The notes beneath the pieces are model-generated. The model saw only the letters and a program-made list of their open reading frames with translations. It searched no databases and was not told where the DNA came from. The position numbers and the translations under genes are program-made. Shown here one piece after another: positions 1-64,000 of a DNA stretch of 64,000 bases (position 1 is the first letter of the stretch; every line of letters begins with the position of its first letter). This stretch comes from Calditrichota bacterium (GTDB lineage: Bacteria; CLD3). The stretch covers positions 1 through 64,000 of the forward strand of contig QQUF01000008.1 in assembly GCA_008501735.1 (NCBI GenBank), in the 5' to 3' direction.

Positions 1-77
1 CCGAACAGAGTAGTTAAGACCACTAGCGCCTATGGTACTGCCTTATAATGAGGTGGGAGAGTCGGTCATCGCCAGCT
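1..77 (+). rRNA. rrf: 5S ribosomal RNA, 3' part (truncated by window edge)
   Basis: The first ~77 bases match the 3' two-thirds of a bacterial 5S rRNA: the CCGAACAGAG...GTTAAG loop B/C region, the GCGCCTATGGTACTGC segment, GGTGGGAGAGTCGGTC and the terminal GCCAGC. The 5' part lies outside the window, so this is the end of an rRNA operon. The exact 3' end is an estimate. Confidence 0.92.
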
Positions 78-90
78 TTTAGTTTCTTAA

Positions 91-125
91 AAGCCTCTTT
101 GGAGTAATTCAAAGAGGCTTTCTTT
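91..125. terminator. Bidirectional intrinsic terminator between 5S rRNA and the ferredoxin gene
   Basis: An 11-bp stem (AAGCCTCTTTG at 91-101 with CAAAGAGGCTT at 110-120) around an 8-nt loop is followed by a T-rich run. It ends the rRNA operon on the + strand. Its complement, preceded by A-rich sequence, lies just beyond the stop of the convergent gene at 128, so it probably serves both. Confidence 0.85.
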
Positions 126-127
126 GT

Positions 128-1039
128 TTATGGATTTGATTCTGTTTCTAATTGTTTTGATTTACATTCACCTTTGTAAGACCTACCTTTATTGTTCCAA
201 CCAAATCGTAGTGGAATTGTTTCTTTATTTCTTACCTTTGCTTGAATATGACAAACATCAACACAGTCACCACAGTTTAGACAGTAATCGTGACCGAGCA
301 TTTCTTGGACGGCATTTTCATCGGTATTTTTAACTTTTAAATCTAGTGTTCTTGGATTTAAATCTACAGGGCAAATTAATTCGCATGCTGTACAACCTGT
401 ACAGGTTTCATCAGGGTCATTGTAATAAACAGTAAATCCTTGATCTTTGGATACTACTGAATAATAAATTCCAATAGGGCAAGCAACCTTACAGAAAGTA
501 AATCGCCATTTTTTCCCATGAAGGTAAAGAATCATTAATATAGTTGCAAAAATACCAAAAAAGATTCCTAATTCTTTCGGAGTACCATCAATTAAAATTC
601 TCCAGTCTGTCCACCAAAACATAATGCTTATTGCAAATGTTGCTGAGAATGCTCCTCCTGAAATTAGATGAAAAATATACCAAAATTTATCTTTCTGTGA
701 AATATCAACTTTTTCCCCTAATCTTCCTAAAAATCCAACAGGACAACCCCACCCACAAAACATTCTTCTTAAGAAAAAGTTAGTTGCAAAAGTAAAAAGA
801 TAAAGGCTTAAGATAGTGCCAATAACTCCTGCTAATCCATAAACTACAGTTGTTTCTCTCATTAGGAAATAATGATTCCCTCTCCATAAATCTACTCGTG
901 CAAATTTTAATAGTGGAATTGCTAACAAAATTAAATTTGAAATTGTAATGGCAAAAATTCTTAAATATTTGAATCCATCTCTTTTATTCCAAAGCTTATC
1001 AAGCATTTTTTCCCGTTTCTGAATCTTCTTAGTTTGCAT
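128..1039 (-). CDS. Membrane polyferredoxin, NapH/CcoG-like 4Fe-4S protein
   Basis: This 303-residue protein has about four or five hydrophobic segments and two classical 4Fe-4S ferredoxin motifs near the C-terminus (Cys 213/216/219/223 and 253/256/259/263). It also has two CxxxCP motifs at the membrane face (Cys 95/99 and 183/187), as in NapH and CcoG/RdxA membrane ferredoxins. CcoG is usually about 470 residues with a C-terminal FixG domain that is absent here, so the shape is NapH-like. The gene is divergent from a cbb3 oxidase operon 300 bp away, which suggests a role in electron transfer or copper handling for oxidase assembly; that role is inference. A Met at residue 12 is an alternative start. 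Confidence 0.8.
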   Translation of the reverse strand: MQTKKIQKREKMLDKLWNKRDGFKYLRIFAITISNLILLAIPLLKFARVDLWRGNHYFLMRETTVVYGLAGVIGTILSLYLFTFATNFFLRRMFCGWGCPVGFLGRLGEKVDISQKDKFWYIFHLISGGAFSATFAISIMFWWTDWRILIDGTPKELGIFFGIFATILMILYLHGKKWRFTFCKVACPIGIYYSVVSKDQGFTVYYNDPDETCTGCTACELICPVDLNPRTLDLKVKNTDENAVQEMLGHDYCLNCGDCVDVCHIQAKVRNKETIPLRFGWNNKGRSYKGECKSKQLETESNP

Positions 1040-1344
1040 TTCTAATCTTTCAATTTTAAAAGGGTTTTGGTTCGAGACTCTTATTTTTAAGAGTTTATGT
1101 TTTGTTCGTTTACCCTCGTTAATGAATCCTGAAAAAAAGATATTTTAAGCAGAAAAACCTTTTTTGAAAAGTAATTTGCATTAAAACACTTAAAAAAGAA
1201 CTTCAACTTACTTAGTAATCTACTTAATAGTTATTTACTAAGAAATTTTCGTACCAATTCTGTTTCTCTTGAGTCTTCGGTATGCTTTTTGTAATTCAAA
1301 ATCGAATCGAAATTCCATACTAAAACTAATTCGGAGTTACTCAA
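1040..1344. promoter_or_regulatory. Divergent intergenic region with an inverted repeat
   Basis: This 305-bp AT-rich gap separates the polyferredoxin gene from the divergent cbb3 operon and must hold both promoters. The clearest structure is an inverted repeat, CTTAGTAA (1211-1218) and TTACTAAG (1235-1242), with a 16-nt spacer. It could be an operator or a weak hairpin. I see no convincing -35/-10 pair and no coding region. Confidence 0.4.
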
Positions 1345-2250
1345 ATGAAAAACTCAAATAGGTTTATCCTATTGATGTTTGTCCTGCCTTTTGTGATGCT
1401 CAGTTGTAATGAGTACACAGAAGATATTGATTTAAAAATGTTAGCATCTGTCGATGTTACCGAAGAACAACTAATTGATGGGAGAGAAGCCTATCAAACT
1501 TACTGTATTGGTTGTCACGGTGAAAATGGAGATGGCAAAGGTCCCGCTTCGAAATTTTTCGTAATTCAGCCGAGAGATTTCACATCAGGTGTTTATAAAT
1601 TTGCTTCTGTAGCTGCGGGGGAAGTTCCACACGACGTTGATATTTACAATGCGATTGACAGAGGTTTAGCAAGATCGTCAATGCCTTCGTGGAAATTTCT
1701 TTCAGCAAATACAAAAAATGCTCTTGTTGCATATTTGAAAACATTTTCTCCTGATACATTTTCAGAGCCACCAGGAGCAAGACTTTCAATTCCGCAAAAT
1801 CCATTTGCTGGTGATGAAGAAGCAGAATTAGAAGCTGTGGAGCAAGGAAAAGCAGTTTATCACGGTTTTACTGCTTGTTACAGTTGCCACCCAAGTTATG
1901 CTTCACCTGATGAGATTAATTCTTACAGAGAAGACATTGGGCAACCAGCACGAAAATATAATATTGATTTATACGAAGAAAAATATTCTGAAACAGTTTG
2001 GGGAGACACAATTGTTGCTCCTGATTTCTTAAAAAGAAAATTAAAAAATGGAAATGATTTGCAGACCCTTTTAATGACAATTCAAGCTGGAATTGGCGGA
2101 ACTGCAATGCCATCTTGGGCTGGAATTCTTCCTGACGAGGATCTTTGGGCAATGGCTTATTTTGTTCGTTCTCTTAGTATTCAACAAGGAACTCCTCAAG
2201 GGAAAATTTCTTACAAAGAAAATCAAGAATTAAAAAAGGAGATTGAATAA
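1345..2250 (+). CDS. Diheme cytochrome c lipoprotein of the cbb3 oxidase operon
   Basis: The 301-residue protein starts with a lipoprotein signal (lipobox ending at Cys21) and has two class I cytochrome c domains with CxxCH at residues 54-58 and 178-182. Two MPSW motifs could supply the Met axial ligands. It is the first gene of the cbb3 cluster, and its TAA overlaps the ccoN start by one base. CcoP normally carries two such hemes on a membrane anchor. No such fusion exists here, but a lone CcoP-like anchor lies at the end of the operon, so this lipoprotein probably supplies the CcoP heme function. The family call is firm; the CcoP replacement role is inference. Confidence 0.85.
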   Translation: MKNSNRFILLMFVLPFVMLSCNEYTEDIDLKMLASVDVTEEQLIDGREAYQTYCIGCHGENGDGKGPASKFFVIQPRDFTSGVYKFASVAAGEVPHDVDIYNAIDRGLARSSMPSWKFLSANTKNALVAYLKTFSPDTFSEPPGARLSIPQNPFAGDEEAELEAVEQGKAVYHGFTACYSCHPSYASPDEINSYREDIGQPARKYNIDLYEEKYSETVWGDTIVAPDFLKRKLKNGNDLQTLLMTIQAGIGGTAMPSWAGILPDEDLWAMAYFVRSLSIQQGTPQGKISYKENQELKKEIE

Positions 2251-3638
2251 TGAGCACAATGAGTATGCCTTCTCAAGCAATCCCAAAAGATGATGCAAGA
2301 CCTTTTGTAGAATATGCATTTGTAAAAGGGCATTTTGCTTGGGGATATTTTTGGTTTATGTTCGCAATTATTGGTGGCTTCCTTTACGCTGGACAATTTT
2401 TGCAAGCTTACTTACTACCTGGAATTGAATGGCTTTCACCTGGAAGAGTCCGAATGATTCACACACAAGGTGTTGCTTACGGCTTTATCGCAAATTGTTT
2501 TCTTGGAGCACTTTATTGGGCAGTTCCAAGACTTACAGGGCAAAGAGTTACTCATAAATACTTAGGCTACTTCATTCTTTACGCTTGGAATGCACTCACT
2601 TTAATTTCAGTAGTTGGAATTCTATTTGGTGAAGCTCAAGCTCTTGAATGGGGAGAAAACCCAGTTTGGATTGACCCAGTTGTTCTTGTTGGTTTAGCTT
2701 GTGCAGCTGCACAGTTTACTCCAGCTCTTTGGAAAACTAAAGGAAAACTTCACTACGTTTCAATTTGGTATTTCTCAGGTGCTTTGGCTTGGACAGGACT
2801 TGTTTATTTTATGGGGAATTTTGGTCCAGAATATTGGGCAGTTGGAACTGGTGGAGCAGCTTTAACAGGACTTTATATTCACGACCTTGTTGGACTTTTT
2901 GTAACTCCGATTGGTTGGGGATTGATGTATTATTTCGTTCCAATTTTGATTAACAAACCTATTTGGAGTCATAAACTTTCGTTACTCGGATTCTGGGGGT
3001 TAGCTTTCTTTTACCCACTTCAAGGAATTCACCATTTTCTTTACAGTCCAATTCCGATGTACGCTCAGTACGGTGCAGTTGTAACGACAATTGCAATTGA
3101 AATTGTTGTAACGACTGTTGTAATTAACTTCTTTGCAACTTTGAGAAAAAGGGAAGCATTTATGGTAAACTCTCTTCCTGTAAGATGGTTTTACACTGGA
3201 ATGATTCTTTATTTTATCACTTGTTTACAATGTTCTTTCCAAGTAACTCTAACTTTCCAAAAAATCATTCACTTTACAGATTGGGTTGTTGGACACGCTC
3301 ACCTTGTAATGTTTGGAGTTTTCGGATTCTGGATTATGGGAATGATTGAATACTTGTGGCCAAAAGTTACAAAAGCTGGTGAATGGTACAGCAACCACTT
3401 GAGCCACTGGAGTTATTGGTTAATGGGAATCGGATTAATAATTATGTTCTCAACTCTTACAATTGCTGGTTTAGTTCAAGGTTATTTGTGGAGAGACTTG
3501 GCAGTCTTTGAAGCGTCAATTAGTGCTTCCGTTCCATTTTGGTGGGCGAGATATTTTTCCGGTTTGATGATTTTAATAGGTGCTTTTATCACCGCATTTA
3601 ATATGTACAAAACAGCAGAAATGGGAAGGGCTAAATAA
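2250..3638 (+). CDS. ccoN: cbb3-type cytochrome c oxidase catalytic subunit I
   Basis: This 462-residue, roughly 12-helix membrane protein is the heme-copper oxidase catalytic subunit that reduces O2 to water in the inner membrane. Visible ligands are His71 in the RMIHTQG motif (low-spin heme), His211, His261 and His262 (CuB) and His349/His351 in WVVGHAH (hemes). YYFVP and the GIHH motif are typical of the C family (cbb3). It is translationally coupled to its neighbours: the start overlaps the upstream stop by one base and its own last base is the first of ccoO. Confidence 0.95.
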   Translation: MSTMSMPSQAIPKDDARPFVEYAFVKGHFAWGYFWFMFAIIGGFLYAGQFLQAYLLPGIEWLSPGRVRMIHTQGVAYGFIANCFLGALYWAVPRLTGQRVTHKYLGYFILYAWNALTLISVVGILFGEAQALEWGENPVWIDPVVLVGLACAAAQFTPALWKTKGKLHYVSIWYFSGALAWTGLVYFMGNFGPEYWAVGTGGAALTGLYIHDLVGLFVTPIGWGLMYYFVPILINKPIWSHKLSLLGFWGLAFFYPLQGIHHFLYSPIPMYAQYGAVVTTIAIEIVVTTVVINFFATLRKREAFMVNSLPVRWFYTGMILYFITCLQCSFQVTLTFQKIIHFTDWVVGHAHLVMFGVFGFWIMGMIEYLWPKVTKAGEWYSNHLSHWSYWLMGIGLIIMFSTLTIAGLVQGYLWRDLAVFEASISASVPFWWARYFSGLMILIGAFITAFNMYKTAEMGRAK

Positions 3639-4342
3639 TGTTTGAAAATGCAAAAACCGCTTTTCTTTTTGGCGGAATTTTTATGTTTGTCGTCGCTTAT
3701 CTTTGGGAAGGTTACTTACCGCTTTCTCACTTAAATGAGATGAAAGTTGAAACAATGGAAGAACTCACAGCTGACGTACTTCCTGAGTTTGAAGAACTTG
3801 CAGAAGTTTACCCAAAAGAGTTCAAAGAATATTACGGCGAACCAACTTCTGAAGCAATGGCAGAAGCCTTAATTCTTGGTAAAAAAGTTTACACACAAGA
3901 AGCTTGTTGGCATTGTCACTCTCAGTTTATCAGACCTGTTTCTAACGAAGCAACTCGCTATGGACCTGTTTCTTTAGCAAAAGAGTACTCAAACGAAATG
4001 AATTATCCGCATCTTTTTGGAACAAGAAGAGTCGGACCAGATTTGATTCGTGAAAATGGAAAACACAGTAATGACTGGCACGTTGCACATTTTTACAATC
4101 CACAAATGGTTGTTCCAGTTTCTGTAATGCCAGCTTACGTTTGGCTTTACGACGAAACTGTTGATCCGCCAGTTCCGAATAAAAAAGGAATGGCGATTAT
4201 CACTTACGTTCAGTGGCTTGGAAGTTGGCTTAATAAAGACGGCAATAAACTTAACAATACAGGAAAAGCTCCTTTGGCTGACGAAATAGAAACTGAAACT
4301 GATAAAAAATTGGCAGAATTGCAGAATGGAGATTCAAAATGA
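3638..4342 (+). CDS. ccoO: cbb3-type cytochrome c oxidase monoheme subunit
   Basis: The 234-residue protein has an N-terminal membrane helix (about residues 8-25) and one heme c site, CWHCH at residues 90-94, followed by the SQFIRP motif diagnostic of CcoO. GTRRVGPDL and a later VMPAY (Met ligand) also match. It relays electrons to CcoN. It is slightly diverged from typical CcoO, with an acidic insert between the anchor and the heme domain. The start overlaps ccoN by one base and the stop overlaps the next gene by four. Confidence 0.93.
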   Translation: MFENAKTAFLFGGIFMFVVAYLWEGYLPLSHLNEMKVETMEELTADVLPEFEELAEVYPKEFKEYYGEPTSEAMAEALILGKKVYTQEACWHCHSQFIRPVSNEATRYGPVSLAKEYSNEMNYPHLFGTRRVGPDLIRENGKHSNDWHVAHFYNPQMVVPVSVMPAYVWLYDETVDPPVPNKKGMAIITYVQWLGSWLNKDGNKLNNTGKAPLADEIETETDKKLAELQNGDSK

Positions 4343-4656
4343 AGTTTTTAAGTTCAATCAATTTTAACAAAGCAATGCTTTGGACATCTGTTGTAATCAT
4401 TGGTGTTCTTCTTGCAGGAATGGGTTTTGTCTTCAAACTAATTGAGTTTTCAAGGACAATCTCTGACCCAACTGTCGGAAACTTCGCATTAATGCCTGTA
4501 ACTGTTTACTTAGCTTGTGCATTAGGGTTTGCATTTTTACTCGTTTGGAACTTCCTTAAAGGTGGTTTCAGAAACATTGAAGAGCAAAAATTTGATATTT
4601 TTGAACTCGACAAACAAATTACAGACCTTGACAAAAACTACTATAAAAAACACTAA
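4339..4656 (+). CDS. Small two-helix membrane protein of the cbb3 operon
   Basis: This 105-residue protein has two predicted transmembrane helices (about residues 14-34 and 51-72) and a charged C-terminal tail. I do not recognise the family. It starts inside the last codons of ccoO (ATGA overlap) and is followed 11 bp later by the CcoP-like anchor, so it is surely co-translated with the oxidase. Its position matches CcoQ, but CcoQ is normally a single-helix peptide, so an assembly or accessory subunit is the safest reading. Confidence 0.7.
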   Translation: MKFLSSINFNKAMLWTSVVIIGVLLAGMGFVFKLIEFSRTISDPTVGNFALMPVTVYLACALGFAFLLVWNFLKGGFRNIEEQKFDIFELDKQITDLDKNYYKKH

Positions 4657-4667
4657 GGAGACAAAAG

Positions 4668-4883
4668 ATGAGTGATTTACACGGTGCAAATGTTGAGTCT
4701 CGCCAAGAGCCCGAAAACGAAATTGTAAGTTTTGATTACGGTGACGGAGGACTTCCTTGGTGGGTAATGTTTTATTGGATTGCTTTTATTGTATTTTTTA
4801 TTTCCTATATGCTTCTTTGGTATTTTCCCGACTTAGACCGTTGGGTTGAAAATACTTTGAGAATGTGTGGCTTTCCAGCCTAA
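4668..4883 (+). CDS. CcoP N-terminal membrane anchor without heme domains
   Basis: The 71-residue protein has one transmembrane helix (about residues 33-53) preceded by an acidic segment and GDGGLPWW, then YWIAF...WYFP. This closely resembles the N-terminal anchor of CcoP (DGIxExDNPLPxWW...YP), but the protein stops where the two cytochrome domains would begin. There is no CxxCH. A ribosome-binding site (AAGGAGA) lies 8 bases upstream and a terminator follows. Together with the diheme lipoprotein that opens the operon, it suggests a CcoP subunit split into two genes. A frameshift is unlikely because the gene ends cleanly and no heme-domain sequence follows. Confidence 0.75.
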   Translation: MSDLHGANVESRQEPENEIVSFDYGDGGLPWWVMFYWIAFIVFFISYMLLWYFPDLDRWVENTLRMCGFPA

Positions 4884-4916
4884 CAACTTTAGTTAGCATT
4901 TTTCCTTTCTTTTTTT

Positions 4917-4959
4917 CAAAGGCACAAGAGTTTTATTACTTTTGTGCCTTTGTTTTTTT
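4917..4959 (+). terminator. Intrinsic terminator of the cbb3 operon
   Basis: CAAAGGCACAA (4917-4927) pairs with TTGTGCCTTTG (4942-4952) to give an 11-bp stem, followed by a run of seven T. Confidence 0.88.
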
Positions 4960-5045
4960 ACAAAATATTTTGTTGTGTGAAGCAAAGGAATTCTACTAAC
5001 TTCCAATCTTATTTTGACTTTCGATAAAAATTTTTAGGAAATAAA

Positions 5046-6476
5046 ATGGATTACGAACCAATAATCGGACTTGAAGTTCACATTCAACTTAAAACAAAAA
5101 CCAAAGCCTTTTGTGGCTGTTCGACAACTTACGGCTCAGAAGAAAATACACAAACTTGTCCAGTTTGTCTTGGAATGCTAGGAGCTTTACCTGTTTTAAA
5201 TGAAGAAGTTGTAAATTTTGCAATTAAACTTGGACTTGCAACAGAGTCGGAAATCGCATCAAAATCCATTTTTTCAAGAAAAAATTATTTTTATCCCGAC
5301 CTTACAAAAGGCTACCAAATTTCTCAGTACGACAAACCAATTCTCGAAAACGGCAAACTTGAAATTGAAACTGAAAACGGCTCAAAGAAAATCGGAATCA
5401 CAAGAATTCACATTGAAGAAGACACTGGAAAGTCAAACCACTCGGAAACTTTTGTAAACTCAACGGGCTTAGATTTTAACCGTTGCGGAACTGCATTGTT
5501 AGAAATGGTTTCAGAGCCTGAAATTAGTAACTCCAAAGAGGCTTCGGCTTACATTGCAGCTTTGAGACAGCTTGTTCGTTACTTGGGAATTTGCGACGGA
5601 AACCTTGAAGAAGGAAGTATGCGTTGTGATGCAAATATTTCCGTTCGACCTGTTGGGCAAGAGAAATTCGGAACAAAAGTTGAAGTAAAAAATATGAATT
5701 CGCTTCGTAACGTTGAGAAGGCAATTGACTATGAAATCAAACGGCAAATTCAAGACATTAAAAATGGTAAAGAAATTCAGCAAGTTACTTGCCTTTGGAA
5801 TGCAGAAAAAGGAATCACAATTCCAATGCGTTCTAAGGAAGATTCTGATGATTACCGCTACTTTCCAGAACCAGACTTAGTTCCGCTTTTGGTTAATGAA
5901 AATTGGATTAACGAAGTTGAAAGAACTTTGCCTGAACTTCCAAGTGCTAAGAGAAATCGTTTCCAAAAAGATTTTAAACTTTCCGCTTACGACTCTGGGG
6001 TTTTGTCAGCGAGTAAAGAAATTGCCGACTACTTTGAGGAAACTCTAAAATTTTCAAAAGACCCAAAACAAACTGCAAATCTTGTGATGGGTGAAGTGAT
6101 GAGAATTTTGAAAGAAACAAAGTTAGAAGTAAACGAAATCAAAGTTACACCTGAAAAACTCGGTGAAATCCTTACACTCCTTAAAGGTAAAAAAATTAAT
6201 CAACAAGCCGCTAAAACCATTTTTGACGAAGTTGCTGAAACTGGCGAAAAGCCTGAAAAAGTAATGAAAGCAAAAGGACTCGAACAAGTCTTAGATTCAA
6301 ACGAAATGGAAACTTGGCTCGAAGAGGTTATCGCCGAAAACCCTAATGAAGTTGAAAGATTTAAAAATGGTGAAAGGCAACTTCAAGGATTTTTTATGGG
6401 GCAAATTATGAAAAAATCTCGTGGCAAAGCAAATCCTGGAATGGTTGCAAAACTTTTAAATCAAAAGTTAAATTAA
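5046..6476 (+). CDS. gatB: Aspartyl/glutamyl-tRNA amidotransferase subunit B
   Basis: The 476-residue product has the usual GatB length and landmarks: IGLEVHIQL at the N-terminus, the zinc-site region with CPVCLGMLGALPVLN, YPDLTKGYQISQYD, and the GatB/YqeY domain at the C-terminus ending in MKKSRGKANP. With GatA and GatC it converts misacylated Glu-tRNA(Gln) and Asp-tRNA(Asn) to Gln- and Asn-tRNA in the cytoplasm. gatA and gatC are not nearby. The start ATG follows a TAGGAAATAAA ribosome-binding site. Confidence 0.97.
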   Translation: MDYEPIIGLEVHIQLKTKTKAFCGCSTTYGSEENTQTCPVCLGMLGALPVLNEEVVNFAIKLGLATESEIASKSIFSRKNYFYPDLTKGYQISQYDKPILENGKLEIETENGSKKIGITRIHIEEDTGKSNHSETFVNSTGLDFNRCGTALLEMVSEPEISNSKEASAYIAALRQLVRYLGICDGNLEEGSMRCDANISVRPVGQEKFGTKVEVKNMNSLRNVEKAIDYEIKRQIQDIKNGKEIQQVTCLWNAEKGITIPMRSKEDSDDYRYFPEPDLVPLLVNENWINEVERTLPELPSAKRNRFQKDFKLSAYDSGVLSASKEIADYFEETLKFSKDPKQTANLVMGEVMRILKETKLEVNEIKVTPEKLGEILTLLKGKKINQQAAKTIFDEVAETGEKPEKVMKAKGLEQVLDSNEMETWLEEVIAENPNEVERFKNGERQLQGFFMGQIMKKSRGKANPGMVAKLLNQKLN

Positions 6477-6537
6477 TTCTTGTTTTTTGGAAAATTATTC
6501 TCGTTATTCGATAAATATTTTTCTTTTAAAGGTAAAA

Positions 6538-6813
6538 ATGATTAGAGCTAATTTAGATTTACAACTTGTCAAAAATAAAATTTCTTTAACTGAACTTTCT
6601 CGAAGAGTTGGAGTTACAATTGCAAACCTTTCTGTCCTTAAACAAGGCAAAAGTAGAGCAATTCGTTTTACAACTTTGAATGCTTTATGTCGTGAGTTGA
6701 ATTGTCAACCCGGAGATATTTTAGAGTTTGAAGAAGATGTAGAAGTTTTGGAGGAAAAATCCACAAAAGAAGAAACAAAAGAAAACGATGCTTTAGGAAA
6801 TTGGAGAGCTTAG
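6538..6813 (+). CDS. XRE-family small DNA-binding regulator
   Basis: From the ATG at 6538 (preceded by AAAGGTAAAA) this encodes 91 residues with a Cro/C1-type helix-turn-helix. The open frame extends to a TTG at 6487, but the domain starts at the ATG. The core (NKISLTELSRRVGVTIANLS...LNALCRELN..PGDIL, shortened here) is typical of the YozG/HTH_26 subgroup, single-domain regulators often about 70 residues long. The Glu/Lys-rich tail of about 25 residues is extra. The target is unknown. It lies 60 bp after gatB and converges on the ABC exporter gene. Confidence 0.85.
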   Translation: MIRANLDLQLVKNKISLTELSRRVGVTIANLSVLKQGKSRAIRFTTLNALCRELNCQPGDILEFEEDVEVLEEKSTKEETKENDALGNWRA

Positions 6814-6855
6814 TTTTTTCTTCAAATGTTTTGAAAACAAGACTCAAAGTTGTCT

Positions 6856-8643
6856 CTATTTTGTTGGTAAATCTCCTGATTGAATGTGCCACAAGTCAGA
6901 GTAAACTCCATTCAGCTCTAACAGGTCATCGTGGTGTCCTTCTTCAGTGATCTTTCCATCTTTTAGAACTAAAATTTTATCGGCGTGTCGAATCGTTGAA
7001 AGTCTGTGAGCAATTACCAAAGCTGTTTTTCCAGCTGTGAATTTCATTAGATTTTCTTGAATTTCTCGTTCTGTTTCGGTGTCAACTGAGCTTGTTGCTT
7101 CGTCGAAAACCATAATCGGAGCATCTTTCAAAATTGCTCTTGCAATGCTCAAACGCTGTCTTTGTCCACCTGAAAGTTTGATTCCTCTTTCTCCGACAAT
7201 TGTTTCGTAACCTTCTTGCAAAGTTTCTACAAAACTGTGAAGTTGTGCCATTTTTGAGGCTTCAATGATTTCTTCAAGAGAAATATTTTCCATTCCGTAA
7301 GCGATATTTTCAGCGATTGTTCCGTGAAAAAGGTAAACGTCTTGACTGACAAGTGCGATGTTTTTTCTTAGGTCATTCAGTTTTAGCTCCCTTGTGTCAA
7401 TTCCGTCAATTTTTACTGCACCTTCTGTTACGTCGTAAAGTCTTAGTAAAAGTTTAATCAACGTTGATTTTCCTGCTCCTGTTGCTCCTGCAAAACCAAC
7501 AGTTTCTCCAGAATTAATTTTGAAATCCAAACCTTTCAAAACGTTTTCTCCTTGAGTGTACTTGAAGAAAACATTGTCAAACTCAATTTCTCCACTAACT
7601 TTAGCCAAAGATTTTGAATCCGATGAATCTTGAATTTTACTTTCCGTGTTCAAAAGTCCGAAGGTCCTTTTAGCACTTGCTCTCGCTCTTTCAAGTTCGT
7701 CCAAAATCCCACCAAGTCTTGTTAGGGGCCAAAGTAAGCGTTGAATCATCATCGAAAAAAGTACAAGTTCGCCAACAGTAAGGATTCCGTTTTCTTGTAA
7801 AACCCAGTAACTTCCAACGAGTAAAACTCCACCAAAACCTAATGAAACGCCCATTCTTATTAGAGGAACATAAACTGAACTTAAAATTATTGCATTGTAA
7901 TTTGAGTCTTTGTACTCTTTTGAAGCCTCTTCAACTCTTTTGGTTTCAAATTTTTCTGCGGTAAAACTTTTGATTACTAAAATCCCAGCAATGTTGTTTT
8001 CGAGTCTGCTGTTCAAAGCTCCAACGGCTTGGCGAACTCTTTGGTAGCGAGGTGAAATTTTCTTTTGGTAAAAAAGACTTCCCCACAAAATTATCGGAAT
8101 CGGAATTATTCCAATTAAAGCTAATTCCCAAGAGGTTGTAAAAAGCACAAAACCTGCAAAAAGAAAAAGGACAGCAAGTTGTAGGATTTCATTAAAACTT
8201 GTGTTCAAAAATCGCTCAAGTTGATTTACGTCATCGTTGAGCATTGCCATTGTTTCGCCCATTCGATGATTTTCGAAGAACTCAACTTCTCTCGCTTGAA
8301 TGTGGTTGTAAGCGTCCATTCTCAGAGAATGTTGAACTTTTTGAGCTAAATTCATAAAACCGTACTGGTACATCCATTCAAAAATACTTTCAAAAGCAAA
8401 AATCCCAACTCCAAGCAAAGCCAAAAAAACTGCAATTGGAAAAGGCTCCAAACTGTCGAAAAAATACGAAATCCAACTTGGTGGCTCGCGACGAACTGTG
8501 TCAATAACCCAAGCAACAAGTAAAGGTGGCATTAAATCTAAAACTTTGTTTACAAAACTTGAAGCACACGAGAAATTAAAGAGACCTTTGAAAGGCTTTA
8601 AGTAAGCAAAAAGTTGCGAGATTGGGCTTTGTTCTTTTGGCAT
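6856..8643 (-). CDS. ABC exporter, MsbA/multidrug type (fused TMD-NBD)
   Basis: The half-transporter has an N-terminal six-helix type 1 exporter domain and a C-terminal ATPase with Walker A GATGAGKST, signature LSGGQRQR, Walker B IMVFDEATSS and the H-loop AHRLS. It should work as a homodimer in the inner membrane, exporting lipids or drugs; the substrate cannot be told from sequence. I place the start at 8643 (595 residues), just after AGAAGAAATAAAA, rather than at the open-frame start at 8691, because 595 fits the family and the ribosome-binding site. Confidence 0.93.
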   Translation of the reverse strand: MPKEQSPISQLFAYLKPFKGLFNFSCASSFVNKVLDLMPPLLVAWVIDTVRREPPSWISYFFDSLEPFPIAVFLALLGVGIFAFESIFEWMYQYGFMNLAQKVQHSLRMDAYNHIQAREVEFFENHRMGETMAMLNDDVNQLERFLNTSFNEILQLAVLFLFAGFVLFTTSWELALIGIIPIPIILWGSLFYQKKISPRYQRVRQAVGALNSRLENNIAGILVIKSFTAEKFETKRVEEASKEYKDSNYNAIILSSVYVPLIRMGVSLGFGGVLLVGSYWVLQENGILTVGELVLFSMMIQRLLWPLTRLGGILDELERARASAKRTFGLLNTESKIQDSSDSKSLAKVSGEIEFDNVFFKYTQGENVLKGLDFKINSGETVGFAGATGAGKSTLIKLLLRLYDVTEGAVKIDGIDTRELKLNDLRKNIALVSQDVYLFHGTIAENIAYGMENISLEEIIEASKMAQLHSFVETLQEGYETIVGERGIKLSGGQRQRLSIARAILKDAPIMVFDEATSSVDTETEREIQENLMKFTAGKTALVIAHRLSTIRHADKILVLKDGKITEEGHHDDLLELNGVYSDLWHIQSGDLPTK

Positions 8644-8800
8644 TTTTATTTCTTCTTTTAGTTGTTTTACAAGGGGTTGAAGATAACACAAAGGTCAAAA
8701 TCTTTTAAAAATTTTTATTTGCCACGAAAAGTAAGTTGAACTTCATTCCTAAGAATAAATTTCTTAAATTGCAACTTACTTTTAAAACAGGAAAATTCTT

Positions 8801-9571
8801 TTGGAAAAATTGATTTCTAAGTTTAGTCGTCTCGCAGAAATTATGCACGAAATTAGGCAAAACTGCCCTTGGGATAAAATTCAAACCCACGATTCGCTCA
8901 GACAGTACTTACTTGAAGAAACTTACGAAGTCCTCGAAGCTCTTGACGACAGAAATTACTCAGAGCTAAAAATTGAACTTGGCGATTTACTCTTACAAGT
9001 TTTTTTCCACGCAGAACTTGCACGCGAAAAAGGTCTTTTCGATTTAGGCGATATTCTTTTTGAAATTTCGGACAAGTTAGTAAGAAGACACCCTCATGTT
9101 TTTGGAAATGAAGAAGCCAATTCGCCTGAAAAAGTCAGAGCGAATTGGGAGCAAATAAAACTCAAAGAAGGCAGGAAATCAGTTCTTGAAGGTGTTCCTA
9201 AAGAATTACCGTCTTTACTTCGTGCTTATCGTTTGACTTCAAAGGCTTCAAAAGTTGGCTTTGATTGGAACTCGCCCGAAGGTGCATTTGAAAAACTTGA
9301 AGAAGAAATTCACGAACTAAAAGACGAAATGAAAGTCGGTAACAAAGAAAAAATGGAAGAAGAGTTAGGCGATATGCTTTTTGCTTTGGTAAATTTTTCT
9401 CGCTTTTATGACATAAACCCTGAAGATGCTCTTCGGAAAACGACTGCAAAATTTATCCGTCGTTTTACTCACGTTGAAGAGACTTTGCAGAAAAATGGTA
9501 AACTGCCACAAGACTCGACTTTAGAAGAAATGGATAAAATTTGGGATGAAGCGAAAAGATTAGGACTTTAA
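8801..9571 (+). CDS. mazG: Nucleoside triphosphate pyrophosphohydrolase MazG
   Basis: The 256-residue protein carries the tandem MazG fold: the first domain near residues 20-100 with CPWDKIQTHDSLR, EETYEV and the E-E-x-D helices (ELGDLLLQVFFHA), and a second copy near 160-225 (EELGDMLFALVNF). It hydrolyses NTPs to NMP and pyrophosphate, a house-cleaning and stringent-response-related role. This is the chromosomal enzyme, not a MazE/MazF partner. The start codon is TTG. It is followed 13 bp later by moaD, so the three genes to moaE may be co-transcribed. Confidence 0.95.
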   Translation: MEKLISKFSRLAEIMHEIRQNCPWDKIQTHDSLRQYLLEETYEVLEALDDRNYSELKIELGDLLLQVFFHAELAREKGLFDLGDILFEISDKLVRRHPHVFGNEEANSPEKVRANWEQIKLKEGRKSVLEGVPKELPSLLRAYRLTSKASKVGFDWNSPEGAFEKLEEEIHELKDEMKVGNKEKMEEELGDMLFALVNFSRFYDINPEDALRKTTAKFIRRFTHVEETLQKNGKLPQDSTLEEMDKIWDEAKRLGL

Positions 9572-9584
9572 CCGAAAGAAAAAT

Positions 9585-9830
9585 ATGAAAATTAAAATAT
9601 TATTTTTTGCGATTTACAAAGAAATTACCGGAACAGCAAAGTTAGAACTTGAAGTTCCTGAAAAAACTGACGGCTTGAAATTACAGGAAATCCTTGAGCA
9701 AAAATTTCCTGACTTAATAAAACTTCGTGGAGTAGGAAAGCTTGCTGTGAACTTGGATTACTCACCAATGGAAACTGTTTTGGAAGACGGAGACGAAGTT
9801 ACTTTTATAGCACCAGTGAGTGGAGGTTAG
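9585..9830 (+). CDS. moaD: Molybdopterin synthase sulfur carrier subunit
   Basis: The 81-residue ubiquitin-fold protein ends in the obligatory Gly-Gly (APVSGG) that is thiocarboxylated and donates sulfur to precursor Z. The gene lies 3 bp before moaE, and the two products form the MoaD2-MoaE2 molybdopterin synthase. No moaA, moaC, moeA or moeB gene is in the window, so the rest of the pathway must be elsewhere. Confidence 0.95.
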   Translation: MKIKILFFAIYKEITGTAKLELEVPEKTDGLKLQEILEQKFPDLIKLRGVGKLAVNLDYSPMETVLEDGDEVTFIAPVSGG

Positions 9831-9833
9831 AAA

Positions 9834-10259
9834 ATGCACATAAAAATCACTTCTGAAAAACTTGACACGCAAAAATTAATCGAAATGGTTGAAGATGACG
9901 GAGCAGGAGCAATTGATATTTTCCTTGGAGTTGTTAGGAACAATATGAAAGGCAAAAAAGTAATTTCTCTTGATTACCATTGCTACGAAGCAATGTCTCA
10001 GAAAAAATTGGAAGAAATTGTCAACGAAACCTACAAAAAATTCGATGTCAAAAATATCGCTGTCGAACACCGAATCGGTCATTTACAAATTCGTGAAGCG
10101 AGTGTTGTAATTGTTGTTTCGAGTGCTCACAGAGGAGCATCTTTTGAGGCTTGTCGTTTTGTGATTGAAGAGATTAAAAAGAAAGTTCCGATTTGGAAAA
10201 AAGAATACTTTGAAGATGGTGAAACTTGGGTCGAAGGTTATTCACCTGACGTTCCTTAA
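9834..10259 (+). CDS. moaE: Molybdopterin synthase catalytic subunit
   Basis: The 141-residue MoaE has the expected landmarks: GAIDIFLGVVRN near the N-terminus, YHCYEAMS, EHRIGHL and the catalytic KKxxPIWKKE loop (KKVPIWKKEYF) near the C-terminus. It converts precursor Z to molybdopterin with the MoaD thiocarboxylate. It is in an evident operon with moaD; the amidohydrolase follows 29 bp later. Confidence 0.95.
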   Translation: MHIKITSEKLDTQKLIEMVEDDGAGAIDIFLGVVRNNMKGKKVISLDYHCYEAMSQKKLEEIVNETYKKFDVKNIAVEHRIGHLQIREASVVIVVSSAHRGASFEACRFVIEEIKKKVPIWKKEYFEDGETWVEGYSPDVP

Positions 10260-10288
10260 CAAAAATTAAATTTGACTTTGAGTAGAAA

Positions 10289-11854
10289 ATGATTTTAAAA
10301 AACGGCAAAATTTTTACCTGTAATCCTGTTCAGCCTTTCGCAGAAGCAATTGGAATTCGTGGAAATAAAATCATTTCTGTTGGAAGCGAAGAAGAAGTTC
10401 GCTCTGCCTTTTCTTCAAAAGTTCAAGAAATTGATTTGGAAGGAAAAACAGTTCTTCCGGGTTTAATTGACTCACACACACATTTTACAGAGTTTTGCCT
10501 TTCTGCTGAAAGAGTAAAATTGAAAAATGTTAGGTCAGTCGAAGAAGCTCTTGAAAAAGTAAAAGCCAAGCTCAAAAATCATTCTGAAAATTCTTGGTTA
10601 ACGGGTGGTGGTTGGAATCCCAATTTTATTGGTTTGCCAACAAAGGAAATGCTTGATTCGGTTTCAACTGAAATTCCGATTGCTTTGGAAGCAAACGATT
10701 ACCACACTCTTTGGTGCAACTCGAAAGCTCTTGAACTTGGTGGAATCACAAAAGAAAAAGCATTGGAAAATCCGAAAGAAATTCCACTCAACGAAAACGG
10801 TGAAATTCTCGGAATCCTTTACGAAAAATCACGTCAGCCTTTAATCGAAAAATTTTATCAACCAAAATTAAGTAATTACCGCAAAGCACTTAAAAATGGT
10901 TTTCAAAAATACCACAAGTTTGGAGTTACAAGTGTTCACGCTTGTGAAGGTCAAGACGAACTTGACATTTACAACGAAATGAAATTAAGTGGCGAACTTG
11001 GAATTAGGATTTTCAAACTGATTCAGTTTTCTGAGCTTGAGCAAATACAAGAGCAAGGAATTTCTTTTCTTGACGGAGATGAGTTTTTAAAAATTGGACA
11101 CGCAAAATTTTTCCTCGACGGAGCTTTGTCATCTCAAACAGCGGAAATGCTTGAGCCTTACGAAAACAGTGAGAATCGTGGACTAAGCCATTTTTCAGAA
11201 GATGAGATTGAAAAAATGGTTAAGAAAATTTTGGACTTTGGATTTGAACCAGCGGTTCACGCAATCGGCGATGCAGCAATTACAAAAATAGTTGAAGCAT
11301 TCAAAAATGAAATTCAAACTCGCGGATTAATTTTTCAAAGGTTTAGAATTGAGCACGCTCAGCATTTGGGTCACGAACTAATTCAAGACATTTTGGAAGA
11401 CGGGACGATTTTGGCAATGCAACCAATTCATATTCGCGAAGATGCACAAACTTGTGAAAAACTCTTAGGGAAGCGTTCCAAATGGGCTTTTCCTTTTGCA
11501 ACACTTTTGCGGCATTCTGCAAGAGTGTGTTTTGGTTCAGACACTCCGGTCGAAACGATTAATCCTTTCGAGGGAATTTTTACAGCAGTAACTCGCAAGG
11601 CAAAAGGTTTTGAAAGCAACTCTTGGTTTTTTGAAGAGAAAATAACAGTCGAAGAAGCAATCAAAGCTTATACAATTGGAGGAGCTTTTGCATCTTTTGA
11701 GGAAGACATCAAAGGAAGTCTCGAAGTCGGTAAGTTAGCAGACTTAGCAGTGCTTTCAGAAGATATTTTTGCAGTGGAAAAAGAGAGAATTCCAAAAATA
11801 TTTTCTTGTCTTACTTTACTTGATGGCAAGGTCGTACACAATGAATTATTTTGA
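10289..11854 (+). CDS. YtcJ-like metal-dependent amidohydrolase
   Basis: The 521-residue protein belongs to the amidohydrolase_3 (YtcJ/NfdA) group: a beta-sandwich N-terminus, VLPGLIDSHTHF (HxH metal ligands), GGGWNPNFIG, a carboxylated-Lys-type segment with KFFLDGALSS, HAIGDAAI, RIEHAQH and FGSDTPVETINPF, and a C-terminal sandwich strand (GKLADLAVLSEDIF). These enzymes hydrolyse amide or amidine bonds in small molecules, and the substrate here is unknown. It may be the last gene of the mazG-moaDE unit. Confidence 0.9.
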   Translation: MILKNGKIFTCNPVQPFAEAIGIRGNKIISVGSEEEVRSAFSSKVQEIDLEGKTVLPGLIDSHTHFTEFCLSAERVKLKNVRSVEEALEKVKAKLKNHSENSWLTGGGWNPNFIGLPTKEMLDSVSTEIPIALEANDYHTLWCNSKALELGGITKEKALENPKEIPLNENGEILGILYEKSRQPLIEKFYQPKLSNYRKALKNGFQKYHKFGVTSVHACEGQDELDIYNEMKLSGELGIRIFKLIQFSELEQIQEQGISFLDGDEFLKIGHAKFFLDGALSSQTAEMLEPYENSENRGLSHFSEDEIEKMVKKILDFGFEPAVHAIGDAAITKIVEAFKNEIQTRGLIFQRFRIEHAQHLGHELIQDILEDGTILAMQPIHIREDAQTCEKLLGKRSKWAFPFATLLRHSARVCFGSDTPVETINPFEGIFTAVTRKAKGFESNSWFFEEKITVEEAIKAYTIGGAFASFEEDIKGSLEVGKLADLAVLSEDIFAVEKERIPKIFSCLTLLDGKVVHNELF

Positions 11855-11951
11855 TACTTTGACAAAGAATTAAAAAACATTTAAATTCTCTTGTAATTTT
11901 AGATTCACTCTTTACTTTAAAGAGAAGTCAATATTTTTATAGACAAGAGAA

Positions 11952-11978
11952 AGTCTATGAAAATCTCCCTCATAGACT
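11952..11978. other. Intergenic hairpin upstream of recJ
   Basis: AGTCTATGA (11952-11960) and TCATAGACT (11970-11978) form a perfect 9-bp stem with a 9-nt loop in the 199-bp gap before recJ. No T-run follows, so it is not a clear terminator. It may be an mRNA leader structure of recJ or an operator. Confidence 0.45.
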
Positions 11979-12053
11979 AGATTACAAACCAAATATTTGA
12001 AGATTAAAAAATTAGTAGATAAATGAAAAATATTAAAGACAAAAGAATCCACA

Positions 12054-13751
12054 ATGATAGAAAAAAAATGGAAGGTACTCAATGAAGACATAACTAAACC
12101 TATCATCGACAGAATTTTAGAAAATAGAGGTATTTCTCCAAAAGAAAAAGAGACTTACCTAAATCCTGATTTTTCAAGACATCAACACGATCCTTTCTTA
12201 ATGGAGGGAATGGAAGTTGCTGTCAAAAGAATAATTCAGGCACTTCGGAAAAAAGAACATATTTTAGTTTTTGGCGATTACGACGCAGACGGTGTTACTG
12301 CTACAACTTTGCTTTATGATTTTTTCAGAGAAGCAGAGGCAAATGTCTCGTTCATTCTTCCACACAGAATGGTTGATGGTTACGGGATTACTCCAAAAGG
12401 TGTCAGAAAAGCCCATAAACGAGGTGCAAATTTAATAATTACTGTTGATAACGGAATTAGTGCTGTAGATGCCGTCATTGAGGCAAACAGTTTAGGAATT
12501 GATGTAATCATTACTGATCACCATAAGCAAAATGGCGAACTTCCGCCTGCTTATGTTGTCGTGAATCCCAACCAGAATTCTTGTAGTTATCCTTTTAAAG
12601 GAATTGCAGGAGTTGGTGTTGCTTACAAAGTTGTCCAAGCTGTCGGTTCAAAAATTTGGCATCAAGAAAGGTTAGAAAAATTCATTCGTTGGAATTTAGA
12701 CCTTGTTGCTATGGGAACTGTAGCTGATATTTGTCCAATGGTTGACGAAAATCGTGTCTTCGTAACTTACGGACTGCAAGTTATTGGCAAAAGTAAACGT
12801 GAAGGAATTAAAGCCTTACTTCGTGTTACTGGCGACCCAACAGAACGAATTGATACTCAAACAATTGGTTTTCGACTTGGACCGAGATTAAATGCTGCTG
12901 GAAGACTCGAAGCAGCTGATAAAGCCTTGAATCTTCTTCTTTCAAAGACTCCCGAAGAAGCTATGAAAATTGCAAATGAGCTAAACAAAATAAATTCAAG
13001 ACGACAAGAATTTACGGCTCAAGGACTTTCGGAAGCAGAAGAAATGATTAATCCTGATGAAAAAATGTTAATAGTTTCTTCAAAGACTTGGCATCCTGGA
13101 ATTATCGGATTGATTTCGGGAAGACTTACAGAAAAATACGGAAGACCTTCTTTGGTCTTAACTCTTGGACACGAAGAGGGAAAGTTTGCAGGTTCGGGAC
13201 GTTCTATAGAATCTTTTGACATCACAAACGCTTTTTCTCAAGTTGAAGAACTTCTGCTTAGTTACGGTGGACACAAACAAGCTGGTGGAATGGCTCTGAC
13301 TGAAGAAAACTTAGAAACTGTCAAAGAACGAATTTTAGACTACGCAACAACGACAATCGAAGAATCTGATTTAATTCCGATTGTAAACATTGACACAGAA
13401 ATTTCTACCGAAGATGCAACAATGGAAACAATCGAAGCGATTAAAACTATTGGACCTTTTGGTGAAAGAAATAGAATCCCTGTTTTTGCTTTGCGAAATA
13501 CAAGAGTTTTGAATGTGAGAACAGTTGGTTACAACGATCAACATTTAAAAATGAGTGTTAGAAAAAATAATCGTTTCTTTGAATGTATCGGATTTAACCT
13601 AGGTGATCTAATTCACAATCTAAAGTACGGCGATATGGTTGACATTGCTTTTAATCTTCTTATAAATTCTTGGAATGGAAAAAGAACCATTCAGTTACGA
13701 TTAATTGATGTCAAAAATAAAAGTTCACAAAATGGTAATGGAATTTATTAA
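12054..13751 (+). CDS. recJ: Single-stranded-DNA-specific exonuclease RecJ
   Basis: The 565-residue protein shows the DHH phosphoesterase motifs (FGDYDADGVTATT, DNGIS, ITDHHK, GTVADICPM), the DHHA1 motif GGHKQAGG and a C-terminal OB-like domain. It digests ssDNA 5' to 3' in RecF-pathway recombination and in mismatch and base-excision repair. Length and motif order are normal. An in-frame ATG two codons from the annotated start has equal support. Confidence 0.96.
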   Translation: MIEKKWKVLNEDITKPIIDRILENRGISPKEKETYLNPDFSRHQHDPFLMEGMEVAVKRIIQALRKKEHILVFGDYDADGVTATTLLYDFFREAEANVSFILPHRMVDGYGITPKGVRKAHKRGANLIITVDNGISAVDAVIEANSLGIDVIITDHHKQNGELPPAYVVVNPNQNSCSYPFKGIAGVGVAYKVVQAVGSKIWHQERLEKFIRWNLDLVAMGTVADICPMVDENRVFVTYGLQVIGKSKREGIKALLRVTGDPTERIDTQTIGFRLGPRLNAAGRLEAADKALNLLLSKTPEEAMKIANELNKINSRRQEFTAQGLSEAEEMINPDEKMLIVSSKTWHPGIIGLISGRLTEKYGRPSLVLTLGHEEGKFAGSGRSIESFDITNAFSQVEELLLSYGGHKQAGGMALTEENLETVKERILDYATTTIEESDLIPIVNIDTEISTEDATMETIEAIKTIGPFGERNRIPVFALRNTRVLNVRTVGYNDQHLKMSVRKNNRFFECIGFNLGDLIHNLKYGDMVDIAFNLLINSWNGKRTIQLRLIDVKNKSSQNGNGIY

Positions 13752-13833
13752 TTTTGTGATAGTTCACACATAAATAGAGATTTTTTATTTCTATTTTCAA
13801 TAATCTATTGAACTAACATTTTATGAGGATAAA

Positions 13834-14088
13834 ATGAATTATTTAGCAAACAGATTTTCAAAACTATCCATAACTGACCTCCTTTTAACAAATGCATCAA
13901 AGTTTGTTACAGGTCTTCTTTTTGGTGCCTTATTTGCACCTGTAATAAAAAAACAAAAAAGATGGATTGTTTTACTCTCAGTGATTTTTGCTTTGAAACC
14001 TTTGTATTCTTTCTTCTTAAAAGATGCAAAGCCAAAGAAAAACAAATCTCACAAGGTTTTAGATGAAGAGGAAATGTTATTTGTCTAA
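13834..14088 (+). CDS. Small membrane protein upstream of prmC
   Basis: The 84-residue protein has one clear hydrophobic stretch (about residues 22-60, broken by KKQKR) and a charged tail. The ATG follows ATGAGGATAAA, a good ribosome-binding site. It resembles YtxH/YqjD-type small membrane proteins only in general shape, and I do not recognise a family. Its 3' end overlaps prmC by about 26 bases, which implies translational coupling. Confidence 0.65.
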   Translation: MNYLANRFSKLSITDLLLTNASKFVTGLLFGALFAPVIKKQKRWIVLLSVIFALKPLYSFFLKDAKPKKNKSHKVLDEEEMLFV

Positions 14089-14956
14089 AAAGGAATCTTG
14101 GACGGTTCTTGAACTTCTCAATTGGTCTGCTGACTACTTAGATAAAAAAGGAATTGAGAACTCAAGAAGAAATGTTGAAGAACTCCTTTGCTTAACATTA
14201 AAATGCAAGAGACTTGACCTTTATCTAAAATTCGAGATGCCTTTAAAACCTCAAGAATTAAAGGTTTACAGAGAGTTTTTCAAGAGAAGAGTAAACAGGG
14301 AGCCTTTACAATACATATTAGGCGAAACTGATTTTTATAACTCTAAAATTAAACTTCACAAAAAAGTTTTGATTCCAAGACCTGAGACTGAACTTTTGGT
14401 TGAAAGGGTTTTGGAAAAAATAGACTCACTTGACTTTGAATCCTCAAAAATTCTCGACATTGGAACAGGAAGTGGTTGTATTGCAATTTCTTTAGCTTTT
14501 GAACTTCCAGACTCGCAAGTCTTAGGAATAGATATTTCTGAAGATGCTGTCAGTTTGGCTACAGAGAATGCGGTTTTTAACGAAGTTTCAAACGCAAAAT
14601 TTATCAAAAGAAATGCTTTAGACACTCCTCGTAAAACAGGAATCTTTGATTTCATTGTCTCAAACCCACCTTACATTGAAAGTTCAGAAATCCCCAAATT
14701 AATGCCCGAAGTAAAAGATTTTGAACCAATCTTAGCACTTGACGGAGGGAAAGATGGTTTTGATTTTTATCGTGAAGTAATTCCAAATTGTTATTCGCTT
14801 TTAAAAGACGAAGGTTTTGTTTTCTTTGAAGTTGGATATAAACAAGCCCAAAATTTAAAGAAAATACTCTTAGGAAATAATTTTGCAGAAGTAGAAATTT
14901 TTAAGGATTACAGTGGAATTGAAAGAATAGTTTCTGCCAAAAAATCCACACTTTAG
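14063..14956 (+). CDS. prmC: Peptide chain release factor N5-glutamine methyltransferase
   Basis: This 297-residue PrmC/HemK methylates the GGQ glutamine of RF1 and RF2. An N-terminal helical domain is followed by the Rossmann methyltransferase with motif I LDIGTGSGCIA and the catalytic SNPPYI (NPPY). PRPETELLVE just before motif I is characteristic. The ATG at 14063 lies inside the upstream gene; a TTG at 14081 would give a 291-residue product that still keeps the whole domain. The next feature is a tRNA gene on the same strand. Confidence 0.95.
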   Translation: MKRKCYLSKKESWTVLELLNWSADYLDKKGIENSRRNVEELLCLTLKCKRLDLYLKFEMPLKPQELKVYREFFKRRVNREPLQYILGETDFYNSKIKLHKKVLIPRPETELLVERVLEKIDSLDFESSKILDIGTGSGCIAISLAFELPDSQVLGIDISEDAVSLATENAVFNEVSNAKFIKRNALDTPRKTGIFDFIVSNPPYIESSEIPKLMPEVKDFEPILALDGGKDGFDFYREVIPNCYSLLKDEGFVFFEVGYKQAQNLKKILLGNNFAEVEIFKDYSGIERIVSAKKSTL

Positions 14957-14989
14957 ATTTGATTTATTTTTATATTCCGACACTAATTT

Positions 14990-15063
14990 GCATCCGTGGC
15001 GCAATTGGATAGCGCATCAGATTTCGGCTCTGAGGGTTGGGGGTTCGACTCCCTCCGGATGTA
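14990..15063 (+). tRNA. tRNA-Arg (anticodon UCG)
   Basis: The 74-base cloverleaf has acceptor GCATCCG/CGGATGT (one G-U pair), D stem GCGC/GCGC, anticodon stem TCAGA/TCTGA with loop TTTCGGC (anticodon TCG), a 5-base variable loop and T stem GGGGG/CCCTC around TTCGACT. The discriminator is A, and CCA is not encoded. It reads CGN arginine codons. Confidence 0.95.
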
Positions 15064-15080
15064 TTTACGAAAAAACAAAA

Positions 15081-15117
15081 AAGCCTCCAAAACTTTAAGT
15101 CTTGGAGGCTTTTTTTA
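15081..15117. terminator. Bidirectional terminator after tRNA-Arg
   Basis: AAGCCTCCAA (15081-15090) pairs with TTGGAGGCTT (15102-15111) and is flanked by A-runs on the left and T-runs on the right. It can stop the tRNA transcript on + and the lamin-tail gene on -. Confidence 0.88.
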
Positions 15118-15135
15118 TTTAAAGCAATTTAGAAT

Positions 15136-17526
15136 CTAATTTTTGGCAACTACAATGTAGTAAAAAGTAACACCTGAAGTTGCAGCACCTGAATCAATGT
15201 AAGAAACTCCCGCAATATCTCCAGCAACAAGCTCTGACGGAGAAGGAGGTGTTCCAAAATCTGGACTTGCTTTTCTATAAACATCGTAAGCAGTTGCTCC
15301 TGTTGAAGCACTCCAAGTCAAAATTATGTCGTTTCCTGAAACTGTAACACTAATTGCAACAGGGTCTGGAGCAGCAGTTGCTAAAGTTGAGTTTTGAGTT
15401 CCAGGAGTTCCGCCTGCATTTGCAGAGGCTGACCAATTTGTTCCGTCGTTGTTATCCAAAGCTGGAGAGTTTAATTCTAAAGAAGGACCTTGTCCATCAG
15501 CAGAAGTTGGCCAAGGAGCTCCGTCATCGTAAGTAACTTCGTCAACTGTGATTGTTAAAAACTTCAATGAAAGTGTTGAAGAGCTGTTTACAAGTTGGTT
15601 TGAAGAAGAACTAAAAACTACGTCAGGAGTAAAAGGAAAAGCTCCCGAACTTCCAACTTGAATTGTCAAAAATCCGTTTGCAGGAATTGTTTCGCCATTG
15701 AAACTGTAAGACCAAGAAGGATTTGTGCTGTTAATTGTCCAATTACTTGTCAGAACAATTGGACTTCCAGTTGTGTTGTAAAGTTCTAACCACTCTTCAT
15801 CAACGCTTGGAGTGTTGTACATAATTTCATTCACAATCACGTCGTCAACACTTGGGGGAACTACGTAGTTGAAAGAAGCATTTTGCAAAGTAGAAGCATT
15901 TCCTGAAATGTCTTCAACTCCACTTACAGAAATTGTGTAATTAATTCCAGCAGAAAGTGAGCTAACAGTTAAGTGAACCAAAGAATTATCAGTTCCGTCC
16001 AAAGTTGCAGCAGTTGGATTTCCAATTCCGTTATCAATTGAATAATTTGTAAGAGTTTCAGCAGTTGCTTGGTCAAGGTTTTCATCAAACTGAACGTCAA
16101 CACTTGTGAGTCCAATTGCAGAAGCTGAAATCAAACTTGGAGCTGTTAAGTCCGCAATTGTTGCTGTTCCAGGAGTTCCGCCAGCGTTGTCAGAAGTTTT
16201 CCAACTTGCACCTTGATTGTTGTCAAAAGAAGGAGTGAGAAGTTCAATTGAAAAATCAGTGTTTGTTGAGGGCCAAGAATTAGTTCCATTTTCGTAGTCA
16301 ACTTGGTCAGCAACAACTTCATTGATGTCCATTAAAACAACTGATTCACCACCAGAGCTTAACCCAAAAAGAACATCTCCAACAACATTTGTAACTGAAG
16401 GATTAGCTGCGGAAAAACTTGCAACATCGTCAGTAAAAACGATAAAACTATTGTTATTAACAGAAGTTCCGCTTGGGATTGTCCAAACATTAAAACCGTC
16501 ACTTAAAAGCCAGAAACTCAAGTCAACAGTTGCACCTGTGTTGTTAAAAATTTCGATAAACTCGAACCCACCACCGTTGTTGTAAAGAATTTCATTAATT
16601 ACTAAGGCAGGAGTTGTTCCTGAGTTATTGACTTGGTAAGAGTAAAAACTAACAGGAGCATCTGAAGGAGAAGTAGTTGTCTGCCCACCAATGTCTGTAA
16701 CGGAAACATAGTAATTTACGATTGTTCCGTCTGCTTGAGGAGGAATAACTCCATCGAAATTATCACCACTTGAATTAAGCATTGAAGTTGAAATAAAACC
16801 TGAACCAGTGTTGTAGAAAAGTTGTTTCGTAGAAGAGGCTGTTGTAAGTGAGCCGTCGTCAGTGAGTTCCGCAGAAATTGTAACAAGGTCAGAAGAGGAA
16901 GGAACTTGAGGGTTTCTTGTTACATTGGAAGCTGTTGGAGGAAAATCTGCATTCGCAACTGTGTTTACAGTTCCAGGACTTCCAAAATCTCCTGCACTTC
17001 CTGTCCAAGCACTTAGAGCTTCTGCCCAATTTGCTCCGACATTATTGTCAGAATTTATGTCAAGTAATTCCATAGAAATGCCAGTTGGGTCAGGAAAATT
17101 TGGTCCGCCGTCATAATAAACTTCATCAATTATTATCCCGCCTTCTTCCAAAATAACTTCGTCATCTCCATTCGCAAGTGACCAACTAGAATATTGATAA
17201 TCAACAGAAACACCGCCATTAGTTGCGGTGTTAGAATTAAGTCCTAATACTAAATAACCATTCGCTGGAACCATTAAAGAACCGCCATTATCAATTGTGT
17301 GAGTATTTGAGCCGTTATCCCGCATAACCCATCCATCAATATTTATTGCGGAAGTAGTTGTGTTATAAACTTCGAAATACTCTCCATTATTGTCAGAAAC
17401 TGCTGATGGATTTTGCATAATTTCTGTAACAATTACATCGCCTGGGTTTGCTCCGAAAAGATTTCCACTTAAAGAAGCTAACAAAGTCAAGCCCAGTGTA
17501 GCTTTGAGCCATTTACTTTTTGTCAT
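15136..17526 (-). CDS. Secreted multidomain lamin-tail (LTD) protein
   Basis: The 796-residue protein has an N-terminal signal peptide (about residues 1-25, ending SGNLFGA). It then has three lamin-tail domains: near residues 30-150 (VIVTEIMQNP...GEYFEVYN), 300-440 (LVINEILYN...FEFIEIFN) and 560-700 (VIVNEIMYN...EEWLELYN). Each carries the WVMRDN/WSLANGDDEV-type strands and ends in a GTPGT linker. Between them are Ig-like/Big_5-type segments, and the C-terminus is a fibronectin-III-like domain. LTDs occur in surface and extracellular proteins of this group. There is no T9SS-type sorting tail, so the export route beyond the signal peptide is unclear. The ATG is preceded by GAGGTAAAAA. Confidence 0.88.
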   Translation of the reverse strand: MTKSKWLKATLGLTLLASLSGNLFGANPGDVIVTEIMQNPSAVSDNNGEYFEVYNTTTSAINIDGWVMRDNGSNTHTIDNGGSLMVPANGYLVLGLNSNTATNGGVSVDYQYSSWSLANGDDEVILEEGGIIIDEVYYDGGPNFPDPTGISMELLDINSDNNVGANWAEALSAWTGSAGDFGSPGTVNTVANADFPPTASNVTRNPQVPSSSDLVTISAELTDDGSLTTASSTKQLFYNTGSGFISTSMLNSSGDNFDGVIPPQADGTIVNYYVSVTDIGGQTTTSPSDAPVSFYSYQVNNSGTTPALVINEILYNNGGGFEFIEIFNNTGATVDLSFWLLSDGFNVWTIPSGTSVNNNSFIVFTDDVASFSAANPSVTNVVGDVLFGLSSGGESVVLMDINEVVADQVDYENGTNSWPSTNTDFSIELLTPSFDNNQGASWKTSDNAGGTPGTATIADLTAPSLISASAIGLTSVDVQFDENLDQATAETLTNYSIDNGIGNPTAATLDGTDNSLVHLTVSSLSAGINYTISVSGVEDISGNASTLQNASFNYVVPPSVDDVIVNEIMYNTPSVDEEWLELYNTTGSPIVLTSNWTINSTNPSWSYSFNGETIPANGFLTIQVGSSGAFPFTPDVVFSSSSNQLVNSSSTLSLKFLTITVDEVTYDDGAPWPTSADGQGPSLELNSPALDNNDGTNWSASANAGGTPGTQNSTLATAAPDPVAISVTVSGNDIILTWSASTGATAYDVYRKASPDFGTPPSPSELVAGDIAGVSYIDSGAATSGVTFYYIVVAKN

Positions 17527-17798
17527 TTTTTACCTCAAATTAAAATTATTTTTAAGTTTATTAATTATTCCAAAATTTAGAAAATGCCCGAATAATTTAG
17601 GCAAAATTCAGTTATGAATCAATGGTTCATTAAAAATAATAAAAGAATGTTAAGTCTTTAGAAATGATTTGTTTCCGAATATTTTTTCTTTTAAAAATCA
17701 AGTTCTTACTTCTTTGAGCAAAATTAAAAGTTTCGTAAGTTTGCATTCGATTTTTTTAAGAGAAAATTTTTAAAGAAAAAAGTAAGGGAAATCAAAAC

Positions 17799-19232
17799 TT
17801 GAACTACTTAACTCGTAAAGCTAAAATCATTTCGACTTTAGGACCTGCTACTAACACTAAAGAACAAGTCGTCAAACTGATGAAAGCTGGAATGAACATT
17901 GCTCGTCTTAATTTTTCTCACGGTTCTTACAAAACACACTTACAAAATATAAAAAATGTTCGCGATGCAGAAGAGGAAGTTGGAAGACCTGTTGCAATTA
18001 TTCAGGATTTACAAGGTCCTAAAATTAGAATTGGAAGGGTTCGAGATGGGCAAGTTGAAATTAAAAATGGGGATAAACTTGTAATTACAATCCAAGAGTT
18101 GCTTGGTGATGAGTTTAGAGTTTCTACCTCTTACCAAAATCTGCCAAATGATGTAGAAAAAGGTGACAGAATTTTAATTGATGATGGTGTTCTTGAACTT
18201 AAAGTATCAAAAAAAACAGCTAAAGAAGTTCATTGTATAGTTATTAATGGTGGGATTCTAAAAGCAAATAAAGGAATTAATCTTCCTGGAATTAATGTTA
18301 GTGCTCCAACCTTAACTGAAAAAGACAAAGCGGATTTGCTTTTCGGGTTGCAAAATGGAGTTGATTACATCGCACTTTCTTTCGTAAGAGACCCGAAAGA
18401 CATTAATGTCGTAAAAGATATTATTACAAAAGCTGGTAAAAAAACTCCTGTAATTGCTAAAATTGAGAGACTTGAAGCAATTCAACAAATTGATGAAATT
18501 ATTCAAGTTACAGATGTAATTTTGATAGCAAGAGGTGATCTGGGAGTTGAACTTCCAACTGAAGACGTTCCAATAATCCAAAAAGATATTATTCGTAAAT
18601 GCAATGCTCAAGGAGTTCCTGTCATTACTGCAACGCAAATGCTTGAGTCAATGATTACGACTCCAAGACCAACGAGAGCTGAGGCTTCGGACGTAGCAAA
18701 TGCAATTTTTGATGGAACGGATTGTGTAATGCTTTCAGGTGAAACTGCTTCGGGTAAATTTCCAATCGAAGCTGTAAAAATGATGGATAAAATTATTAGA
18801 ACAACTGAATTTGAAATTTATAAACAAGGTAAAGAAAATAAAAATGCTGCTGAACTTGGAACGGATTATTCCATTACAGATGCGATAACTTTTTCGGCAA
18901 GTCAAACAGCGACAAACCTTAAAGCAGGTGCAATTATTCCGCTTACAAATTCTGGTAGAAATGCTAAGAAGATGGCTACTCAAAGACCTCACTGCCAAAT
19001 CCTTTCACTAACTCAAGATAAAGTAATTCAGAGACAACTTACACTTTATTGGGGAGTTAAATCTTTCCTTTTGGAAACGCTTGACGAGAATTTTAGCTTT
19101 GAAAAGATTGAGAAGCTTGTAACCAATTCAATTTTTGTTTCAGACGGAGATGTTGTGATTTTAACTGCTTCAATCCCTTTTAAACAACAAGGTGAAACAA
19201 ATATTATGAAGGTTTTTAAAATTGTTAAATAA
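17799..19232 (+). CDS. pyk: Pyruvate kinase
   Basis: The 477-residue enzyme converts phosphoenolpyruvate and ADP to pyruvate and ATP. Landmarks are KIISTLGPAT, GMNIARLNFSHG, DLQGPKIRIG, the active-site IAKIER region, ARGDLGVELP, ATQMLESM and ASDVANAIFDGTDCVMLSGETA. Length is normal and there is no extra C-terminal phosphohistidine domain. The start codon is TTG, 6 bases after AAGGGAA, and no upstream ATG fits. It stands alone between two divergent or convergent surface-protein genes. Confidence 0.97.
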   Translation: MNYLTRKAKIISTLGPATNTKEQVVKLMKAGMNIARLNFSHGSYKTHLQNIKNVRDAEEEVGRPVAIIQDLQGPKIRIGRVRDGQVEIKNGDKLVITIQELLGDEFRVSTSYQNLPNDVEKGDRILIDDGVLELKVSKKTAKEVHCIVINGGILKANKGINLPGINVSAPTLTEKDKADLLFGLQNGVDYIALSFVRDPKDINVVKDIITKAGKKTPVIAKIERLEAIQQIDEIIQVTDVILIARGDLGVELPTEDVPIIQKDIIRKCNAQGVPVITATQMLESMITTPRPTRAEASDVANAIFDGTDCVMLSGETASGKFPIEAVKMMDKIIRTTEFEIYKQGKENKNAAELGTDYSITDAITFSASQTATNLKAGAIIPLTNSGRNAKKMATQRPHCQILSLTQDKVIQRQLTLYWGVKSFLLETLDENFSFEKIEKLVTNSIFVSDGDVVILTASIPFKQQGETNIMKVFKIVK

Positions 19233-19233
19233 A

Positions 19234-19268
19234 AAAAGGGGAAACTTAAAACTAAGTTTCCCCTTTTT
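19234..19268. terminator. Bidirectional terminator between pyk and the LruC-domain gene
   Basis: AAAAGGGGAAACTTA pairs with TAAGTTTCCCCTTTT around a short AAAC loop. The stem is about 15 bp, A-rich before and T-rich after, so it works for both convergent genes. Confidence 0.88.
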
Positions 19269-19288
19269 GTCTAATCTAAAGACCTAAT

Positions 19289-21508
19289 TTATTGAGCTTG
19301 TTCTTCCCAAATATAATTCAAGTCAACGTTACCCAAAACACTTGGCAAATACCAATTTGTATTTAAAAGTCCGCCACTTGTTGCCCAAGCTGAGAAGTTA
19401 GGATAAGCAAGTCCGATTTCTTGAGTTTCAACAACGTGTTCCCAGTCAGTTGGTAAAACCAAAGCCCAAGGAAGATTTGTTGTTGTTTTGTAGTAAGAAT
19501 TCTGGTTCGGATTACTTGCGTCATCTTCAGTACCGAAGTAAAGATTATTTACTAATTCAGTTGGAGCATTATCAAGTAAATGAATTTCTTTTCCACGATT
19601 TTGATTAATCACCATAAAAGGATTAAAAGGTGGAGATGCTAAATCATTCAAAGTCAAATTTGCAGACAAAGCAATTGTTAAGTGTAAAGTGTCAACACTA
19701 ACTTCAGGACTTCCAATTTCTGTGTTTAAATAATTGAAACCAGCTGCAGGAGTGTAAAGACCTTTAATATTGTCAGTAACAATAATTACTGCATTTGAGT
19801 TTCCAGCTTCTGTGCCATTTCCATTAAAAGAAGTAAAGTTTGCATCGAAGATTTGGTTTCCACTTACAGAAGAGACTGCGCTGTTAAGGATTGGCATTTC
19901 AAATCCAAAACCATTTGCTAAGTCAGCACCAGCAGCTTTTACTACAAAGTCAGCTTCAACTTCAACAACTTCGTTGTTTGCGTTTGTGATTCTGTTGAAT
20001 CTGTAACCAGTAACTAAATCGTTAAAATCGTAATCTCCTTTTTTAGGCCAAAGGTCTTCAAAAGCGATTGTTCCGAAAGTTTGAGCACTTGGAGTGTAGT
20101 TGTTAAATGCTTTGTTAGGGTCGTTTGGATATTCATCTAATTCATCAGCAACTCCGTCGTTGTCAGCATCAAGAACTGTCGGAGCTCCGAATCCATTTGG
20201 ATTACAAGGTGAACTTGGAATTACGTTATTACAAGAGAGAGAAGCAGGAGAATTAATATTTCCATTGTTGTTTTCAACTCCATTTGCGTCACAAAGTTCA
20301 ACTGTTCCAGATAAATCTGCTCCACCATTAATGTTAGTAGTAGTTGCTATTGAAATGGTAGAAGTTCCACCAAATCCTTCAACGTCTCCATTAAACTGTA
20401 AACTGTTAGCTTCAAACATTGCCCCGTCGTGAAGTTCCGTGTCAGAACCACCATTAAAGTGCATTGCAGAACCACTTGAAGCAAAACCGTAGTTAAAGAA
20501 ATCATTGTTTTGATGAAAATTTCCTGTAACAATTAACTGACAATTGTTTATAAAGTCACTATTGCCATTGTTAGAGAAATTTCCTCCAACTGTGATTTTG
20601 AAATTGTTTGTAACTTCGTCATTGTTGTTAAAGCTTTGACCGACAATTATTTCACCGTCGTTTGTAAGTTCACCATTTGAGTTGACATTAAAGTTACCAC
20701 TTACATTCATAATCCCATAATTTTCAACTTCACCGCTTGGTGAAAAAGTAGAAGTATGAGTAAAGTTGTCACTGTAATTAATTAAAAGACCATCTTTTTT
20801 GATATTTAGATTTTGGCCATTAAAAGTGGCTGTTTCTGTGATAATTAATGTTCCATTCTTATCGACTTGGATTGAACCAGAGCCAAGTGTTCCACAAACT
20901 TTTAAAGTCGCATTCTTTTTAACTTTTGTATTTCCTGTCAAGTTTCCTGTTACGCAAACAGTTCCACCGCTAACAGTAAGGTTGCTTTTATCTACAAAAG
21001 TAGTTCCACAACCTGAAGTACAGTCTGGACCTGACATTATTTCGTTTCCGCCTTTTCCGTTTGGTTTTGCAAAAGAAGATTCGAAAATTAAGTTAAAACT
21101 TGTCGAACTTAAATCTTTAATCGCCAATTCGCTTGAGCCTGTTTGTGAAGTTTTAACAACAAAAAGTTCATCAACGTAAGTAGGAAGGTTAAGGTTTGTT
21201 TCAAAAGGTTTATCTCTGTTTATAGTTCCTGAAATCAATAAGTTTCCACTACCGTAAGGATTTCCGTCATAAATGTCAACTTTATAAAGACCTGTTTCTT
21301 CGATTGTAAAATTTACTCCGATGTTAAGAGCAACATCTTTTGTTGTTGACCAATCAAAGTTTTCTGAAACGGTAAGTTCTTGAATTGGTTCTGGTTCTGG
21401 AATTGCACCAAAAGTTTCTTCCTCGGCAGTATCATCATTCGTACAACCAATTGCAAATGAAGATGCAATTGCCAACATTAGAAGCCTGTTTAAGTTTGAT
21501 TTTTTCAT
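19289..21508 (-). CDS. LruC-domain outer-surface lipoprotein
   Basis: The 739-residue protein begins with a lipoprotein signal (SFAIGC, Cys22). A middle region of about 200 residues is rich in Asn, Gly and short beta strands (FNVNSNGELTNDGEI-type repeats) and looks like a beta-helix or polymer-like stalk. A short calcium-binding-like DADNDGVADELDEYPND segment precedes the C-terminal LruC domain (FEDLWPKKGDYDFNDLV through the end, about residues 470-739). LruC/DUF4842 domains occur in secreted proteins of Bacteroidetes, Leptospira and marine bacteria, and their role is unknown. It is monocistronic. Confidence 0.85.
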   Translation of the reverse strand: MKKSNLNRLLMLAIASSFAIGCTNDDTAEEETFGAIPEPEPIQELTVSENFDWSTTKDVALNIGVNFTIEETGLYKVDIYDGNPYGSGNLLISGTINRDKPFETNLNLPTYVDELFVVKTSQTGSSELAIKDLSSTSFNLIFESSFAKPNGKGGNEIMSGPDCTSGCGTTFVDKSNLTVSGGTVCVTGNLTGNTKVKKNATLKVCGTLGSGSIQVDKNGTLIITETATFNGQNLNIKKDGLLINYSDNFTHTSTFSPSGEVENYGIMNVSGNFNVNSNGELTNDGEIIVGQSFNNNDEVTNNFKITVGGNFSNNGNSDFINNCQLIVTGNFHQNNDFFNYGFASSGSAMHFNGGSDTELHDGAMFEANSLQFNGDVEGFGGTSTISIATTTNINGGADLSGTVELCDANGVENNNGNINSPASLSCNNVIPSSPCNPNGFGAPTVLDADNDGVADELDEYPNDPNKAFNNYTPSAQTFGTIAFEDLWPKKGDYDFNDLVTGYRFNRITNANNEVVEVEADFVVKAAGADLANGFGFEMPILNSAVSSVSGNQIFDANFTSFNGNGTEAGNSNAVIIVTDNIKGLYTPAAGFNYLNTEIGSPEVSVDTLHLTIALSANLTLNDLASPPFNPFMVINQNRGKEIHLLDNAPTELVNNLYFGTEDDASNPNQNSYYKTTTNLPWALVLPTDWEHVVETQEIGLAYPNFSAWATSGGLLNTNWYLPSVLGNVDLNYIWEEQAQ

Positions 21509-21679
21509 TTTTCTTTTCCTACATAAATGAGTTATAAATAAATTTCTTTTTTGTCGTCTGCCACTAATTATAACCCAAACATATAGCTATAAATTTCTGA
21601 CTTAGACAAATAGGCTCATTTTTTCTACTAAAGCCTTTTTTGGTTCGATTAATTTCTTAAAAGTTTGAGAAGTGAGAAC

Positions 21680-22174
21680 TTAGTTTTCTTTAAGTTGTTT
21701 TTTTGTAAAAACAATAGCTCCGATGGTTGCTACTAAAAGCAAGATTGAAGCAATTTCGAATGGAAAAACGTAATCGGTAAAAAGTAAAATCCCCATATTG
21801 TAAGCATCTCCTGCTGGCATTTCGGATTCAGGCACTAAAGCTCTACCAACTTTGGTGAAAGAGAAAATTACTGAAAGAGCAATCGCTCCGCCAAAAACTG
21901 TTCCGAGAAGTTTTTTGAGGTTCGGTATTTTGTATGAATCTTTGAGGTTCAAAAGCATTACAACAAACAGGAACAAAACCATAATTGCTCCTGCATAAAC
22001 TGCAATTTGAATCATTGCGAGGAAGTAAGCATTGAGTAAAACATAAATTCCTGCAAGAGAGAAAAGCGTAACGACAAGCGAAAGAACACTGTAAATTGGC
22101 TTCTCTTGTGTGATTACAACTAAAGCTGAAGCAATGGCAAGAACTGCAAAAATTGTGAAAAGTACTAATTCCAT
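21680..22174 (-). CDS. nuoJ: NADH-quinone oxidoreductase subunit J
   Basis: The 164-residue NuoJ (ND6 family) has five predicted membrane helices and the conserved YVLLNAYFLAMIQIAVYAGAI core in helix III (shown in part). It is in the membrane arm of complex I, near the quinone site. It is the last gene of a nuoG-H-I-J run, 17 bp after nuoI. nuoK, which normally follows, is absent: the next gene upstream on the + map is the LruC protein on the same strand. Confidence 0.93.
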   Translation of the reverse strand: MELVLFTIFAVLAIASALVVITQEKPIYSVLSLVVTLFSLAGIYVLLNAYFLAMIQIAVYAGAIMVLFLFVVMLLNLKDSYKIPNLKKLLGTVFGGAIALSVIFSFTKVGRALVPESEMPAGDAYNMGILLFTDYVFPFEIASILLLVATIGAIVFTKKQLKEN

Positions 22175-22191
22175 TTTATACTCTTAATTCC

Positions 22192-22791
22192 TTAAAACTC
22201 TAAATCTAAACTTCTACCTTCTTGGTAGTATTTTCCGTCTTTGGTAAGCTCATAAACAATTTCTAACTTCTCTTTATCGTAAATTGCATTTTCACGCGAG
22301 TAAGCAGAAAAGTCATAAATCTCTGTCAATTCAATTGCTTCACAAGGGCAAGCCTCTTCGCAAAATCCACAGAAAATACATCTCAAAATATCAATTTCAT
22401 ATTTTTTTGGGTGCTTTTCTTTTTTCGGGTCATTTGGATATTCGTCAGCCCAAGGAGAACGTTCTGCTTCAATTGAAATACAGTCAGCAGGACAAGCAGT
22501 CGAACACATTTCGCAAGCAACACATTTTGTCCTGTCTTGTTCGTCTTTGTTAAGTCTGTGAAGTCCTCTGTATTTTTCGTAAGGAACCCATTTTTCTTCT
22601 GGGTATTGGATTGTCGCACGTTTGTTTGTGCTGATTTTTCCTGCTCTTCTTTCAAGAGGAGCTTGGTAAGCTGCGTGAGCTCCAATTTTCATAAAATGCT
22701 TAAGAGTAAGCATTAAACCCCTGAAAACTTCTACAAGGTAAAGATCATTTTTTACCGATTTAACATTTATGCTGACTTTTTTTGTAGCCAT
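22192..22791 (-). CDS. nuoI: NADH-quinone oxidoreductase subunit I
   Basis: The 199-residue NuoI has two 4Fe-4S motifs, CVACEMCSTACP and CIFCGFCEEACP, which hold clusters N6a and N6b that pass electrons to N2. The N-terminal amphipathic region (LTLKHFMKIG) anchors it to the membrane arm. The C-terminal tail is somewhat longer than in E. coli. It lies between nuoH and nuoJ. Confidence 0.95.
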   Translation of the reverse strand: MATKKVSINVKSVKNDLYLVEVFRGLMLTLKHFMKIGAHAAYQAPLERRAGKISTNKRATIQYPEEKWVPYEKYRGLHRLNKDEQDRTKCVACEMCSTACPADCISIEAERSPWADEYPNDPKKEKHPKKYEIDILRCIFCGFCEEACPCEAIELTEIYDFSAYSRENAIYDKEKLEIVYELTKDGKYYQEGRSLDLEF

Positions 22792-22818
22792 ATTTTTAAC
22801 TTTCGTTTTTTGTCAAAA

Positions 22819-23886
22819 TTAGTGATAAAAATTCTTGAGCAAAACCATAATTACTGCTGTTCCAACAACTGTAAGAATACTCAAAGGTAAAATCCCTTTC
22901 CAACTCACATTCATTAGTTGGTCATAACGAAATCTTGGTAAACTCCAGCGAACCCAAATAAAAATAAAAATGAAAATTGAAGTCTTGAGTCCAAAAACAG
23001 ACATTGACAAAATTACTCCGAAAAGTCCAAGAGCAGATTCGTCAACAAAAGGAATATCCCAACCACCAAAGAATAAAGTTACAACTAAAGCAGAAGAAGT
23101 AATGATATTTCCGTACTCTGCAAGTAAAAACATTCCAAATTTCATTGAGCTGTATTCTGTGTGGTAACCTGCGACAAGTTCTTGTTCACATTCTGCAAGG
23201 TCAAAAGGAAGTCTGTTTGTCTCAGCAAAGATTGTAATTAGAAAAATCATAAATGCAGGAAAGTTTAGAACATACCAAAAAGTTTCTTGTTGGTGAGCAA
23301 CGATTTCATTCATCGAAAGTGAACCTGACATCAAAACAACTGTTACCAAAGCTAAACCCATTGGCAATTCGTAAGAAACCATCTGAGCACTTGCTCTCAA
23401 AGCTCCAAGAAGTGAATATTTGTTGTTTTGAGCCCAACCTCCCATAACGATTCCATAAACTCCAATTGAAGCAATTGCCACAAAGTAGAGTAGTCCAACA
23501 TTTATGTCTGCAACTTGAAGAACTAAAGGAGTTAAGTTTTCACCGATGAAAGGAAGAGAAATTCCAGCAATCGGAATTGTCGGTCCAAAAGGAATTACTG
23601 CTCCTGTCATTAGTGCTGGAGTCATCATCACAATCGGAGCAATCATATAAGTTAGTTTATCAACGTGAGTTGGAATTACATCTTCTTTCAGAATCAGTTT
23701 GATTCCGTCAGCGAATGACTGTCCCAAACCTCCATAAAAAGTTCTGTTTGGTCCCAAACGGTCTTGCATAAAAGCTGAAAATCTTCTTTCAGCAAGAATT
23801 ACCATTGTTACACCAAGCAAAAGAACCTTAATTACAAGGGCAACTTTTAAGACAGAGAAAATTAAATTTTGAGTAGCAATATCCAT
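22819..23886 (-). CDS. nuoH: NADH-quinone oxidoreductase subunit H
   Basis: The 355-residue, 8-9-helix NuoH (ND1) forms the quinone chamber. It carries AERRFSAFMQDRLGPNR, the acidic loop AETNRLPFDLAECEQELVAGYHTEY (given in part) and FIFIWVRWSLPRFRYDQLM. It sits in order between nuoG and nuoI with short gaps of about 21-28 bp. Confidence 0.96.
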   Translation of the reverse strand: MDIATQNLIFSVLKVALVIKVLLLGVTMVILAERRFSAFMQDRLGPNRTFYGGLGQSFADGIKLILKEDVIPTHVDKLTYMIAPIVMMTPALMTGAVIPFGPTIPIAGISLPFIGENLTPLVLQVADINVGLLYFVAIASIGVYGIVMGGWAQNNKYSLLGALRASAQMVSYELPMGLALVTVVLMSGSLSMNEIVAHQQETFWYVLNFPAFMIFLITIFAETNRLPFDLAECEQELVAGYHTEYSSMKFGMFLLAEYGNIITSSALVVTLFFGGWDIPFVDESALGLFGVILSMSVFGLKTSIFIFIFIWVRWSLPRFRYDQLMNVSWKGILPLSILTVVGTAVIMVLLKNFYH

Positions 23887-23907
23887 TTTAAACTCTAAAA
23901 TAAATCG

Positions 23908-25545
23908 TTAGACAGTTTCTAAAACTTCTTGTGGTTGAAGCATTCCTAAATCGCCGATTTTAAACAAAGACATTCCTTTGTATTCCTTTACTTCTTTGGC
24001 AATTTGGATTAAAATTTCCGAAGGCATCATTTCTTTCCAATGCGAATCGAATGCAGTCATTAATTCTTGTAAAATTTCAATGTCTGAAAGGAAACTTCCT
24101 TGTGAAGAAACCGCTTGGCTAAATCTTTGGACTCTTCCTTGAACATTCGTGAAAGTTCCTTGTTTTTCAAAATAATTTTTGCCACCAAGAGCGTAGTGAG
24201 CCGATTTTGTTAAGTCAGAATCTTGGTAGTCAATTACAACGAGTAAGTCTAATTTTTTGAAAAGTTCTTCTTCTTCAGGTAAAAAACCTCCTTCAGGAAT
24301 TCCGCCAAGAACGAAAAGAACTTTTATTTCACCGTGTTTGATTTTGTTGTAAACTTGGTAAGCATTTTCAGCTTTTAAAATTTGAGAAGCACCTTTTCGG
24401 TTTGGTGTTTTGTCGCCATAAATTTTGAAACCAGCTTTAAACTCAACTTCATCTTCTGTGATTTCAGGAGCTCTTAAACCAACGTTGTGACTTCCGATAA
24501 TTTTGTTTGCAAATTTGTTGAGTAAAAAGTTTTCTTCGTTAGAGGCGTGAGCAGAGCCCAAAAATCCGATTGACTTTGCTCTCCAAACCTTTTTGACTTG
24601 GCTTACTTTTTCAACAATTTCTGAAATTGCATCTCTAAGATTTGTGTCAACTTGATTTCCGTTTGCATCGATTTTACGAGGTTTCTTCACTCTTTCAACT
24701 TCTTGAATTGCGTGGTAACCAAATCTTCCGTCGTCACAAATCCAAACTTCGTTCACTTCTTCATTTTCTCTTGGCTTGAAACGTTTAACTTTGTCGTCAA
24801 GGTGAGCAACTTCGATGTTACAACCTGCGGAGCAACCTGTGCAAACCGATTTCGTGTGTTTCAAATTCCAAACTCTTGCTGAAAAAAGAAAGTCTTTTGT
24901 TACTAAAGCACCAACAGGGCAAATATCAGCTACGTTTCCTGAAAGTCTGTTTTTGAGAGGCTTTCCAGGATAAGTAACGATTTCGTCTTTGTGTCCTCTG
25001 TTAGCGATTGCGAGTTCGTGTTCACCGACAATTTCGTCGCAGAAACGGACACAACGCGAACAAAGAATACAACGTTGAGTGTAAAGTGAGATATTTGGTC
25101 CGAGGTCTTTTTTAGGTTTTGGCGTTTTGTCCTCGATTGCTCTTCTGAAACCTCTTCCGTAGTCGTAAGAATAATCTTGAAGTTTACATTCACCAGCTTG
25201 GTCACAAACAGGACAATCAAGTGGGTGATTCAGGAGCAAAAATTCCATAATTGATTTTTGTGATTCAACAACTTCTTCGGTTTTTGTGCTAATCACCATA
25301 TCAAATTCTTCGTCAATCTTTCTATGAGGAGGAGCATTTCCGATTGGAGTTGAACAAGCTGTTTGGAGTTTTGGCATTCCTTGAACTTCTACGAGACACA
25401 TTCGGCAGTTTCCTGCAATCGAGAGTTTCGGGTGGTAACAGTAGTGAGGAATTTCTTTTCCATTTTCAGCAGCTACTTGAAGAATCGTTTTTCCTGCTTC
25501 AACTTCAAGAATCTTACCATCGAGCTTAATTTTGGGCATCGTCAA
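23908..25545 (-). CDS. nuoG: NADH-quinone oxidoreductase subunit G (short form)
   Basis: The 545-residue protein has an N-terminal 2Fe-2S domain (HYCYHPKLSIAGNCRMCLVEV), the His-Cys3 N5 site (HPLDCPVCDQAGEC), a 4Fe-4S N4 site (CILCSRCVRFCDE with CPVGAL) and a molybdopterin-oxidoreductase-like 4Fe-4S domain (CTGCSAGCNIEV), followed by a shortened degenerate molybdopterin fold. At 545 residues it is shorter than the E. coli subunit (about 900). It is the first gene of the nuoGHIJ run. No nuoE or nuoF lies upstream. A Met at residue 3 is an alternative start. Confidence 0.92.
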   Translation of the reverse strand: MTMPKIKLDGKILEVEAGKTILQVAAENGKEIPHYCYHPKLSIAGNCRMCLVEVQGMPKLQTACSTPIGNAPPHRKIDEEFDMVISTKTEEVVESQKSIMEFLLLNHPLDCPVCDQAGECKLQDYSYDYGRGFRRAIEDKTPKPKKDLGPNISLYTQRCILCSRCVRFCDEIVGEHELAIANRGHKDEIVTYPGKPLKNRLSGNVADICPVGALVTKDFLFSARVWNLKHTKSVCTGCSAGCNIEVAHLDDKVKRFKPRENEEVNEVWICDDGRFGYHAIQEVERVKKPRKIDANGNQVDTNLRDAISEIVEKVSQVKKVWRAKSIGFLGSAHASNEENFLLNKFANKIIGSHNVGLRAPEITEDEVEFKAGFKIYGDKTPNRKGASQILKAENAYQVYNKIKHGEIKVLFVLGGIPEGGFLPEEEELFKKLDLLVVIDYQDSDLTKSAHYALGGKNYFEKQGTFTNVQGRVQRFSQAVSSQGSFLSDIEILQELMTAFDSHWKEMMPSEILIQIAKEVKEYKGMSLFKIGDLGMLQPQEVLETV

Positions 25546-25651
25546 AACCTTTGCAATTTTAAAATCTTACAGATTTCGGCAAAGATAGTAAAATTACCTT
25601 TTCAAGGCTACTTTTTTTGGTAATAAAATTTGTTGGTGTTTTGGGTGGGTT

Positions 25652-25996
25652 TTAAGAAAAAAATTCTATCAATTCTTTTTTGTAAAAAGTAATGTCACTC
25701 GGTGTTAAACTTCCTAACTTTTTAACAATTATTCTTTTGTCAATAGTTGCGAATTTCATTCTGAGCATTGAAGGCTTTGGAAGGTTTGCTTTTTGCCAAT
25801 TTTTGATTCGGTAATCGCCTAATCTTTTTTTTGCATCAATTTTACTTGTGATAAAAGCAATGACAAAATCAAGTCCATCATTGTAAGAATTAGGTGAAAT
25901 AATTAAGGCTGGTCGTTTCTTGGTAGTTGATAAATCAGTGAAAGGGAATGGAACGAGAATAATATCCCATTTTTTATAAGGTGTCATAGATTTCAT
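25652..25996 (-). CDS. MazF/PemK-family toxin
   Basis: The 114-residue PemK-like protein has KKWDIILVPFPFTD, KKRPALIIS and a C-terminal helix after LGSLTPSD. The family cleaves mRNA in stressed or antitoxin-depleted cells. It starts within the last codons of the antitoxin gene (23-bp overlap), the usual TA order. A second Met at residue 4 (25987) is possible. It lies between nuoG and a defence-like nuclease. Confidence 0.87.
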   Translation of the reverse strand: MKSMTPYKKWDIILVPFPFTDLSTTKKRPALIISPNSYNDGLDFVIAFITSKIDAKKRLGDYRIKNWQKANLPKPSMLRMKFATIDKRIIVKKLGSLTPSDITFYKKELIEFFS

Positions 25997-26216
25997 CTTC
26001 TTCGTTATCCCACTCTGCGAATGAAGATTCAGACATTTTCATTACTTCTGTTAAATCTTCGTTTTCAGCAATTTTAATGAGAATGTCTTTTTTTTCGTCA
26101 ATGTAATTATCGACTAATTCGGAAATTATGCTTCCCATAGATTTTCCTTCAATTGAAGCAATAACTTTTAAAGTCTTTCTTTTTTTGTCATCAATTCTTA
26201 CACTCATTACGCTCAT
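25974..26216 (-). CDS. MazE-like antitoxin, ribbon-helix-helix type
   Basis: From the ATG at 26216 (after CAGGAAAAGCAA) this encodes 80 residues. The N-terminus (SVMSVRIDDKKRKTLKVIAS) fits a ribbon-helix-helix DNA-binding domain, followed by an acidic C-terminus (WDNEEDEIYDTL) suited to toxin binding. The open frame extends 20 codons further upstream without a plausible signal. It is translationally coupled to the PemK-like toxin and presumably autorepresses the pair. Confidence 0.82.
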   Translation of the reverse strand: MSVMSVRIDDKKRKTLKVIASIEGKSMGSIISELVDNYIDEKKDILIKIAENEDLTEVMKMSESSFAEWDNEEDEIYDTL

Positions 26217-26351
26217 TTGCTTTTCCTGTTTGTAGTATTTACTACAAAATGTAAAGCAAACAGATTTCATTGTCAAAATGAATTTAATTTTACCGAAAAC
26301 TTGATTTAGAATTTAAATTCTAAAAAACACTAAAATTTCTTGAGGATAAAA

Positions 26352-28199
26352 ATGAGACCTAACCAATTTCTTGCTTTTCGATTTTCTGAAACAGACGAAC
26401 CATTTAATTCTTACATCTTTTGGAATCACGAAACAGGTGAGCAATTCAAAGAAAAAATCATTGAACCTTTATCGTTAATAAATATTTTTATCGGACAAAA
26501 TAATTCTGGTAAAAGTAGGTTGTTAAGAGAGTTGGTAAAGAAGCAAGGTTTTGACTACAAAACTGAAAATTATAATTTTCAAACATTTTGTGAAATTTCA
26601 AAATCAATGGAGCCTTTCTTAAAAAGTGCTTTTCAAAAAGCGGGAAATAATATAAGTGGAGTAACTTATGAACAATTTTTTGAAAAATATTCAAAATCAA
26701 TGGATTTATTTATTCCTTATCTTGGTAAAGAAGACCCTTTGTATCATCTTCAAACTGGATTGAATAAACTAATTAATAATGACTTAATTAGAAATGGTAG
26801 GATTTATTTTAACCAGATAGATATAGAAAGTATGTTTAAAACATCCTTGGCCAAATTGAAGAACTACAAATTTAATTTAGATATTTTTAAAGCTAATAAA
26901 TTCTACATTCCTATTTTAAGAGGAATGAGACCATTTACTAATTCATCAAACAACTTTTATTTGAATAGGACAAAACAAGATTATGATTTGCCAGAATCTT
27001 ACATCTTCACAGGTTTAGAGCTTTACGAAGATTTAACAAACAAACTTCTTGGAAAGCCTGATGGAAGAAAAGCTGTAAAAGATTATGAAGATTTTTTATC
27101 AAAATATTTTTTTGACGGAAAAGAAGTAACTCTAATTCCTCTGGTAAATTCTGACACTGTTGAAGTAAAAATTGGAGATGAAAAACAATATCCAATTCAC
27201 CAACTTGGAGATGGATTACAAAATCTAATAATTGTCACTTACAAAATCTTTTTAGAAAAAGAACGGTGTTTGTTCTTTTTTGAGGAGCCAGATTTGTATA
27301 TGCATCCGGGAATGCAAAGAGCATTTCTTGAAGTTCTTTTGAAGCACAACCACCACCAATATTTTCTGACAACTCACTCAAATCATTTGCTCGATATGAC
27401 TTTGGATTACCAAGAGATTTCAGTTTTCCACTTTCAGAAGAAAGGTGATGGTAAAGAAACAAAATTTGAAGTTAAGCCGATTTCAACAGGCGACAGGAAT
27501 TTGCTACAAGATTTAGGAGTAAGAAATTCTTCTGTTTTTCTAACCAATGCAACAATTTGGGTCGAAGGAATCACAGACAGACTTTACTTAAGAGTTTACT
27601 TAGAAAAATATTTGCAAGAATTGGAAAAAGAAGGAAGCAAACTTTATGAGGGTTTTGCAAAACTCAAAGAAGACTTTCATTATTCTTTTATTGAGTATCA
27701 AGGCTCGAATCTTGTTCACTGGACTTTTGAAGAAGGAAGCGATGAAAAGATAAATGCTCTCAAAGTTTGCGGAAATCCATTAATAATTGCTGATGGAGAT
27801 GTTGCAGGAAAGGGAACTCGAATTGAAGACTTGAGCAATACACTTGGAGAGGAAAAAGTAATCGTTTTAGACTGCAAAGAAATTGAAAACCTAATTCCTG
27901 AAGAACTTTTGAAAAGACACAAAAAAGTTATTTCAGAGTTTGGGGAGAAATTAGGTGAAATAAAGATTAGTGAATATTCTCAAAGAAAGACAATTGGAAT
28001 TGGTGGCTATTTGGACAAGAAACTGAAAAAAACTAATACTTTTTCTGATACTCAAACAGGCACTGTCAAAAACAAAGTGAAATTTTGTGAGCAAATTGTT
28101 GAGGACGCAAGAAATAATTTTGATTCTTGGAAATTGCCGAACGAACTCAAAGAACTTTGTAAAAATATCTTTGAACACATTCGGCAAGCAAACTCATAA
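26352..28199 (+). CDS. OLD-family ATPase with TOPRIM nuclease domain
   Basis: The start at 26352 follows TGAGGATAAAA and gives 615 residues. The N-terminal ABC-type ATPase has Walker A GQNNSGKS (residues 48-55), a QLGDGLQN signature-like segment, Walker B FFFEEPDLYMHP and switch TTHSNHLL. After about residue 390 a TOPRIM-like domain follows, with VEGITDRLY (acidic Glu) and LIIADGD (DxD-type acids). This is the class 1 OLD layout shared with anti-phage nucleases such as P2 Old and GajA. There is no adjacent UvrD-like helicase, which argues against Gabija. A MazEF-like pair is divergent just upstream. A role in phage defence is inference. Confidence 0.8.
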   Translation: MRPNQFLAFRFSETDEPFNSYIFWNHETGEQFKEKIIEPLSLINIFIGQNNSGKSRLLRELVKKQGFDYKTENYNFQTFCEISKSMEPFLKSAFQKAGNNISGVTYEQFFEKYSKSMDLFIPYLGKEDPLYHLQTGLNKLINNDLIRNGRIYFNQIDIESMFKTSLAKLKNYKFNLDIFKANKFYIPILRGMRPFTNSSNNFYLNRTKQDYDLPESYIFTGLELYEDLTNKLLGKPDGRKAVKDYEDFLSKYFFDGKEVTLIPLVNSDTVEVKIGDEKQYPIHQLGDGLQNLIIVTYKIFLEKERCLFFFEEPDLYMHPGMQRAFLEVLLKHNHHQYFLTTHSNHLLDMTLDYQEISVFHFQKKGDGKETKFEVKPISTGDRNLLQDLGVRNSSVFLTNATIWVEGITDRLYLRVYLEKYLQELEKEGSKLYEGFAKLKEDFHYSFIEYQGSNLVHWTFEEGSDEKINALKVCGNPLIIADGDVAGKGTRIEDLSNTLGEEKVIVLDCKEIENLIPEELLKRHKKVISEFGEKLGEIKISEYSQRKTIGIGGYLDKKLKKTNTFSDTQTGTVKNKVKFCEQIVEDARNNFDSWKLPNELKELCKNIFEHIRQANS

Positions 28200-28206
28200 A
28201 CTAACT

Positions 28207-29742
28207 CTAAAAGTCATCGAATTTGTCTGTAACTAAATGGTGGTAAGCATCTTCGATTACACTAATTTCTACAATACTTTCGGCTTTGTTAAGCAATTTT
28301 GTACAGTCTTCACTTAAGTGCCTCAAGTGTAATTTTTTGCCGAATTTTGCATATTTTTCTGTGAGAGAATTTAGTGCCTCCAAACCAGATTGGTCAACAA
28401 CTCTTGAATTTTGAAATTCAATAATTACATCGTCAGGGTCTTCTTCAGGAGTGAACAATTGTAAAAAATTATGAACTGAACCAAAAAACACTGAACCGTC
28501 TAATTCATAAATTTTAGAACCTTCTTCATTAGTATAAGTCTTCGCCATAATTAATTTTCCTTTTTCCCAAGCAAAAACCAAAGCCGAAACAATCACACCT
28601 GTAATTACTGCAATTGCTAAATCTGCAAAAACTGTTACTGAGGACACAAGCACCAAAACAAAAGCGTCTGACTTAGGAATTTTCCTAAGAAAGTTAAAAC
28701 TCGACCACTCAAAAGTTCCAAGTGCAACCATAAACATTAGTCCAATCAAAGCCGCTAAAGGAATCATTTCAATCAAATTTGAAGCGAACAAAATGAAAAT
28801 AAGTAACAGCAACGCCGCAGAAATTCCAGACAAACGACTACGACCTCCTGAATCAATATTTATCATACTTTGTCCAATCATCGCACAACCTCCCATTCCT
28901 CCAAAAAATCCTGTAACAACATTTGCAGCACCTTGTCCGATACATTCTCTGTTACTCTGACCGCGAGTGTTTGTCAGTTCGTCAATTAACATCAAAGTCA
29001 TCAAAGATTCAATCAAACCAATCGCCGCCAAAATCAATGCGTAAGGAAAAATGATTGTCAAAGTTTCCCAAGTGAAAGGAATCATCGGAATGTTAAACTC
29101 AGGAAATCCGCCACCAACAGAAGCCATATCTCCAACAACTCTTGTATCAAGATTAAGTCCGAGAACAATCAGAGTAACAACAATTATCGCCATTAAAGAA
29201 GCAGGAACAGCTTTTGTGAATTTCGGTAGAAAATGGATTATAGCCATTGTTAATGCAATTAAACCTAACATTGTAAAAAGTGGCATTCCTGTCATCCATT
29301 CCAAATTTCCGTCAACTCCTTGCACTTTCAGCTGTGAAAATTGTGCTAAAAAAATCACGATTGCCAGACCATTTACAAAACCAAGCATTACAGGATGCGG
29401 AATTAATCTCACAAATTTCCCAAGCCTTAAAACTCCAACCGAAATTTGAATCAAGCCCATAAGAATCACTGTTGCGAATAGATATTGGATTCCGTGTTGT
29501 GCAACCAAAGTTACCATTACAACTGCCAAAGCTCCAGTTGCTCCGGAAATCATTCCAGGACGACCTCCAATTGCGGCAGTAATTAAACCAACCATAAAAG
29601 CTGCATACAAACCAACTAACGGTTCAATTCCAGCAATCAATGCAAAAGCAATCGCTTCGGGAACAAGAGCAAATGCAACTGTTAATCCTGATAAAAGGTC
29701 ATTTTTTAAATTTTTGGGAGCTTTGTGATGAAGTTTGAACAT
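28207..29742 (-). CDS. SulP-family anion permease with STAS domain
   Basis: The 511-residue protein has about 10-12 membrane helices, the SulP signature near the N-terminus ([20 protein letters not shown], in part), [15 protein letters not shown], and a cytoplasmic STAS domain from about residue 420 ([12 protein letters not shown]). SulP proteins import sulfate, bicarbonate or related anions, and the substrate is not decidable here. It converges on the OLD-type gene with only 7 bp between stop codons. Confidence 0.93.
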
Positions 29743-30091
29743 ATTTTTTTATCAATAAAATTAGAATTTTATAAAATATTTTTTAATTCGATAAGTCTGA
29801 TTAAATCAGACAATTTGAGGAATGTAAACGTGGAAGGTTTGTCTAAAACGTCTTATTTCTTAAAATCGAACAAAGGCAAAAGAGAATTTTTCTAATTTTA
29901 CCTTAAAAAATGAAACGCCAAATATAAGTGAAATTTAATTTAGTAAAAGTGCTAATTTACAATTTTAGTTTTTAACTAAATACTTAAATTACAAATATTT
30001 ACAAAGGAAGCAGGTGGCTAATGAGGAAAGAGGACTGAATTTTGGGGTTGTTGTTGAGACTTCGGAAGCAAATCTGAGAAAGTGCTTAGAT
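29743..30091. other. 349-bp gap without a gene
   Basis: This very AT-rich stretch presumably holds the sulP promoter near 29760-29880. I see only a small hairpin (TTTAGTT at 29964-29970 with AACTAAA at 29974-29980) and a more GC-balanced tail (30000-30090) next to the acetyltransferase stop. There is no coding sequence and no convincing promoter motif. Confidence 0.4.
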
Positions 30092-30565
30092 TTATTTTGG
30101 ATCCCAGTTTAGTTTTAGATAAAATTCACGTTCGTCTAATTTGTCTCCGTCAATGAATCCTAAATCTCGGTAAAGTTTTTCTGCTACTTTATTTTCCTTA
30201 GCGACAGAAGTTCCAATGTATTCGATTTCAGGCATCATTTTAAGTCGGCGAATTACTTCAACCATTGTAGCTTTCCCATAGCCTTGGTTCTGAAATTTCT
30301 CTCCAATTAAAAGTCGCGTTACAAAACCAACTCCGTCCATAATTTGATACATTACAAATCCAACCATTGGGTCATTTTCAGTTGGTTCAAAGCCTCTAAT
30401 TTTATCGTCGTAAACTACAAATGGAAATAAAAGTGGGTTTGCTTTTGCTTGAGCTAACGAGAATAAATTTGGTGCAACAAAGTTTTCCTGATTTGGAGCA
30501 ACTTTGAGTTTAATACATTCAGAGAAGTTCGTTTTATTAATTTGACGCAAAGTAACTTTCTTCAT
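30092..30565 (-). CDS. GNAT-family N-acetyltransferase
   Basis: This 157-residue GNAT protein has a motif A region FVTRLLIGEKFQNQGYGKATM with the Q/RxxGxG/A acetyl-CoA loop (QNQGYGKA), then NKVAEKLYRDLGF. It is similar in style to the SpeG/PaiA spermidine acetyltransferases (YDDKIRGFE, VGFVMYQIMDG), but a polyamine substrate is only a guess. It is 15 bp downstream of the dehydrogenase gene, probably in one unit. Confidence 0.85.
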   Translation of the reverse strand: MKKVTLRQINKTNFSECIKLKVAPNQENFVAPNLFSLAQAKANPLLFPFVVYDDKIRGFEPTENDPMVGFVMYQIMDGVGFVTRLLIGEKFQNQGYGKATMVEVIRRLKMMPEIEYIGTSVAKENKVAEKLYRDLGFIDGDKLDEREFYLKLNWDPK

Positions 30566-30580
30566 AAAAACTAAGCCTTG

Positions 30581-31288
30581 TTAGTAAGGAATTTTGTTTC
30601 CGTCAATGTCGAGAAATTGACCACTTTCCGAAAGGGATAAATTTTCGACGGTTTCGAGGATTTTTGAAACGGATTCTTCGGCACTAAGCGGAGCTGAGTT
30701 TCCGCCCATTGCTGTTCTAACCCAACCGGGACTAATTGCACAAACTGAAATTTTGTCTTCCTGAAATTCAGTTGCTTGATTTTTTGTGAGCATATTTAAA
30801 GCAACTTTTGAAATGCTGTAAGGAACCGAATAGCCGTTGCTCAAAGAAATTGAAGCCAAGTGAGAACTCAAGTTTATAATTTTGGGATTTTCTCCTTTTA
30901 ACAAAAGCGAGTGCAGAAACTTTGTTGCAAGAAAAGCACTTCCGAGATTGACATTAAAAATGTGAGTCAAGTCTTGCAAATCCATTTCCACAGTTTTTGC
31001 TGAACGATTTTCGTTAATTCCTGCATTGTTGATTAAAAAGTCGAGTTTTCCAAATTCGCTTGAAATGAAACTCTTAAGTTCTGAAAGCTCTTTCTCAGAA
31101 GTAACGTCAACTTTGAACGGAAACAAATTTTCAGATTTTTTGCCAAACTCCAACAAGTCTTGAGAACGATTTTCGTCTCTGTAACCTGCGATTACTTTGT
31201 GAGATTTTCCGATAAGCTGACGGACAAACTCAAAGCCAATTCCACGATTCGCTCCACTAACAAAGACAATTTTTGAATTATTTTGCAC
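30581..31288 (-). CDS. Short-chain dehydrogenase/reductase
   Basis: The Rossmann enzyme has SGANRGIG (cofactor loop), INNAG, a Ser in the LSSHLAS region and the catalytic YSISK. I place the start at a GTG (31288, 235 residues), 7-8 bases after a GGAGA ribosome-binding site; the longer reading starts at a TTG at 31309 (242 residues). The GTG overlaps the stop of the upstream DUF3303-like gene, so the two are coupled. It resembles C-factor/YkvO-type SDRs. The substrate is unknown. Confidence 0.86.
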   Translation of the reverse strand: MQNNSKIVFVSGANRGIGFEFVRQLIGKSHKVIAGYRDENRSQDLLEFGKKSENLFPFKVDVTSEKELSELKSFISSEFGKLDFLINNAGINENRSAKTVEMDLQDLTHIFNVNLGSAFLATKFLHSLLLKGENPKIINLSSHLASISLSNGYSVPYSISKVALNMLTKNQATEFQEDKISVCAISPGWVRTAMGGNSAPLSAEESVSKILETVENLSLSESGQFLDIDGNKIPY

Positions 31289-31520
31289 GAGGCTTTTCTC
31301 CAATTTCAATTACTTCAAAATCAACCAAGTCGTTCCAGTTTTGAATCCAGATTTCAAACAAAGAAAAGTTGTTTGTTTCCATTAATTGAAAGCATCTTTT
31401 GCCGTCTTTTTCTAACCAACTTTCGACGAAGTTCAAGCCTTGTGGCAACAATCTTCCTTTTTCTTCAAATCGTTTGTAAACCAAATCCTTGCAACCTGAA
31501 CGAAAAGTCTCAATCACCAT
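31278..31520 (-). CDS. Small DUF3303-like protein
   Basis: From the ATG at 31520 this encodes 80 residues beginning MVIETFRSG, with RFEEKGRLLPQGL, ESWLEKDGKRCFQLME and a WNDLVDFEV end. The pattern fits the DUF3303 family of small ferredoxin-fold proteins as I know it; their function is unknown. It starts 14 bp after the interrupted secreted-protein gene and its end overlaps the SDR start. The open frame continues 19 codons upstream without support. Confidence 0.72.
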   Translation of the reverse strand: MVIETFRSGCKDLVYKRFEEKGRLLPQGLNFVESWLEKDGKRCFQLMETNNFSLFEIWIQNWNDLVDFEVIEIGEKPRAK

Positions 31521-31534
31521 AAATTTTTTCAAAA

Positions 31535-32212
31535 CTAAAATCCGAAAGAAACAGAAACACCTAATTTTTCGTACCAAACGTACATCAAACTGATTCCGTA
31601 AGTATCCGCAAAATAATTTAACATTAAGTGTGAACGGTCTCCGTCAAACATTGGAGTAACCGAAAATTCATTCCAAATTTCGATGTTTGCTCCAAACGGA
31701 AAGTTAATTTCTTCGTCCCATTCCGAGTAATTGACACTTGCATAAAATGAACTTCGCAGTAAATCAAAGTATTTACTGCCCGTTAAGTAGTAAGATTGTT
31801 TGCCAGAAGGAGAGCCGATTCTATCCGAGCTCGTTCCGACAAATAAAGCAGGAATTTTGTCAGATTCTTTAAACAAGAATAATGTGAAAAGAGGTCCGAT
31901 TTCTTTTGCTTTCGGATTAAACTCCGCTCCAACTTGCAAACGTTCAAAGATTCTGTAATTTGCAGTAAATCTCCATCTTGGACGGTCTAAATCTGTGTCA
32001 ACGAATCGTCCTGAAAATGTCCATTTTGTATTAATTCCACTTCCCCGAAGTGGTGCACCTTCTCCAGGTCAACCAACTCAAGTAGGTGTTGTTGCGACTC
32101 TTTTCGGAGCTTCAATTACTTCCGTTGAGTCTGACTCGCTTTCTTGTGCAGAAGCAGAAGAAACTGAAAGTAAAAGTGTGATTAGGAAGCTGAGAATTAA
32201 AGATTTGCTCAT
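31535..32212 (-). pseudogene. Secreted beta-rich protein gene interrupted by two in-frame TGA codons
   Basis: A minus-strand frame starts with ATG at 32212, encodes a signal peptide (about 22 residues, ending SSASA) and runs in a single frame to TAA at 31535-31537, 226 codons. It is broken only at codons 45 (TGA at 32078-32080) and 48 (TGA at 32069-32071). The sequence around them reads TTPT-stop-VG-stop-PGEGAPLRG, and the frame after is fully protein-like (WTFSGRFV, NYRIFERLQVGAEF) with alternating beta-barrel-like strands and a terminal Phe. If TGA stood for Trp, as after two G-to-A changes, the gene would be whole. TGA is a stop elsewhere here. A decaying gene or sequence errors are both possible. 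Confidence 0.8.
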
Positions 32213-32238
32213 TAACTTTCTTTCTTTTGTTAAAAATT

Positions 32239-32865
32239 CTAAGTAAGGTTTTCGGAACCCATTATCAAAAAGCCTGTGAAGGCTGCGTTGTAATTTGAAA
32301 GGCTTGGATCAACTTTTGTTTTCATTTCGTTAATTTGTTCGCGAAAACTCTCATAAAACTCCCAACTTGGAGTCGGCTTGTAAGTTAAAGATTCTAACTC
32401 ATAAATTTCAATGATTTTTTTTGCGTAAGTCGGTTTTACAAAAACATCAATTTGAGGTCGTAAGTAAATTGGTAAAACCGTCATCAAAGTCCACTTTGCA
32501 AGCTTACCATTTTTCAAAATTTCTAAAATTATTTCAAAACCATTTTTTTGATTTCCGTGCAAAAGTTCTTTAACTCCCTTTGCCAAAAGCTCTTTCTCGC
32601 CAATTGGCAATGTCATCGCAAAGTCTCTGAACTTTGGCTTTTCAAAAAGCGAAACCATTGAAGAACGGCTAACAACTTTCGTCACCTTTTCAACAATCAT
32701 TTCTGGTTCTTTGAAATTTTCTTTTGCAAAAAATTCTTGAGTTTGTCCAATTAATTTGTCCATTTTGTGTTTTTTGCCAATTTTTAACATTTCGGGATTT
32801 TCAAAACCTCCCGGAAATTTTGCAAAAAAATATTTCTCAGCTTCTTTAAGTTTCTGAATGTTCAT
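32239..32865 (-). CDS. Conserved hypothetical protein
   Basis: This 208-residue, Lys-rich, soluble and mostly helical protein begins KLKEAEKYFFAKFPGGF and ends LIMGSENLT. I recall similar proteins of unknown function in Firmicutes and Bacteroidetes but know no role. There is no signal peptide and no recognisable catalytic motif. It is on the same strand as, and 26 bp upstream of, the interrupted secreted-protein gene. Confidence 0.7.
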   Translation of the reverse strand: MNIQKLKEAEKYFFAKFPGGFENPEMLKIGKKHKMDKLIGQTQEFFAKENFKEPEMIVEKVTKVVSRSSMVSLFEKPKFRDFAMTLPIGEKELLAKGVKELLHGNQKNGFEIILEILKNGKLAKWTLMTVLPIYLRPQIDVFVKPTYAKKIIEIYELESLTYKPTPSWEFYESFREQINEMKTKVDPSLSNYNAAFTGFLIMGSENLT

Positions 32866-32920
32866 AAAATAATTTTCCTTTGAAAGGTTTTACTTAATTT
32901 GAGTTTAGAAATCATAGTTT

Positions 32921-33418
32921 TTACAAAGTCCAAACTTCTTCGCTTTCGATAATTTCATTTGTCAATTTTAATCCAATATTTTTTGCGACTTTCTGACTTG
33001 CGAAGTGATTTGGGTTCACACAAGCGATGATTTTTGTTGAAAAATTTCCTCTTAGCCACTTAACCATTTCTTTAGCCGATTCTGTTGCAAAACCAAAACC
33101 TTGAAAATCAACTCCAACAACCCAAGCAATACTAATCATCTTTTCCGAAACAGTCGCTTGAACGTAACCGATTGGGTCTTTCTTATTTAGAAAAATTATC
33201 CAATTTAACCACAGTTCTTTTTTGTCTGGAGAAAATCTTGATTGAAGGAATTTATATTTTTCAGTTAATCTCTCAATTGATTCGGGAGGTTTTCCGCCTG
33301 TGAATTCGTATAATTTTTCATTGGCAAGAACTTTGAACATTGCCTTCGCGTGAGACTCTTTGAGCGGAATGAGTTTTAATCTTTTGGTTTCCAAAACAGG
33401 AACTAAAGGTAATTTCAT
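32921..33418 (-). CDS. GNAT-family N-acetyltransferase (RimJ/RimL type)
   Basis: The 165-residue acetyltransferase starts with ETKRLKLIPLKESHA, typical of RimJ/RimL-like enzymes, and has IAWVVGVDFQGFGFATESAKEM (acetyl-CoA loop, shown for the motif) and ASQKVAKNIGLK. Its ATG overlaps the stop of the next acetyltransferase gene by four bases, so the two are co-translated. The substrate (protein N-terminus or small molecule) is unknown. Confidence 0.85.
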   Translation of the reverse strand: MKLPLVPVLETKRLKLIPLKESHAKAMFKVLANEKLYEFTGGKPPESIERLTEKYKFLQSRFSPDKKELWLNWIIFLNKKDPIGYVQATVSEKMISIAWVVGVDFQGFGFATESAKEMVKWLRGNFSTKIIACVNPNHFASQKVAKNIGLKLTNEIIESEEVWTL

Positions 33419-34011
33419 TTTGTCCGACTTAGCTTAAATTCAAGAGACTTTTTCACAACTTTCCACTCGTTTTGCAAAATCGAAAAAACAACTGTGTCTC
33501 GAATTGTGCCGTCGGAATCAAGTCTGTGATTTCGCAAAATTCCGTCTTGTTTTGCACCGAGTCTGCTAATTGCTTTTCTTGAAGCCTCATTAAAAAAGTG
33601 AGTTCGGAACTCAACAGCAATCGCACCAAGTTTCTCGAATGCGTGAGAAAGAAGTAAAAGTTTGCACTCAGTATTTACAGGAGTTCTTTGGTAGCTTTGC
33701 GAGTAAAAAGTGTAACCAATCTCAAGTCTTTTGTGTTCAGGTTCTGCGTTACAAAAACGAGTTGAACCAATAATTTTGTTAGTCTCGTTTTCCACAACAA
33801 CAAAAGGTAAAGACCTACCAAGCTCCTTTTCAGAAAGTGCAAAATCAATGTAGTTGTCAACAGTTTGCTCGGAAGGAACACTTGTAAACCAAAGTTCCCA
33901 AAGTTTGCCGTCACTAGCTGCTTCAACAAGCGAATTCCTGTGAGATTTTTGCATCGGAATCAGTGTTACAAATTTTCCTGAAAGTTCAATGTCTTTTAAC
34001 CAATTGGTCAT
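33415..34011 (-). CDS. GNAT-family N-acetyltransferase whose 5' end is repeated twice nearby
   Basis: The 198-residue RimJ/RimL-like enzyme has GSTRFCN, LEIGYTFYSQSYQRTPVNTE and AISRLGAKQDGILRNHRL, the last as in YdaF/YjcK-like proteins. It is complete. Its first 20 codons (M1 to M20 of MTNWLKDIELSGKFVTLIPM) recur as two detached remnants at 34.8 and 35.6 kb, each on the far side of a toxin-antitoxin insertion. It overlaps the next GNAT gene by four bases. Confidence 0.88.
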   Translation of the reverse strand: MTNWLKDIELSGKFVTLIPMQKSHRNSLVEAASDGKLWELWFTSVPSEQTVDNYIDFALSEKELGRSLPFVVVENETNKIIGSTRFCNAEPEHKRLEIGYTFYSQSYQRTPVNTECKLLLLSHAFEKLGAIAVEFRTHFFNEASRKAISRLGAKQDGILRNHRLDSDGTIRDTVVFSILQNEWKVVKKSLEFKLSRTK

Positions 34012-34047
34012 CTTTTGAGTTTCTAACTTTTTTAAAATTCTAAGAAG

Positions 34048-34437
34048 TTAAGGGTAACTAAGCAATTCTAACTCTTTAATAAATCGGTAGTCTTTTTGAT
34101 TTTTTGATAGGAAAGGAACTTTTAAGGTAATTGCCGTTGCTGCAATAATTGAATCTGGAATTAGTAAGCCGTGACTCAAGCGGTAATTGGAAAGTAACTT
34201 GATTGCCTTTTCAGAAATTTCTTCGGATAGACTTAAAATTTCGTAACGTTTTAAAAATTTGCTTAAAATATTAAGCTCCCTTTTATTGGCACAACCAACA
34301 ATCAATTCCATTTTAGTGATTGAGCTAATTTGCAAATTACTTTTGCTTTCTTCAAGTCTCAACCGATTTATTGCCGTAATTTCTTCTCGTGCAACATCAA
34401 TGAGAATGTCTGTGTCAACAAGTAAACTTTTACTCAA
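34048..34437 (-). CDS. VapC-family PIN-domain toxin
   Basis: The 129-residue PIN domain has the acidic metal-binding set: Asp8 in LLVDTDILID, Glu44 in KMELIVG, Asp95 in IPDSIIAATA and Asp116. These toxins are Mg-dependent RNases, often cutting tRNA. The start is a TTG directly abutting the antitoxin stop (TAA-TTG), so translation is coupled. It ends 36 bp before the intact acetyltransferase gene. Confidence 0.9.
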   Translation of the reverse strand: MSKSLLVDTDILIDVAREEITAINRLRLEESKSNLQISSITKMELIVGCANKRELNILSKFLKRYEILSLSEEISEKAIKLLSNYRLSHGLLIPDSIIAATAITLKVPFLSKNQKDYRFIKELELLSYP

Positions 34438-34671
34438 TTAATCAGCCCAATCAGATTTTCGTAAGTTTTTTACCCAATTAGAACTATCTGCCAAATCTTC
34501 TCGATTTTTCCACATTCCAACAAATTTCTCTTCTTCTAAGTTCACCATTTTGTTTTTACGTGTTCTTTTTGAGTTACGGCTTTTGTTTTTTGAAAGTAAA
34601 AAATCAATTACTTCTTTTTGGTCATCACTTGAAAGAGATTCAAGTTTTTCAATAAAATTTTCTGAAAGCAT
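34438..34671 (-). CDS. VapB-like antitoxin
   Basis: This 77-residue protein has a helical N-terminus (LESLSSDDQKEVIDFLLS), a basic middle (SRNSKRTRKNK) and a C-terminus with GMWKNREDLADSSNWVKNLRKSDW. The last part resembles the toxin-neutralising tails of DUF2281/VapB-type antitoxins (FGCAKGxF...-like). It abuts the VapC gene without a gap. The identification rests on position, size and the tail. Confidence 0.75.
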   Translation of the reverse strand: MLSENFIEKLESLSSDDQKEVIDFLLSKNKSRNSKRTRKNKMVNLEEEKFVGMWKNREDLADSSNWVKNLRKSDWAD

Positions 34672-34760
34672 TTTGTAATCCTTTGAAAATTAAAATTCAA
34701 GTTAAAAAGTAGCAAAAGAATACCCACAAACAAAATTTTTTTAGAAGTGCCAAATCCCAA

Positions 34761-34866
34761 AATCCGTGAAATCAGTTAATCCGTTTTAATCCGTGATTCA
34801 GACATCGGAATCAGTGTTACAAATTTTCCCGAAAGTTCAATGTCTTGTAGCCAATTAGTCATTTTA
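34761..34866 (-). repeat. Repeat block 1: conserved repeat plus remnant of the acetyltransferase 5' end
   Basis: This block of about 105 bp is near-identical to 35524-35628. Read on the minus strand, it starts with ATG at 34862 and gives a 20-residue copy of the intact acetyltransferase start (K6 changed to Q). It then leaves that gene at codon 21 into a direct-repeat motif built on AATCCGTG (34761-34800). The matching part of the intact gene is at 33954-34011. The remnant stops soon after codon 20. Confidence 0.88.
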
Positions 34867-35193
34867 ATTGCCAAGAATTTCGTTCAAGCCGTCAATAATT
34901 ATGTCTAATTCTTCTTGGCTTACTTTACTAATGAAATTACCAATTCTTTTGACCGACAAAGTCCTAATTTGGCTAATTTTTACCCACGATTTTTTAGGTG
35001 ATTTTGGAGAAGTTAGTTCATAAACAAGTGGGAAACCTACTTTGGGGCTTTTACTTGTGATTGCCAAACCAATTACTGTTCCTGAACGTTCGTTAAAAAC
35101 ATCTTCACTAATCACAAGAATTGGTCTTAGTCCTGCTTGTTCATTTCCGATTGTTGGATTTAGATTCGCCCAAAAAATATCTCCTCTTAATAT
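34864..35193 (-). CDS. Second MazF/PemK toxin, lacking a canonical start codon
   Basis: The frame reads [39 protein letters not shown] and a helical end, a clear MazF. The expected start position, just before xRGDIFW, is ATA (35193-35191); the preceding codon is TGA, and no ATG, GTG or TTG precedes the conserved RGD segment. An internal GTG at 35115 would remove the first 26 residues, including the RGDIFW strand. It overlaps the antitoxin stop, as in the first MazEF. Either it starts at AUA, or the toxin has been silenced by a start-codon change. Confidence 0.72.
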
Positions 35194-35429
35194 TCATCCC
35201 ATTCCTCAATCTCCATTTCCATTCCTTCTTCTGCTAAGTTGATTTCTTCTTCGGGATTCAGTTTTGCACACTCAACAGCCAAACGACTTTTAGAAATTCT
35301 CGCAAGTTTATCGCTAACGGCTTCTTGAATTGCTTTACTTCTGTTAGGAAAAAATTTTCTACTTACCAAACTATCCAATTCCCTCAAAATATTTTCGTCT
35401 AATGAAATTGCAATTTTTGTGGCTGGCAT
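35187..35429 (-). CDS. Second MazE-like ribbon-helix-helix antitoxin
   Basis: The 80-residue protein has an N-terminal ribbon-helix-helix ([20 protein letters not shown], then [17 protein letters not shown]) as in NdoAI/CopG antitoxins, and a very acidic C-terminus ([13 protein letters not shown]) for toxin binding. It ends inside the start of the MazF-like frame. It is intact even though its toxin start is abnormal. Confidence 0.87.
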
Positions 35430-35523
35430 AAATTTACCTTTTGTTTAATTCGTAATTCAATCGTAACCTTAAAAAAAAGTATTACTTTTTTCAATACTAA
35501 TTTCAAAAATAAAACAAATACGA

Positions 35524-35628
35524 AATCCGTGAAATCAGTTAATCCGTTTCAATCCGTGATTCAGACATCGGAATTAGAGTTACAAATTTTCCCGAAAGTT
35601 CTGTGTCTTCTAGCCAATTAATCATTTT
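35524..35628 (-). repeat. Repeat block 2: conserved repeat plus second remnant of the acetyltransferase 5' end
   Basis: Near-identical to block 1 at 34761-34866. The ATG at 35625 opens a 20-residue remnant of the acetyltransferase (changes T2I, K6E and I8T), followed by the same AATCCGTG-type repeat. It lies on the far side of the second MazEF pair. Block 1, the MazEF pair and block 2 therefore form a cassette bounded by direct repeats. Confidence 0.88.
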
Positions 35629-35639
35629 CAAAATCGCTA

Positions 35640-35790
35640 TTTTTTAAGAAAGTGCTGAGTTGTAGCAAAATTACAAATTTTGTAATTTTTTAAATTAAGA
35701 CAACGTTTAAAAAAAAGCGAATAGATTTTGAATTCAAAATTTCCAAAAACAACGCTTTTAAAACGATATTTTTAACAAATTTAAATATCG
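35640..35790. other. Palindrome-rich non-coding patch
   Basis: Three hairpins lie in a row. The first is AAAATTACAAA (35667-35677) with TTTGTAATTTT (35679-35689). The second is AAAAGCG (35713-35719) with CGCTTTT (35753-35759), enclosing the perfect palindrome ATTTTGAATTCAAAAT (35725-35740). The third is CGATATTT (35764-35771) with AAATATCG (35783-35790). The last abuts the polA remnant. No gene is present. Confidence 0.6.
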
Positions 35791-36068
35791 TCAACTTTTA
35801 CTGAAGCTTCCAAAGATAATACTTTTTCCATTTCAGATTTTAGAAGCACTTTCACTTCGTCAAGTTCGTCGTGGACTTGTAGAATCATTTTTGTTTCACA
35901 GGCTTTTTCTATCAAAATTTTGTGAATGCTAATCATCACAAGTTTTATCATAAATTCCTTGAATCGGAAAATTTATCGCTACACGTTCCGCAGCTCCTCG
36001 CATCAATCTGTTTTTGGAATGAATACAGAGTAGCTTCTTAACTTTCCACAAAGTATTTTCACAAAATT
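35789..36068 (-). pseudogene. Decayed duplicate of the polA 3' end
   Basis: This stretch aligns with the 3' part of the intact polA (37118-37437, residues about 795-901). It shares exact runs such as GATTTTAGAAGCACTTTCA, TTCGTCAAGTTCG and TCTGTTTTTGGAATGAAT (+ strand), in the same order and orientation. It has two deletions of about 27 and 10 bases and many substitutions, so no frame survives; the catalytic VHDELVFE region is partly lost. It is separated from the intact polA by an attC-like-flanked gene cassette. No ORF is left, so it is a pseudogene fragment. Confidence 0.85.
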
Positions 36069-36208
36069 TTTATTTTTCGGCGGGACTTTTTATTATTTAG
36101 GTTGGTTCGTTTCCAGTTTCTAAACTCTTGAAATACTTTTCTAAAATTTCTTGTTTCTTCACATTTCTTTGGTTAGTTTTCTTGGTAAACGAGATTCTAC
36201 ATTTTGGT

Positions 36209-36266
36209 CTAAAATTAAAAACAATAGTTCCGATAAACACAATGCGTTTATTAGGATGTTATCAGT
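36209..36266. repeat. attC-like site A (left boundary of the cassette)
   Basis: An imperfect inverted repeat (CTAA 36209-36212 with TTAG 36251-36254; AAAC 36219-36222 with GTTT 36246-36249) ends in GTTATCAGT (36258-36266). It shares CAATAGTTCC and TGCGTTTA, in the same order and nearly the same spacing, with site B downstream of the gene. Its terminal GTTATCAGT is the exact reverse complement of ACTGATAAC, which opens site B. Confidence 0.6.
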
Positions 36267-36311
36267 AATCCAAAACCGAAAACCAAACAAAAACTAATTT
36301 AAATAATCAAT

Positions 36312-36968
36312 ATGAACTTAGACTTATTTACAGACCAAACAAAAACAAAAATACTTGAAGAAGAAATTCTATTAAGAAGGAAGTCTTTTGACTCAGGCGA
36401 TATAGTTGGTGAAGAAGTAGGTCCTGGTGGCCAAGGAGCAGCTATTGAAGTAATTGCAATAATATTAGGTTTTATTGGTACGACTATAGCAAGCGGATTA
36501 ATAAGAGAGTTTTCAAAAGATTTATATAGTAAAATTAAGACCTTTCTAAAACAGGAGAAACCCGCAATAGAACATTTGACTTTTAATAATTACTATTTCG
36601 TTTATTGTTATGCATTTGTTTATGAAATAGGTAATAGTAAAATAGTATTCGCTTTTGATGTTGAAAGTTCAAATCAATTATATAAAATTATTGAAAATTG
36701 CGATGACCTTATAACAGATTGCCTAATCCAAATTCTAGAAAATATTAATTTAAATAAAAATCAAATAGTAGAATTAGATATAAGTTTTGGATATTATGCA
36801 TTTCATGGTAAAAGGGCAAAATCTGTTGAAGTAGAACACGAAGTACATTATGTCAGAAATGGCAAAAAAAGCATAGAAAACGAAAAAATTGGAGTTTATG
36901 TAAGTTATAAGATTTGCAAAAATGACTCTAAACATTGGATTAACCAGACAACCTCTATCAGCAAGTAA
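36312..36968 (+). CDS. Hypothetical protein carried on an integron-like cassette
   Basis: This 218-residue protein is not recognised. It has an acidic/basic N-terminus, a Gly-rich segment GPGGQGAAIEV leading into one predicted membrane helix (about residues 46-66), a short amphipathic region, and a soluble beta-rich C-terminal part (FVYCYAFVYEI, IVFAFDVE, ISFGYYAFHG, KIGVYVSYKI). It is the only + strand gene in the 28-40 kb stretch, more AT-rich than its neighbours, and sits alone between two attC-like sites, about 50 bp after the cassette start. That is typical of integron cassettes, which often carry orphan genes. No function can be claimed. Confidence 0.75.
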   Translation: MNLDLFTDQTKTKILEEEILLRRKSFDSGDIVGEEVGPGGQGAAIEVIAIILGFIGTTIASGLIREFSKDLYSKIKTFLKQEKPAIEHLTFNNYYFVYCYAFVYEIGNSKIVFAFDVESSNQLYKIIENCDDLITDCLIQILENINLNKNQIVELDISFGYYAFHGKRAKSVEVEHEVHYVRNGKKSIENEKIGVYVSYKICKNDSKHWINQTTSISK

Positions 36969-36982
36969 TGAAGGAAAGGAAT

Positions 36983-37048
36983 ACTGATAACAATGGCTAA
37001 AACGGCAATAGTTCCCATTCGGTCGCTACTGCGTTTAGCCGAGCCGTT
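36983..37048. repeat. attC-like site B (right boundary of the cassette)
   Basis: ACTGATAAC (36983-36991) is followed by an imperfect hairpin, GGCTAAA (36995-37001) with TTTAGCC (37034-37040), continued by CG/CG with unpaired bases A37002 and G37005. AACGGC (37001-37006) and GCCGTT (37043-37048) form a second, overlapping inverted pair ending in GTT. CAATAGTTCC and TGCGTTTA inside it are shared with site A. The arrangement (nested inverted repeats with extrahelical bases, ending in GTT, directly after a gene) matches attC recombination sites in form, though the consensus is not exact. Confidence 0.65.
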
Positions 37049-37082
37049 CGCACACAATCTTTACTCTCTTTCCATTTAAATT

Positions 37083-39821
37083 TTAATGTGCCTCAAGCCA
37101 ATTCCCTCCAATTCCAACGTCAACTTTTACAGGGACTTCCAAAGGTAAGGCTTTTTCCATTTCGGATTTTAGAAGCACTTTCATTTCGTCAAGTTCGGAG
37201 TTCGGAATTTCAAACACAAGTTCATCGTGGACTTGCAGAACCATTTTTGTCTTGCAGGCTTTTTGCATTAAAATTTTGTGAATGTTAATCATCGCAATTT
37301 TTATCATATCTGCCGCAGTTCCTTGAATCGGGAAATTTATCGCTGCACGTTCTGCCGCTTCTCGCATCATTCTGTTTTTGGAATGAATGTCAGAGTAACT
37401 TCTTCGTCTTCCGCAAAGTGTCTCGACAAAATTTTCCTCTTTAGCTTTTTGCTTCGTACTTTCCAAGTAGTCGTAAACTCCTGAATATTTTGCAAAATAA
37501 TCTTTGATGAATTGGTTGCCTTCTTTTGGCGAAATCCCAAGTCTTTTGCCCAGAGAAAATCCACCTTCTCCGTAAATAATTCCAAAGTTTACAGCCTTCG
37601 CTTGGTAACGTTCTTGGTCTGAAACTTCCTCGTAAGATTTTTCAAAAACAAGAGCCGCAGTTGCTCGGTGAACGTCAAGTTCCTCTTGGAATGCTTTTCG
37701 TAAATTTGCGTCGCCTGAAATGTGAGCCATAATTCTAAGCTCAATTTGCGAGTAGTCAGCAGCGAGTAAAACAGAATCTTTTTCTTGTGGCACAAAGCCC
37801 ATTCTGATTTTTCTGCCGATTTCCGTTCTGTTCGGAATGTTTTGCAAATTCGGGTCTGTCGAAGAAAGTCTTCCTGTCGAAGCAATTGTTTGGTTAAAAT
37901 TTCCGTGAATCCGTTTGTCGCCAACAAAAATCATTGAAGGAAGTGCGTCAACGTAAGTGGATTTTAGTTTCGTCAAACTTCGGTATTCCAAAAGTCTTTC
38001 GGGCAAAGGGTGTTCTTTCGCCAAAGTTTCCAAAACTCTAACGTCTGTTGAACGACCTGTTTTTGTCTTTTTCACAACACGCAAACCGAGTTTATCAAAA
38101 AGAATTACTCCAAGTTGTTGAGTCGAATTAATGTTGAAATTTTCGCCTGCCATTGCATAAATGTCGTCTTTGATTTTCACAAGTTGTTGGCTCAAATCCA
38201 TTCCCATTTCCGAGAAAAAGTAGTCGTCGATGTAAATTCCATTCGCTTCCATTTCTGTCAAAACTTCAATCAATGGCAATTCGATTTTGTGAAAAAGTTC
38301 CTCGACTCCTTGTTCTTTGACCATTGGAGCTAAAACTTCCTTGAGACGAAAAGTAAAATCTGCGTCTTCACAAGCGTAAATTTTCACGTCTTCAACGGGA
38401 ACTTTGTCCATCGTAATCATTTTTTTGCCTGTTCCAATCAATTCCTTAGTCGGAATTTTTTGGTAATTCAAGTAAGTCAGGCACATTTCGTCCAAAGAAT
38501 TTCTTCGGGTTTCAGGATTTGGCAAAACGTAGTTTGCAATCATTGTGTCGAAAGAAATTCCTTTTACACTCACGCCTTTAGCTTTCAAAATTCTGCAATC
38601 GTACTTTGTGTTTTGCCCAAACTTCGGAACTTTTGGGTCTTCCAAAACAGGCTTTAGGATTTCCAAAATTTCTTTGGTAAAATTCTTTTGTTTCGGTTGT
38701 GCAAAAATGTCCATTTGTCCACTTTCGGCACTTTCACCTTGTTCTTTTCCGCTCAAAACTGTCGGAATGTAAAACGCTTTTCCTTTTTCCATTGAAAATG
38801 AAAGTCCGACAAGTTCAGCTTCTTCGGGACTCAAAGAAGTAGTTTCAGTGTCAAAAGCAAATTCATTTTTCTTAAGAATTTTGGCAAGTTTTTTCACGCC
38901 TTCAAGAGTGTCAACAAGTTGGTAATCCGTTTCGATTTCTTCAACTTTTTCGACTTCGGGTTCGATTTCGCCCTTAATTAGAGACCAAAAATCAAGCTCC
39001 GCAAAAATCTGATTTCGCTTTGAGTAATCAGGGTGTGAAAGTTTTAATTTTTCAAGGTCAAACTCAACTTCGCAGTCAGTTTTGATTGTTACAAGTTCTT
39101 TTGAAAGAAAAGCCATTTCTTTGTCAGCGATGAGTTTGTCTTTTACTTTTCCTTTAACTTTTTCGACGTTTTCGTAAATCTGCTCAAGGCTTCCAAATTC
39201 CTGCACTAACTTTGTCGCCGTTTTTTCACCAACACCTTTTACTCCCGGAATGTTATCGGAAGCGTCACCCATTAAAGCCAAAATGTCAATAACTCTTTCA
39301 GGTCCAACTCCGAATTTTTCAGGGACTCTTTCTAAAGTTATTTTATCAGGTTCTTCACTTGCTTTTGAAGGTTTGTAAATGCTGATTTTTTCGGTAACAA
39401 GTTGCAAGTAATCTTTGTCAGGAGTTACCATAACAACGTCAAGACCTTCTGATTCTGCCTTTTGAGCAAGAGTTCCGATTAAGTCGTCAGCTTCAAAACC
39501 CGGAGTTTTGAAAAGCGGAACTTCGTAAGCCTCAATCAACTGGTCGAGCCAAGGAAGCTGAGTAACTAAATCTTCGGGCATTGACTCACGATTCGCTTTG
39601 TAAGGCTCGAACCTTACGTGTCTGAAAGTCGGTTCTTTGCAGTCCATCGCAACAGCGAGAAAATCTGGTTTTTCTTGTTCGATGATTCTGTTCATCGTTG
39701 TTGCAAATCCGTAAACAGCACTCGTGTTTTCGCCTTTAGAATTTCTCAAAGGTCTTTTCATAAAAGCAAAGTAAGCTCGGTAGGCAATCGCCATTCCGTC
39801 AATTAAATAAAGTGTAGGCAT
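37083..39821 (-). CDS. polA: DNA polymerase I
   Basis: This 912-residue, three-domain Pol I has an N-terminal 5' nuclease (LIDGMAIAYRAYF, DKDYLQLV, GDASDNIPGVKGVGEKTA), a 3'-5' exonuclease-like domain with FAFDTETTS and a late YACEDADFT (acidic residues kept, so proofreading may be active), and a family A polymerase with DPNLQNIP, AADYSQIELR, VNFGIIYGEG and QVHDELVFEI. It fills gaps in repair and removes RNA primers. Its 3' end, 35 bp from attC-like site B, has a decayed second copy on the other side of the cassette. It is immediately preceded by a MntA-HepT pair on the same strand. Confidence 0.97.
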   Translation of the reverse strand: MPTLYLIDGMAIAYRAYFAFMKRPLRNSKGENTSAVYGFATTMNRIIEQEKPDFLAVAMDCKEPTFRHVRFEPYKANRESMPEDLVTQLPWLDQLIEAYEVPLFKTPGFEADDLIGTLAQKAESEGLDVVMVTPDKDYLQLVTEKISIYKPSKASEEPDKITLERVPEKFGVGPERVIDILALMGDASDNIPGVKGVGEKTATKLVQEFGSLEQIYENVEKVKGKVKDKLIADKEMAFLSKELVTIKTDCEVEFDLEKLKLSHPDYSKRNQIFAELDFWSLIKGEIEPEVEKVEEIETDYQLVDTLEGVKKLAKILKKNEFAFDTETTSLSPEEAELVGLSFSMEKGKAFYIPTVLSGKEQGESAESGQMDIFAQPKQKNFTKEILEILKPVLEDPKVPKFGQNTKYDCRILKAKGVSVKGISFDTMIANYVLPNPETRRNSLDEMCLTYLNYQKIPTKELIGTGKKMITMDKVPVEDVKIYACEDADFTFRLKEVLAPMVKEQGVEELFHKIELPLIEVLTEMEANGIYIDDYFFSEMGMDLSQQLVKIKDDIYAMAGENFNINSTQQLGVILFDKLGLRVVKKTKTGRSTDVRVLETLAKEHPLPERLLEYRSLTKLKSTYVDALPSMIFVGDKRIHGNFNQTIASTGRLSSTDPNLQNIPNRTEIGRKIRMGFVPQEKDSVLLAADYSQIELRIMAHISGDANLRKAFQEELDVHRATAALVFEKSYEEVSDQERYQAKAVNFGIIYGEGGFSLGKRLGISPKEGNQFIKDYFAKYSGVYDYLESTKQKAKEENFVETLCGRRRSYSDIHSKNRMMREAAERAAINFPIQGTAADMIKIAMINIHKILMQKACKTKMVLQVHDELVFEIPNSELDEMKVLLKSEMEKALPLEVPVKVDVGIGGNWLEAH

Positions 39822-39824
39822 AAT

Positions 39825-40151
39825 TTATAAAATCTTTTCTAATTGTTTAATCAAAGGTGGTAAATTAGTTTTTACAGTTTCCCAAACGACTTCAAAGTCA
39901 ACGTCATCGTATTCGTGAATTAAGAAATTTCTCATACTTTTCATTTCTCTCCAAGGTAAATCTGAATAGATTTCTTTTCCTGTTTCAGAAACTTTTGAAG
40001 AGGCTTCTCCAATAATTTCTAATCTGCGAATTACAGCATCTTGAGTTTTGTAATCAGAGTTGAATTTCTCTTGAGAAAAGTTTTCTAAGTAGGAAACTGC
40101 AATTTTTGCAGAATCTAAAATATCTATTAAATAGGTTTCATCTTTCTTCAT
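39825..40151 (-). CDS. hepT: HepT-like HEPN toxin
   Basis: The 108-residue HEPN/DUF86 protein carries the RNase motif RX4HXY as RNFLIHEY, with the conserved LEIIGEASSKV and DLPWREMKSMRN. HepT is an RNase that its partner MntA neutralises by adenylylating the Tyr of this motif. It overlaps the mntA 3' end by 14 bases and ends 3 bp before the polA start, so polA may share its transcript. Confidence 0.9.
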   Translation of the reverse strand: MKKDETYLIDILDSAKIAVSYLENFSQEKFNSDYKTQDAVIRRLEIIGEASSKVSETGKEIYSDLPWREMKSMRNFLIHEYDDVDFEVVWETVKTNLPPLIKQLEKIL

Positions 40152-40443
40152 AAATTACTCTTGCTGATTTTAAAATTTCTTCACGTCTCAAATGATTTCT
40201 ACTCGCTTCAATTCCTTTTTTGCTCACTAAGTCAACATTTCTACCTAAAAGTTTTTCAAGCTCCATTTGAATTTTAGAAAGTTCAAAGAAACCATAACGA
40301 ACTTTTTTAGAGAAGGTGAAGAGTAAGTCCACATCACTTTTCTCCGAAAAATCTTTTCTTAAAGCTGAACCAAAAAGTGAAAGATTATCAATTTTCCATT
40401 TTTTACACAAAGCCTCAATTTCTTTTTGGGGAATTTGTATCAT
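40138..40443 (-). CDS. mntA: MntA-like minimal nucleotidyltransferase antitoxin
   Basis: This 101-residue minimal nucleotidyltransferase has GSX10DXD spelled exactly (GSALRKDFSEKSDVD), the catalytic motif of MntA. It AMPylates HepT in the characterised systems. A C-terminal acidic/basic helix follows. It is upstream of and overlaps hepT, the usual order. Confidence 0.9.
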   Translation of the reverse strand: MIQIPQKEIEALCKKWKIDNLSLFGSALRKDFSEKSDVDLLFTFSKKVRYGFFELSKIQMELEKLLGRNVDLVSKKGIEASRNHLRREEILKSARVIYEER

Positions 40444-40627
40444 TTTTATCTTGAAAATTTTAATTTATTTTTCAGTGAAAGCCTTAACAAGGCTCGCACA
40501 AACATTTAAATTTATAAAAGTTAATCAAGTTTGGTTTAGATTCAAGAGTAGAAATAAATTTTGTAAAAGTTGCTTCGGCATAAATTATATTCCGACAAAT
40601 TGAAACGTCAAAACAAAGGCTACAAAA

Positions 40628-41068
40628 ATGAATTTCACAATCGCCGCTGACCACAGAGGCTTAGATTTAAAAAGTAAAATTAAAAACAAACTCGAAGCTC
40701 TCGGACATTCCGTCGAAGATTTTGGGACAAATTCCACAGAATCTTGCGATTATCCGGACTTCGCTTTTCCTGCCGCAGAAAAAGTTGGCAAAGGTAAAGC
40801 AGAAAAAGGAATTTTGATTTGCTCAACAGGAATCGGAATGTCAATTATTGGCAACAAAGTCAAAAATGTCAGAGCTTCACTTTGCACAAATGTTCACCAA
40901 GCGGAAATGACTCGTCAACACAACGACAGCAATGTTCTTGTACTTGCCGCAGACGAACTTCCCGAAGACAAAAATCTTGAAATTTTGGAGGCTTGGCTTA
41001 CAAATGATTTTGAAGGTGGAAGACATCAACGAAGAGTCAGTAAAATCCACGACTTAACTCAAAATTAA
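40628..41068 (+). CDS. rpiB: Ribose 5-phosphate isomerase B
   Basis: The 146-residue RpiB/LacAB-family enzyme begins IAADHRGLDLK (Asp-His active-site region) and has CSTGIGMSIIGNK, the catalytic Cys loop, followed by NVHQAEMTRQHNDSNVL and a helical tail. It interconverts ribose 5-phosphate and ribulose 5-phosphate. The ATG has weak ribosome-binding support (GGCTACAAAA). A promoter is likely in the 180-bp gap before it. Confidence 0.95.
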   Translation: MNFTIAADHRGLDLKSKIKNKLEALGHSVEDFGTNSTESCDYPDFAFPAAEKVGKGKAEKGILICSTGIGMSIIGNKVKNVRASLCTNVHQAEMTRQHNDSNVLVLAADELPEDKNLEILEAWLTNDFEGGRHQRRVSKIHDLTQN

Positions 41069-41141
41069 AAATCAAAAAAATATTTTGTTTTTCAAGTCTT
41101 TGGGTGTAAATTTACAGGCTCAAAAAAAATAGGAAATTAAG

Positions 41142-41294
41142 ATGAAGCGTACATTTCAACCAAGTAATAGAAAAAGAAGAAACAAACACGGTTTCAGAAA
41201 AAGAATGTCAACCAATGCAGGACAAGCTGTTCTCAAAAGAAGAAGAGCAAGGGGCAGAAAAAGACTTTCAGTCTCAAGTACAACTAATAGATAA
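41142..41294 (+). CDS. rpmH: Ribosomal protein L34
   Basis: The 50-residue basic protein begins [22 protein letters not shown] and continues [20 protein letters not shown], the L34 sequence (quoted in parts). The start follows AGGAAATTAAG. It carries a C-terminal extension of about 5 residues over E. coli L34. The rnpA frame begins inside it, at 41215. A possible promoter, TTGTTT then 16 bases then TAAATT, lies upstream near 41080-41115. Confidence 0.95.
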
Positions 41295-41655
41295 AAAGTT
41301 TGGCTTAGCTAAAAAGTCTTCAATGCGTTTGCCGATTAATTTTTCACAAGTCTTTAGACAAGGAAGTAAAGTTAAGGGCAGATTCGCTGATGCTTTTTTT
41401 GTTTCAAATGATTCTTTTAGAATTGGATTTACTGTTAGAAAAAAAATTCGCAGTAAGCCAATTAGAAATTATGGAAAAAGAATTTTAAGAGAAACTTTTC
41501 GGACAAATCCTGAATTAATTGAAGATTTTGGAAATGTTCACATTGTTTTTATTCTGAAACAAATCCCTAAAGAAGAAGTCTTACAGGCTTTAGCAACAGA
41601 CTTAAAATTTTTTGCTGAAAAACTGAAAAAGTTATCAATAAAGTCGGATTCCTGA
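41215..41655 (+). CDS. rnpA: Ribonuclease P protein component, overlapping rpmH
   Basis: The RNase P protein assists the RNA subunit in 5' tRNA maturation. The core reads [49 protein letters not shown] (shown in part for the RNR motif) and HIVFILKQ. The ATG at 41215 would give 146 residues and makes the gene overlap rpmH by 80 bases in another frame. The only later Met (codon 37, 41323) falls inside the conserved N-terminal strand. Start choice is therefore uncertain, but the overlap with rpmH is real in either reading frame. Confidence 0.87.
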
Positions 41656-41672
41656 AAAGTCCGACTTTTTTT
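41641..41672 (+). terminator. Hairpin terminator or attenuator at the rnpA stop
   Basis: AAGTCGGA (41641-41648) pairs with TCCGACTT (41660-41667) and is followed by T6. The rnpA stop codon is inside the loop region, and yidC starts 15 bp later. It could end most rpmH-rnpA transcripts or attenuate read-through into yidC. Confidence 0.8.
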
Positions 41673-41687
41673 ATTTAGGAAAAATAA

Positions 41688-43409
41688 ATGGACAGAAATT
41701 CTTTCATAGGATTACTTTTAATTTTTGTAATTGTAACTGTTTGGTTCTCAGAACCTTACCAAAGAATTATGTACGGCGACGAAGCCTACGAAGAAATGTT
41801 AAGGCAAGATTCGACAGCTCAAAAAACTGTTCCAGATTCTTTAGCTTCAACAGCACAAACTGCTACTAAAACTCAAGCTTCTTCTGTTCCTGCCTTTGTT
41901 GGTGAAGAAATAACTTCTCCTGATACAGCTGAGAAAACTTTTCTGCTTTCAACTCCACTTTACAAAATCGAACTTAGTAACATCGCAGGTGGAACCGTCA
42001 AAAATTTCCGACTTTACAATTTCAAAAGAAGCATTGACCCAAATGCAAAACCTGTCAATTTAATCAACCAAAAACTTTCCTACTTCGATAACTTAAACTT
42101 TATCCTCAAAACAAAATCTGGGCAAGAAGTTGACTTAAAAAGTTACGCTTTTACACCTGAACTTTCTTACGACGAAAAGACAATAGGCGGTGAAGATTCA
42201 ATCAAAATTGTTTACACAGCTTTGATTCCTGAACTCGAAACAAAGGTTTCAAAAGTTCTCACTTTTTACGCCAATAAATACGACTTTAGAATTTCGCTAA
42301 AAGCAAGTGATAGTATTTTTAACAGTTACGACATTGTTTGGAAATCGGGCATTGCTAACACTGAGCCGAACTTCGACGAAAATATGGCTTTTAATTTTGT
42401 TTACCATTCGAATATTGAAGAGACTGACTACGAAACAGTTGGCGATGACGAAATTCTAAATGAAAATTATGCTGGAGAAATGACTTGGGGAGCGATTCGT
42501 AGTAAATTCTTTGCTTTAGTTCTTTCGCCAATCGGCTCGAATTTTGACAACCTCTTGACAACTGGTTACACAAAAGACGTTGGAGAACAAGTTCACCAAA
42601 AAATTTATGCCCTTAAAGGAAGTGGTGAGTTTTCAGGTAAAGCTGATTTCTTGATTTACTTTGGACCAATTAAATTAGAAATTCTTGAATCTTACGAAAT
42701 GGGACTTGAAAATCTAATGGACTTAGGTTGGTGGATTGTAAAACCTGTTACGCTTTTTCTTTTGTGGTTTTTTACTTTCCTTCACGGTTTCATTCCAAAC
42801 TACGGAATTATGATTCTCGTTTTCGCTTTTTTGATAAAATTGGTTCTTTATCCATTGACGCACAAATCATTTGAGTCAATGGAAAAAATGTCTAAACTTC
42901 AACCTGAAATCCAAAAACTCAAAGAAAAATATCCTGACGACCAATCAAAACAAAGCCAAGAAACTTTCAAACTTTACCAAAAACACGGTGCGAATCCGCT
43001 TGGAAGTTGTTTGCCAACTGTACTTCAATTCCCGATTTTGATTGCACTTTACAACGTTTTCCGTTCAACGATTGACCTTCGTGGTGAACCATTCTTCGGT
43101 TGGATTACAGACCTTTCACAACCCGACACAATTTACCAACTACCTTTCATCATTCCATTTTACGGAGACGGTGTAAATATTTTGCCGATTTTGATGGCAG
43201 CGACAATGTTCTTACAAAGTTCAATGACAGTTGTTGACCCAAAACAAAAAGCAATGATTTATGTGATGCCGGTTTTTATGCTTGTAATTTTCAACAACTT
43301 TCCTTCAGGTTTGACTTGGTACTACTTCCTTTTCAACATTCTTTCAATTGCTCAGCAATATTGGATTAAGAAAAAAAGGGCTGATGCAGAAATCACTGTT
43401 GTAAAATGA
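41688..43409 (+). CDS. yidC: Membrane protein insertase YidC
   Basis: The 573-residue YidC has an N-terminal helix, a large periplasmic beta-sandwich domain (about residues 60-340) and the C-terminal insertase fold with FGWITDLSQPD and MPVFMLVIFNNFPSGLTWYY (quoted in part). It inserts and folds inner-membrane proteins with or without SecYEG. yidD, usually between rnpA and yidC, is missing. Its TGA stop overlaps the mnmE start (ATGA). dnaA is not in the window. Confidence 0.96.
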   Translation: MDRNSFIGLLLIFVIVTVWFSEPYQRIMYGDEAYEEMLRQDSTAQKTVPDSLASTAQTATKTQASSVPAFVGEEITSPDTAEKTFLLSTPLYKIELSNIAGGTVKNFRLYNFKRSIDPNAKPVNLINQKLSYFDNLNFILKTKSGQEVDLKSYAFTPELSYDEKTIGGEDSIKIVYTALIPELETKVSKVLTFYANKYDFRISLKASDSIFNSYDIVWKSGIANTEPNFDENMAFNFVYHSNIEETDYETVGDDEILNENYAGEMTWGAIRSKFFALVLSPIGSNFDNLLTTGYTKDVGEQVHQKIYALKGSGEFSGKADFLIYFGPIKLEILESYEMGLENLMDLGWWIVKPVTLFLLWFFTFLHGFIPNYGIMILVFAFLIKLVLYPLTHKSFESMEKMSKLQPEIQKLKEKYPDDQSKQSQETFKLYQKHGANPLGSCLPTVLQFPILIALYNVFRSTIDLRGEPFFGWITDLSQPDTIYQLPFIIPFYGDGVNILPILMAATMFLQSSMTVVDPKQKAMIYVMPVFMLVIFNNFPSGLTWYYFLFNILSIAQQYWIKKKRADAEITVVK

Positions 43410-44749
43410 TTTTCAACAATGACATAATTTGTGCGATTGCAACTCCTCACGGAAACGGAGCAATTGCGGTTCTTCGTGTCTCAGGAAAAGACTCTCTGAA
43501 AATTTTACCAAAGTTTTTCAAACCTACTACAAGAACAAAAAAATTTGAAGCTTGGCGAGTTTACCACGGAATTGTGGTTGACTCGATTGGCAAAGAAACC
43601 GACGAAGTTCTCGTTACGATTTTCAAAAATCCAAAATCCTACACAGGAGAAGATTCTTTTGAAATCGCTTGTCACGGGAACTACACTTTAGCTACCGAAA
43701 TTTTACAAATCATTCAAAACTGCGGTTCACGACTTGCAGAACCCGGAGAATTTACGCTTCGTGCTTTGCTCAATGGAAGAATCGACCTTGCACAAGCTGA
43801 AAGTGTGAACGCTTTAATTTCTGCCAAAAGTCACTTAGGAAGGGCGAACTCACTGAAATTTGTAGAAGGAATCTTTTCTGCACAAATTGCAAAAATCCGC
43901 CAAGAACTCACAGACTTCCTTTCAAGTCTCGAACTCGAACTTGACTTCTCAGAAGAAGACGTTGAATTTTCAACCAAAGAAGAAAAAATTGCAAAACTAA
44001 CTTCACTTTCAGAAATAATCCAAAAACTCCTCGAAACTTATTCTTACTCTTCGGTCTTAAAAGACGGAATCAGAATCGTTCTTGCGGGAAAACCAAACGT
44101 TGGAAAGTCGTCAGTTTTTAATTCTTTAATTGGCAAAAAACGAGCAATAATTTCCGAAATTGCAGGAACAACTCGCGATTACATTGAAGGTTTTTTGACA
44201 ATTGCGGGAGTTGAATGCACTTTGGTTGACACAGCAGGAATCCACGACTCAGTAGATTTTTTGGAAATTGAAGGCATTGAGTTTTCGCACGAACAAATTA
44301 ACGATGCAGACCTTGTTTTACACATTTTCGACAATCTTGAAGATTTGAGCGAAGGAAAAGAATTTTTTAAAAAATTCCACACAATCCACGTCTTGAACAA
44401 AGCTGACAAACTAACTGAAACACCGAAACTCAAAACCAACCAAGTTTTAGTTTCTGCATCAACAGGAAAAGGCTTAAGTGAATTAAGAACAAAAATTTCA
44501 GACTTCATTCAAAAACTTCTGCCTTCAGAAGAAACAATTGTCATTACCGAAAAACGCCACTTTGAATGTCTTTCAAACGCTTCTGATTTTATCGAAGGAG
44601 CTTGCAGTACAATCGAAATAGGACAAACTCAAGAATTCACCGCAGAATTCATTCGTGGCTCAATTTCTGAACTTGAAACACTTCTCGGCAAAATCACAGA
44701 CGACGATGTTTTGAACAATATTTTTGGAAATTTCTGTATCGGGAAGTGA
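43406..44749 (+). CDS. mnmE: tRNA modification GTPase MnmE
   Basis: The 447-residue protein has the tetrahydrofolate-binding N-domain, the helical domain and an inserted G domain (GKPNVGKSS, DTAGI, NKAD-type VLNKADK), and ends in the CIGK motif required for catalysis. With MnmG it makes the cmnm5 group at U34 of certain tRNAs. It overlaps yidC by four bases. Confidence 0.97.
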   Translation: MIFNNDIICAIATPHGNGAIAVLRVSGKDSLKILPKFFKPTTRTKKFEAWRVYHGIVVDSIGKETDEVLVTIFKNPKSYTGEDSFEIACHGNYTLATEILQIIQNCGSRLAEPGEFTLRALLNGRIDLAQAESVNALISAKSHLGRANSLKFVEGIFSAQIAKIRQELTDFLSSLELELDFSEEDVEFSTKEEKIAKLTSLSEIIQKLLETYSYSSVLKDGIRIVLAGKPNVGKSSVFNSLIGKKRAIISEIAGTTRDYIEGFLTIAGVECTLVDTAGIHDSVDFLEIEGIEFSHEQINDADLVLHIFDNLEDLSEGKEFFKKFHTIHVLNKADKLTETPKLKTNQVLVSASTGKGLSELRTKISDFIQKLLPSEETIVITEKRHFECLSNASDFIEGACSTIEIGQTQEFTAEFIRGSISELETLLGKITDDDVLNNIFGNFCIGK

Positions 44750-44855
44750 GAGAAAGTTAGTTTTCCCAAAATTTGTCATTGCTAAAATTTTAGCTTCGAT
44801 AAAGTATTTCAAAACTTCCTCTCATTTATTACATTCTGTTTTTCTAAAACTTAAC

Positions 44856-44878
44856 AGGCACAACCTTAGTGCCTTTTT
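44856..44878 (+). terminator. Terminator after mnmE
   Basis: AGGCAC (44856-44861) pairs with GTGCCT (44869-44874) around a 7-nt loop, followed by TTTT. The stem is short, only 6 bp. Confidence 0.6.
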
Positions 44879-44902
44879 AACTTTGCAACTTGGGAGAAAT
44901 TA

Positions 44903-46510
44903 ATGAAATCAAAGCTAATGCTTACCACAAGTTTATCGCTTGTAGCTTGTAACCTTTTTGCTCAAGATTTACCTTCGGGATTGAGAATAAGTAACCAAAT
45001 GGAATACTCTCACGGAACTCTCGAAAGAGAACTTGAAGACATCGAAAATCGTGAGACTTTTGAAAATTGGATGAACATCAATTACACTCGCGGAATCTTT
45101 TCAACCTCTTTTCGATTTGACACTTTTCAGCCTTTTGACGATGCAGATAATCCTGTTTTAGTTCCTGACCACGTAAGCACTGAATTAGCTTTCAAAAATA
45201 TTGGAATCAAAGCCAAAAGATTTGAACTTGAAGTCGGTAACTACTACGTTTTACTTGGAAGAGGACTTCTTCTTAGCAGTTACGAACAAAGAGACATTCG
45301 CTTTGACAACAACCTTGAAGGTGTGAAAACAAAATTCAAACACGATTATTTTGAACTAACTGCTCTCACAGGTTCGCCCGAAGATGAAAATGGTGAAAGA
45401 AATGACATTCTTCACGCAGGAGATTTAGAAATAAAAATTCCTTCTGAATATCTTTTTGGACAAAGGTTAAACTATGGTTTTACAGTTCTTTCAAATCAGT
45501 TTCAGGCTCAAGAAGGAACTGAATTTCAAAGATTAATCGCAACTTCAAACAGAGCGGAATTTACAAGTTCGTACTTTGATTTTTACGGAGAGTACGGAAA
45601 TAAACAAAACACTCGACTTGGAAAAACAACTTTAAGCGATTCAACAAACGGAAATCCTTTTTACCAAAAAGGTAGTGGACTCTACCTTTCGGGAGTTGTA
45701 ACAACTGAGTTCGCTTCGCTTTCTGCTGAATGGAAAGATTACGATAATTTTAGAATTGCTCCTTCAAATGTTTCAAGTGAATTTTATAACACACCTCCTT
45801 CTGTGATTCGCCAACATACTTACACTTTGCTAAATAGACACCCTTTGAGACTTGACCAAAACAACGAAAAAGGTTACCAATTCGAGTTGACGATTTTGCC
45901 GACAGAAAATGCAGTTGTTGTTTTGAACACAAGTCAAACTAAAAACCAAGACTCAGACTCTGAATTTGCAAAAAGATTTAGAGTTTCAGAAAGGGCAAAC
46001 TTCGCACCAGGAGAAACAGTTTGGGAAGAATTTTACGGACACGTAAACTACGAATTTAGTGATGAATTCATAGCAACTTTAGGTTTTTCCAAAGCAAAGG
46101 AGCTTGTCAGTAGCAATACTGAAACTCTGACTCCTGTTTTTGAATTTGATTGGGCAATCACTGAAGAATCTGAAATTCATTTAGGTTTTGAACACCAACA
46201 AATCAAACACCTTGAAGACAAAAGTAAAAGCCTTGACCAACTTCTAACTTTGGAGTACACAACTCACGGAATTACTTTTAGTCTTTTGAGCGAAATGCTT
46301 CGTGAAAAAGAACTCACAAACAACAACACTTCTTCCGAAACAACAACACATTTTTGGAACTTTGGTCAAATGGCTTTCACTCTTTGGGGAAATCACGATT
46401 TGACTTTAGGTTACGGAAGCAGACAAGGTGGATTTGTTTGTATTGGAGGAGTTTGCCGTGAAGAACCACCTTTCAAAGGGTTTGAAGCAAAGCTGATTTC
46501 AAGATTTTAA
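44903..46510 (+). CDS. Outer-membrane beta-barrel-like protein (DUF6029-like)
   Basis: The 535-residue protein has a signal peptide (about residues 1-20, ending CNLFA) and a chain of alternating beta strands with aromatic girdles, ending ...KLISRF (terminal Phe, as in outer-membrane barrels). Landmarks are VGNYYVLLGRGLLLSSYEQRD and LSAEWKDYDNF, which I associate with DUF6029-type barrels of Bacteroidetes. No function is known. It is monocistronic between terminators. Confidence 0.75.
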   Translation: MKSKLMLTTSLSLVACNLFAQDLPSGLRISNQMEYSHGTLERELEDIENRETFENWMNINYTRGIFSTSFRFDTFQPFDDADNPVLVPDHVSTELAFKNIGIKAKRFELEVGNYYVLLGRGLLLSSYEQRDIRFDNNLEGVKTKFKHDYFELTALTGSPEDENGERNDILHAGDLEIKIPSEYLFGQRLNYGFTVLSNQFQAQEGTEFQRLIATSNRAEFTSSYFDFYGEYGNKQNTRLGKTTLSDSTNGNPFYQKGSGLYLSGVVTTEFASLSAEWKDYDNFRIAPSNVSSEFYNTPPSVIRQHTYTLLNRHPLRLDQNNEKGYQFELTILPTENAVVVLNTSQTKNQDSDSEFAKRFRVSERANFAPGETVWEEFYGHVNYEFSDEFIATLGFSKAKELVSSNTETLTPVFEFDWAITEESEIHLGFEHQQIKHLEDKSKSLDQLLTLEYTTHGITFSLLSEMLREKELTNNNTSSETTTHFWNFGQMAFTLWGNHDLTLGYGSRQGGFVCIGGVCREEPPFKGFEAKLISRF

Positions 46511-46516
46511 ATTGTA

Positions 46517-46544
46517 GTAGAGACGCAAGATTTTGCGTCTCTAC
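46517..46544. repeat. GTAGAGACGC-type palindromic repeat
   Basis: GTAGAGACGCAA (46517-46528) and TTGCGTCTCTAC (46533-46544) form a perfect 12-bp stem with a GATT loop. Palindromes of this GTAGAGACG...CGTCTCTAC type occur as dispersed REP-like elements in many Bacteroidetes and cyanobacteria. Only one copy is visible here. Confidence 0.8.
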
Positions 46545-46559
46545 ATTCATAGATTTTTC

Positions 46560-46586
46560 AAAGGGCGAATTTTTTCGTCCTTTTTT
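46560..46586 (+). terminator. Terminator after the outer-membrane protein gene
   Basis: AAAGGGCGA (46560-46568) pairs with TCGTCCTTT, with one G-U wobble, and runs into a T-tract. It follows directly after the palindromic repeat. Confidence 0.8.
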
Positions 46587-46709
46587 ATTTTAAAGAACAA
46601 CAAAAAATTGAATTTCTCGTTTGTCAAAGTTGTTCTAAAAAAGGAACTTGAAAAAAAGATTTAAAGTTTTAACTTTGAAACCCGATTTTTGAAATAAATA
46701 TAGAGTTTT

Positions 46710-47804
46710 ATGATTTCGAAATTTCCAATAAAAAATATTAAGAAAGGTGTTACAACCTTCTTAGTTATCACTTTGGCTACTTTAGCTGGTTTGTTTTACA
46801 TTGACGAAACTGGAAAAAGTCTCCAAGCCTTTAGTGATTTTAGCAAATTTTATGCTGCCATAATTTTACTTTTTGTCCTTTCGGACTACCTTCTTGGTGG
46901 ACTCAGAATTTATCTTTTTTCTCGTGAGATTAACAAAGAAGTTTCTTTCAGAGATTGTTTTAATGCAAACTTAGGAAATATTTTTCTTGGGACAGTTACG
47001 CCAATGCAAACAGGAGGCGGACTTGCTCAACTCTACATTTTGAACAAAGCAGGTTTGCAAGTTTCAGAAACAATTGCCGTTAGTATTTTTAACTTCCTCG
47101 GCACAATTCTTTTCATTTACTGTTCTTCCCTTTATGTTGTTTTTTTCGGTGAAAACATTTTTGGAGAAATGTTCACAACGGCTTTCCAGTATAGCATTGG
47201 AGTTTTTACATTCGTTTTAGCTGTTTTGGTTTGGTCATTCTTTAATCCGAAGGTCCTTACTGTCTTTTTTCAAATTGTAACTAAATTGGTTTCTCTTTTT
47301 GTTCCGAAAAAAGCTCAAACTCTTAAAAGTGGAATTAACAAATTCAAGTCTGAACTTGACTCTTACAAAGAACTAATTAATTACTATGTTTTTGAGAAAC
47401 CTCTTGTCATTTTTGGTGGAATTATAATTTCAGCGATTCTTTTTACTCAAAAATATTTTATTGCATATTTGATTTTACAAGGATTTGAAATAGAAATTGA
47501 TTTTGGCTCAGTTTTTTGTGTGCAAGTTTTGATTAACCTTATTGCATACTTTAGTCCAACTCCTGGAGCAAGTGGAATTTCTGAAATCAGTTCAACGACT
47601 TTGACTGCCTTAATTGTTCCACAAACTTCAATTCTTGTGGCTTTTACGATTCTTTGGAGATTCTTCTTAACTTACTTAGGAGCATTTTTCGGAGGTTTGA
47701 TTTTGTTCAAAATTATGCTCAGTTCAAATTTTGACGACACTGAAAATTCATTTGAAGATTTAGATTCAGAAGGGGAAATTAAGGTTAGCGAAAGCGTTAC
47801 TTAA
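46710..47804 (+). CDS. Flippase-like membrane protein (LPG synthase TM / UPF0104 family)
   Basis: The 364-residue protein has about eight membrane helices and the family motifs GTVTPMQTGGGLAQLYIL (about residues 91-108) and FSPTPGASGISEI (about 284-296). It matches the lysylphosphatidylglycerol synthase transmembrane region/AglD-YbhN group, often linked to lipid-linked sugar or lipid translocation. There is no soluble synthase domain, so it is not MprF. The acidic C-terminal tail is unusual. Confidence 0.85.
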   Translation: MISKFPIKNIKKGVTTFLVITLATLAGLFYIDETGKSLQAFSDFSKFYAAIILLFVLSDYLLGGLRIYLFSREINKEVSFRDCFNANLGNIFLGTVTPMQTGGGLAQLYILNKAGLQVSETIAVSIFNFLGTILFIYCSSLYVVFFGENIFGEMFTTAFQYSIGVFTFVLAVLVWSFFNPKVLTVFFQIVTKLVSLFVPKKAQTLKSGINKFKSELDSYKELINYYVFEKPLVIFGGIIISAILFTQKYFIAYLILQGFEIEIDFGSVFCVQVLINLIAYFSPTPGASGISEISSTTLTALIVPQTSILVAFTILWRFFLTYLGAFFGGLILFKIMLSSNFDDTENSFEDLDSEGEIKVSESVT

Positions 47805-47850
47805 AATCTTTTTTGATTAACATTTTTTTTGATTTAAATTAAATTTGTTT

Positions 47851-47882
47851 AGGTAGTAACCCCAAAGGTGCTACCTTTTTTA
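47851..47882 (+). terminator. Terminator upstream of greA
   Basis: AGGTAG (47851-47856) pairs with CTACCT (47871-47876) around a 14-nt loop, followed by TTTTT. Confidence 0.75.
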
Positions 47883-47924
47883 TTTTTGTAAGTTATTGAA
47901 ATTAAAAATACATAAGGAAAAACA

Positions 47925-48398
47925 ATGGCAGAATACACTTACCTTTCAGCAAAAGGACTCGAAGAACTTAAAGAAAAACTCCGTCACGCAAAAGAAGTAG
48001 AAAGACCTGATGTAATTAATAGAGTTGCGGAAGCTCGTTCGCTTGGTGATTTAAAAGAAAATTCGGAATACCACGCAGCCAAAGAAGAGCAAGGAGCAAT
48101 TGAAACAAAAATTGCACAACTTGAAACAACTGTGGCGAGAGCAAGAATTCTTGATACAAAAGATATTGATCCAAACATTGTTTCAGTCCTTTCAACTGTT
48201 AAGGTGAAGAACCTTAAAGTCAACAAGGAGAAAATTTATACTCTCGTTTCTCCTGCAGAAGTTGACATTGACAATAATAAAATCAGTATAAAATCTCCAA
48301 TTGGAAAAGCTCTTTTGAATAAAAAATTAGGCGAAACTGTTGAAGCTCAAGTTCCAGCTGGAATCCTCAAATTTGAAATTTTAGAAATAAATCGATAA
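47925..48398 (+). CDS. greA: Transcription elongation factor GreA
   Basis: The 157-residue GreA has an N-terminal coiled coil (residues ~10-75, with the acidic tip SLGDLKENSEYHAAKEEQ, shown in part) and a C-terminal FKBP-like domain (KSPIGKALLNKKLGE). It rescues backtracked RNA polymerase. The ATG follows TAAGGAAAAAC. Confidence 0.97.
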   Translation: MAEYTYLSAKGLEELKEKLRHAKEVERPDVINRVAEARSLGDLKENSEYHAAKEEQGAIETKIAQLETTVARARILDTKDIDPNIVSVLSTVKVKNLKVNKEKIYTLVSPAEVDIDNNKISIKSPIGKALLNKKLGETVEAQVPAGILKFEILEINR

Positions 48399-48579
48399 TT
48401 TTCTTTTCTTGAAAACAGTTTTTGTTGGCGAAATAAAACTTACTTGTGGTATTTCGCTAATTAAATAATTGTGCTTCGAATCCAAATCGCTTTTTACGTT
48501 ATCTAAACTCATTTTCCCCCTTTGGCATTGAAATTGAATTATCCTTCTAAAATTAACTCAAAATTTTATGGAGAATAAA

Positions 48580-50463
48580 ATGTACAACTCAATTCTAAAA
48601 AGAAGATTCTCTTTACTTTTGGCTCTGGCAATTCCTTTTAGTTTTGCTTTTGCTGCTGACGGAGACCTTGACACGACCTTTGACACAGATGGAAAAGTTA
48701 CAACTGATAATTTTGGCTCTGATTCAGGACAGAGTATTGTCATTCAAACCGACGGAAAGATTGTTGTAGCAGGAAGGACAAGTTCAAACAGCAATGATTT
48801 TATGTTGGCTCGTTATAATACTGACGGAAGTTTGGATAATACTTTTGACACAGATGGAATTGTTACAACTGATATTGGAACAAGTAGTAATGACGTTGCA
48901 AGAGATATGGCGTTGCAAATCGATGGGAAAATCCTTGTAGCAGGGTTTTCTAATGTAAATGGAAACAATGACTTTACAGTTGCTCGTTACAATTCTGACG
49001 GAAGCCTCGACACAAGTTTTGACACAGACGGAATTGTTACAACTGATATTGGAAGTTCAACAAATGATTTAGCAGTTGGAGTTGCAATTCAAACAGATGG
49101 AAGGATTGTTGCTGCAGGACACAGTGGAGATGATTTCGTTGTCGTTCGTTACAACTCTGACGGAAGTCTTGACACGAATTTCGACACTGATGGAATCGTT
49201 TCCGAATCGTTTTCAGGCTCTTCTGCTGAAAATTCCGCAGACGTAATTATTCAAACAGATGGAAAAATTGTTGTTGCTGGTTTAGTCTTAGACGGAGCAG
49301 ACATTGATTTTGGAATTATGAGATTTGACACCAACGGAAGTTTGGACAACACTTTTAGTACTGACGGAAAAGTAACTGTAGATTTTTTGGGAAACAATGA
49401 TATTGCAAACGACCTTGCAATTCAATCTGATGGAGACATTATTGTTGTTGGCTTCGCAGATAATGGAACAAACGACGATTTTGCAATTGCAAGATTCACT
49501 TCGAGTGGTGTTCTTGACGTAGATTTTGATACAGATGGAAAATTAACTTCACAACCAAGTGCTTTTGAAGACCAAGCTAGTAGTGTGAAAATTCAAAATG
49601 ATGGGAAAATTGTAGTTGGCGGTAGTACTCAAGAAACAGGCGACGATTTTTGTCTAATTCGTTATAACTCTGACGGAAGTGTTGATGGAACTTTTGGAAC
49701 ATCAGGAGTTGTTATTACCCATTTTGCAAGTAGTGATGAAATTGATGCGATTGCCTTACAAACTGATGGGAAGATTGTTGCTGCTGGACACGATGGAACA
49801 ACTGATTTTGCTTTAGCACGTTATGAAAATACTGACACTCCTTTGGCTGTTGAACTAAGCGACATTTTAGCAAAAGCAGGTGACTCAGAAGTTACTTTAA
49901 CTTGGAAAACTGAAAGTGAAATTGAAAATTTAGGCTTTGAAATTTACCGTTCGGAAGGCAATGAAAATTTCAGAAAAATTGCTTCTTACGAAACTGAAAC
50001 TTCTTTAAAAGGTGCGGGAAATTCTGCGAAAGAGAACTTTTATTCTTTTTTAGACAAAAATTTAAGGAACGGTAAAACTTATACATACAAAATTGCAGAT
50101 GTAGATTTTAGTGGTTTTAGAACTTTTCACGAAATACTTAGCGTAACCCCTTCTTTAGAAATCTCTCAACAAGAAACAGGAGTCAGAAATTTTGAGTTAT
50201 CTCAAAATTACCCAAACCCTTTTAACCCTACAACAACAATAAATTACGAATTGCGAATTACAAATTACGAGAAAAGTAAGTTGGTAATTTTTAACGCTCT
50301 TGGTAAAAATGTGAAAGAATTTGTGCTTGAAGATTCAAAAGGTTCAGTCGTTTGGAACGGAACTGACAGTTTTGGAAAATCTGTTTCAAGTGGAATTTAT
50401 TTTTACCAAATCAAAAATTCAATAGGCGAAACTCTAACTCGTAAAATGCAGTTGATAAAATAA
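48580..50463 (+). CDS. Delta-60 repeat T9SS cargo protein
   Basis: The start at 48580 follows ATGGAGAATAAA and gives 627 residues. A signal peptide (ending FAFAA) is followed by seven or so delta-60 repeats of about 55 residues (LDTTFDTDGKVTT / QTDGKIVVAG / LARYNTDGSLD), each a blade of a beta-propeller-like array. Next is a small beta domain (VTLTWKTESE...), then a T9SS type A sorting tail (NYPNPFNPTT, SGIYFYQI) ending RKMQLIK. It should be exported by Sec, cross the outer membrane by T9SS and be anchored at the surface. A repeat-like 30-bp insert in the tail is noted separately. Confidence 0.9.
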   Translation: MYNSILKRRFSLLLALAIPFSFAFAADGDLDTTFDTDGKVTTDNFGSDSGQSIVIQTDGKIVVAGRTSSNSNDFMLARYNTDGSLDNTFDTDGIVTTDIGTSSNDVARDMALQIDGKILVAGFSNVNGNNDFTVARYNSDGSLDTSFDTDGIVTTDIGSSTNDLAVGVAIQTDGRIVAAGHSGDDFVVVRYNSDGSLDTNFDTDGIVSESFSGSSAENSADVIIQTDGKIVVAGLVLDGADIDFGIMRFDTNGSLDNTFSTDGKVTVDFLGNNDIANDLAIQSDGDIIVVGFADNGTNDDFAIARFTSSGVLDVDFDTDGKLTSQPSAFEDQASSVKIQNDGKIVVGGSTQETGDDFCLIRYNSDGSVDGTFGTSGVVITHFASSDEIDAIALQTDGKIVAAGHDGTTDFALARYENTDTPLAVELSDILAKAGDSEVTLTWKTESEIENLGFEIYRSEGNENFRKIASYETETSLKGAGNSAKENFYSFLDKNLRNGKTYTYKIADVDFSGFRTFHEILSVTPSLEISQQETGVRNFELSQNYPNPFNPTTTINYELRITNYEKSKLVIFNALGKNVKEFVLEDSKGSVVWNGTDSFGKSVSSGIYFYQIKNSIGETLTRKMQLIK

Positions 50464-50490
50464 ATTTTCTTAAATTCTCCTCAAGGGTTT

Positions 50491-50520
50491 AAAGGCGAGC
50501 AAAATACTCGCCTTTTTTTA
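50491..50520 (+). terminator. Terminator after the delta-60 repeat gene
   Basis: AAAGGCGAG (50491-50499) pairs with CTCGCCTTT (50507-50515) around a 7-nt loop, followed by T-rich sequence. Confidence 0.88.
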
Positions 50521-50619
50521 TGCCTAAGAAATGAATTTTGATTCTTATTTCTTTTTCACTTTTTAAAAAAACAAGTAAATTTCAAAGGCAAGTAGAACTT
50601 AAAATATTGGAGAAATAAA

Positions 50620-51324
50620 TTGTCTAGACTAATTGAGCAAGGCTTTGTAAAAATAAGAAGACAAAACGACTACGAAAAAGTCGGCAAGGTAATTTGTGTT
50701 GGAAGAAATTACACAGAACACATCAAAGAACTTGGAAATGAAACTCCCAAACAACCTTTAATCTTTTTGAAACCTGACTCAGCAATTGTTAATTCGGGTT
50801 CTAAAGTTACAATTCCTTCATTTTCTGAGAACTGCCACCACGAGGTCGAAATCGCTCTCGTGATTTCGCACAAATGTAAAAGCCTTGAACTTGCAGAAGT
50901 TCCTGAATACCTTCTAGGAATCGGAATTGCTGTTGATTTGACTTTAAGAGATGTCCAAAAAAGAGCTAAAGAAAGAGGTCTTCCTTGGGCAATTGCAAAA
51001 GGTTTTGACGGAGCTTGTCCGATTTCTGAAATTGTTCCAATTGAAAACATTGACTTAGAAAATATTGATTTTAACCTCAAAGTGAACGGCGAAGAAAGGC
51101 AAAACGGAAATTCAAAATTTATGATTTGGGATTGTTTGGCTCTTGTGAAATACGCTTCAGAAATGTTTACTTTGAATCGCGGAGACGTAATTCTTACAGG
51201 AACGCCAAAAGGAGTCTCTCAAATTCTAAAAGGCGACTTTGTTCAAGCCGAAATTCCGGGTGTTGTAGAACTTGATTTTTCCCTTGATTCACAAGGAATA
51301 AATCTGTTAGTTCACAAAGTTTGA
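50620..51324 (+). CDS. Fumarylacetoacetate hydrolase family protein
   Basis: This 234-residue FAH-family enzyme has CVGRNYTEHIKELG, PDSAIVNSG, the metal-binding HHEVEIALVI (E-x-E plus a later Asp in VDLTLRDVQ) and LTGTPKGV. Members act as acylpyruvases, oxaloacetate decarboxylases or 2-hydroxyhepta-diene-dioate isomerases. The length and CVGRNY start fit the YcgM/FAHD1-like group. The start is TTG after GGAGAAATAAA. Confidence 0.9.
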   Translation: MSRLIEQGFVKIRRQNDYEKVGKVICVGRNYTEHIKELGNETPKQPLIFLKPDSAIVNSGSKVTIPSFSENCHHEVEIALVISHKCKSLELAEVPEYLLGIGIAVDLTLRDVQKRAKERGLPWAIAKGFDGACPISEIVPIENIDLENIDFNLKVNGEERQNGNSKFMIWDCLALVKYASEMFTLNRGDVILTGTPKGVSQILKGDFVQAEIPGVVELDFSLDSQGINLLVHKV

Positions 51325-51361
51325 GTTTTTGAAAATTAATCACAAAAAGATTTTAGAATTT

Positions 51362-52273
51362 ATGAAAAAAATACCTTTCGTTTTAGCTTTCACACTTCTC
51401 ACAAATTTTGTTTTTGCTGGAGAAAAGAATACCGCAGAAACTGGTTTGGCTTTTCTCAAAATCGTTACAAATCCAAGACTTGAAGCAATGGGAGGAGTTC
51501 AGACAAGCATCAGCAAAAATGAAGAATCTCTTACTTCAAACCCTTCTGGACTTGGTGCAAATTACGGCTCTTCAATTTTGGTCATTCACAACAATTTCCT
51601 CCAAAGCGACAGGTCAAATTTTGTTGGAATCAAAACTTCTGGCGAAAAAAATGCTTTTGGTTTAGCTGTTAGACTTCACAATGTTGACGGAATTGAATTA
51701 CGAGACGACGTTCCAACTGATTCGCCTTTTGGTGAAGCAACCGCAAATTTTCTGGTGGCAAACTTTAGTTACTCAAGAAAACATTCTGAAACTTGGGACT
51801 ACGGAGTTTCACTAAAATACCTTTACGAAGATATTTACAGGTACTCCGCAAAAGGTTTTGGAATTGACTTAGGAACAAAAGTTCACTTGTTAGAGAAAGA
51901 TTTGAACTTCGGTTTAAGCATTTTGAATCTTGGGAGAATGGAAAAATTAGACACTGAAAGAACAGAATTACCGAAATCGATAAACTTCGGTTTCGACTAC
52001 CGATTCTTAGATTTAATGGAATCCACAAATTTGGTTCTGGCAGCTGATTACCAAAATGATTTTGGAAATGGAACTTTTTACAAAACAGGTTTGGAAATTG
52101 GCTACAAGGAAACATTTTTCATTAGAAGTGGTTACAGATTCGGTTACGAAGCACTTGGCTTTTCCGCAGGTTTTGGGTTGAACTGGCTAAGCTACTCTTT
52201 GGATTACAGTTTTACTCCTTACAAAGACGACTTGGGAAATGCACACAATTTTGGTGTTAGGATTTTATTCTAA
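51362..52273 (+). CDS. PorV/PorQ-like outer-membrane protein
   Basis: From the ATG at 51362 this encodes 303 residues with a signal peptide (ending NFVFA), then AFLKIVTNPRLEAMGG and the ESLTSNPSGLG loop characteristic of the PorV/PorQ (UPF0164) family. Regular beta-barrel strands follow, ending FGVRILF (terminal Phe). In Bacteroidota, PorV shuttles T9SS cargo to the attachment complex. With two T9SS-tailed proteins in this window, a T9SS role is plausible but unproven. It follows the FAH gene by 37 bp. Confidence 0.82.
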   Translation: MKKIPFVLAFTLLTNFVFAGEKNTAETGLAFLKIVTNPRLEAMGGVQTSISKNEESLTSNPSGLGANYGSSILVIHNNFLQSDRSNFVGIKTSGEKNAFGLAVRLHNVDGIELRDDVPTDSPFGEATANFLVANFSYSRKHSETWDYGVSLKYLYEDIYRYSAKGFGIDLGTKVHLLEKDLNFGLSILNLGRMEKLDTERTELPKSINFGFDYRFLDLMESTNLVLAADYQNDFGNGTFYKTGLEIGYKETFFIRSGYRFGYEALGFSAGFGLNWLSYSLDYSFTPYKDDLGNAHNFGVRILF

Positions 52274-52357
52274 CTTCGTTTCTTTGGTGAGTAAGAAAAA
52301 TTTTGTAAATTAAGCCGTCAAAAATTGAAAATAAAAAAATAAGATAGGTGATTAACG

Positions 52358-53080
52358 ATGTCAGGTCATTCCAAATGGGCAACAATTAAAAGAAAAAAAG
52401 GTGCTCTTGATGCAAAAAGAGGAAAAATTTTTACAAAAATAATACGAGAAATTACTGTTGCAGCGAGAATTGGTGGCGGTGATCCTGAGTCAAATCCAAG
52501 ACTTAGAAGTGCAATTCAAGCCGCAAAAGCTGTGAATATGCCAAATGACAACATTACTCGCGGAATTCAAAAAGGAACTGGTGAACTTCCGGGAGTTGTT
52601 TACGATGAAATTACTTACGAAGGTTACGGACCTTTTGGAGTTGCAGTAATTGTTGAAACAGCGACTGACAACAAAAATCGAACCGTTGCCGATGTCAGAC
52701 ACGCTTTTAGCAAAAATGGTGGAAATCTCGGTGAAAACGGTTGTGTTGGTTGGATGTTTGACAAAAAAGGTGTAATTCTCGTTTCTAAAGACGGAATCGA
52801 TGAAGACGATTTGATGATGACAGCTTTGGAAGCAGGAGCAGAAGATGTTGTTGTTGAAGAAGAAGGCTATTCAGTAACTACAACTCCTGAAGATTTTGAG
52901 ACTGTAAATAAAGCAATTGAAGAACTTGAAGCAACAATTGAAAGTGCTGAAGTTTCCTTAGTCCCAAGTAACACAGTTAAGATTTCTGAGGAACAAGAAG
53001 AGTCTTTGCTCAAAATGTTGGATATGATTGATGACATTGATGACGTTCAAAATGTTCACTCAAATTACGAATCTGAATAA
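52358..53080 (+). CDS. yebC: YebC/PmpR-family transcriptional regulator
   Basis: The 240-residue product begins [22 protein letters not shown] and has the three-domain YebC layout with [30 protein letters not shown] and NGGNLGENG(C)VGW. YebC proteins are DNA-binding or translation-associated factors. It lies directly upstream of ruvC, the common arrangement. A possible promoter, TTGGTG then 16 bases then TAAATT, is upstream near 52286-52313. Confidence 0.96.
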
Positions 53081-53088
53081 ATTTTTTA

Positions 53089-53580
53089 ATGAGAATAATT
53101 GGAGTTGACCCAGGAACAAACATCACTGGTTATGGAATTTTAGATTTTGAGAAACCTAATAAATTTAAAGCGATAGATTTCGGCACGATAAAATTATCGC
53201 CGAAATCTGAATTTAACGACAAACTTACCCAAATCCACATTCAGCTTACAGCTTTACTTGAGGAATTCAAGCCTGATGCTTTTGTGATAGAAGAATCCTT
53301 TTACGGTGTAAACCCAAAAACAATTATAAAACTAGGACATGCAAGAGGGGTTTCAATTCTCGCAGCAAAGCTTAAAAATATTCCTGTTTTCGAATACTCA
53401 CCAAAAGAAATAAAACTTGCAGTCGTTGGTAACGGAGGAGCTTCAAAGCAACAAGTACAATTTATGGTCAGAGTTCTTCTCAAGTTAACAATCAATCTAA
53501 AAGAAGACGAGGCAGATGCTCTCGGAGCAGCAATTTGCTACACAAACAAAATTAAATTTGAGAAGAACAAAAGGCGATAA
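53089..53580 (+). CDS. ruvC: Holliday junction resolvase RuvC
   Basis: The 163-residue RNase H-fold nuclease keeps the four acidic residues Asp7, Glu68, Asp140 and Asp143 (GVDPGT, VIEESF, EDEADALG). It resolves Holliday junctions with RuvAB. It starts 8 bp after yebC. ruvA and ruvB are not in the window. Confidence 0.96.
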   Translation: MRIIGVDPGTNITGYGILDFEKPNKFKAIDFGTIKLSPKSEFNDKLTQIHIQLTALLEEFKPDAFVIEESFYGVNPKTIIKLGHARGVSILAAKLKNIPVFEYSPKEIKLAVVGNGGASKQQVQFMVRVLLKLTINLKEDEADALGAAICYTNKIKFEKNKRR

Positions 53581-53667
53581 ATTCTTTCGATTTTTACCCT
53601 GTTCAAAAGAGAATTTTTTATATTCGCCTCGCCTTAAGTTTGATAAAATTTTGACCAAATCTTTTTT

Positions 53668-54642
53668 ATGAAATCATTTTTTTTATTTTGTTTCTTCATT
53701 TTATTTTTTGCTTCTAAACCAAGTTTGGCTTGTGATTACTGTTTAGTTTCGCAAGGAATTTCACCACTCGAGACTTCAAAAGGAATTGGAATTCGAGTTG
53801 AGCAACGTTACACAAAAATTTCTAAGAAACTCAACAATCACTCGGACGGAATTCCCAAAGAATCTCATTGGACAACTCAATTTGCTTTTTACTACTCACT
53901 CACTCCGAAATTGACTTTTGTTTCGGTTTTACCTGTTGTTTACCGAAACTCTTCTTCAACGGGTTTTAGTGATTTTTATACTTTAACGAAACCAAATCAC
54001 GGTTCGGGAGAGGAAGTACTTGGTTCGTCTTTTGGGATTGGCGATGCAACCTTCTTAGCTCGCTACCAATTTTATCAAAGACATTCTTTAAACTCAACTT
54101 TTTCCACAGCAATTCAAACTGGAATAAAAGTTCCTTTCGGTTCCACAACTTCCAAAAATGAAGAAGGCGAACTTTTAGATTCACATTTACAACCAGGAAC
54201 AGGTTCTTTTGATTTTGCTGTTGGGCTTTCTACGAGCTATGCATACAAAAGAGTTAATTTTTTCTCAAACTTTCTTTTAGTTTTTCCAACAGAAGGTGAA
54301 GTCGGGAGCGAAAGTTACCAATTTGGTAAGAACTTAAATTTCGACACTTCCTTCCGTTGGCGTTTGAATAAAAATCAATTTTCAGATACAGTCTTTTTCC
54401 ATTCTTTGGGTTTGGCAGGAGAAATTCACGCAAAAGAAAAGTTAGCAAAGCAGACTCTCGTTAACACAGGTGGAAAGACAGTTTACTTCACTACAGGCTT
54501 GCAAGTGCAGTTCCAGAATTTCTTTTTACCTATTAGCAACTTTGAAACTTCTGTTTGGATTCCCTTTTATCACGACTTAAACGGTGAACAAATCGGAGAA
54601 ACAGTAAAAGTGTTTTTTGGTTTTACTTACTCAATCCGTTGA
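53668..54642 (+). CDS. Secreted outer-membrane-like protein
   Basis: The 324-residue protein has a signal peptide (ending KPSLA), then CDYCLVSQGISPLE and beta-barrel-like strands, a loop GSGEEVLGSSFGIGD, and VFFGFTYSIR at the end. The layout resembles DUF3187/phenol-degradation-MetA-type transporters, often near metal or c-type cytochrome genes. I do not recognise it firmly. The CDYC motif (two Cys) near the mature N-terminus is notable. Confidence 0.65.
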   Translation: MKSFFLFCFFILFFASKPSLACDYCLVSQGISPLETSKGIGIRVEQRYTKISKKLNNHSDGIPKESHWTTQFAFYYSLTPKLTFVSVLPVVYRNSSSTGFSDFYTLTKPNHGSGEEVLGSSFGIGDATFLARYQFYQRHSLNSTFSTAIQTGIKVPFGSTTSKNEEGELLDSHLQPGTGSFDFAVGLSTSYAYKRVNFFSNFLLVFPTEGEVGSESYQFGKNLNFDTSFRWRLNKNQFSDTVFFHSLGLAGEIHAKEKLAKQTLVNTGGKTVYFTTGLQVQFQNFFLPISNFETSVWIPFYHDLNGEQIGETVKVFFGFTYSIR

Positions 54643-54711
54643 AAATTTCAGTATTTGATGTTTTTTAGAGAAGAAAAATTTTTAAGGATTAAGAGGCGGT
54701 TGGAGCAGAAA

Positions 54712-54740
54712 AAAAGCCACTTGGTTAAGTGGCTTTTAAA
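54712..54740. terminator. Bidirectional terminator between the barrel gene and tonB
   Basis: AAAAGCCACTT (54712-54722) pairs with AAGTGGCTTTT (54727-54737) around GGTT. It serves both convergent genes. Confidence 0.88.
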
Positions 54741-54741
54741 A

Positions 54742-55425
54742 TTATTTCAGTCTAAATGTAATTGGGATTGTAACGTTGGAAAGTCCGACTTTTCTGTCGT
54801 TCTGAACCGCAGGTTGAAATCTCAATTTTTGTGCTGACTCAAGAGCAGAAGGTCCTAAAATACCATCAGAAGTATCTTTAACAATTCGCATATTGTAAGG
54901 ATTTCCACTTGTATTAATGTCAAACTGAACAAACACTTTTCCCTCAATACTGGCTTGGCGTGCAATGTCAGGATATTTTAAATTCTTAGCAATTGCTTTG
55001 TTTACAGCAACTCCAAATGGGTCTTTTTCAAAACCGATTACTTTTGGCTTTTCCGAAATTGCAAAGAATGGAATAATATCTTCACCTTCATCACTTGGAG
55101 GAGGTGGAGGAGGTGGAGGAATATCTTCAATATCAAAATCTGTAATATCGATTGTTTCCTCGTCAAGCAATTCCTCGTCTTCAGATTCAACAAAAGTTGT
55201 AGGTTTTGGAGGTGCTTGTTGTTTAGGTCTTTGAATTGTTTGAGGGATTTCCTCTAACTTAATTTCTTTAATTTTCTCTGGGGCTGCAATTACAATTTCA
55301 TTTCTACTCTTTTGAAAAGTCAAAAATGTAACATTCAAAAGGCAGAGAGATACAATTAGACCTAATTCTATTCTTTTTTTATAACCTAATCTAAGGTTGG
55401 CATCAGCGTTTTGTATAAGTCTCAT
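54742..55425 (-). CDS. tonB: TonB energy-transducing protein
   Basis: The 227-residue protein has one N-terminal membrane helix (about residues 20-38), a Pro-rich/acidic linker with eight consecutive Pro, and a TonB C-terminal domain (GKVFVQFDINTSGNPYNMRI...SALESAQKLRFQPA, shown in parts). It couples proton motive force to outer-membrane receptors. It is last in the exbB-exbD-exbD-tonB operon, and its start overlaps the exbD stop by one base (TAATG). Confidence 0.93.
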   Translation of the reverse strand: MRLIQNADANLRLGYKKRIELGLIVSLCLLNVTFLTFQKSRNEIVIAAPEKIKEIKLEEIPQTIQRPKQQAPPKPTTFVESEDEELLDEETIDITDFDIEDIPPPPPPPPSDEGEDIIPFFAISEKPKVIGFEKDPFGVAVNKAIAKNLKYPDIARQASIEGKVFVQFDINTSGNPYNMRIVKDTSDGILGPSALESAQKLRFQPAVQNDRKVGLSNVTIPITFRLK

Positions 55426-55844
55426 TATTGAGTTCCTCCGCCACTTGTAGAATAGTTTAGATTTAACGCATTTGCTTTTCTAAGCTCTTGCTGAACTTCC
55501 AAAATTGTTCCCATTGGAGCTCTTTTATCAGCTCTCATCGAAACGATTATTCGTGGTTCTTTTTGTCTCTTTTCAATAAAACCTGCACTTACAGACTCAA
55601 GTTGATTCGTAACCGGAACATCATCAAGAATTACATCGCCAGCACCACTTACGTAAATGTAACGAATCAGTCTTTTAGTTTCGATTTTTTGAATCTCTTT
55701 AGCTTGTGGCAAAATTACCGGAATTCCTGATGATTCTTTGAAAACAGTACTAACCATAAAGAAAATCAGGAGCATAAATACAATATCTGGTAATGAAGCC
55801 GTTGAGATTTCATTTTTAGGAGATGTTCTTGCTCTAAGTTTCAT
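55425..55844 (-). CDS. exbD: ExbD/TolR-family biopolymer transport protein
   Basis: The 139-residue single-pass protein has the conserved Asp in ISTASLPDIVFMLLIFFMVSTVF (proton-pathway Asp, shown in part) followed by a periplasmic domain. It pairs with ExbB as part of the pmf-driven motor. It is the second of two ExbD paralogues, 12 bp after the first. Confidence 0.93.
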   Translation of the reverse strand: MKLRARTSPKNEISTASLPDIVFMLLIFFMVSTVFKESSGIPVILPQAKEIQKIETKRLIRYIYVSGAGDVILDDVPVTNQLESVSAGFIEKRQKEPRIIVSMRADKRAPMGTILEVQQELRKANALNLNYSTSGGGTQ

Positions 55845-55856
55845 AGTTCTTCCAAA

Positions 55857-56402
55857 TTAAACATTTGGTTCCGCAATTGAAATTTTCTTAGCATAAGACT
55901 GCTTAAGTTGGTCCAAAACTTTGATGTAAACATCGTATTCAGTATTTTTATCAACCTTAACAGACACAACGAGTTTTAAGTTTTTCACATACTCATCTTT
56001 TATCACTTCTTCATCTTTAGTGAATTTACCCGTTGAGTATTTTTTAAGAAATTTCTGATCTAAATAACCAACATTTGAGTAGGTTTCTGCTGTTTTTTGT
56101 ATTGCTGCTTGGTGGTCTTTCAAAACTCTTTCGGTAACTTTCAACTTAACATCGTTAAGCGAAACTTCCTCTTCATTGAGCAATACTTTACCTTCAGCAT
56201 TCACAAGAATATTAATCAAATAGTCTTTGTGAATCTGTTTTGTCTCCGCTTCACCCTCACTAAATTCAGGTAAAACCATACGAATACCTTTGTCCGAGTT
56301 AATAGTAGTGGTAACAAGGAAAAAGAGTAAAAGCAGAAAAGCAATATCCGCAGTTGAAGCAGTAGGAATGTCAGATGGCTGTGATTTTTTCTTTTTAATC
56401 AT
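55857..56402 (-). CDS. ExbD/TolR-family protein, long paralogue
   Basis: The 181-residue ExbD-like protein has IPTASTADIAFLLLLFFLVTTTI (Asp in the membrane helix, shown for the motif) and a periplasmic domain about 40 residues longer than usual, with a Lys/Glu-rich insert (QKFLKKYSTGKF, TKDEEVIKDEY). Two ExbD paralogues per operon are common in Bacteroidetes-type systems. It lies between exbB and the shorter exbD. Confidence 0.92.
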   Translation of the reverse strand: MIKKKKSQPSDIPTASTADIAFLLLLFFLVTTTINSDKGIRMVLPEFSEGEAETKQIHKDYLINILVNAEGKVLLNEEEVSLNDVKLKVTERVLKDHQAAIQKTAETYSNVGYLDQKFLKKYSTGKFTKDEEVIKDEYVKNLKLVVSVKVDKNTEYDVYIKVLDQLKQSYAKKISIAEPNV

Positions 56403-56424
56403 TGAAGCCTAACTCCATTTTGGA

Positions 56425-57051
56425 TTAATCTAACTTAACTATTCCTTGGTCAATTAAAGCATCAACTGCTTCAACAGAACTTTCTTCCATTTCTACAATA
56501 AGGGTAGAAACTCTAGCGATGAAATAGTTTGTGAAAAGTTGTACAATCATAGCTACAACAAGTCCACCAAGTGTTGTGATAAGTGCTTGAGAAATACCAT
56601 CAGCAACCAAGCTTGGTGAAACATCACCAGCAGCAGCAATAGCATCAAAAGCTCCAATCATTCCCCAAACAGTTCCTGTAAATCCAAGCATTGGTGCTAA
56701 AGCTATTACAGTGTTTAGGTAAATCAATCCTTTTTCAAGGAAAGCCATTTCCACAGAAGCAGCATTTTCAATTGCTGTCTCAACGTGTCTGACTCCGTAT
56801 TTAACTTTACCAAGTCCTGCAAGGATTACTGAAGATGCAGAACCTTTTGTGTTTTGGCAAAATTCAATCGCAGCGTCAAGACCTTGGTCTTTCAAAGTTT
56901 GATTGAAGGTTACCATAAATTTTCTGATGTTTGTGGACGATTTTGTTAAAGAGATAAATCGCTCCACGATGAAGCCGAGTCCAAGAATCAAACAGAAAAG
57001 AATCGGGTGCATAAATTCGCCACCCTTGATGTACAATTCAAGAATGCCCAT
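56425..57051 (-). CDS. exbB: ExbB/TolQ/MotA-family proton channel
   Basis: The 208-residue, three-helix protein has the family regions GLGFIVERF and, in the last two helices, NTVIALAPMLGFTGTVWGMI...GISQALITTLGGLVVA (in parts). With ExbD it forms the pmf motor that energises TonB. It is the first gene of the operon. The promoter probably lies in the 57052-57155 gap. Confidence 0.94.
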   Translation of the reverse strand: MGILELYIKGGEFMHPILFCLILGLGFIVERFISLTKSSTNIRKFMVTFNQTLKDQGLDAAIEFCQNTKGSASSVILAGLGKVKYGVRHVETAIENAASVEMAFLEKGLIYLNTVIALAPMLGFTGTVWGMIGAFDAIAAAGDVSPSLVADGISQALITTLGGLVVAMIVQLFTNYFIARVSTLIVEMEESSVEAVDALIDQGIVKLD

Positions 57052-57155
57052 AAGAGAAAAGCCTCCGTTAGAATTGGTTTAAATTTAATTTAACTTACCT
57101 ATGCCTATTTTTTAAGTATGCAAAAATAACAAAATTCATTTCATTGTCAACTTGA

Positions 57156-57218
57156 AAAGTTCTACAAAATAAAAAACCCATACTTTAACTGTATGGGTTT
57201 TTTATTTTGTAGAACTTT
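57156..57218. terminator. Perfect 28-bp stem hairpin after ctp
   Basis: The left arm 57156-57183 and right arm 57191-57218 are perfectly complementary over 28 bp with a 7-nt loop (TTTAACT). The core ACCCATAC/GTATGGGT is flanked by A6/T6. It sits 9 bp past the ctp stop codon on the minus strand and should be its terminator. The arm length is unusual. Confidence 0.85.
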
Positions 57219-57227
57219 CATAAAATT

Positions 57228-58844
57228 TTATTTGTCTGCAACATCTGAAAACTCACGAGCTTCTGGGAAAAATTTCAAGGCATCTTGGAGTTGTTTGTCA
57301 TTTACAGCTCTAACCCTGTAGTAGTGGTCTCTGTCCCAAAAGTTTAAAGCCATTTCAGCTTTGACCAAATTCTTAATCCATCTTGCATTTGACTCGTCTT
57401 CAAAACTTTCGTCTTTAAATTCAATTTTTTTCTCTTTTGCAATTCGAGCAACTTCTTTTAATTGTGTATCTGTAATCTCAAAATCATTTAAGAACTTATC
57501 GAAGTCTTTACCGACATTAGGATTTTCACGGCAGAAGTCAGTTGCAAACTCAAAAGGAATTCTCTTGGAAATAATTTTTGACATAAATTTGTAATCGCCA
57601 GTTGTGTCAGGCAAAGTTTCGTAATCTGGATGAATTCCTCCGCCACCATAAACTTTGCGTTTCAAATATTTTGTCTCAAACATCAAATCTGCTTCTTCCA
57701 GCGAATCTTTTATTGCTTCAAAGTTCTTATGTGAGTATGCATTTTTGTAGTAATCAAGTTTTCCTTGAAGGCCTTTTTCGTAATGTTTTTGAATCAGTCT
57801 TCCACTTGGAGTGTAGTAACGAGCAGTTGTCAAACGCATTGCAGAACCGTCATTTAAAGGATATTGTTTTTGCACTAAACCTTTTCCAAAACTGTCTTGC
57901 CCAATAACTAAACCTCTATCCAAATCTTGCATTGCACCAGAAACAATTTCAGAAGCACTTGCTGAACCTCTTGAGATTAAAATTATTACAGGTAAATCTC
58001 CGTATTTTCCACCACCACGAGAATAATATTCGTAATCAGTTCCAGGAACTCTTCCTTTTGTAGAAACAATTACTTCGCCTTTTTTCTTGAGTAGTAAGTT
58101 TGTAATCTCAAATGCTTGGTCTAAAAGTCCACCAGGATTTCCACGTAAATCAAGAACTAATTCTTGCATTCCTTGAGATAAGAGTTTGTCAACGGACTCT
58201 TCAAACTCTGCGGCTGTCTTTTCGGCAAAACGGTTAATCGAAACGTAACCCGTTTTTTTATCAATCATATACCTTGATTCAACACTGTAAAGAGGAATTT
58301 TTGCTCTCGTAATGTCAAAATAAATCGGTTCTGTTTCATCTTCGCGGGCAACTGTTACATTCACAACTGAACCAGAAGGACCTCGTAATTTGTTCACTAC
58401 ATCTTCTGTTTTGATTCCGTAAGTTGACTCACCTTCAATTTCAATAATTTTGTCACCCGCTTGCATTCCTAACTTAAATGCAGGAGTTCCAGGAATTGGA
58501 GAAATTACTGTAATGTATTTGTCAAGAATGTCGAATTGAATTCCGATTCCTGAAAATTCACCTTTAAAATCTTCTGTAACTTTTGCTAATTTTTTGGGGT
58601 CAATGTAAACAGAGTGAGGGTCAAGTTGCTCGAGAAAACCTGAAATCGCACCTTCCATCGTTTTATCCCAATTAATAGGTTCAACGTAGTAGTACTGAGC
58701 TTTTTTTACAACTTCTTGAAACTTCTTGTACTGCTCGTAGAAATCATCTGTTGCGACTCCTTGTTGAACTCCTGTTCCCAAATAAAATGAAATTGCCATA
58801 AGAGCAACAACAATTGGAAGGCCAAAAACAAATTTTTTAAACAT
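57228..58844 (-). CDS. S41-family C-terminal processing peptidase
   Basis: The 538-residue protease has an N-terminal membrane or signal segment, a PDZ domain (about residues 90-175, GIGIQFDIL...GMQAGDKIIEIEG) and an S41 catalytic core with the Ser in RGSASASEI and the Lys in GKGLVQ, then an all-helical C-terminal region. CtpA/Prc-like enzymes trim or degrade periplasmic proteins. The gene is alone between a terminator and the next gene. Confidence 0.93.
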   Translation of the reverse strand: MFKKFVFGLPIVVALMAISFYLGTGVQQGVATDDFYEQYKKFQEVVKKAQYYYVEPINWDKTMEGAISGFLEQLDPHSVYIDPKKLAKVTEDFKGEFSGIGIQFDILDKYITVISPIPGTPAFKLGMQAGDKIIEIEGESTYGIKTEDVVNKLRGPSGSVVNVTVAREDETEPIYFDITRAKIPLYSVESRYMIDKKTGYVSINRFAEKTAAEFEESVDKLLSQGMQELVLDLRGNPGGLLDQAFEITNLLLKKKGEVIVSTKGRVPGTDYEYYSRGGGKYGDLPVIILISRGSASASEIVSGAMQDLDRGLVIGQDSFGKGLVQKQYPLNDGSAMRLTTARYYTPSGRLIQKHYEKGLQGKLDYYKNAYSHKNFEAIKDSLEEADLMFETKYLKRKVYGGGGIHPDYETLPDTTGDYKFMSKIISKRIPFEFATDFCRENPNVGKDFDKFLNDFEITDTQLKEVARIAKEKKIEFKDESFEDESNARWIKNLVKAEMALNFWDRDHYYRVRAVNDKQLQDALKFFPEAREFSDVADK

Positions 58845-58994
58845 TAATCTTACCTCCTAAGCAGATTTTAAATTTTTTGCAAATATTTTAGGGTTAGCGT
58901 AAAACTGTTCTAAAAGTTCCAAACTAATTACCTAATTTAAAGACTTAACTTTTAAAAGAAAAGCCTCAAAATTTTATTCCTACTTTCTTAAGTT

Positions 58995-59897
58995 TTAATT
59001 TAAAACTTTCCTAAAAGCACTTTCAAGGTTTGCATTCCCAAATTTGTAGCCTAAACTAAGTAATTTTTTTGGAGTTACTTTTGAACTCGCCAACAACAAA
59101 TCTTGAGCCATTTCTCCAAGTACAATTTTTGCAACAAAACTTGGAAGTGGAAAAATTGTTGGGCGTTTCAAAACCTTTCCAAGAGTCTTTGTAAATTCGT
59201 GATTTGTTACTGAATTTGGTGAAACTGCGTTAATCGCTCCACTGACATTTTCATTTTCAATCGCAAATGAAAATATTTCAGTTAAATCCTCTAACTCAAC
59301 CCAGCTCATAAATTGTTTTCCGTTTCCAATAATTCCACCAACTCCCATTTTGAATGGAAAAAGCATTTTTGCTAAAGCTCCGCCGTTTGGTGCTAAAACA
59401 ACACCAGTTCTTACGTAAACAGTTCTAATTCCTTTTTGGGTTAAAGGCTTGCTTGAGTTTTCCCATTCTTGGCAAAGCTCTGGAAGAAAACCTGTTCCTA
59501 CAGCACTTTCCTCATCTAAAATTTCATTTCCTCTGTCTCCATAAATTCCAATTGCTGAAGCAGAAATGAAAGCCTTTGGTGGATTTTTTAGTTTCAAAAT
59601 TTCATCTTTTAAAACGGAAGTTCCTTGAACACGACTTTCACGAATCTTTTTCTTTTGCTCTTCTGTCCAACGTTTTCCTCCAATATTTTCACCTGCCAAG
59701 TGAATCACTGCATCAAAATTCTCTAAATCGTTTAAGTTTTTAACTCCACTTTTCGGATTCCACTGAACTTCATTTTTATTTTTCGCTTCACGCCTAACAA
59801 GTTTTGAAACTGAATGCCCTTTTTGGTTTAATAAATTTGTCAAAGCAGAGCCAATCAAGCCGCTCGCTCCTGAAATCAAAATTTTCTGTGAATTCAT
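58995..59897 (-). CDS. TIGR01777-family NAD(P)-dependent epimerase
   Basis: Starting at the ATG at 59897 (after AAAGGTTACAAAG) it encodes 300 residues. It has ILISGASGLIGSAL at the N-terminus, NIGGKRWTEEQKKKIRESR, ISASAIGIYGDRG, VYVRTGVVLAPNGGALAK and a C-terminal DUF1731-like helical end. This fits the SDR39U1/YfcH family, whose substrate is unknown. The open frame extends 12 codons upstream but without a better start. Confidence 0.9.
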   Translation of the reverse strand: MNSQKILISGASGLIGSALTNLLNQKGHSVSKLVRREAKNKNEVQWNPKSGVKNLNDLENFDAVIHLAGENIGGKRWTEEQKKKIRESRVQGTSVLKDEILKLKNPPKAFISASAIGIYGDRGNEILDEESAVGTGFLPELCQEWENSSKPLTQKGIRTVYVRTGVVLAPNGGALAKMLFPFKMGVGGIIGNGKQFMSWVELEDLTEIFSFAIENENVSGAINAVSPNSVTNHEFTKTLGKVLKRPTIFPLPSFVAKIVLGEMAQDLLLASSKVTPKKLLSLGYKFGNANLESAFRKVLN

Positions 59898-59957
59898 CTT
59901 TGTAACCTTTTTGTTTTGCTTAAATTTTAGCAACCTTTAATTTAATTTCGAGCAAAA

Positions 59958-61313
59958 ATGGCTAAATCATTTTCTCAATTTGTTTGTAACTCTTGCGGTG
60001 CAACTTCACCAAAATACCTTGGAAAGTGTCCTGAATGCCAAACTTGGAATAGTTTCGTTGAAGAGATTAAGCCAAAATCGTCCAAAACGCTCAATAAGTT
60101 ACAAAAAAATTCTGCACAACCGATAACAAAATTTTTTTCCGAAGAAGAGATTCGCTTGAATACCGACTTAGAAGAATTTAACAGAGTCCTTGGTGGAGGT
60201 TTTGTACTTGGTTCTTTAGTTTTAATTGGTGGCGACCCTGGAATTGGAAAAAGTACTTTGATGCTTCAAGTTGCCTCTGAGCTTGCCAATAAAGGGAACA
60301 AAATTCTTTATTGTTCAGGTGAAGAGTCGGCAAAACAAATCAGAATGCGTGCCGACAGAATCGCAAAACTCTCCGAAAACTTACTTTTAATGACGACAAA
60401 TGAAGTTGATACAATCATTCACTCCGCAACTTCAATTAAACCTTCCTTAGTCGTTGTTGACTCAATTCAAACAGTAAGTTTGGAAGAATTAGACAGTTCA
60501 CCTGGAACGATTTCTCAAATTCGTGAATGTACAAACCGCTTAATGAAATTTGCAAAAACAACGGACATTCCTGTTGTGATTGTTGGTCATGTTACGAAAG
60601 AAGGAAGCATTGCTGGACCAAAAGCTCTCGAACACATAGTTGACACAGTTCTTTATTTTGAGGGAAATACTCACCAAACTTTTAAAATTCTCCGTTCAGT
60701 AAAAAACCGATTTGGCTCAACGAATGAAATTGGAATTTTCGAAATGAAGCAAAACGGTTTGTCGGAAGTTTCAAACCCTTCAGAAATTTTTCTTAACAAC
60801 AGAGTCGAAAGCTCTGGAAGTGTAATCGCTTGCTCACTTGAAGGAACTCGACCAGTTTTAATTGAAGTTCAGGCTTTAGTTTCACAGACAAATTATGGTT
60901 ATCCACAAAGAAATTCGACAGGAATTGACCCAAAACGCTTATCAATGATTTTGGCTGTTTTAGAGAAAAGACTCGGTTACAAACTCGGAAGCCAAGATGT
61001 TTTTCTAAACTTAGCAGGTGGAATTAAAGTTTCTGAACCTGCAATAGATTTAGGAATTGCTGTTTCAATTGCTTCTAGTTACAGAGATTTTGTTGTTAGA
61101 AAATCAGACATCGCTTTAGGTGAGGTTGGACTAAACGGTGAGATTCGAGTCATTTCCCAAATCGAAAAAAGAATTAGCGAGGCTGAAAAGTTGGGATTTA
61201 AGAGAGCGATAATTCCTGACAAAACTGATTTAAAAGGATTCTCACCAAAGAGTATCCAAATTGTTAGAGTTTCCGGAATCCGAAATGCTTTAAAAGAAAT
61301 GTTAGTTCCTTAA
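59958..61313 (+). CDS. radA: DNA repair protein RadA
   Basis: This 451-residue RadA/Sms has a zinc finger (Cys 10/13/24/27), a RecA-like ATPase with Walker A GDPGIGKST (92-100), the KNRFG motif (249-253) and a Lon-like C-terminal domain. It acts in recombination and branch migration. It is divergent from the epimerase gene with a 60-bp gap between the starts. Confidence 0.97.
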   Translation: MAKSFSQFVCNSCGATSPKYLGKCPECQTWNSFVEEIKPKSSKTLNKLQKNSAQPITKFFSEEEIRLNTDLEEFNRVLGGGFVLGSLVLIGGDPGIGKSTLMLQVASELANKGNKILYCSGEESAKQIRMRADRIAKLSENLLLMTTNEVDTIIHSATSIKPSLVVVDSIQTVSLEELDSSPGTISQIRECTNRLMKFAKTTDIPVVIVGHVTKEGSIAGPKALEHIVDTVLYFEGNTHQTFKILRSVKNRFGSTNEIGIFEMKQNGLSEVSNPSEIFLNNRVESSGSVIACSLEGTRPVLIEVQALVSQTNYGYPQRNSTGIDPKRLSMILAVLEKRLGYKLGSQDVFLNLAGGIKVSEPAIDLGIAVSIASSYRDFVVRKSDIALGEVGLNGEIRVISQIEKRISEAEKLGFKRAIIPDKTDLKGFSPKSIQIVRVSGIRNALKEMLVP

Positions 61314-61319
61314 AATAAA

Positions 61320-61352
61320 AAAGCCCGTGAAATAAATTCACGGGCTTTAAAA
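61320..61352. terminator. Bidirectional terminator after radA
   Basis: AAAGCCCGTGAA (61320-61331) pairs with TTCACGGGCTTT (61337-61348) around ATAAA. It also lies just beyond the stop of the convergent T9SS cargo gene. Confidence 0.88.
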
Positions 61353-61369
61353 TTATAGAAAGAGAATTC

Positions 61370-62947
61370 TTATTTCAAGAATGTCATTTTCTTAACTTCT
61401 GAATAATCGTTCACAGATAATTTGTAGAAATAAATTCCACTTGATACTGCTTTGTTAGCATTATCAGTACCGTTCCAAACAACTGAGTGGTTACCAGCTT
61501 GGAAATCAGTATTTGCTAATGTATTGATCAATTGACCTTTAACATTATAGATTTCAAGAGTAACTTTACCCTCTTCTTTAACACCAAATTCGATTGATGT
61601 AGAAGGGTTAAATGGGTTTGGATGGTTTTGAGCCAAGTAGTATCTTTCTGGAATTACATCAATTTGAGTTGAAGTAATAACTTCTACAGTTTTGTTATGA
61701 ACTTTTACATTACCTTCAATGTCAACATCCGAAAGTCTGTAAATGTAAGAAGTATTAGCTCTAACTGTTCTGTCTGTGAAAGAATAGTCGTTAGTTGAAG
61801 AACTGTTTCCAGCACCAACTAATTCTTCATCAGTTTCCCAACTAGCGATTTCAATATAAGAACCTTCTTCTGCTTTTCTTTCAACAATAAAACCATTGTT
61901 GTTAGTTTCAGAAGCTGTTGTCCAATTCAATGAAACAGAGTTAGAAGTTACGTTTGAAGCAAAGAAATCTACAAGTTCAATTGCCAAAGGATCGTCATTC
62001 GCATCTTGAACAAAAATAGGAGAGCAAGATGGTAATGTTAACTGAACTTGAGCACCATTAATATCTGTTCCATCTAAAGCACCACTATTAACTGTTAAGT
62101 TACCATTAGCGACAGAATACATAGTGTTTGCATGGGAAACCCCAACATTAGTTGCACCAGCAGCAGCTAAGCCTAATAAAACTGATTGTGGGATATTAAG
62201 AGTAATGAAGTAAGGAGGGTTTACACAACCATTAACTTCAATTATTAAAGCAACATCAACAGGGTTACCACCAGATGATGTAATAACTTGAGCTGAGTTA
62301 GAAGTTACGCTCATAGTTTCACCACCACCAGGAATTAGTTGGTTTCCAGCAGTATTTGCCATTCCACCAATTGTTCCACCACCAGGAGCAGTAAAGTTTA
62401 CACCAGTTCCATTAGCAATAGGAGTTCCTACTGTAGGTAATGCTGGAGTAGGATTACCTAAAACTGGAGGAGTTGGGTCAACTGCAGGAGGAGGAACTAC
62501 AACTACACCATCAACAAATCCAAGAGTTCCCATTAAAACAGGAAGAGGTTGCCCATTAGCAGTTGCTGCAGGGATTGTAAATGGACCAGTTGTTACATTT
62601 TGTGCAGTACCACCGTCAATAGTTACATCAAATTGAAATGTAGTTGCAAATGCAGCAGGTGCAAAGATTAAAGCAGTACCAAAGTTTGACAAATTAAAAG
62701 TCAAGTCTCCAGTGCTTTCAATATAGTTAAATCCAGAATTACCAGGTGTATCAGGACCAGCAGTTAAGGTTTGAATGGCACTTGAATATGTTCCAGTAAT
62801 CGAAGTAATTGAAGCCGCCGATGGATTAGTTGCATTTTGGCTGCCCTCAATATTTACACGCATAGCGACAAATGTTTGAGCACTTGCAATACCAGCAATA
62901 CCAGCAATCAGTACACCTGATGATAGTATTTTTACAAGGTTTTTCAT
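61370..62947 (-). CDS. T9SS cargo protein with Gly/Pro-rich N-terminal region
   Basis: The 525-residue protein has a signal peptide (ending GIASA), an N-terminal low-complexity beta region (about 25-310) with a Pro run (VVVPPPAVDPTPP) and Asn/Thr/Gly-rich strands, and a beta domain (SNSVSLNWTTASETNNNGF) like that in the delta-60 protein. The last 80 residues are a T9SS type A sorting tail (NHPNPFNPST, SGIYFYKL, ending MTFLK). No enzyme motif is visible. It follows 23 bp after the repeat protein on the same transcript. Confidence 0.87.
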   Translation of the reverse strand: MKNLVKILSSGVLIAGIAGIASAQTFVAMRVNIEGSQNATNPSAASITSITGTYSSAIQTLTAGPDTPGNSGFNYIESTGDLTFNLSNFGTALIFAPAAFATTFQFDVTIDGGTAQNVTTGPFTIPAATANGQPLPVLMGTLGFVDGVVVVPPPAVDPTPPVLGNPTPALPTVGTPIANGTGVNFTAPGGGTIGGMANTAGNQLIPGGGETMSVTSNSAQVITSSGGNPVDVALIIEVNGCVNPPYFITLNIPQSVLLGLAAAGATNVGVSHANTMYSVANGNLTVNSGALDGTDINGAQVQLTLPSCSPIFVQDANDDPLAIELVDFFASNVTSNSVSLNWTTASETNNNGFIVERKAEEGSYIEIASWETDEELVGAGNSSSTNDYSFTDRTVRANTSYIYRLSDVDIEGNVKVHNKTVEVITSTQIDVIPERYYLAQNHPNPFNPSTSIEFGVKEEGKVTLEIYNVKGQLINTLANTDFQAGNHSVVWNGTDNANKAVSSGIYFYKLSVNDYSEVKKMTFLK

Positions 62948-62970
62948 TGTTTATTATCCTATAAATTTAG

Positions 62971-63789
62971 TTAGTTAGACCTAGTTCTTTTCAAATTTCT
63001 TGATTGAGCTTTAACGCTTTTTTTAGTAGTAGCTGATTTCTTTACAGCAGGAGCCTTTTTAGCAACATTTGTATTAATTGGTGAAGATACTTTTTCTGCA
63101 GAGAAAATATTGCCACTTCCATTTCCAGAAGTCGGACCTGAGAAAGTATCATTTCCAGAAACAATAATGTAAAAAGGTGTTCCTAAATCTATTGCAAACC
63201 CAGTTGGGTCACCAGCAATATGATTAGAATATGCTTTTGAAGCATTATCATGGTATAAACCTTGAGCGTAATTAGCTCCAATTTGTGTTTCCACGTCCAA
63301 TATAGAAGCTATGTTAGAGCCACCAGCTAAATCAGAATAAGGAACATTGGAAACAGCATTAAGGCCATTACTACCAGAAATTGACAAACTGAAAGAAACT
63401 GGAGAGGTTGATTCTCCAACACCACCAGCTGCTACAAATTGGTCATTTGCTCCAACAATGATAATAAAGTTATCGCCGTGTGTTAGACCAAACCCAGTTG
63501 GGTCACCAGCAATGTGGTTGGAATAAGATTTTGAAGCGTTGTCAAGATAAAGTCCTTGAGCATAGTTACCACCAATTTGTGTTTCCACATCCAAGATGTC
63601 AGAAATTGGACTGGCATTTTCAGCTTGACTAAAAGGCAAAGCTACAATATTAAGTCCGTTACTGCCAGAAATAGACAAATCATATCTAACGAATCCAGTT
63701 ACGTTAGAAGGATTTGACTCTGCTGCCATTGAGCCTGCTGCAAGTAAAGATACGATTGCAACAGAAGTTATTAGGGTGCGTTTCACCAT
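62971..63789 (-). CDS. Secreted two-repeat protein with a basic tail
   Basis: The 272-residue protein has a signal peptide (ending GSMAA) and two tandem repeats of about 80 residues (about 36-118 and 135-215). Each has SLSISGSNGLN, DILDVETQIG, NYAQGLYxDNASKxYSNH and IAGDPTGF. The tail (243-272) is rich in Lys/Arg and Ala (KKAPAVKKSATTKK...), like histone H1-type tails. I do not recognise the repeats. It opens the operon with the T9SS cargo gene; the ATG follows a perfect AGGAGG. Confidence 0.8.
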   Translation of the reverse strand: MVKRTLITSVAIVSLLAAGSMAAESNPSNVTGFVRYDLSISGSNGLNIVALPFSQAENASPISDILDVETQIGGNYAQGLYLDNASKSYSNHIAGDPTGFGLTHGDNFIIIVGANDQFVAAGGVGESTSPVSFSLSISGSNGLNAVSNVPYSDLAGGSNIASILDVETQIGANYAQGLYHDNASKAYSNHIAGDPTGFAIDLGTPFYIIVSGNDTFSGPTSGNGSGNIFSAEKVSSPINTNVAKKAPAVKKSATTKKSVKAQSRNLKRTRSN

Positions 63790-63863
63790 TGTTGAAACCT
63801 CCTGAAAAGTTTAATTAGAGTTCAAGAAAAATCTTGAACCCTCCCCAAGGTATTTATTAATTA

Positions 63864-63892
63864 ATTTTAACTAATTGCGATAGTATTGTCAA
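63864..63892 (-). promoter_or_regulatory. Sigma-70-type promoter of the secreted-protein operon
   Basis: On the minus strand TTGACA (63892-63887) is separated by 17 bases from TAAAAT (63869-63864), a near-consensus housekeeping promoter. Transcription should begin near 63857, leaving a leader of about 68 bases before the ATG at 63789. Confidence 0.7.
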
Positions 63893-64000
63893 GATGCTAT
63901 TAAATAAAAAAGTAAACTTAAATAACAAGATAAAGTAAGCGCTTTTTCAAGTCAATAAGTTTTTGTAATTATTTTAAAAGTTTTTTTATACTCACCTCAT

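Follow-up and report, generated by a model that had tools for sequence, protein, structure and literature searches.

A candidate lone integron-type gene cassette beside polA in a Calditrichota bacterium

How does a single orphan gene, bounded by an inverted repeat and followed by a hairpin, come to have polA on one side and a decayed duplicate of the 3' end of polA on the other? The locus falls within a stretch of 64,000 nucleotides of contig QQUF01000008.1 (assembly GCA_008501735.1), referred to here as the window. A preliminary description presented the gene as a mobilised integron-type cassette with two attC-like sites and a self-complementary junction. Its coordinates and motifs are correct (Table 1): the gene is an open frame with its stop codon 14 bp upstream of the downstream site, site B, and, as had been claimed for 28-40 kb, no other convincing plus-strand gene is found between 28.2 and 40.6 kb. 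The polA-tail duplicate, which adjoins the upstream site, site A, on its left, had been overlooked. It carries both in-frame and frameshifting deletions, and informative sites (45 vs 10) identify it as a decaying copy of the polA of the same genome. Site A itself was considered as part of this pseudogene and rejected, since the homology ends near 36150. In a sister genus, the cassette is absent from the approximately 300 bp available downstream of polA.

Table 1. Features of the polA locus and of the proposed cassette
Feature	Position	Strand	Basis or remark
polA 3' end, decayed duplicate with stops and frameshifting deletions	35789..36150 (right end about)	-	sequence comparison
Site A, belonging to the left flank, a decayed attC at most	36209..36257	+	weak fold; four other places resemble site B more
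Left junction GTTATCAGT, paired with R'' of site B once the ends are joined in a circle	36258..36266	+	repeat, fold, anchored test
Proposed gene cassette of 788 bp, starting at the T that follows G36258 and ending with the last G of its attC	36259..37046	+	ends predicted from the inverted repeat and from the rule that IntI crosses over at G|TT (PMC2727003)
Orphan ORF	36312-36968	+	218 aa; GC3 0.187
Site B, attC-type hairpin	36983..37048	+	fold; best AAC/GTT stem in the window; anchored test
Right flank, beginning TTCGC, then the polA stop	37047..37082		sequence
polA, intact DNA polymerase I	37083..39821	-	gene annotation

The surroundings contain a toxin-antitoxin-like gene cluster on the minus strand, which flanks the site (34048-35429 and 39825-40443) and includes a PIN-domain toxin, a PemK/MazF-like toxin with a ribbon-helix-helix partner, and a HepT/nucleotidyltransferase pair. 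This cluster suggests a hotspot of gene exchange next to polA. Further upstream, a plus-strand gene at 26340-28199 encodes an AAA ATPase of the AAA_15/AAA_21 type, possibly a defence gene; its GC content of 0.31 is below that of most of its neighbours.

The junction is the feature from which the cassette ends are read. As the preliminary description stated, GTTATCAGT is the exact complement of ACTGATAAC (36983-36991), which opens site B. The complementarity extends to an inverted repeat, 36257-36271 and 36978-36992, whose 15-bp arms (TGTTATCAGTAATCC and GGAATACTGATAACA) have TG...CA ends and pair at 14 of 15 bases. The left arm starts about 55 bp upstream of the start codon; the right arm begins about 10 bp past the stop and leads directly into the hairpin that closes at GTT, 37046-37048. 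When the ends are joined, 10 consecutive nucleotides of R'' complement the cassette start, within the 9-11 complementary nucleotides of attC arms (PMC2727003). The ORF is in the cassette-type orientation, the same as that of its attC, and occupies most of the unit.

The joined site B reads ACTGATAAC-AAT-GGCT-A-AAACG-G-CAATAG...CTACTG-CGTTT-AGCC-GAGCC-GTTATCAGT. Its parts are the R'' box ACTGATAAC, a spacer AAT, the L'' arm GGCT-A-AAACG-G-CAATAG, a loop, the L' arm CTACTG-CGTTT-AGCC, a spacer GAGCC, and GTT. An outer arm of 10 bp is followed by unpaired spacers and by a stem of 4 bp, an extra base, 5 bp, a second extra base, and 6 bp. An attC site has two or three extra bases, which are required to lie on the R''-L'' arm (PMC2727003), and both extra bases of site B, together with the unpaired spacers AAT and GAGCC, follow this anatomy. 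On the bottom strand these bases are T and C, instead of the usual G and T. The only sequences conserved among attC sites are AAC and GTT (PMC2727003), and both triplets are present at the ends of the hairpin (AAC at 36989-36991). The boxes TGATAAC and GTTATCA (joined) or GTTCGCA (integrated) depart from RYYYAAC and GTTRRRY, each matching at the triplet and one further position. The RYYYAAC/GTTRRRY consensus is typical of attC, not invariant.

Folding supports the joined form. With DNA parameters the bottom strand of joined site B folds at -14.5 kcal/mol (z -3.6), a value reached by none of 200 shuffles, and with RNA parameters at -30.7 (z -5.4). The unjoined site is equalled by 42 of 200 shuffles; since it folds no better than these, it is the first bases of the cassette that complete the site. 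An intrinsic terminator was considered for this hairpin and ruled out, as there is no T-run.

Site A is a different matter. Both sites had been said to fold into imperfect hairpins, and this is borne out for site B with its junction partner but not for site A, whose weak fold is matched by 11 of 200 shuffles (DNA parameters) and 13 of 200 (RNA parameters). The two common boxes, CAATAGTTCC...TGCGTTTA, do occur at 36222-36250 and 37006-37037, at slightly different spacings, with no other occurrence in the window and none expected. However, site A has no recognisable R'' box and its resemblance to site B is unexceptional: in a gapped alignment it ranks about fifth among window placements, with four other places scoring higher. 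Site A is left flank and possibly, at most, a decayed attC, and the proposal of a second attC-like site is not supported.

Comparison with known attC sites places joined site B within their range. Control sites were harvested from DNA beside real IntI genes of other phyla. Locus L082 is a dense attC array, and sites from several further loci have one ungapped layout in common, R''-3 nt-4 bp-extra base-6 bp-extra base-stem, which is seen once spacers and loops are trimmed. By our reading of the sequences, the 5 bp between the extra bases of site B also occur at L062 and L059. On a simple structural score, devised after the site was seen and thus somewhat flattering to it, joined site B reaches 26.0, compared with 22.6-32.2 for attC sites from IntI-bearing loci and with maxima of 22.1 in 94 kb of control DNA and 20.0 in the rest of the window. 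Site B has the top-scoring AAC/GTT stem in the window.

Because joining gives extra freedom, an anchored test was added, which asks for an AAC/GTT stem scoring at least 16 that has a junction complement of 10 nt located 200-1500 bp upstream. Applied to the real 306-kb contig, it finds this site, for which the chance expectation, flattered in the same way by the scoring scheme, is 0.0125 per 306-kb contig (80 order-2 resamplings). A second match on the contig, with its partner 2.1 kb away, was rejected as a terminator, being a perfect hairpin with a T-run. At a slightly looser cut-off, L082 gives 15 matches and L098 gives nine, indicating that real integron arrays are rich in the pattern. In the 1.04 of 4.14 Mb of the genome that was scanned, the anchored test finds no further attC-type site. 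As to the array itself, L082 (G290 contig C8, 64000-74407) belongs to another phylum and holds 14 attC sites of about 100 nt each over about 7.4 kb beside intI.

Covariance models do not recognise the site as it now stands. Two attC models, R1 and R2, were built, and R2 recovers held-out attC sites at 22.6-30.6 bits. Integrated site B, the form to which this scoring is confined, obtains 6.8 bits from R1, which is the background level, and no match from R2 even without filters. A lone cassette that has inserted outside an array takes six of its seven R' bases from the target and thereby loses the R''/R' pairing, and this loss accounts for part, perhaps not all, of the failure of the models on the integrated form. 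Searches of the window, the contig and the phylum with the models give no convincing match for site B, and the phylum search for attC is empty, although site B itself would escape such a search. The expectation of a second copy is not borne out by any other attC or copy of site B. The own genome yields short chance matches alone, and a DNA search of 386 genomes yields one short chance match, inside a coding gene. A search of viral and genome collections for the box pattern of site B gives five matches, and attC features are absent from all of them; four fall within or at coding genes, and the fifth (L097) was judged by sequence alone.

No integron integrase passes the cut-off in the same genome or in eight other genomes of the phylum. 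Own-genome matches to TIGR02249 are far under the cut-off and lack the profile segment around positions 187-242; they are probably XerC/XerD-type recombinases. Among the 386 genomes searched, 57 have a strong IntI match, whereas none of the nine of this phylum does. A complete integron, with intI and attI in the genome, is not found.

The product of the ORF has no credible family, solved-structure match or relative in the collections searched, and a single-sequence structure prediction gives a mean pLDDT of 41, too low to interpret. Most cassette genes of this type are orphans. The GC3 of the ORF is low (compared with 0.25-0.35 in seven other genes and polA), which fits a foreign origin.

Together, these features make it probable that the unit is a lone integron-type gene cassette, a CALIN of one attC, inserted outside an integron. 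Of the earlier proposal of a mobilised cassette outside an array, what stands is one cassette with its own attC, given the junction complement, the stem above chance and the array-like anatomy; the part that called for two attC sites does not. Membership among integron cassettes is not secured, because the boxes depart from the heptamer consensus, the covariance result is limited to the integrated form, and recombination of the site by IntI is a prediction from the sequence. In the proposed mechanism, the cassette would have been excised in circular form by a foreign IntI, either in trans or in an earlier host. Folding of the attC bottom strand and its recombination with a secondary, attG-like target, GATG|TTCGC, would have followed. 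Since G36258 precedes the cassette and its own G37046 precedes TTCGC, the implied empty site would read ...TTAGGATG|TTCGCACAC..., and the cassette would now be stranded in a genome with no detected integron integrase. The insertion point reads G|TT. This agrees with the GTT/GNT core at secondary sites of IntI (PMC10127599, PMC4618277) and so counts for secondary-site insertion. Cassettes can enter ordinary genome sites, termed attG, according to the accounts of Loot et al. 2024 given in PMC12444791 and PMC12901181. CALINs outnumber intI-bearing integrons and are more widely spread (PMC9668308).

Other origins have to be weighed against this one. An orphan ORF and a hairpin that has nothing to do with it may simply share the space between convergent genes, the repeat being fortuitous and picked out by a primed reader; orphan ORFs and intergenic hairpins are both common, the window was read with many potential findings in mind, and attC covariance models give the site no score. 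Such a coincidence would have to overcome the low expectation under order-2 shuffling, extra bases on the correct arm at natural spacing, and a hairpin that, for want of a T-run, is no intrinsic terminator. We consider it unlikely, though it is the rival that deserves most attention. Somewhat less plausible is a non-autonomous transposon-like element, 736 bp long (36257-36992), in which 15-bp terminal repeats enclose a passenger gene. The nearly complementary ends around one ORF and their TG...CA termini are what such an element would have, and near-perfect inverted repeats around a one-gene unit recall a MITE with a passenger gene. However, genome copies of the repeat are not above a backwards control, and an attC-type hairpin that begins within the right repeat and continues past it is left unexplained. 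Of terminal repeats, target duplication and copies, which together mark a MITE, the repeats alone are present: the unit is single and its ends show no clean target duplication.

A remnant of a two-cassette array is a poorer explanation still. Here site A would be a true attC, now decayed, left by an upstream cassette that has been lost, and entry would have been through an attC instead of a secondary site. Site A has exactly the position expected of a preceding attC and has two boxes in common with site B, and a rank of about fifth among window placements is some support; yet its weak fold, the missing R'' box, and an upstream region holding only polA pseudogene sequence and no gene speak against it. 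Least credible, and very improbable, is that solitary cassettes whose R boxes have diverged form a lineage of their own, moving in genomes that lack IntI through another tyrosine recombinase, such as host XerC/XerD. Were it true, cassettes could spread independently of integrons.

A lone integron-type cassette, the reading that we favour, shares with integron cassettes and the single-attC CALINs (PMC9024848) a single gene with an attC-type hairpin behind it, a cassette start that complements the R'' arm, and the lack of a neighbouring integrase. It differs in that its R boxes match only at AAC and GTT, its integrated form is unscored by covariance models, and it is a single copy outside any array. 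IntegronFinder calls a CALIN by default from at least two attC sites within 4 kb, and only site B qualifies here; single-attC cases can be real and are not in the default output (PMC9024848). Secondary-site and attG insertions, as far as they are described in PMC10127599 and, for Loot et al. 2024, through PMC12444791 and PMC12901181, likewise have a G|TT (GNT) target core and no array or attI, but those are laboratory events with a known integrase, whereas here the event is deduced and no integrase is found.

If this reading is true, the locus is a natural case of a cassette that has left the integron system for an ordinary site in the chromosome, and the phylum, a small one, shows no integron integrase in any of the nine genomes searched. 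It would be a modest new example of a known phenomenon, and it is not proven. Because the target supplies most of one R box, lone cassettes escape the detection rules that current tools apply. An anchored search, combining the junction complement with the stem, would detect them, and the rate at which cassettes seed ordinary chromosomes would become measurable.
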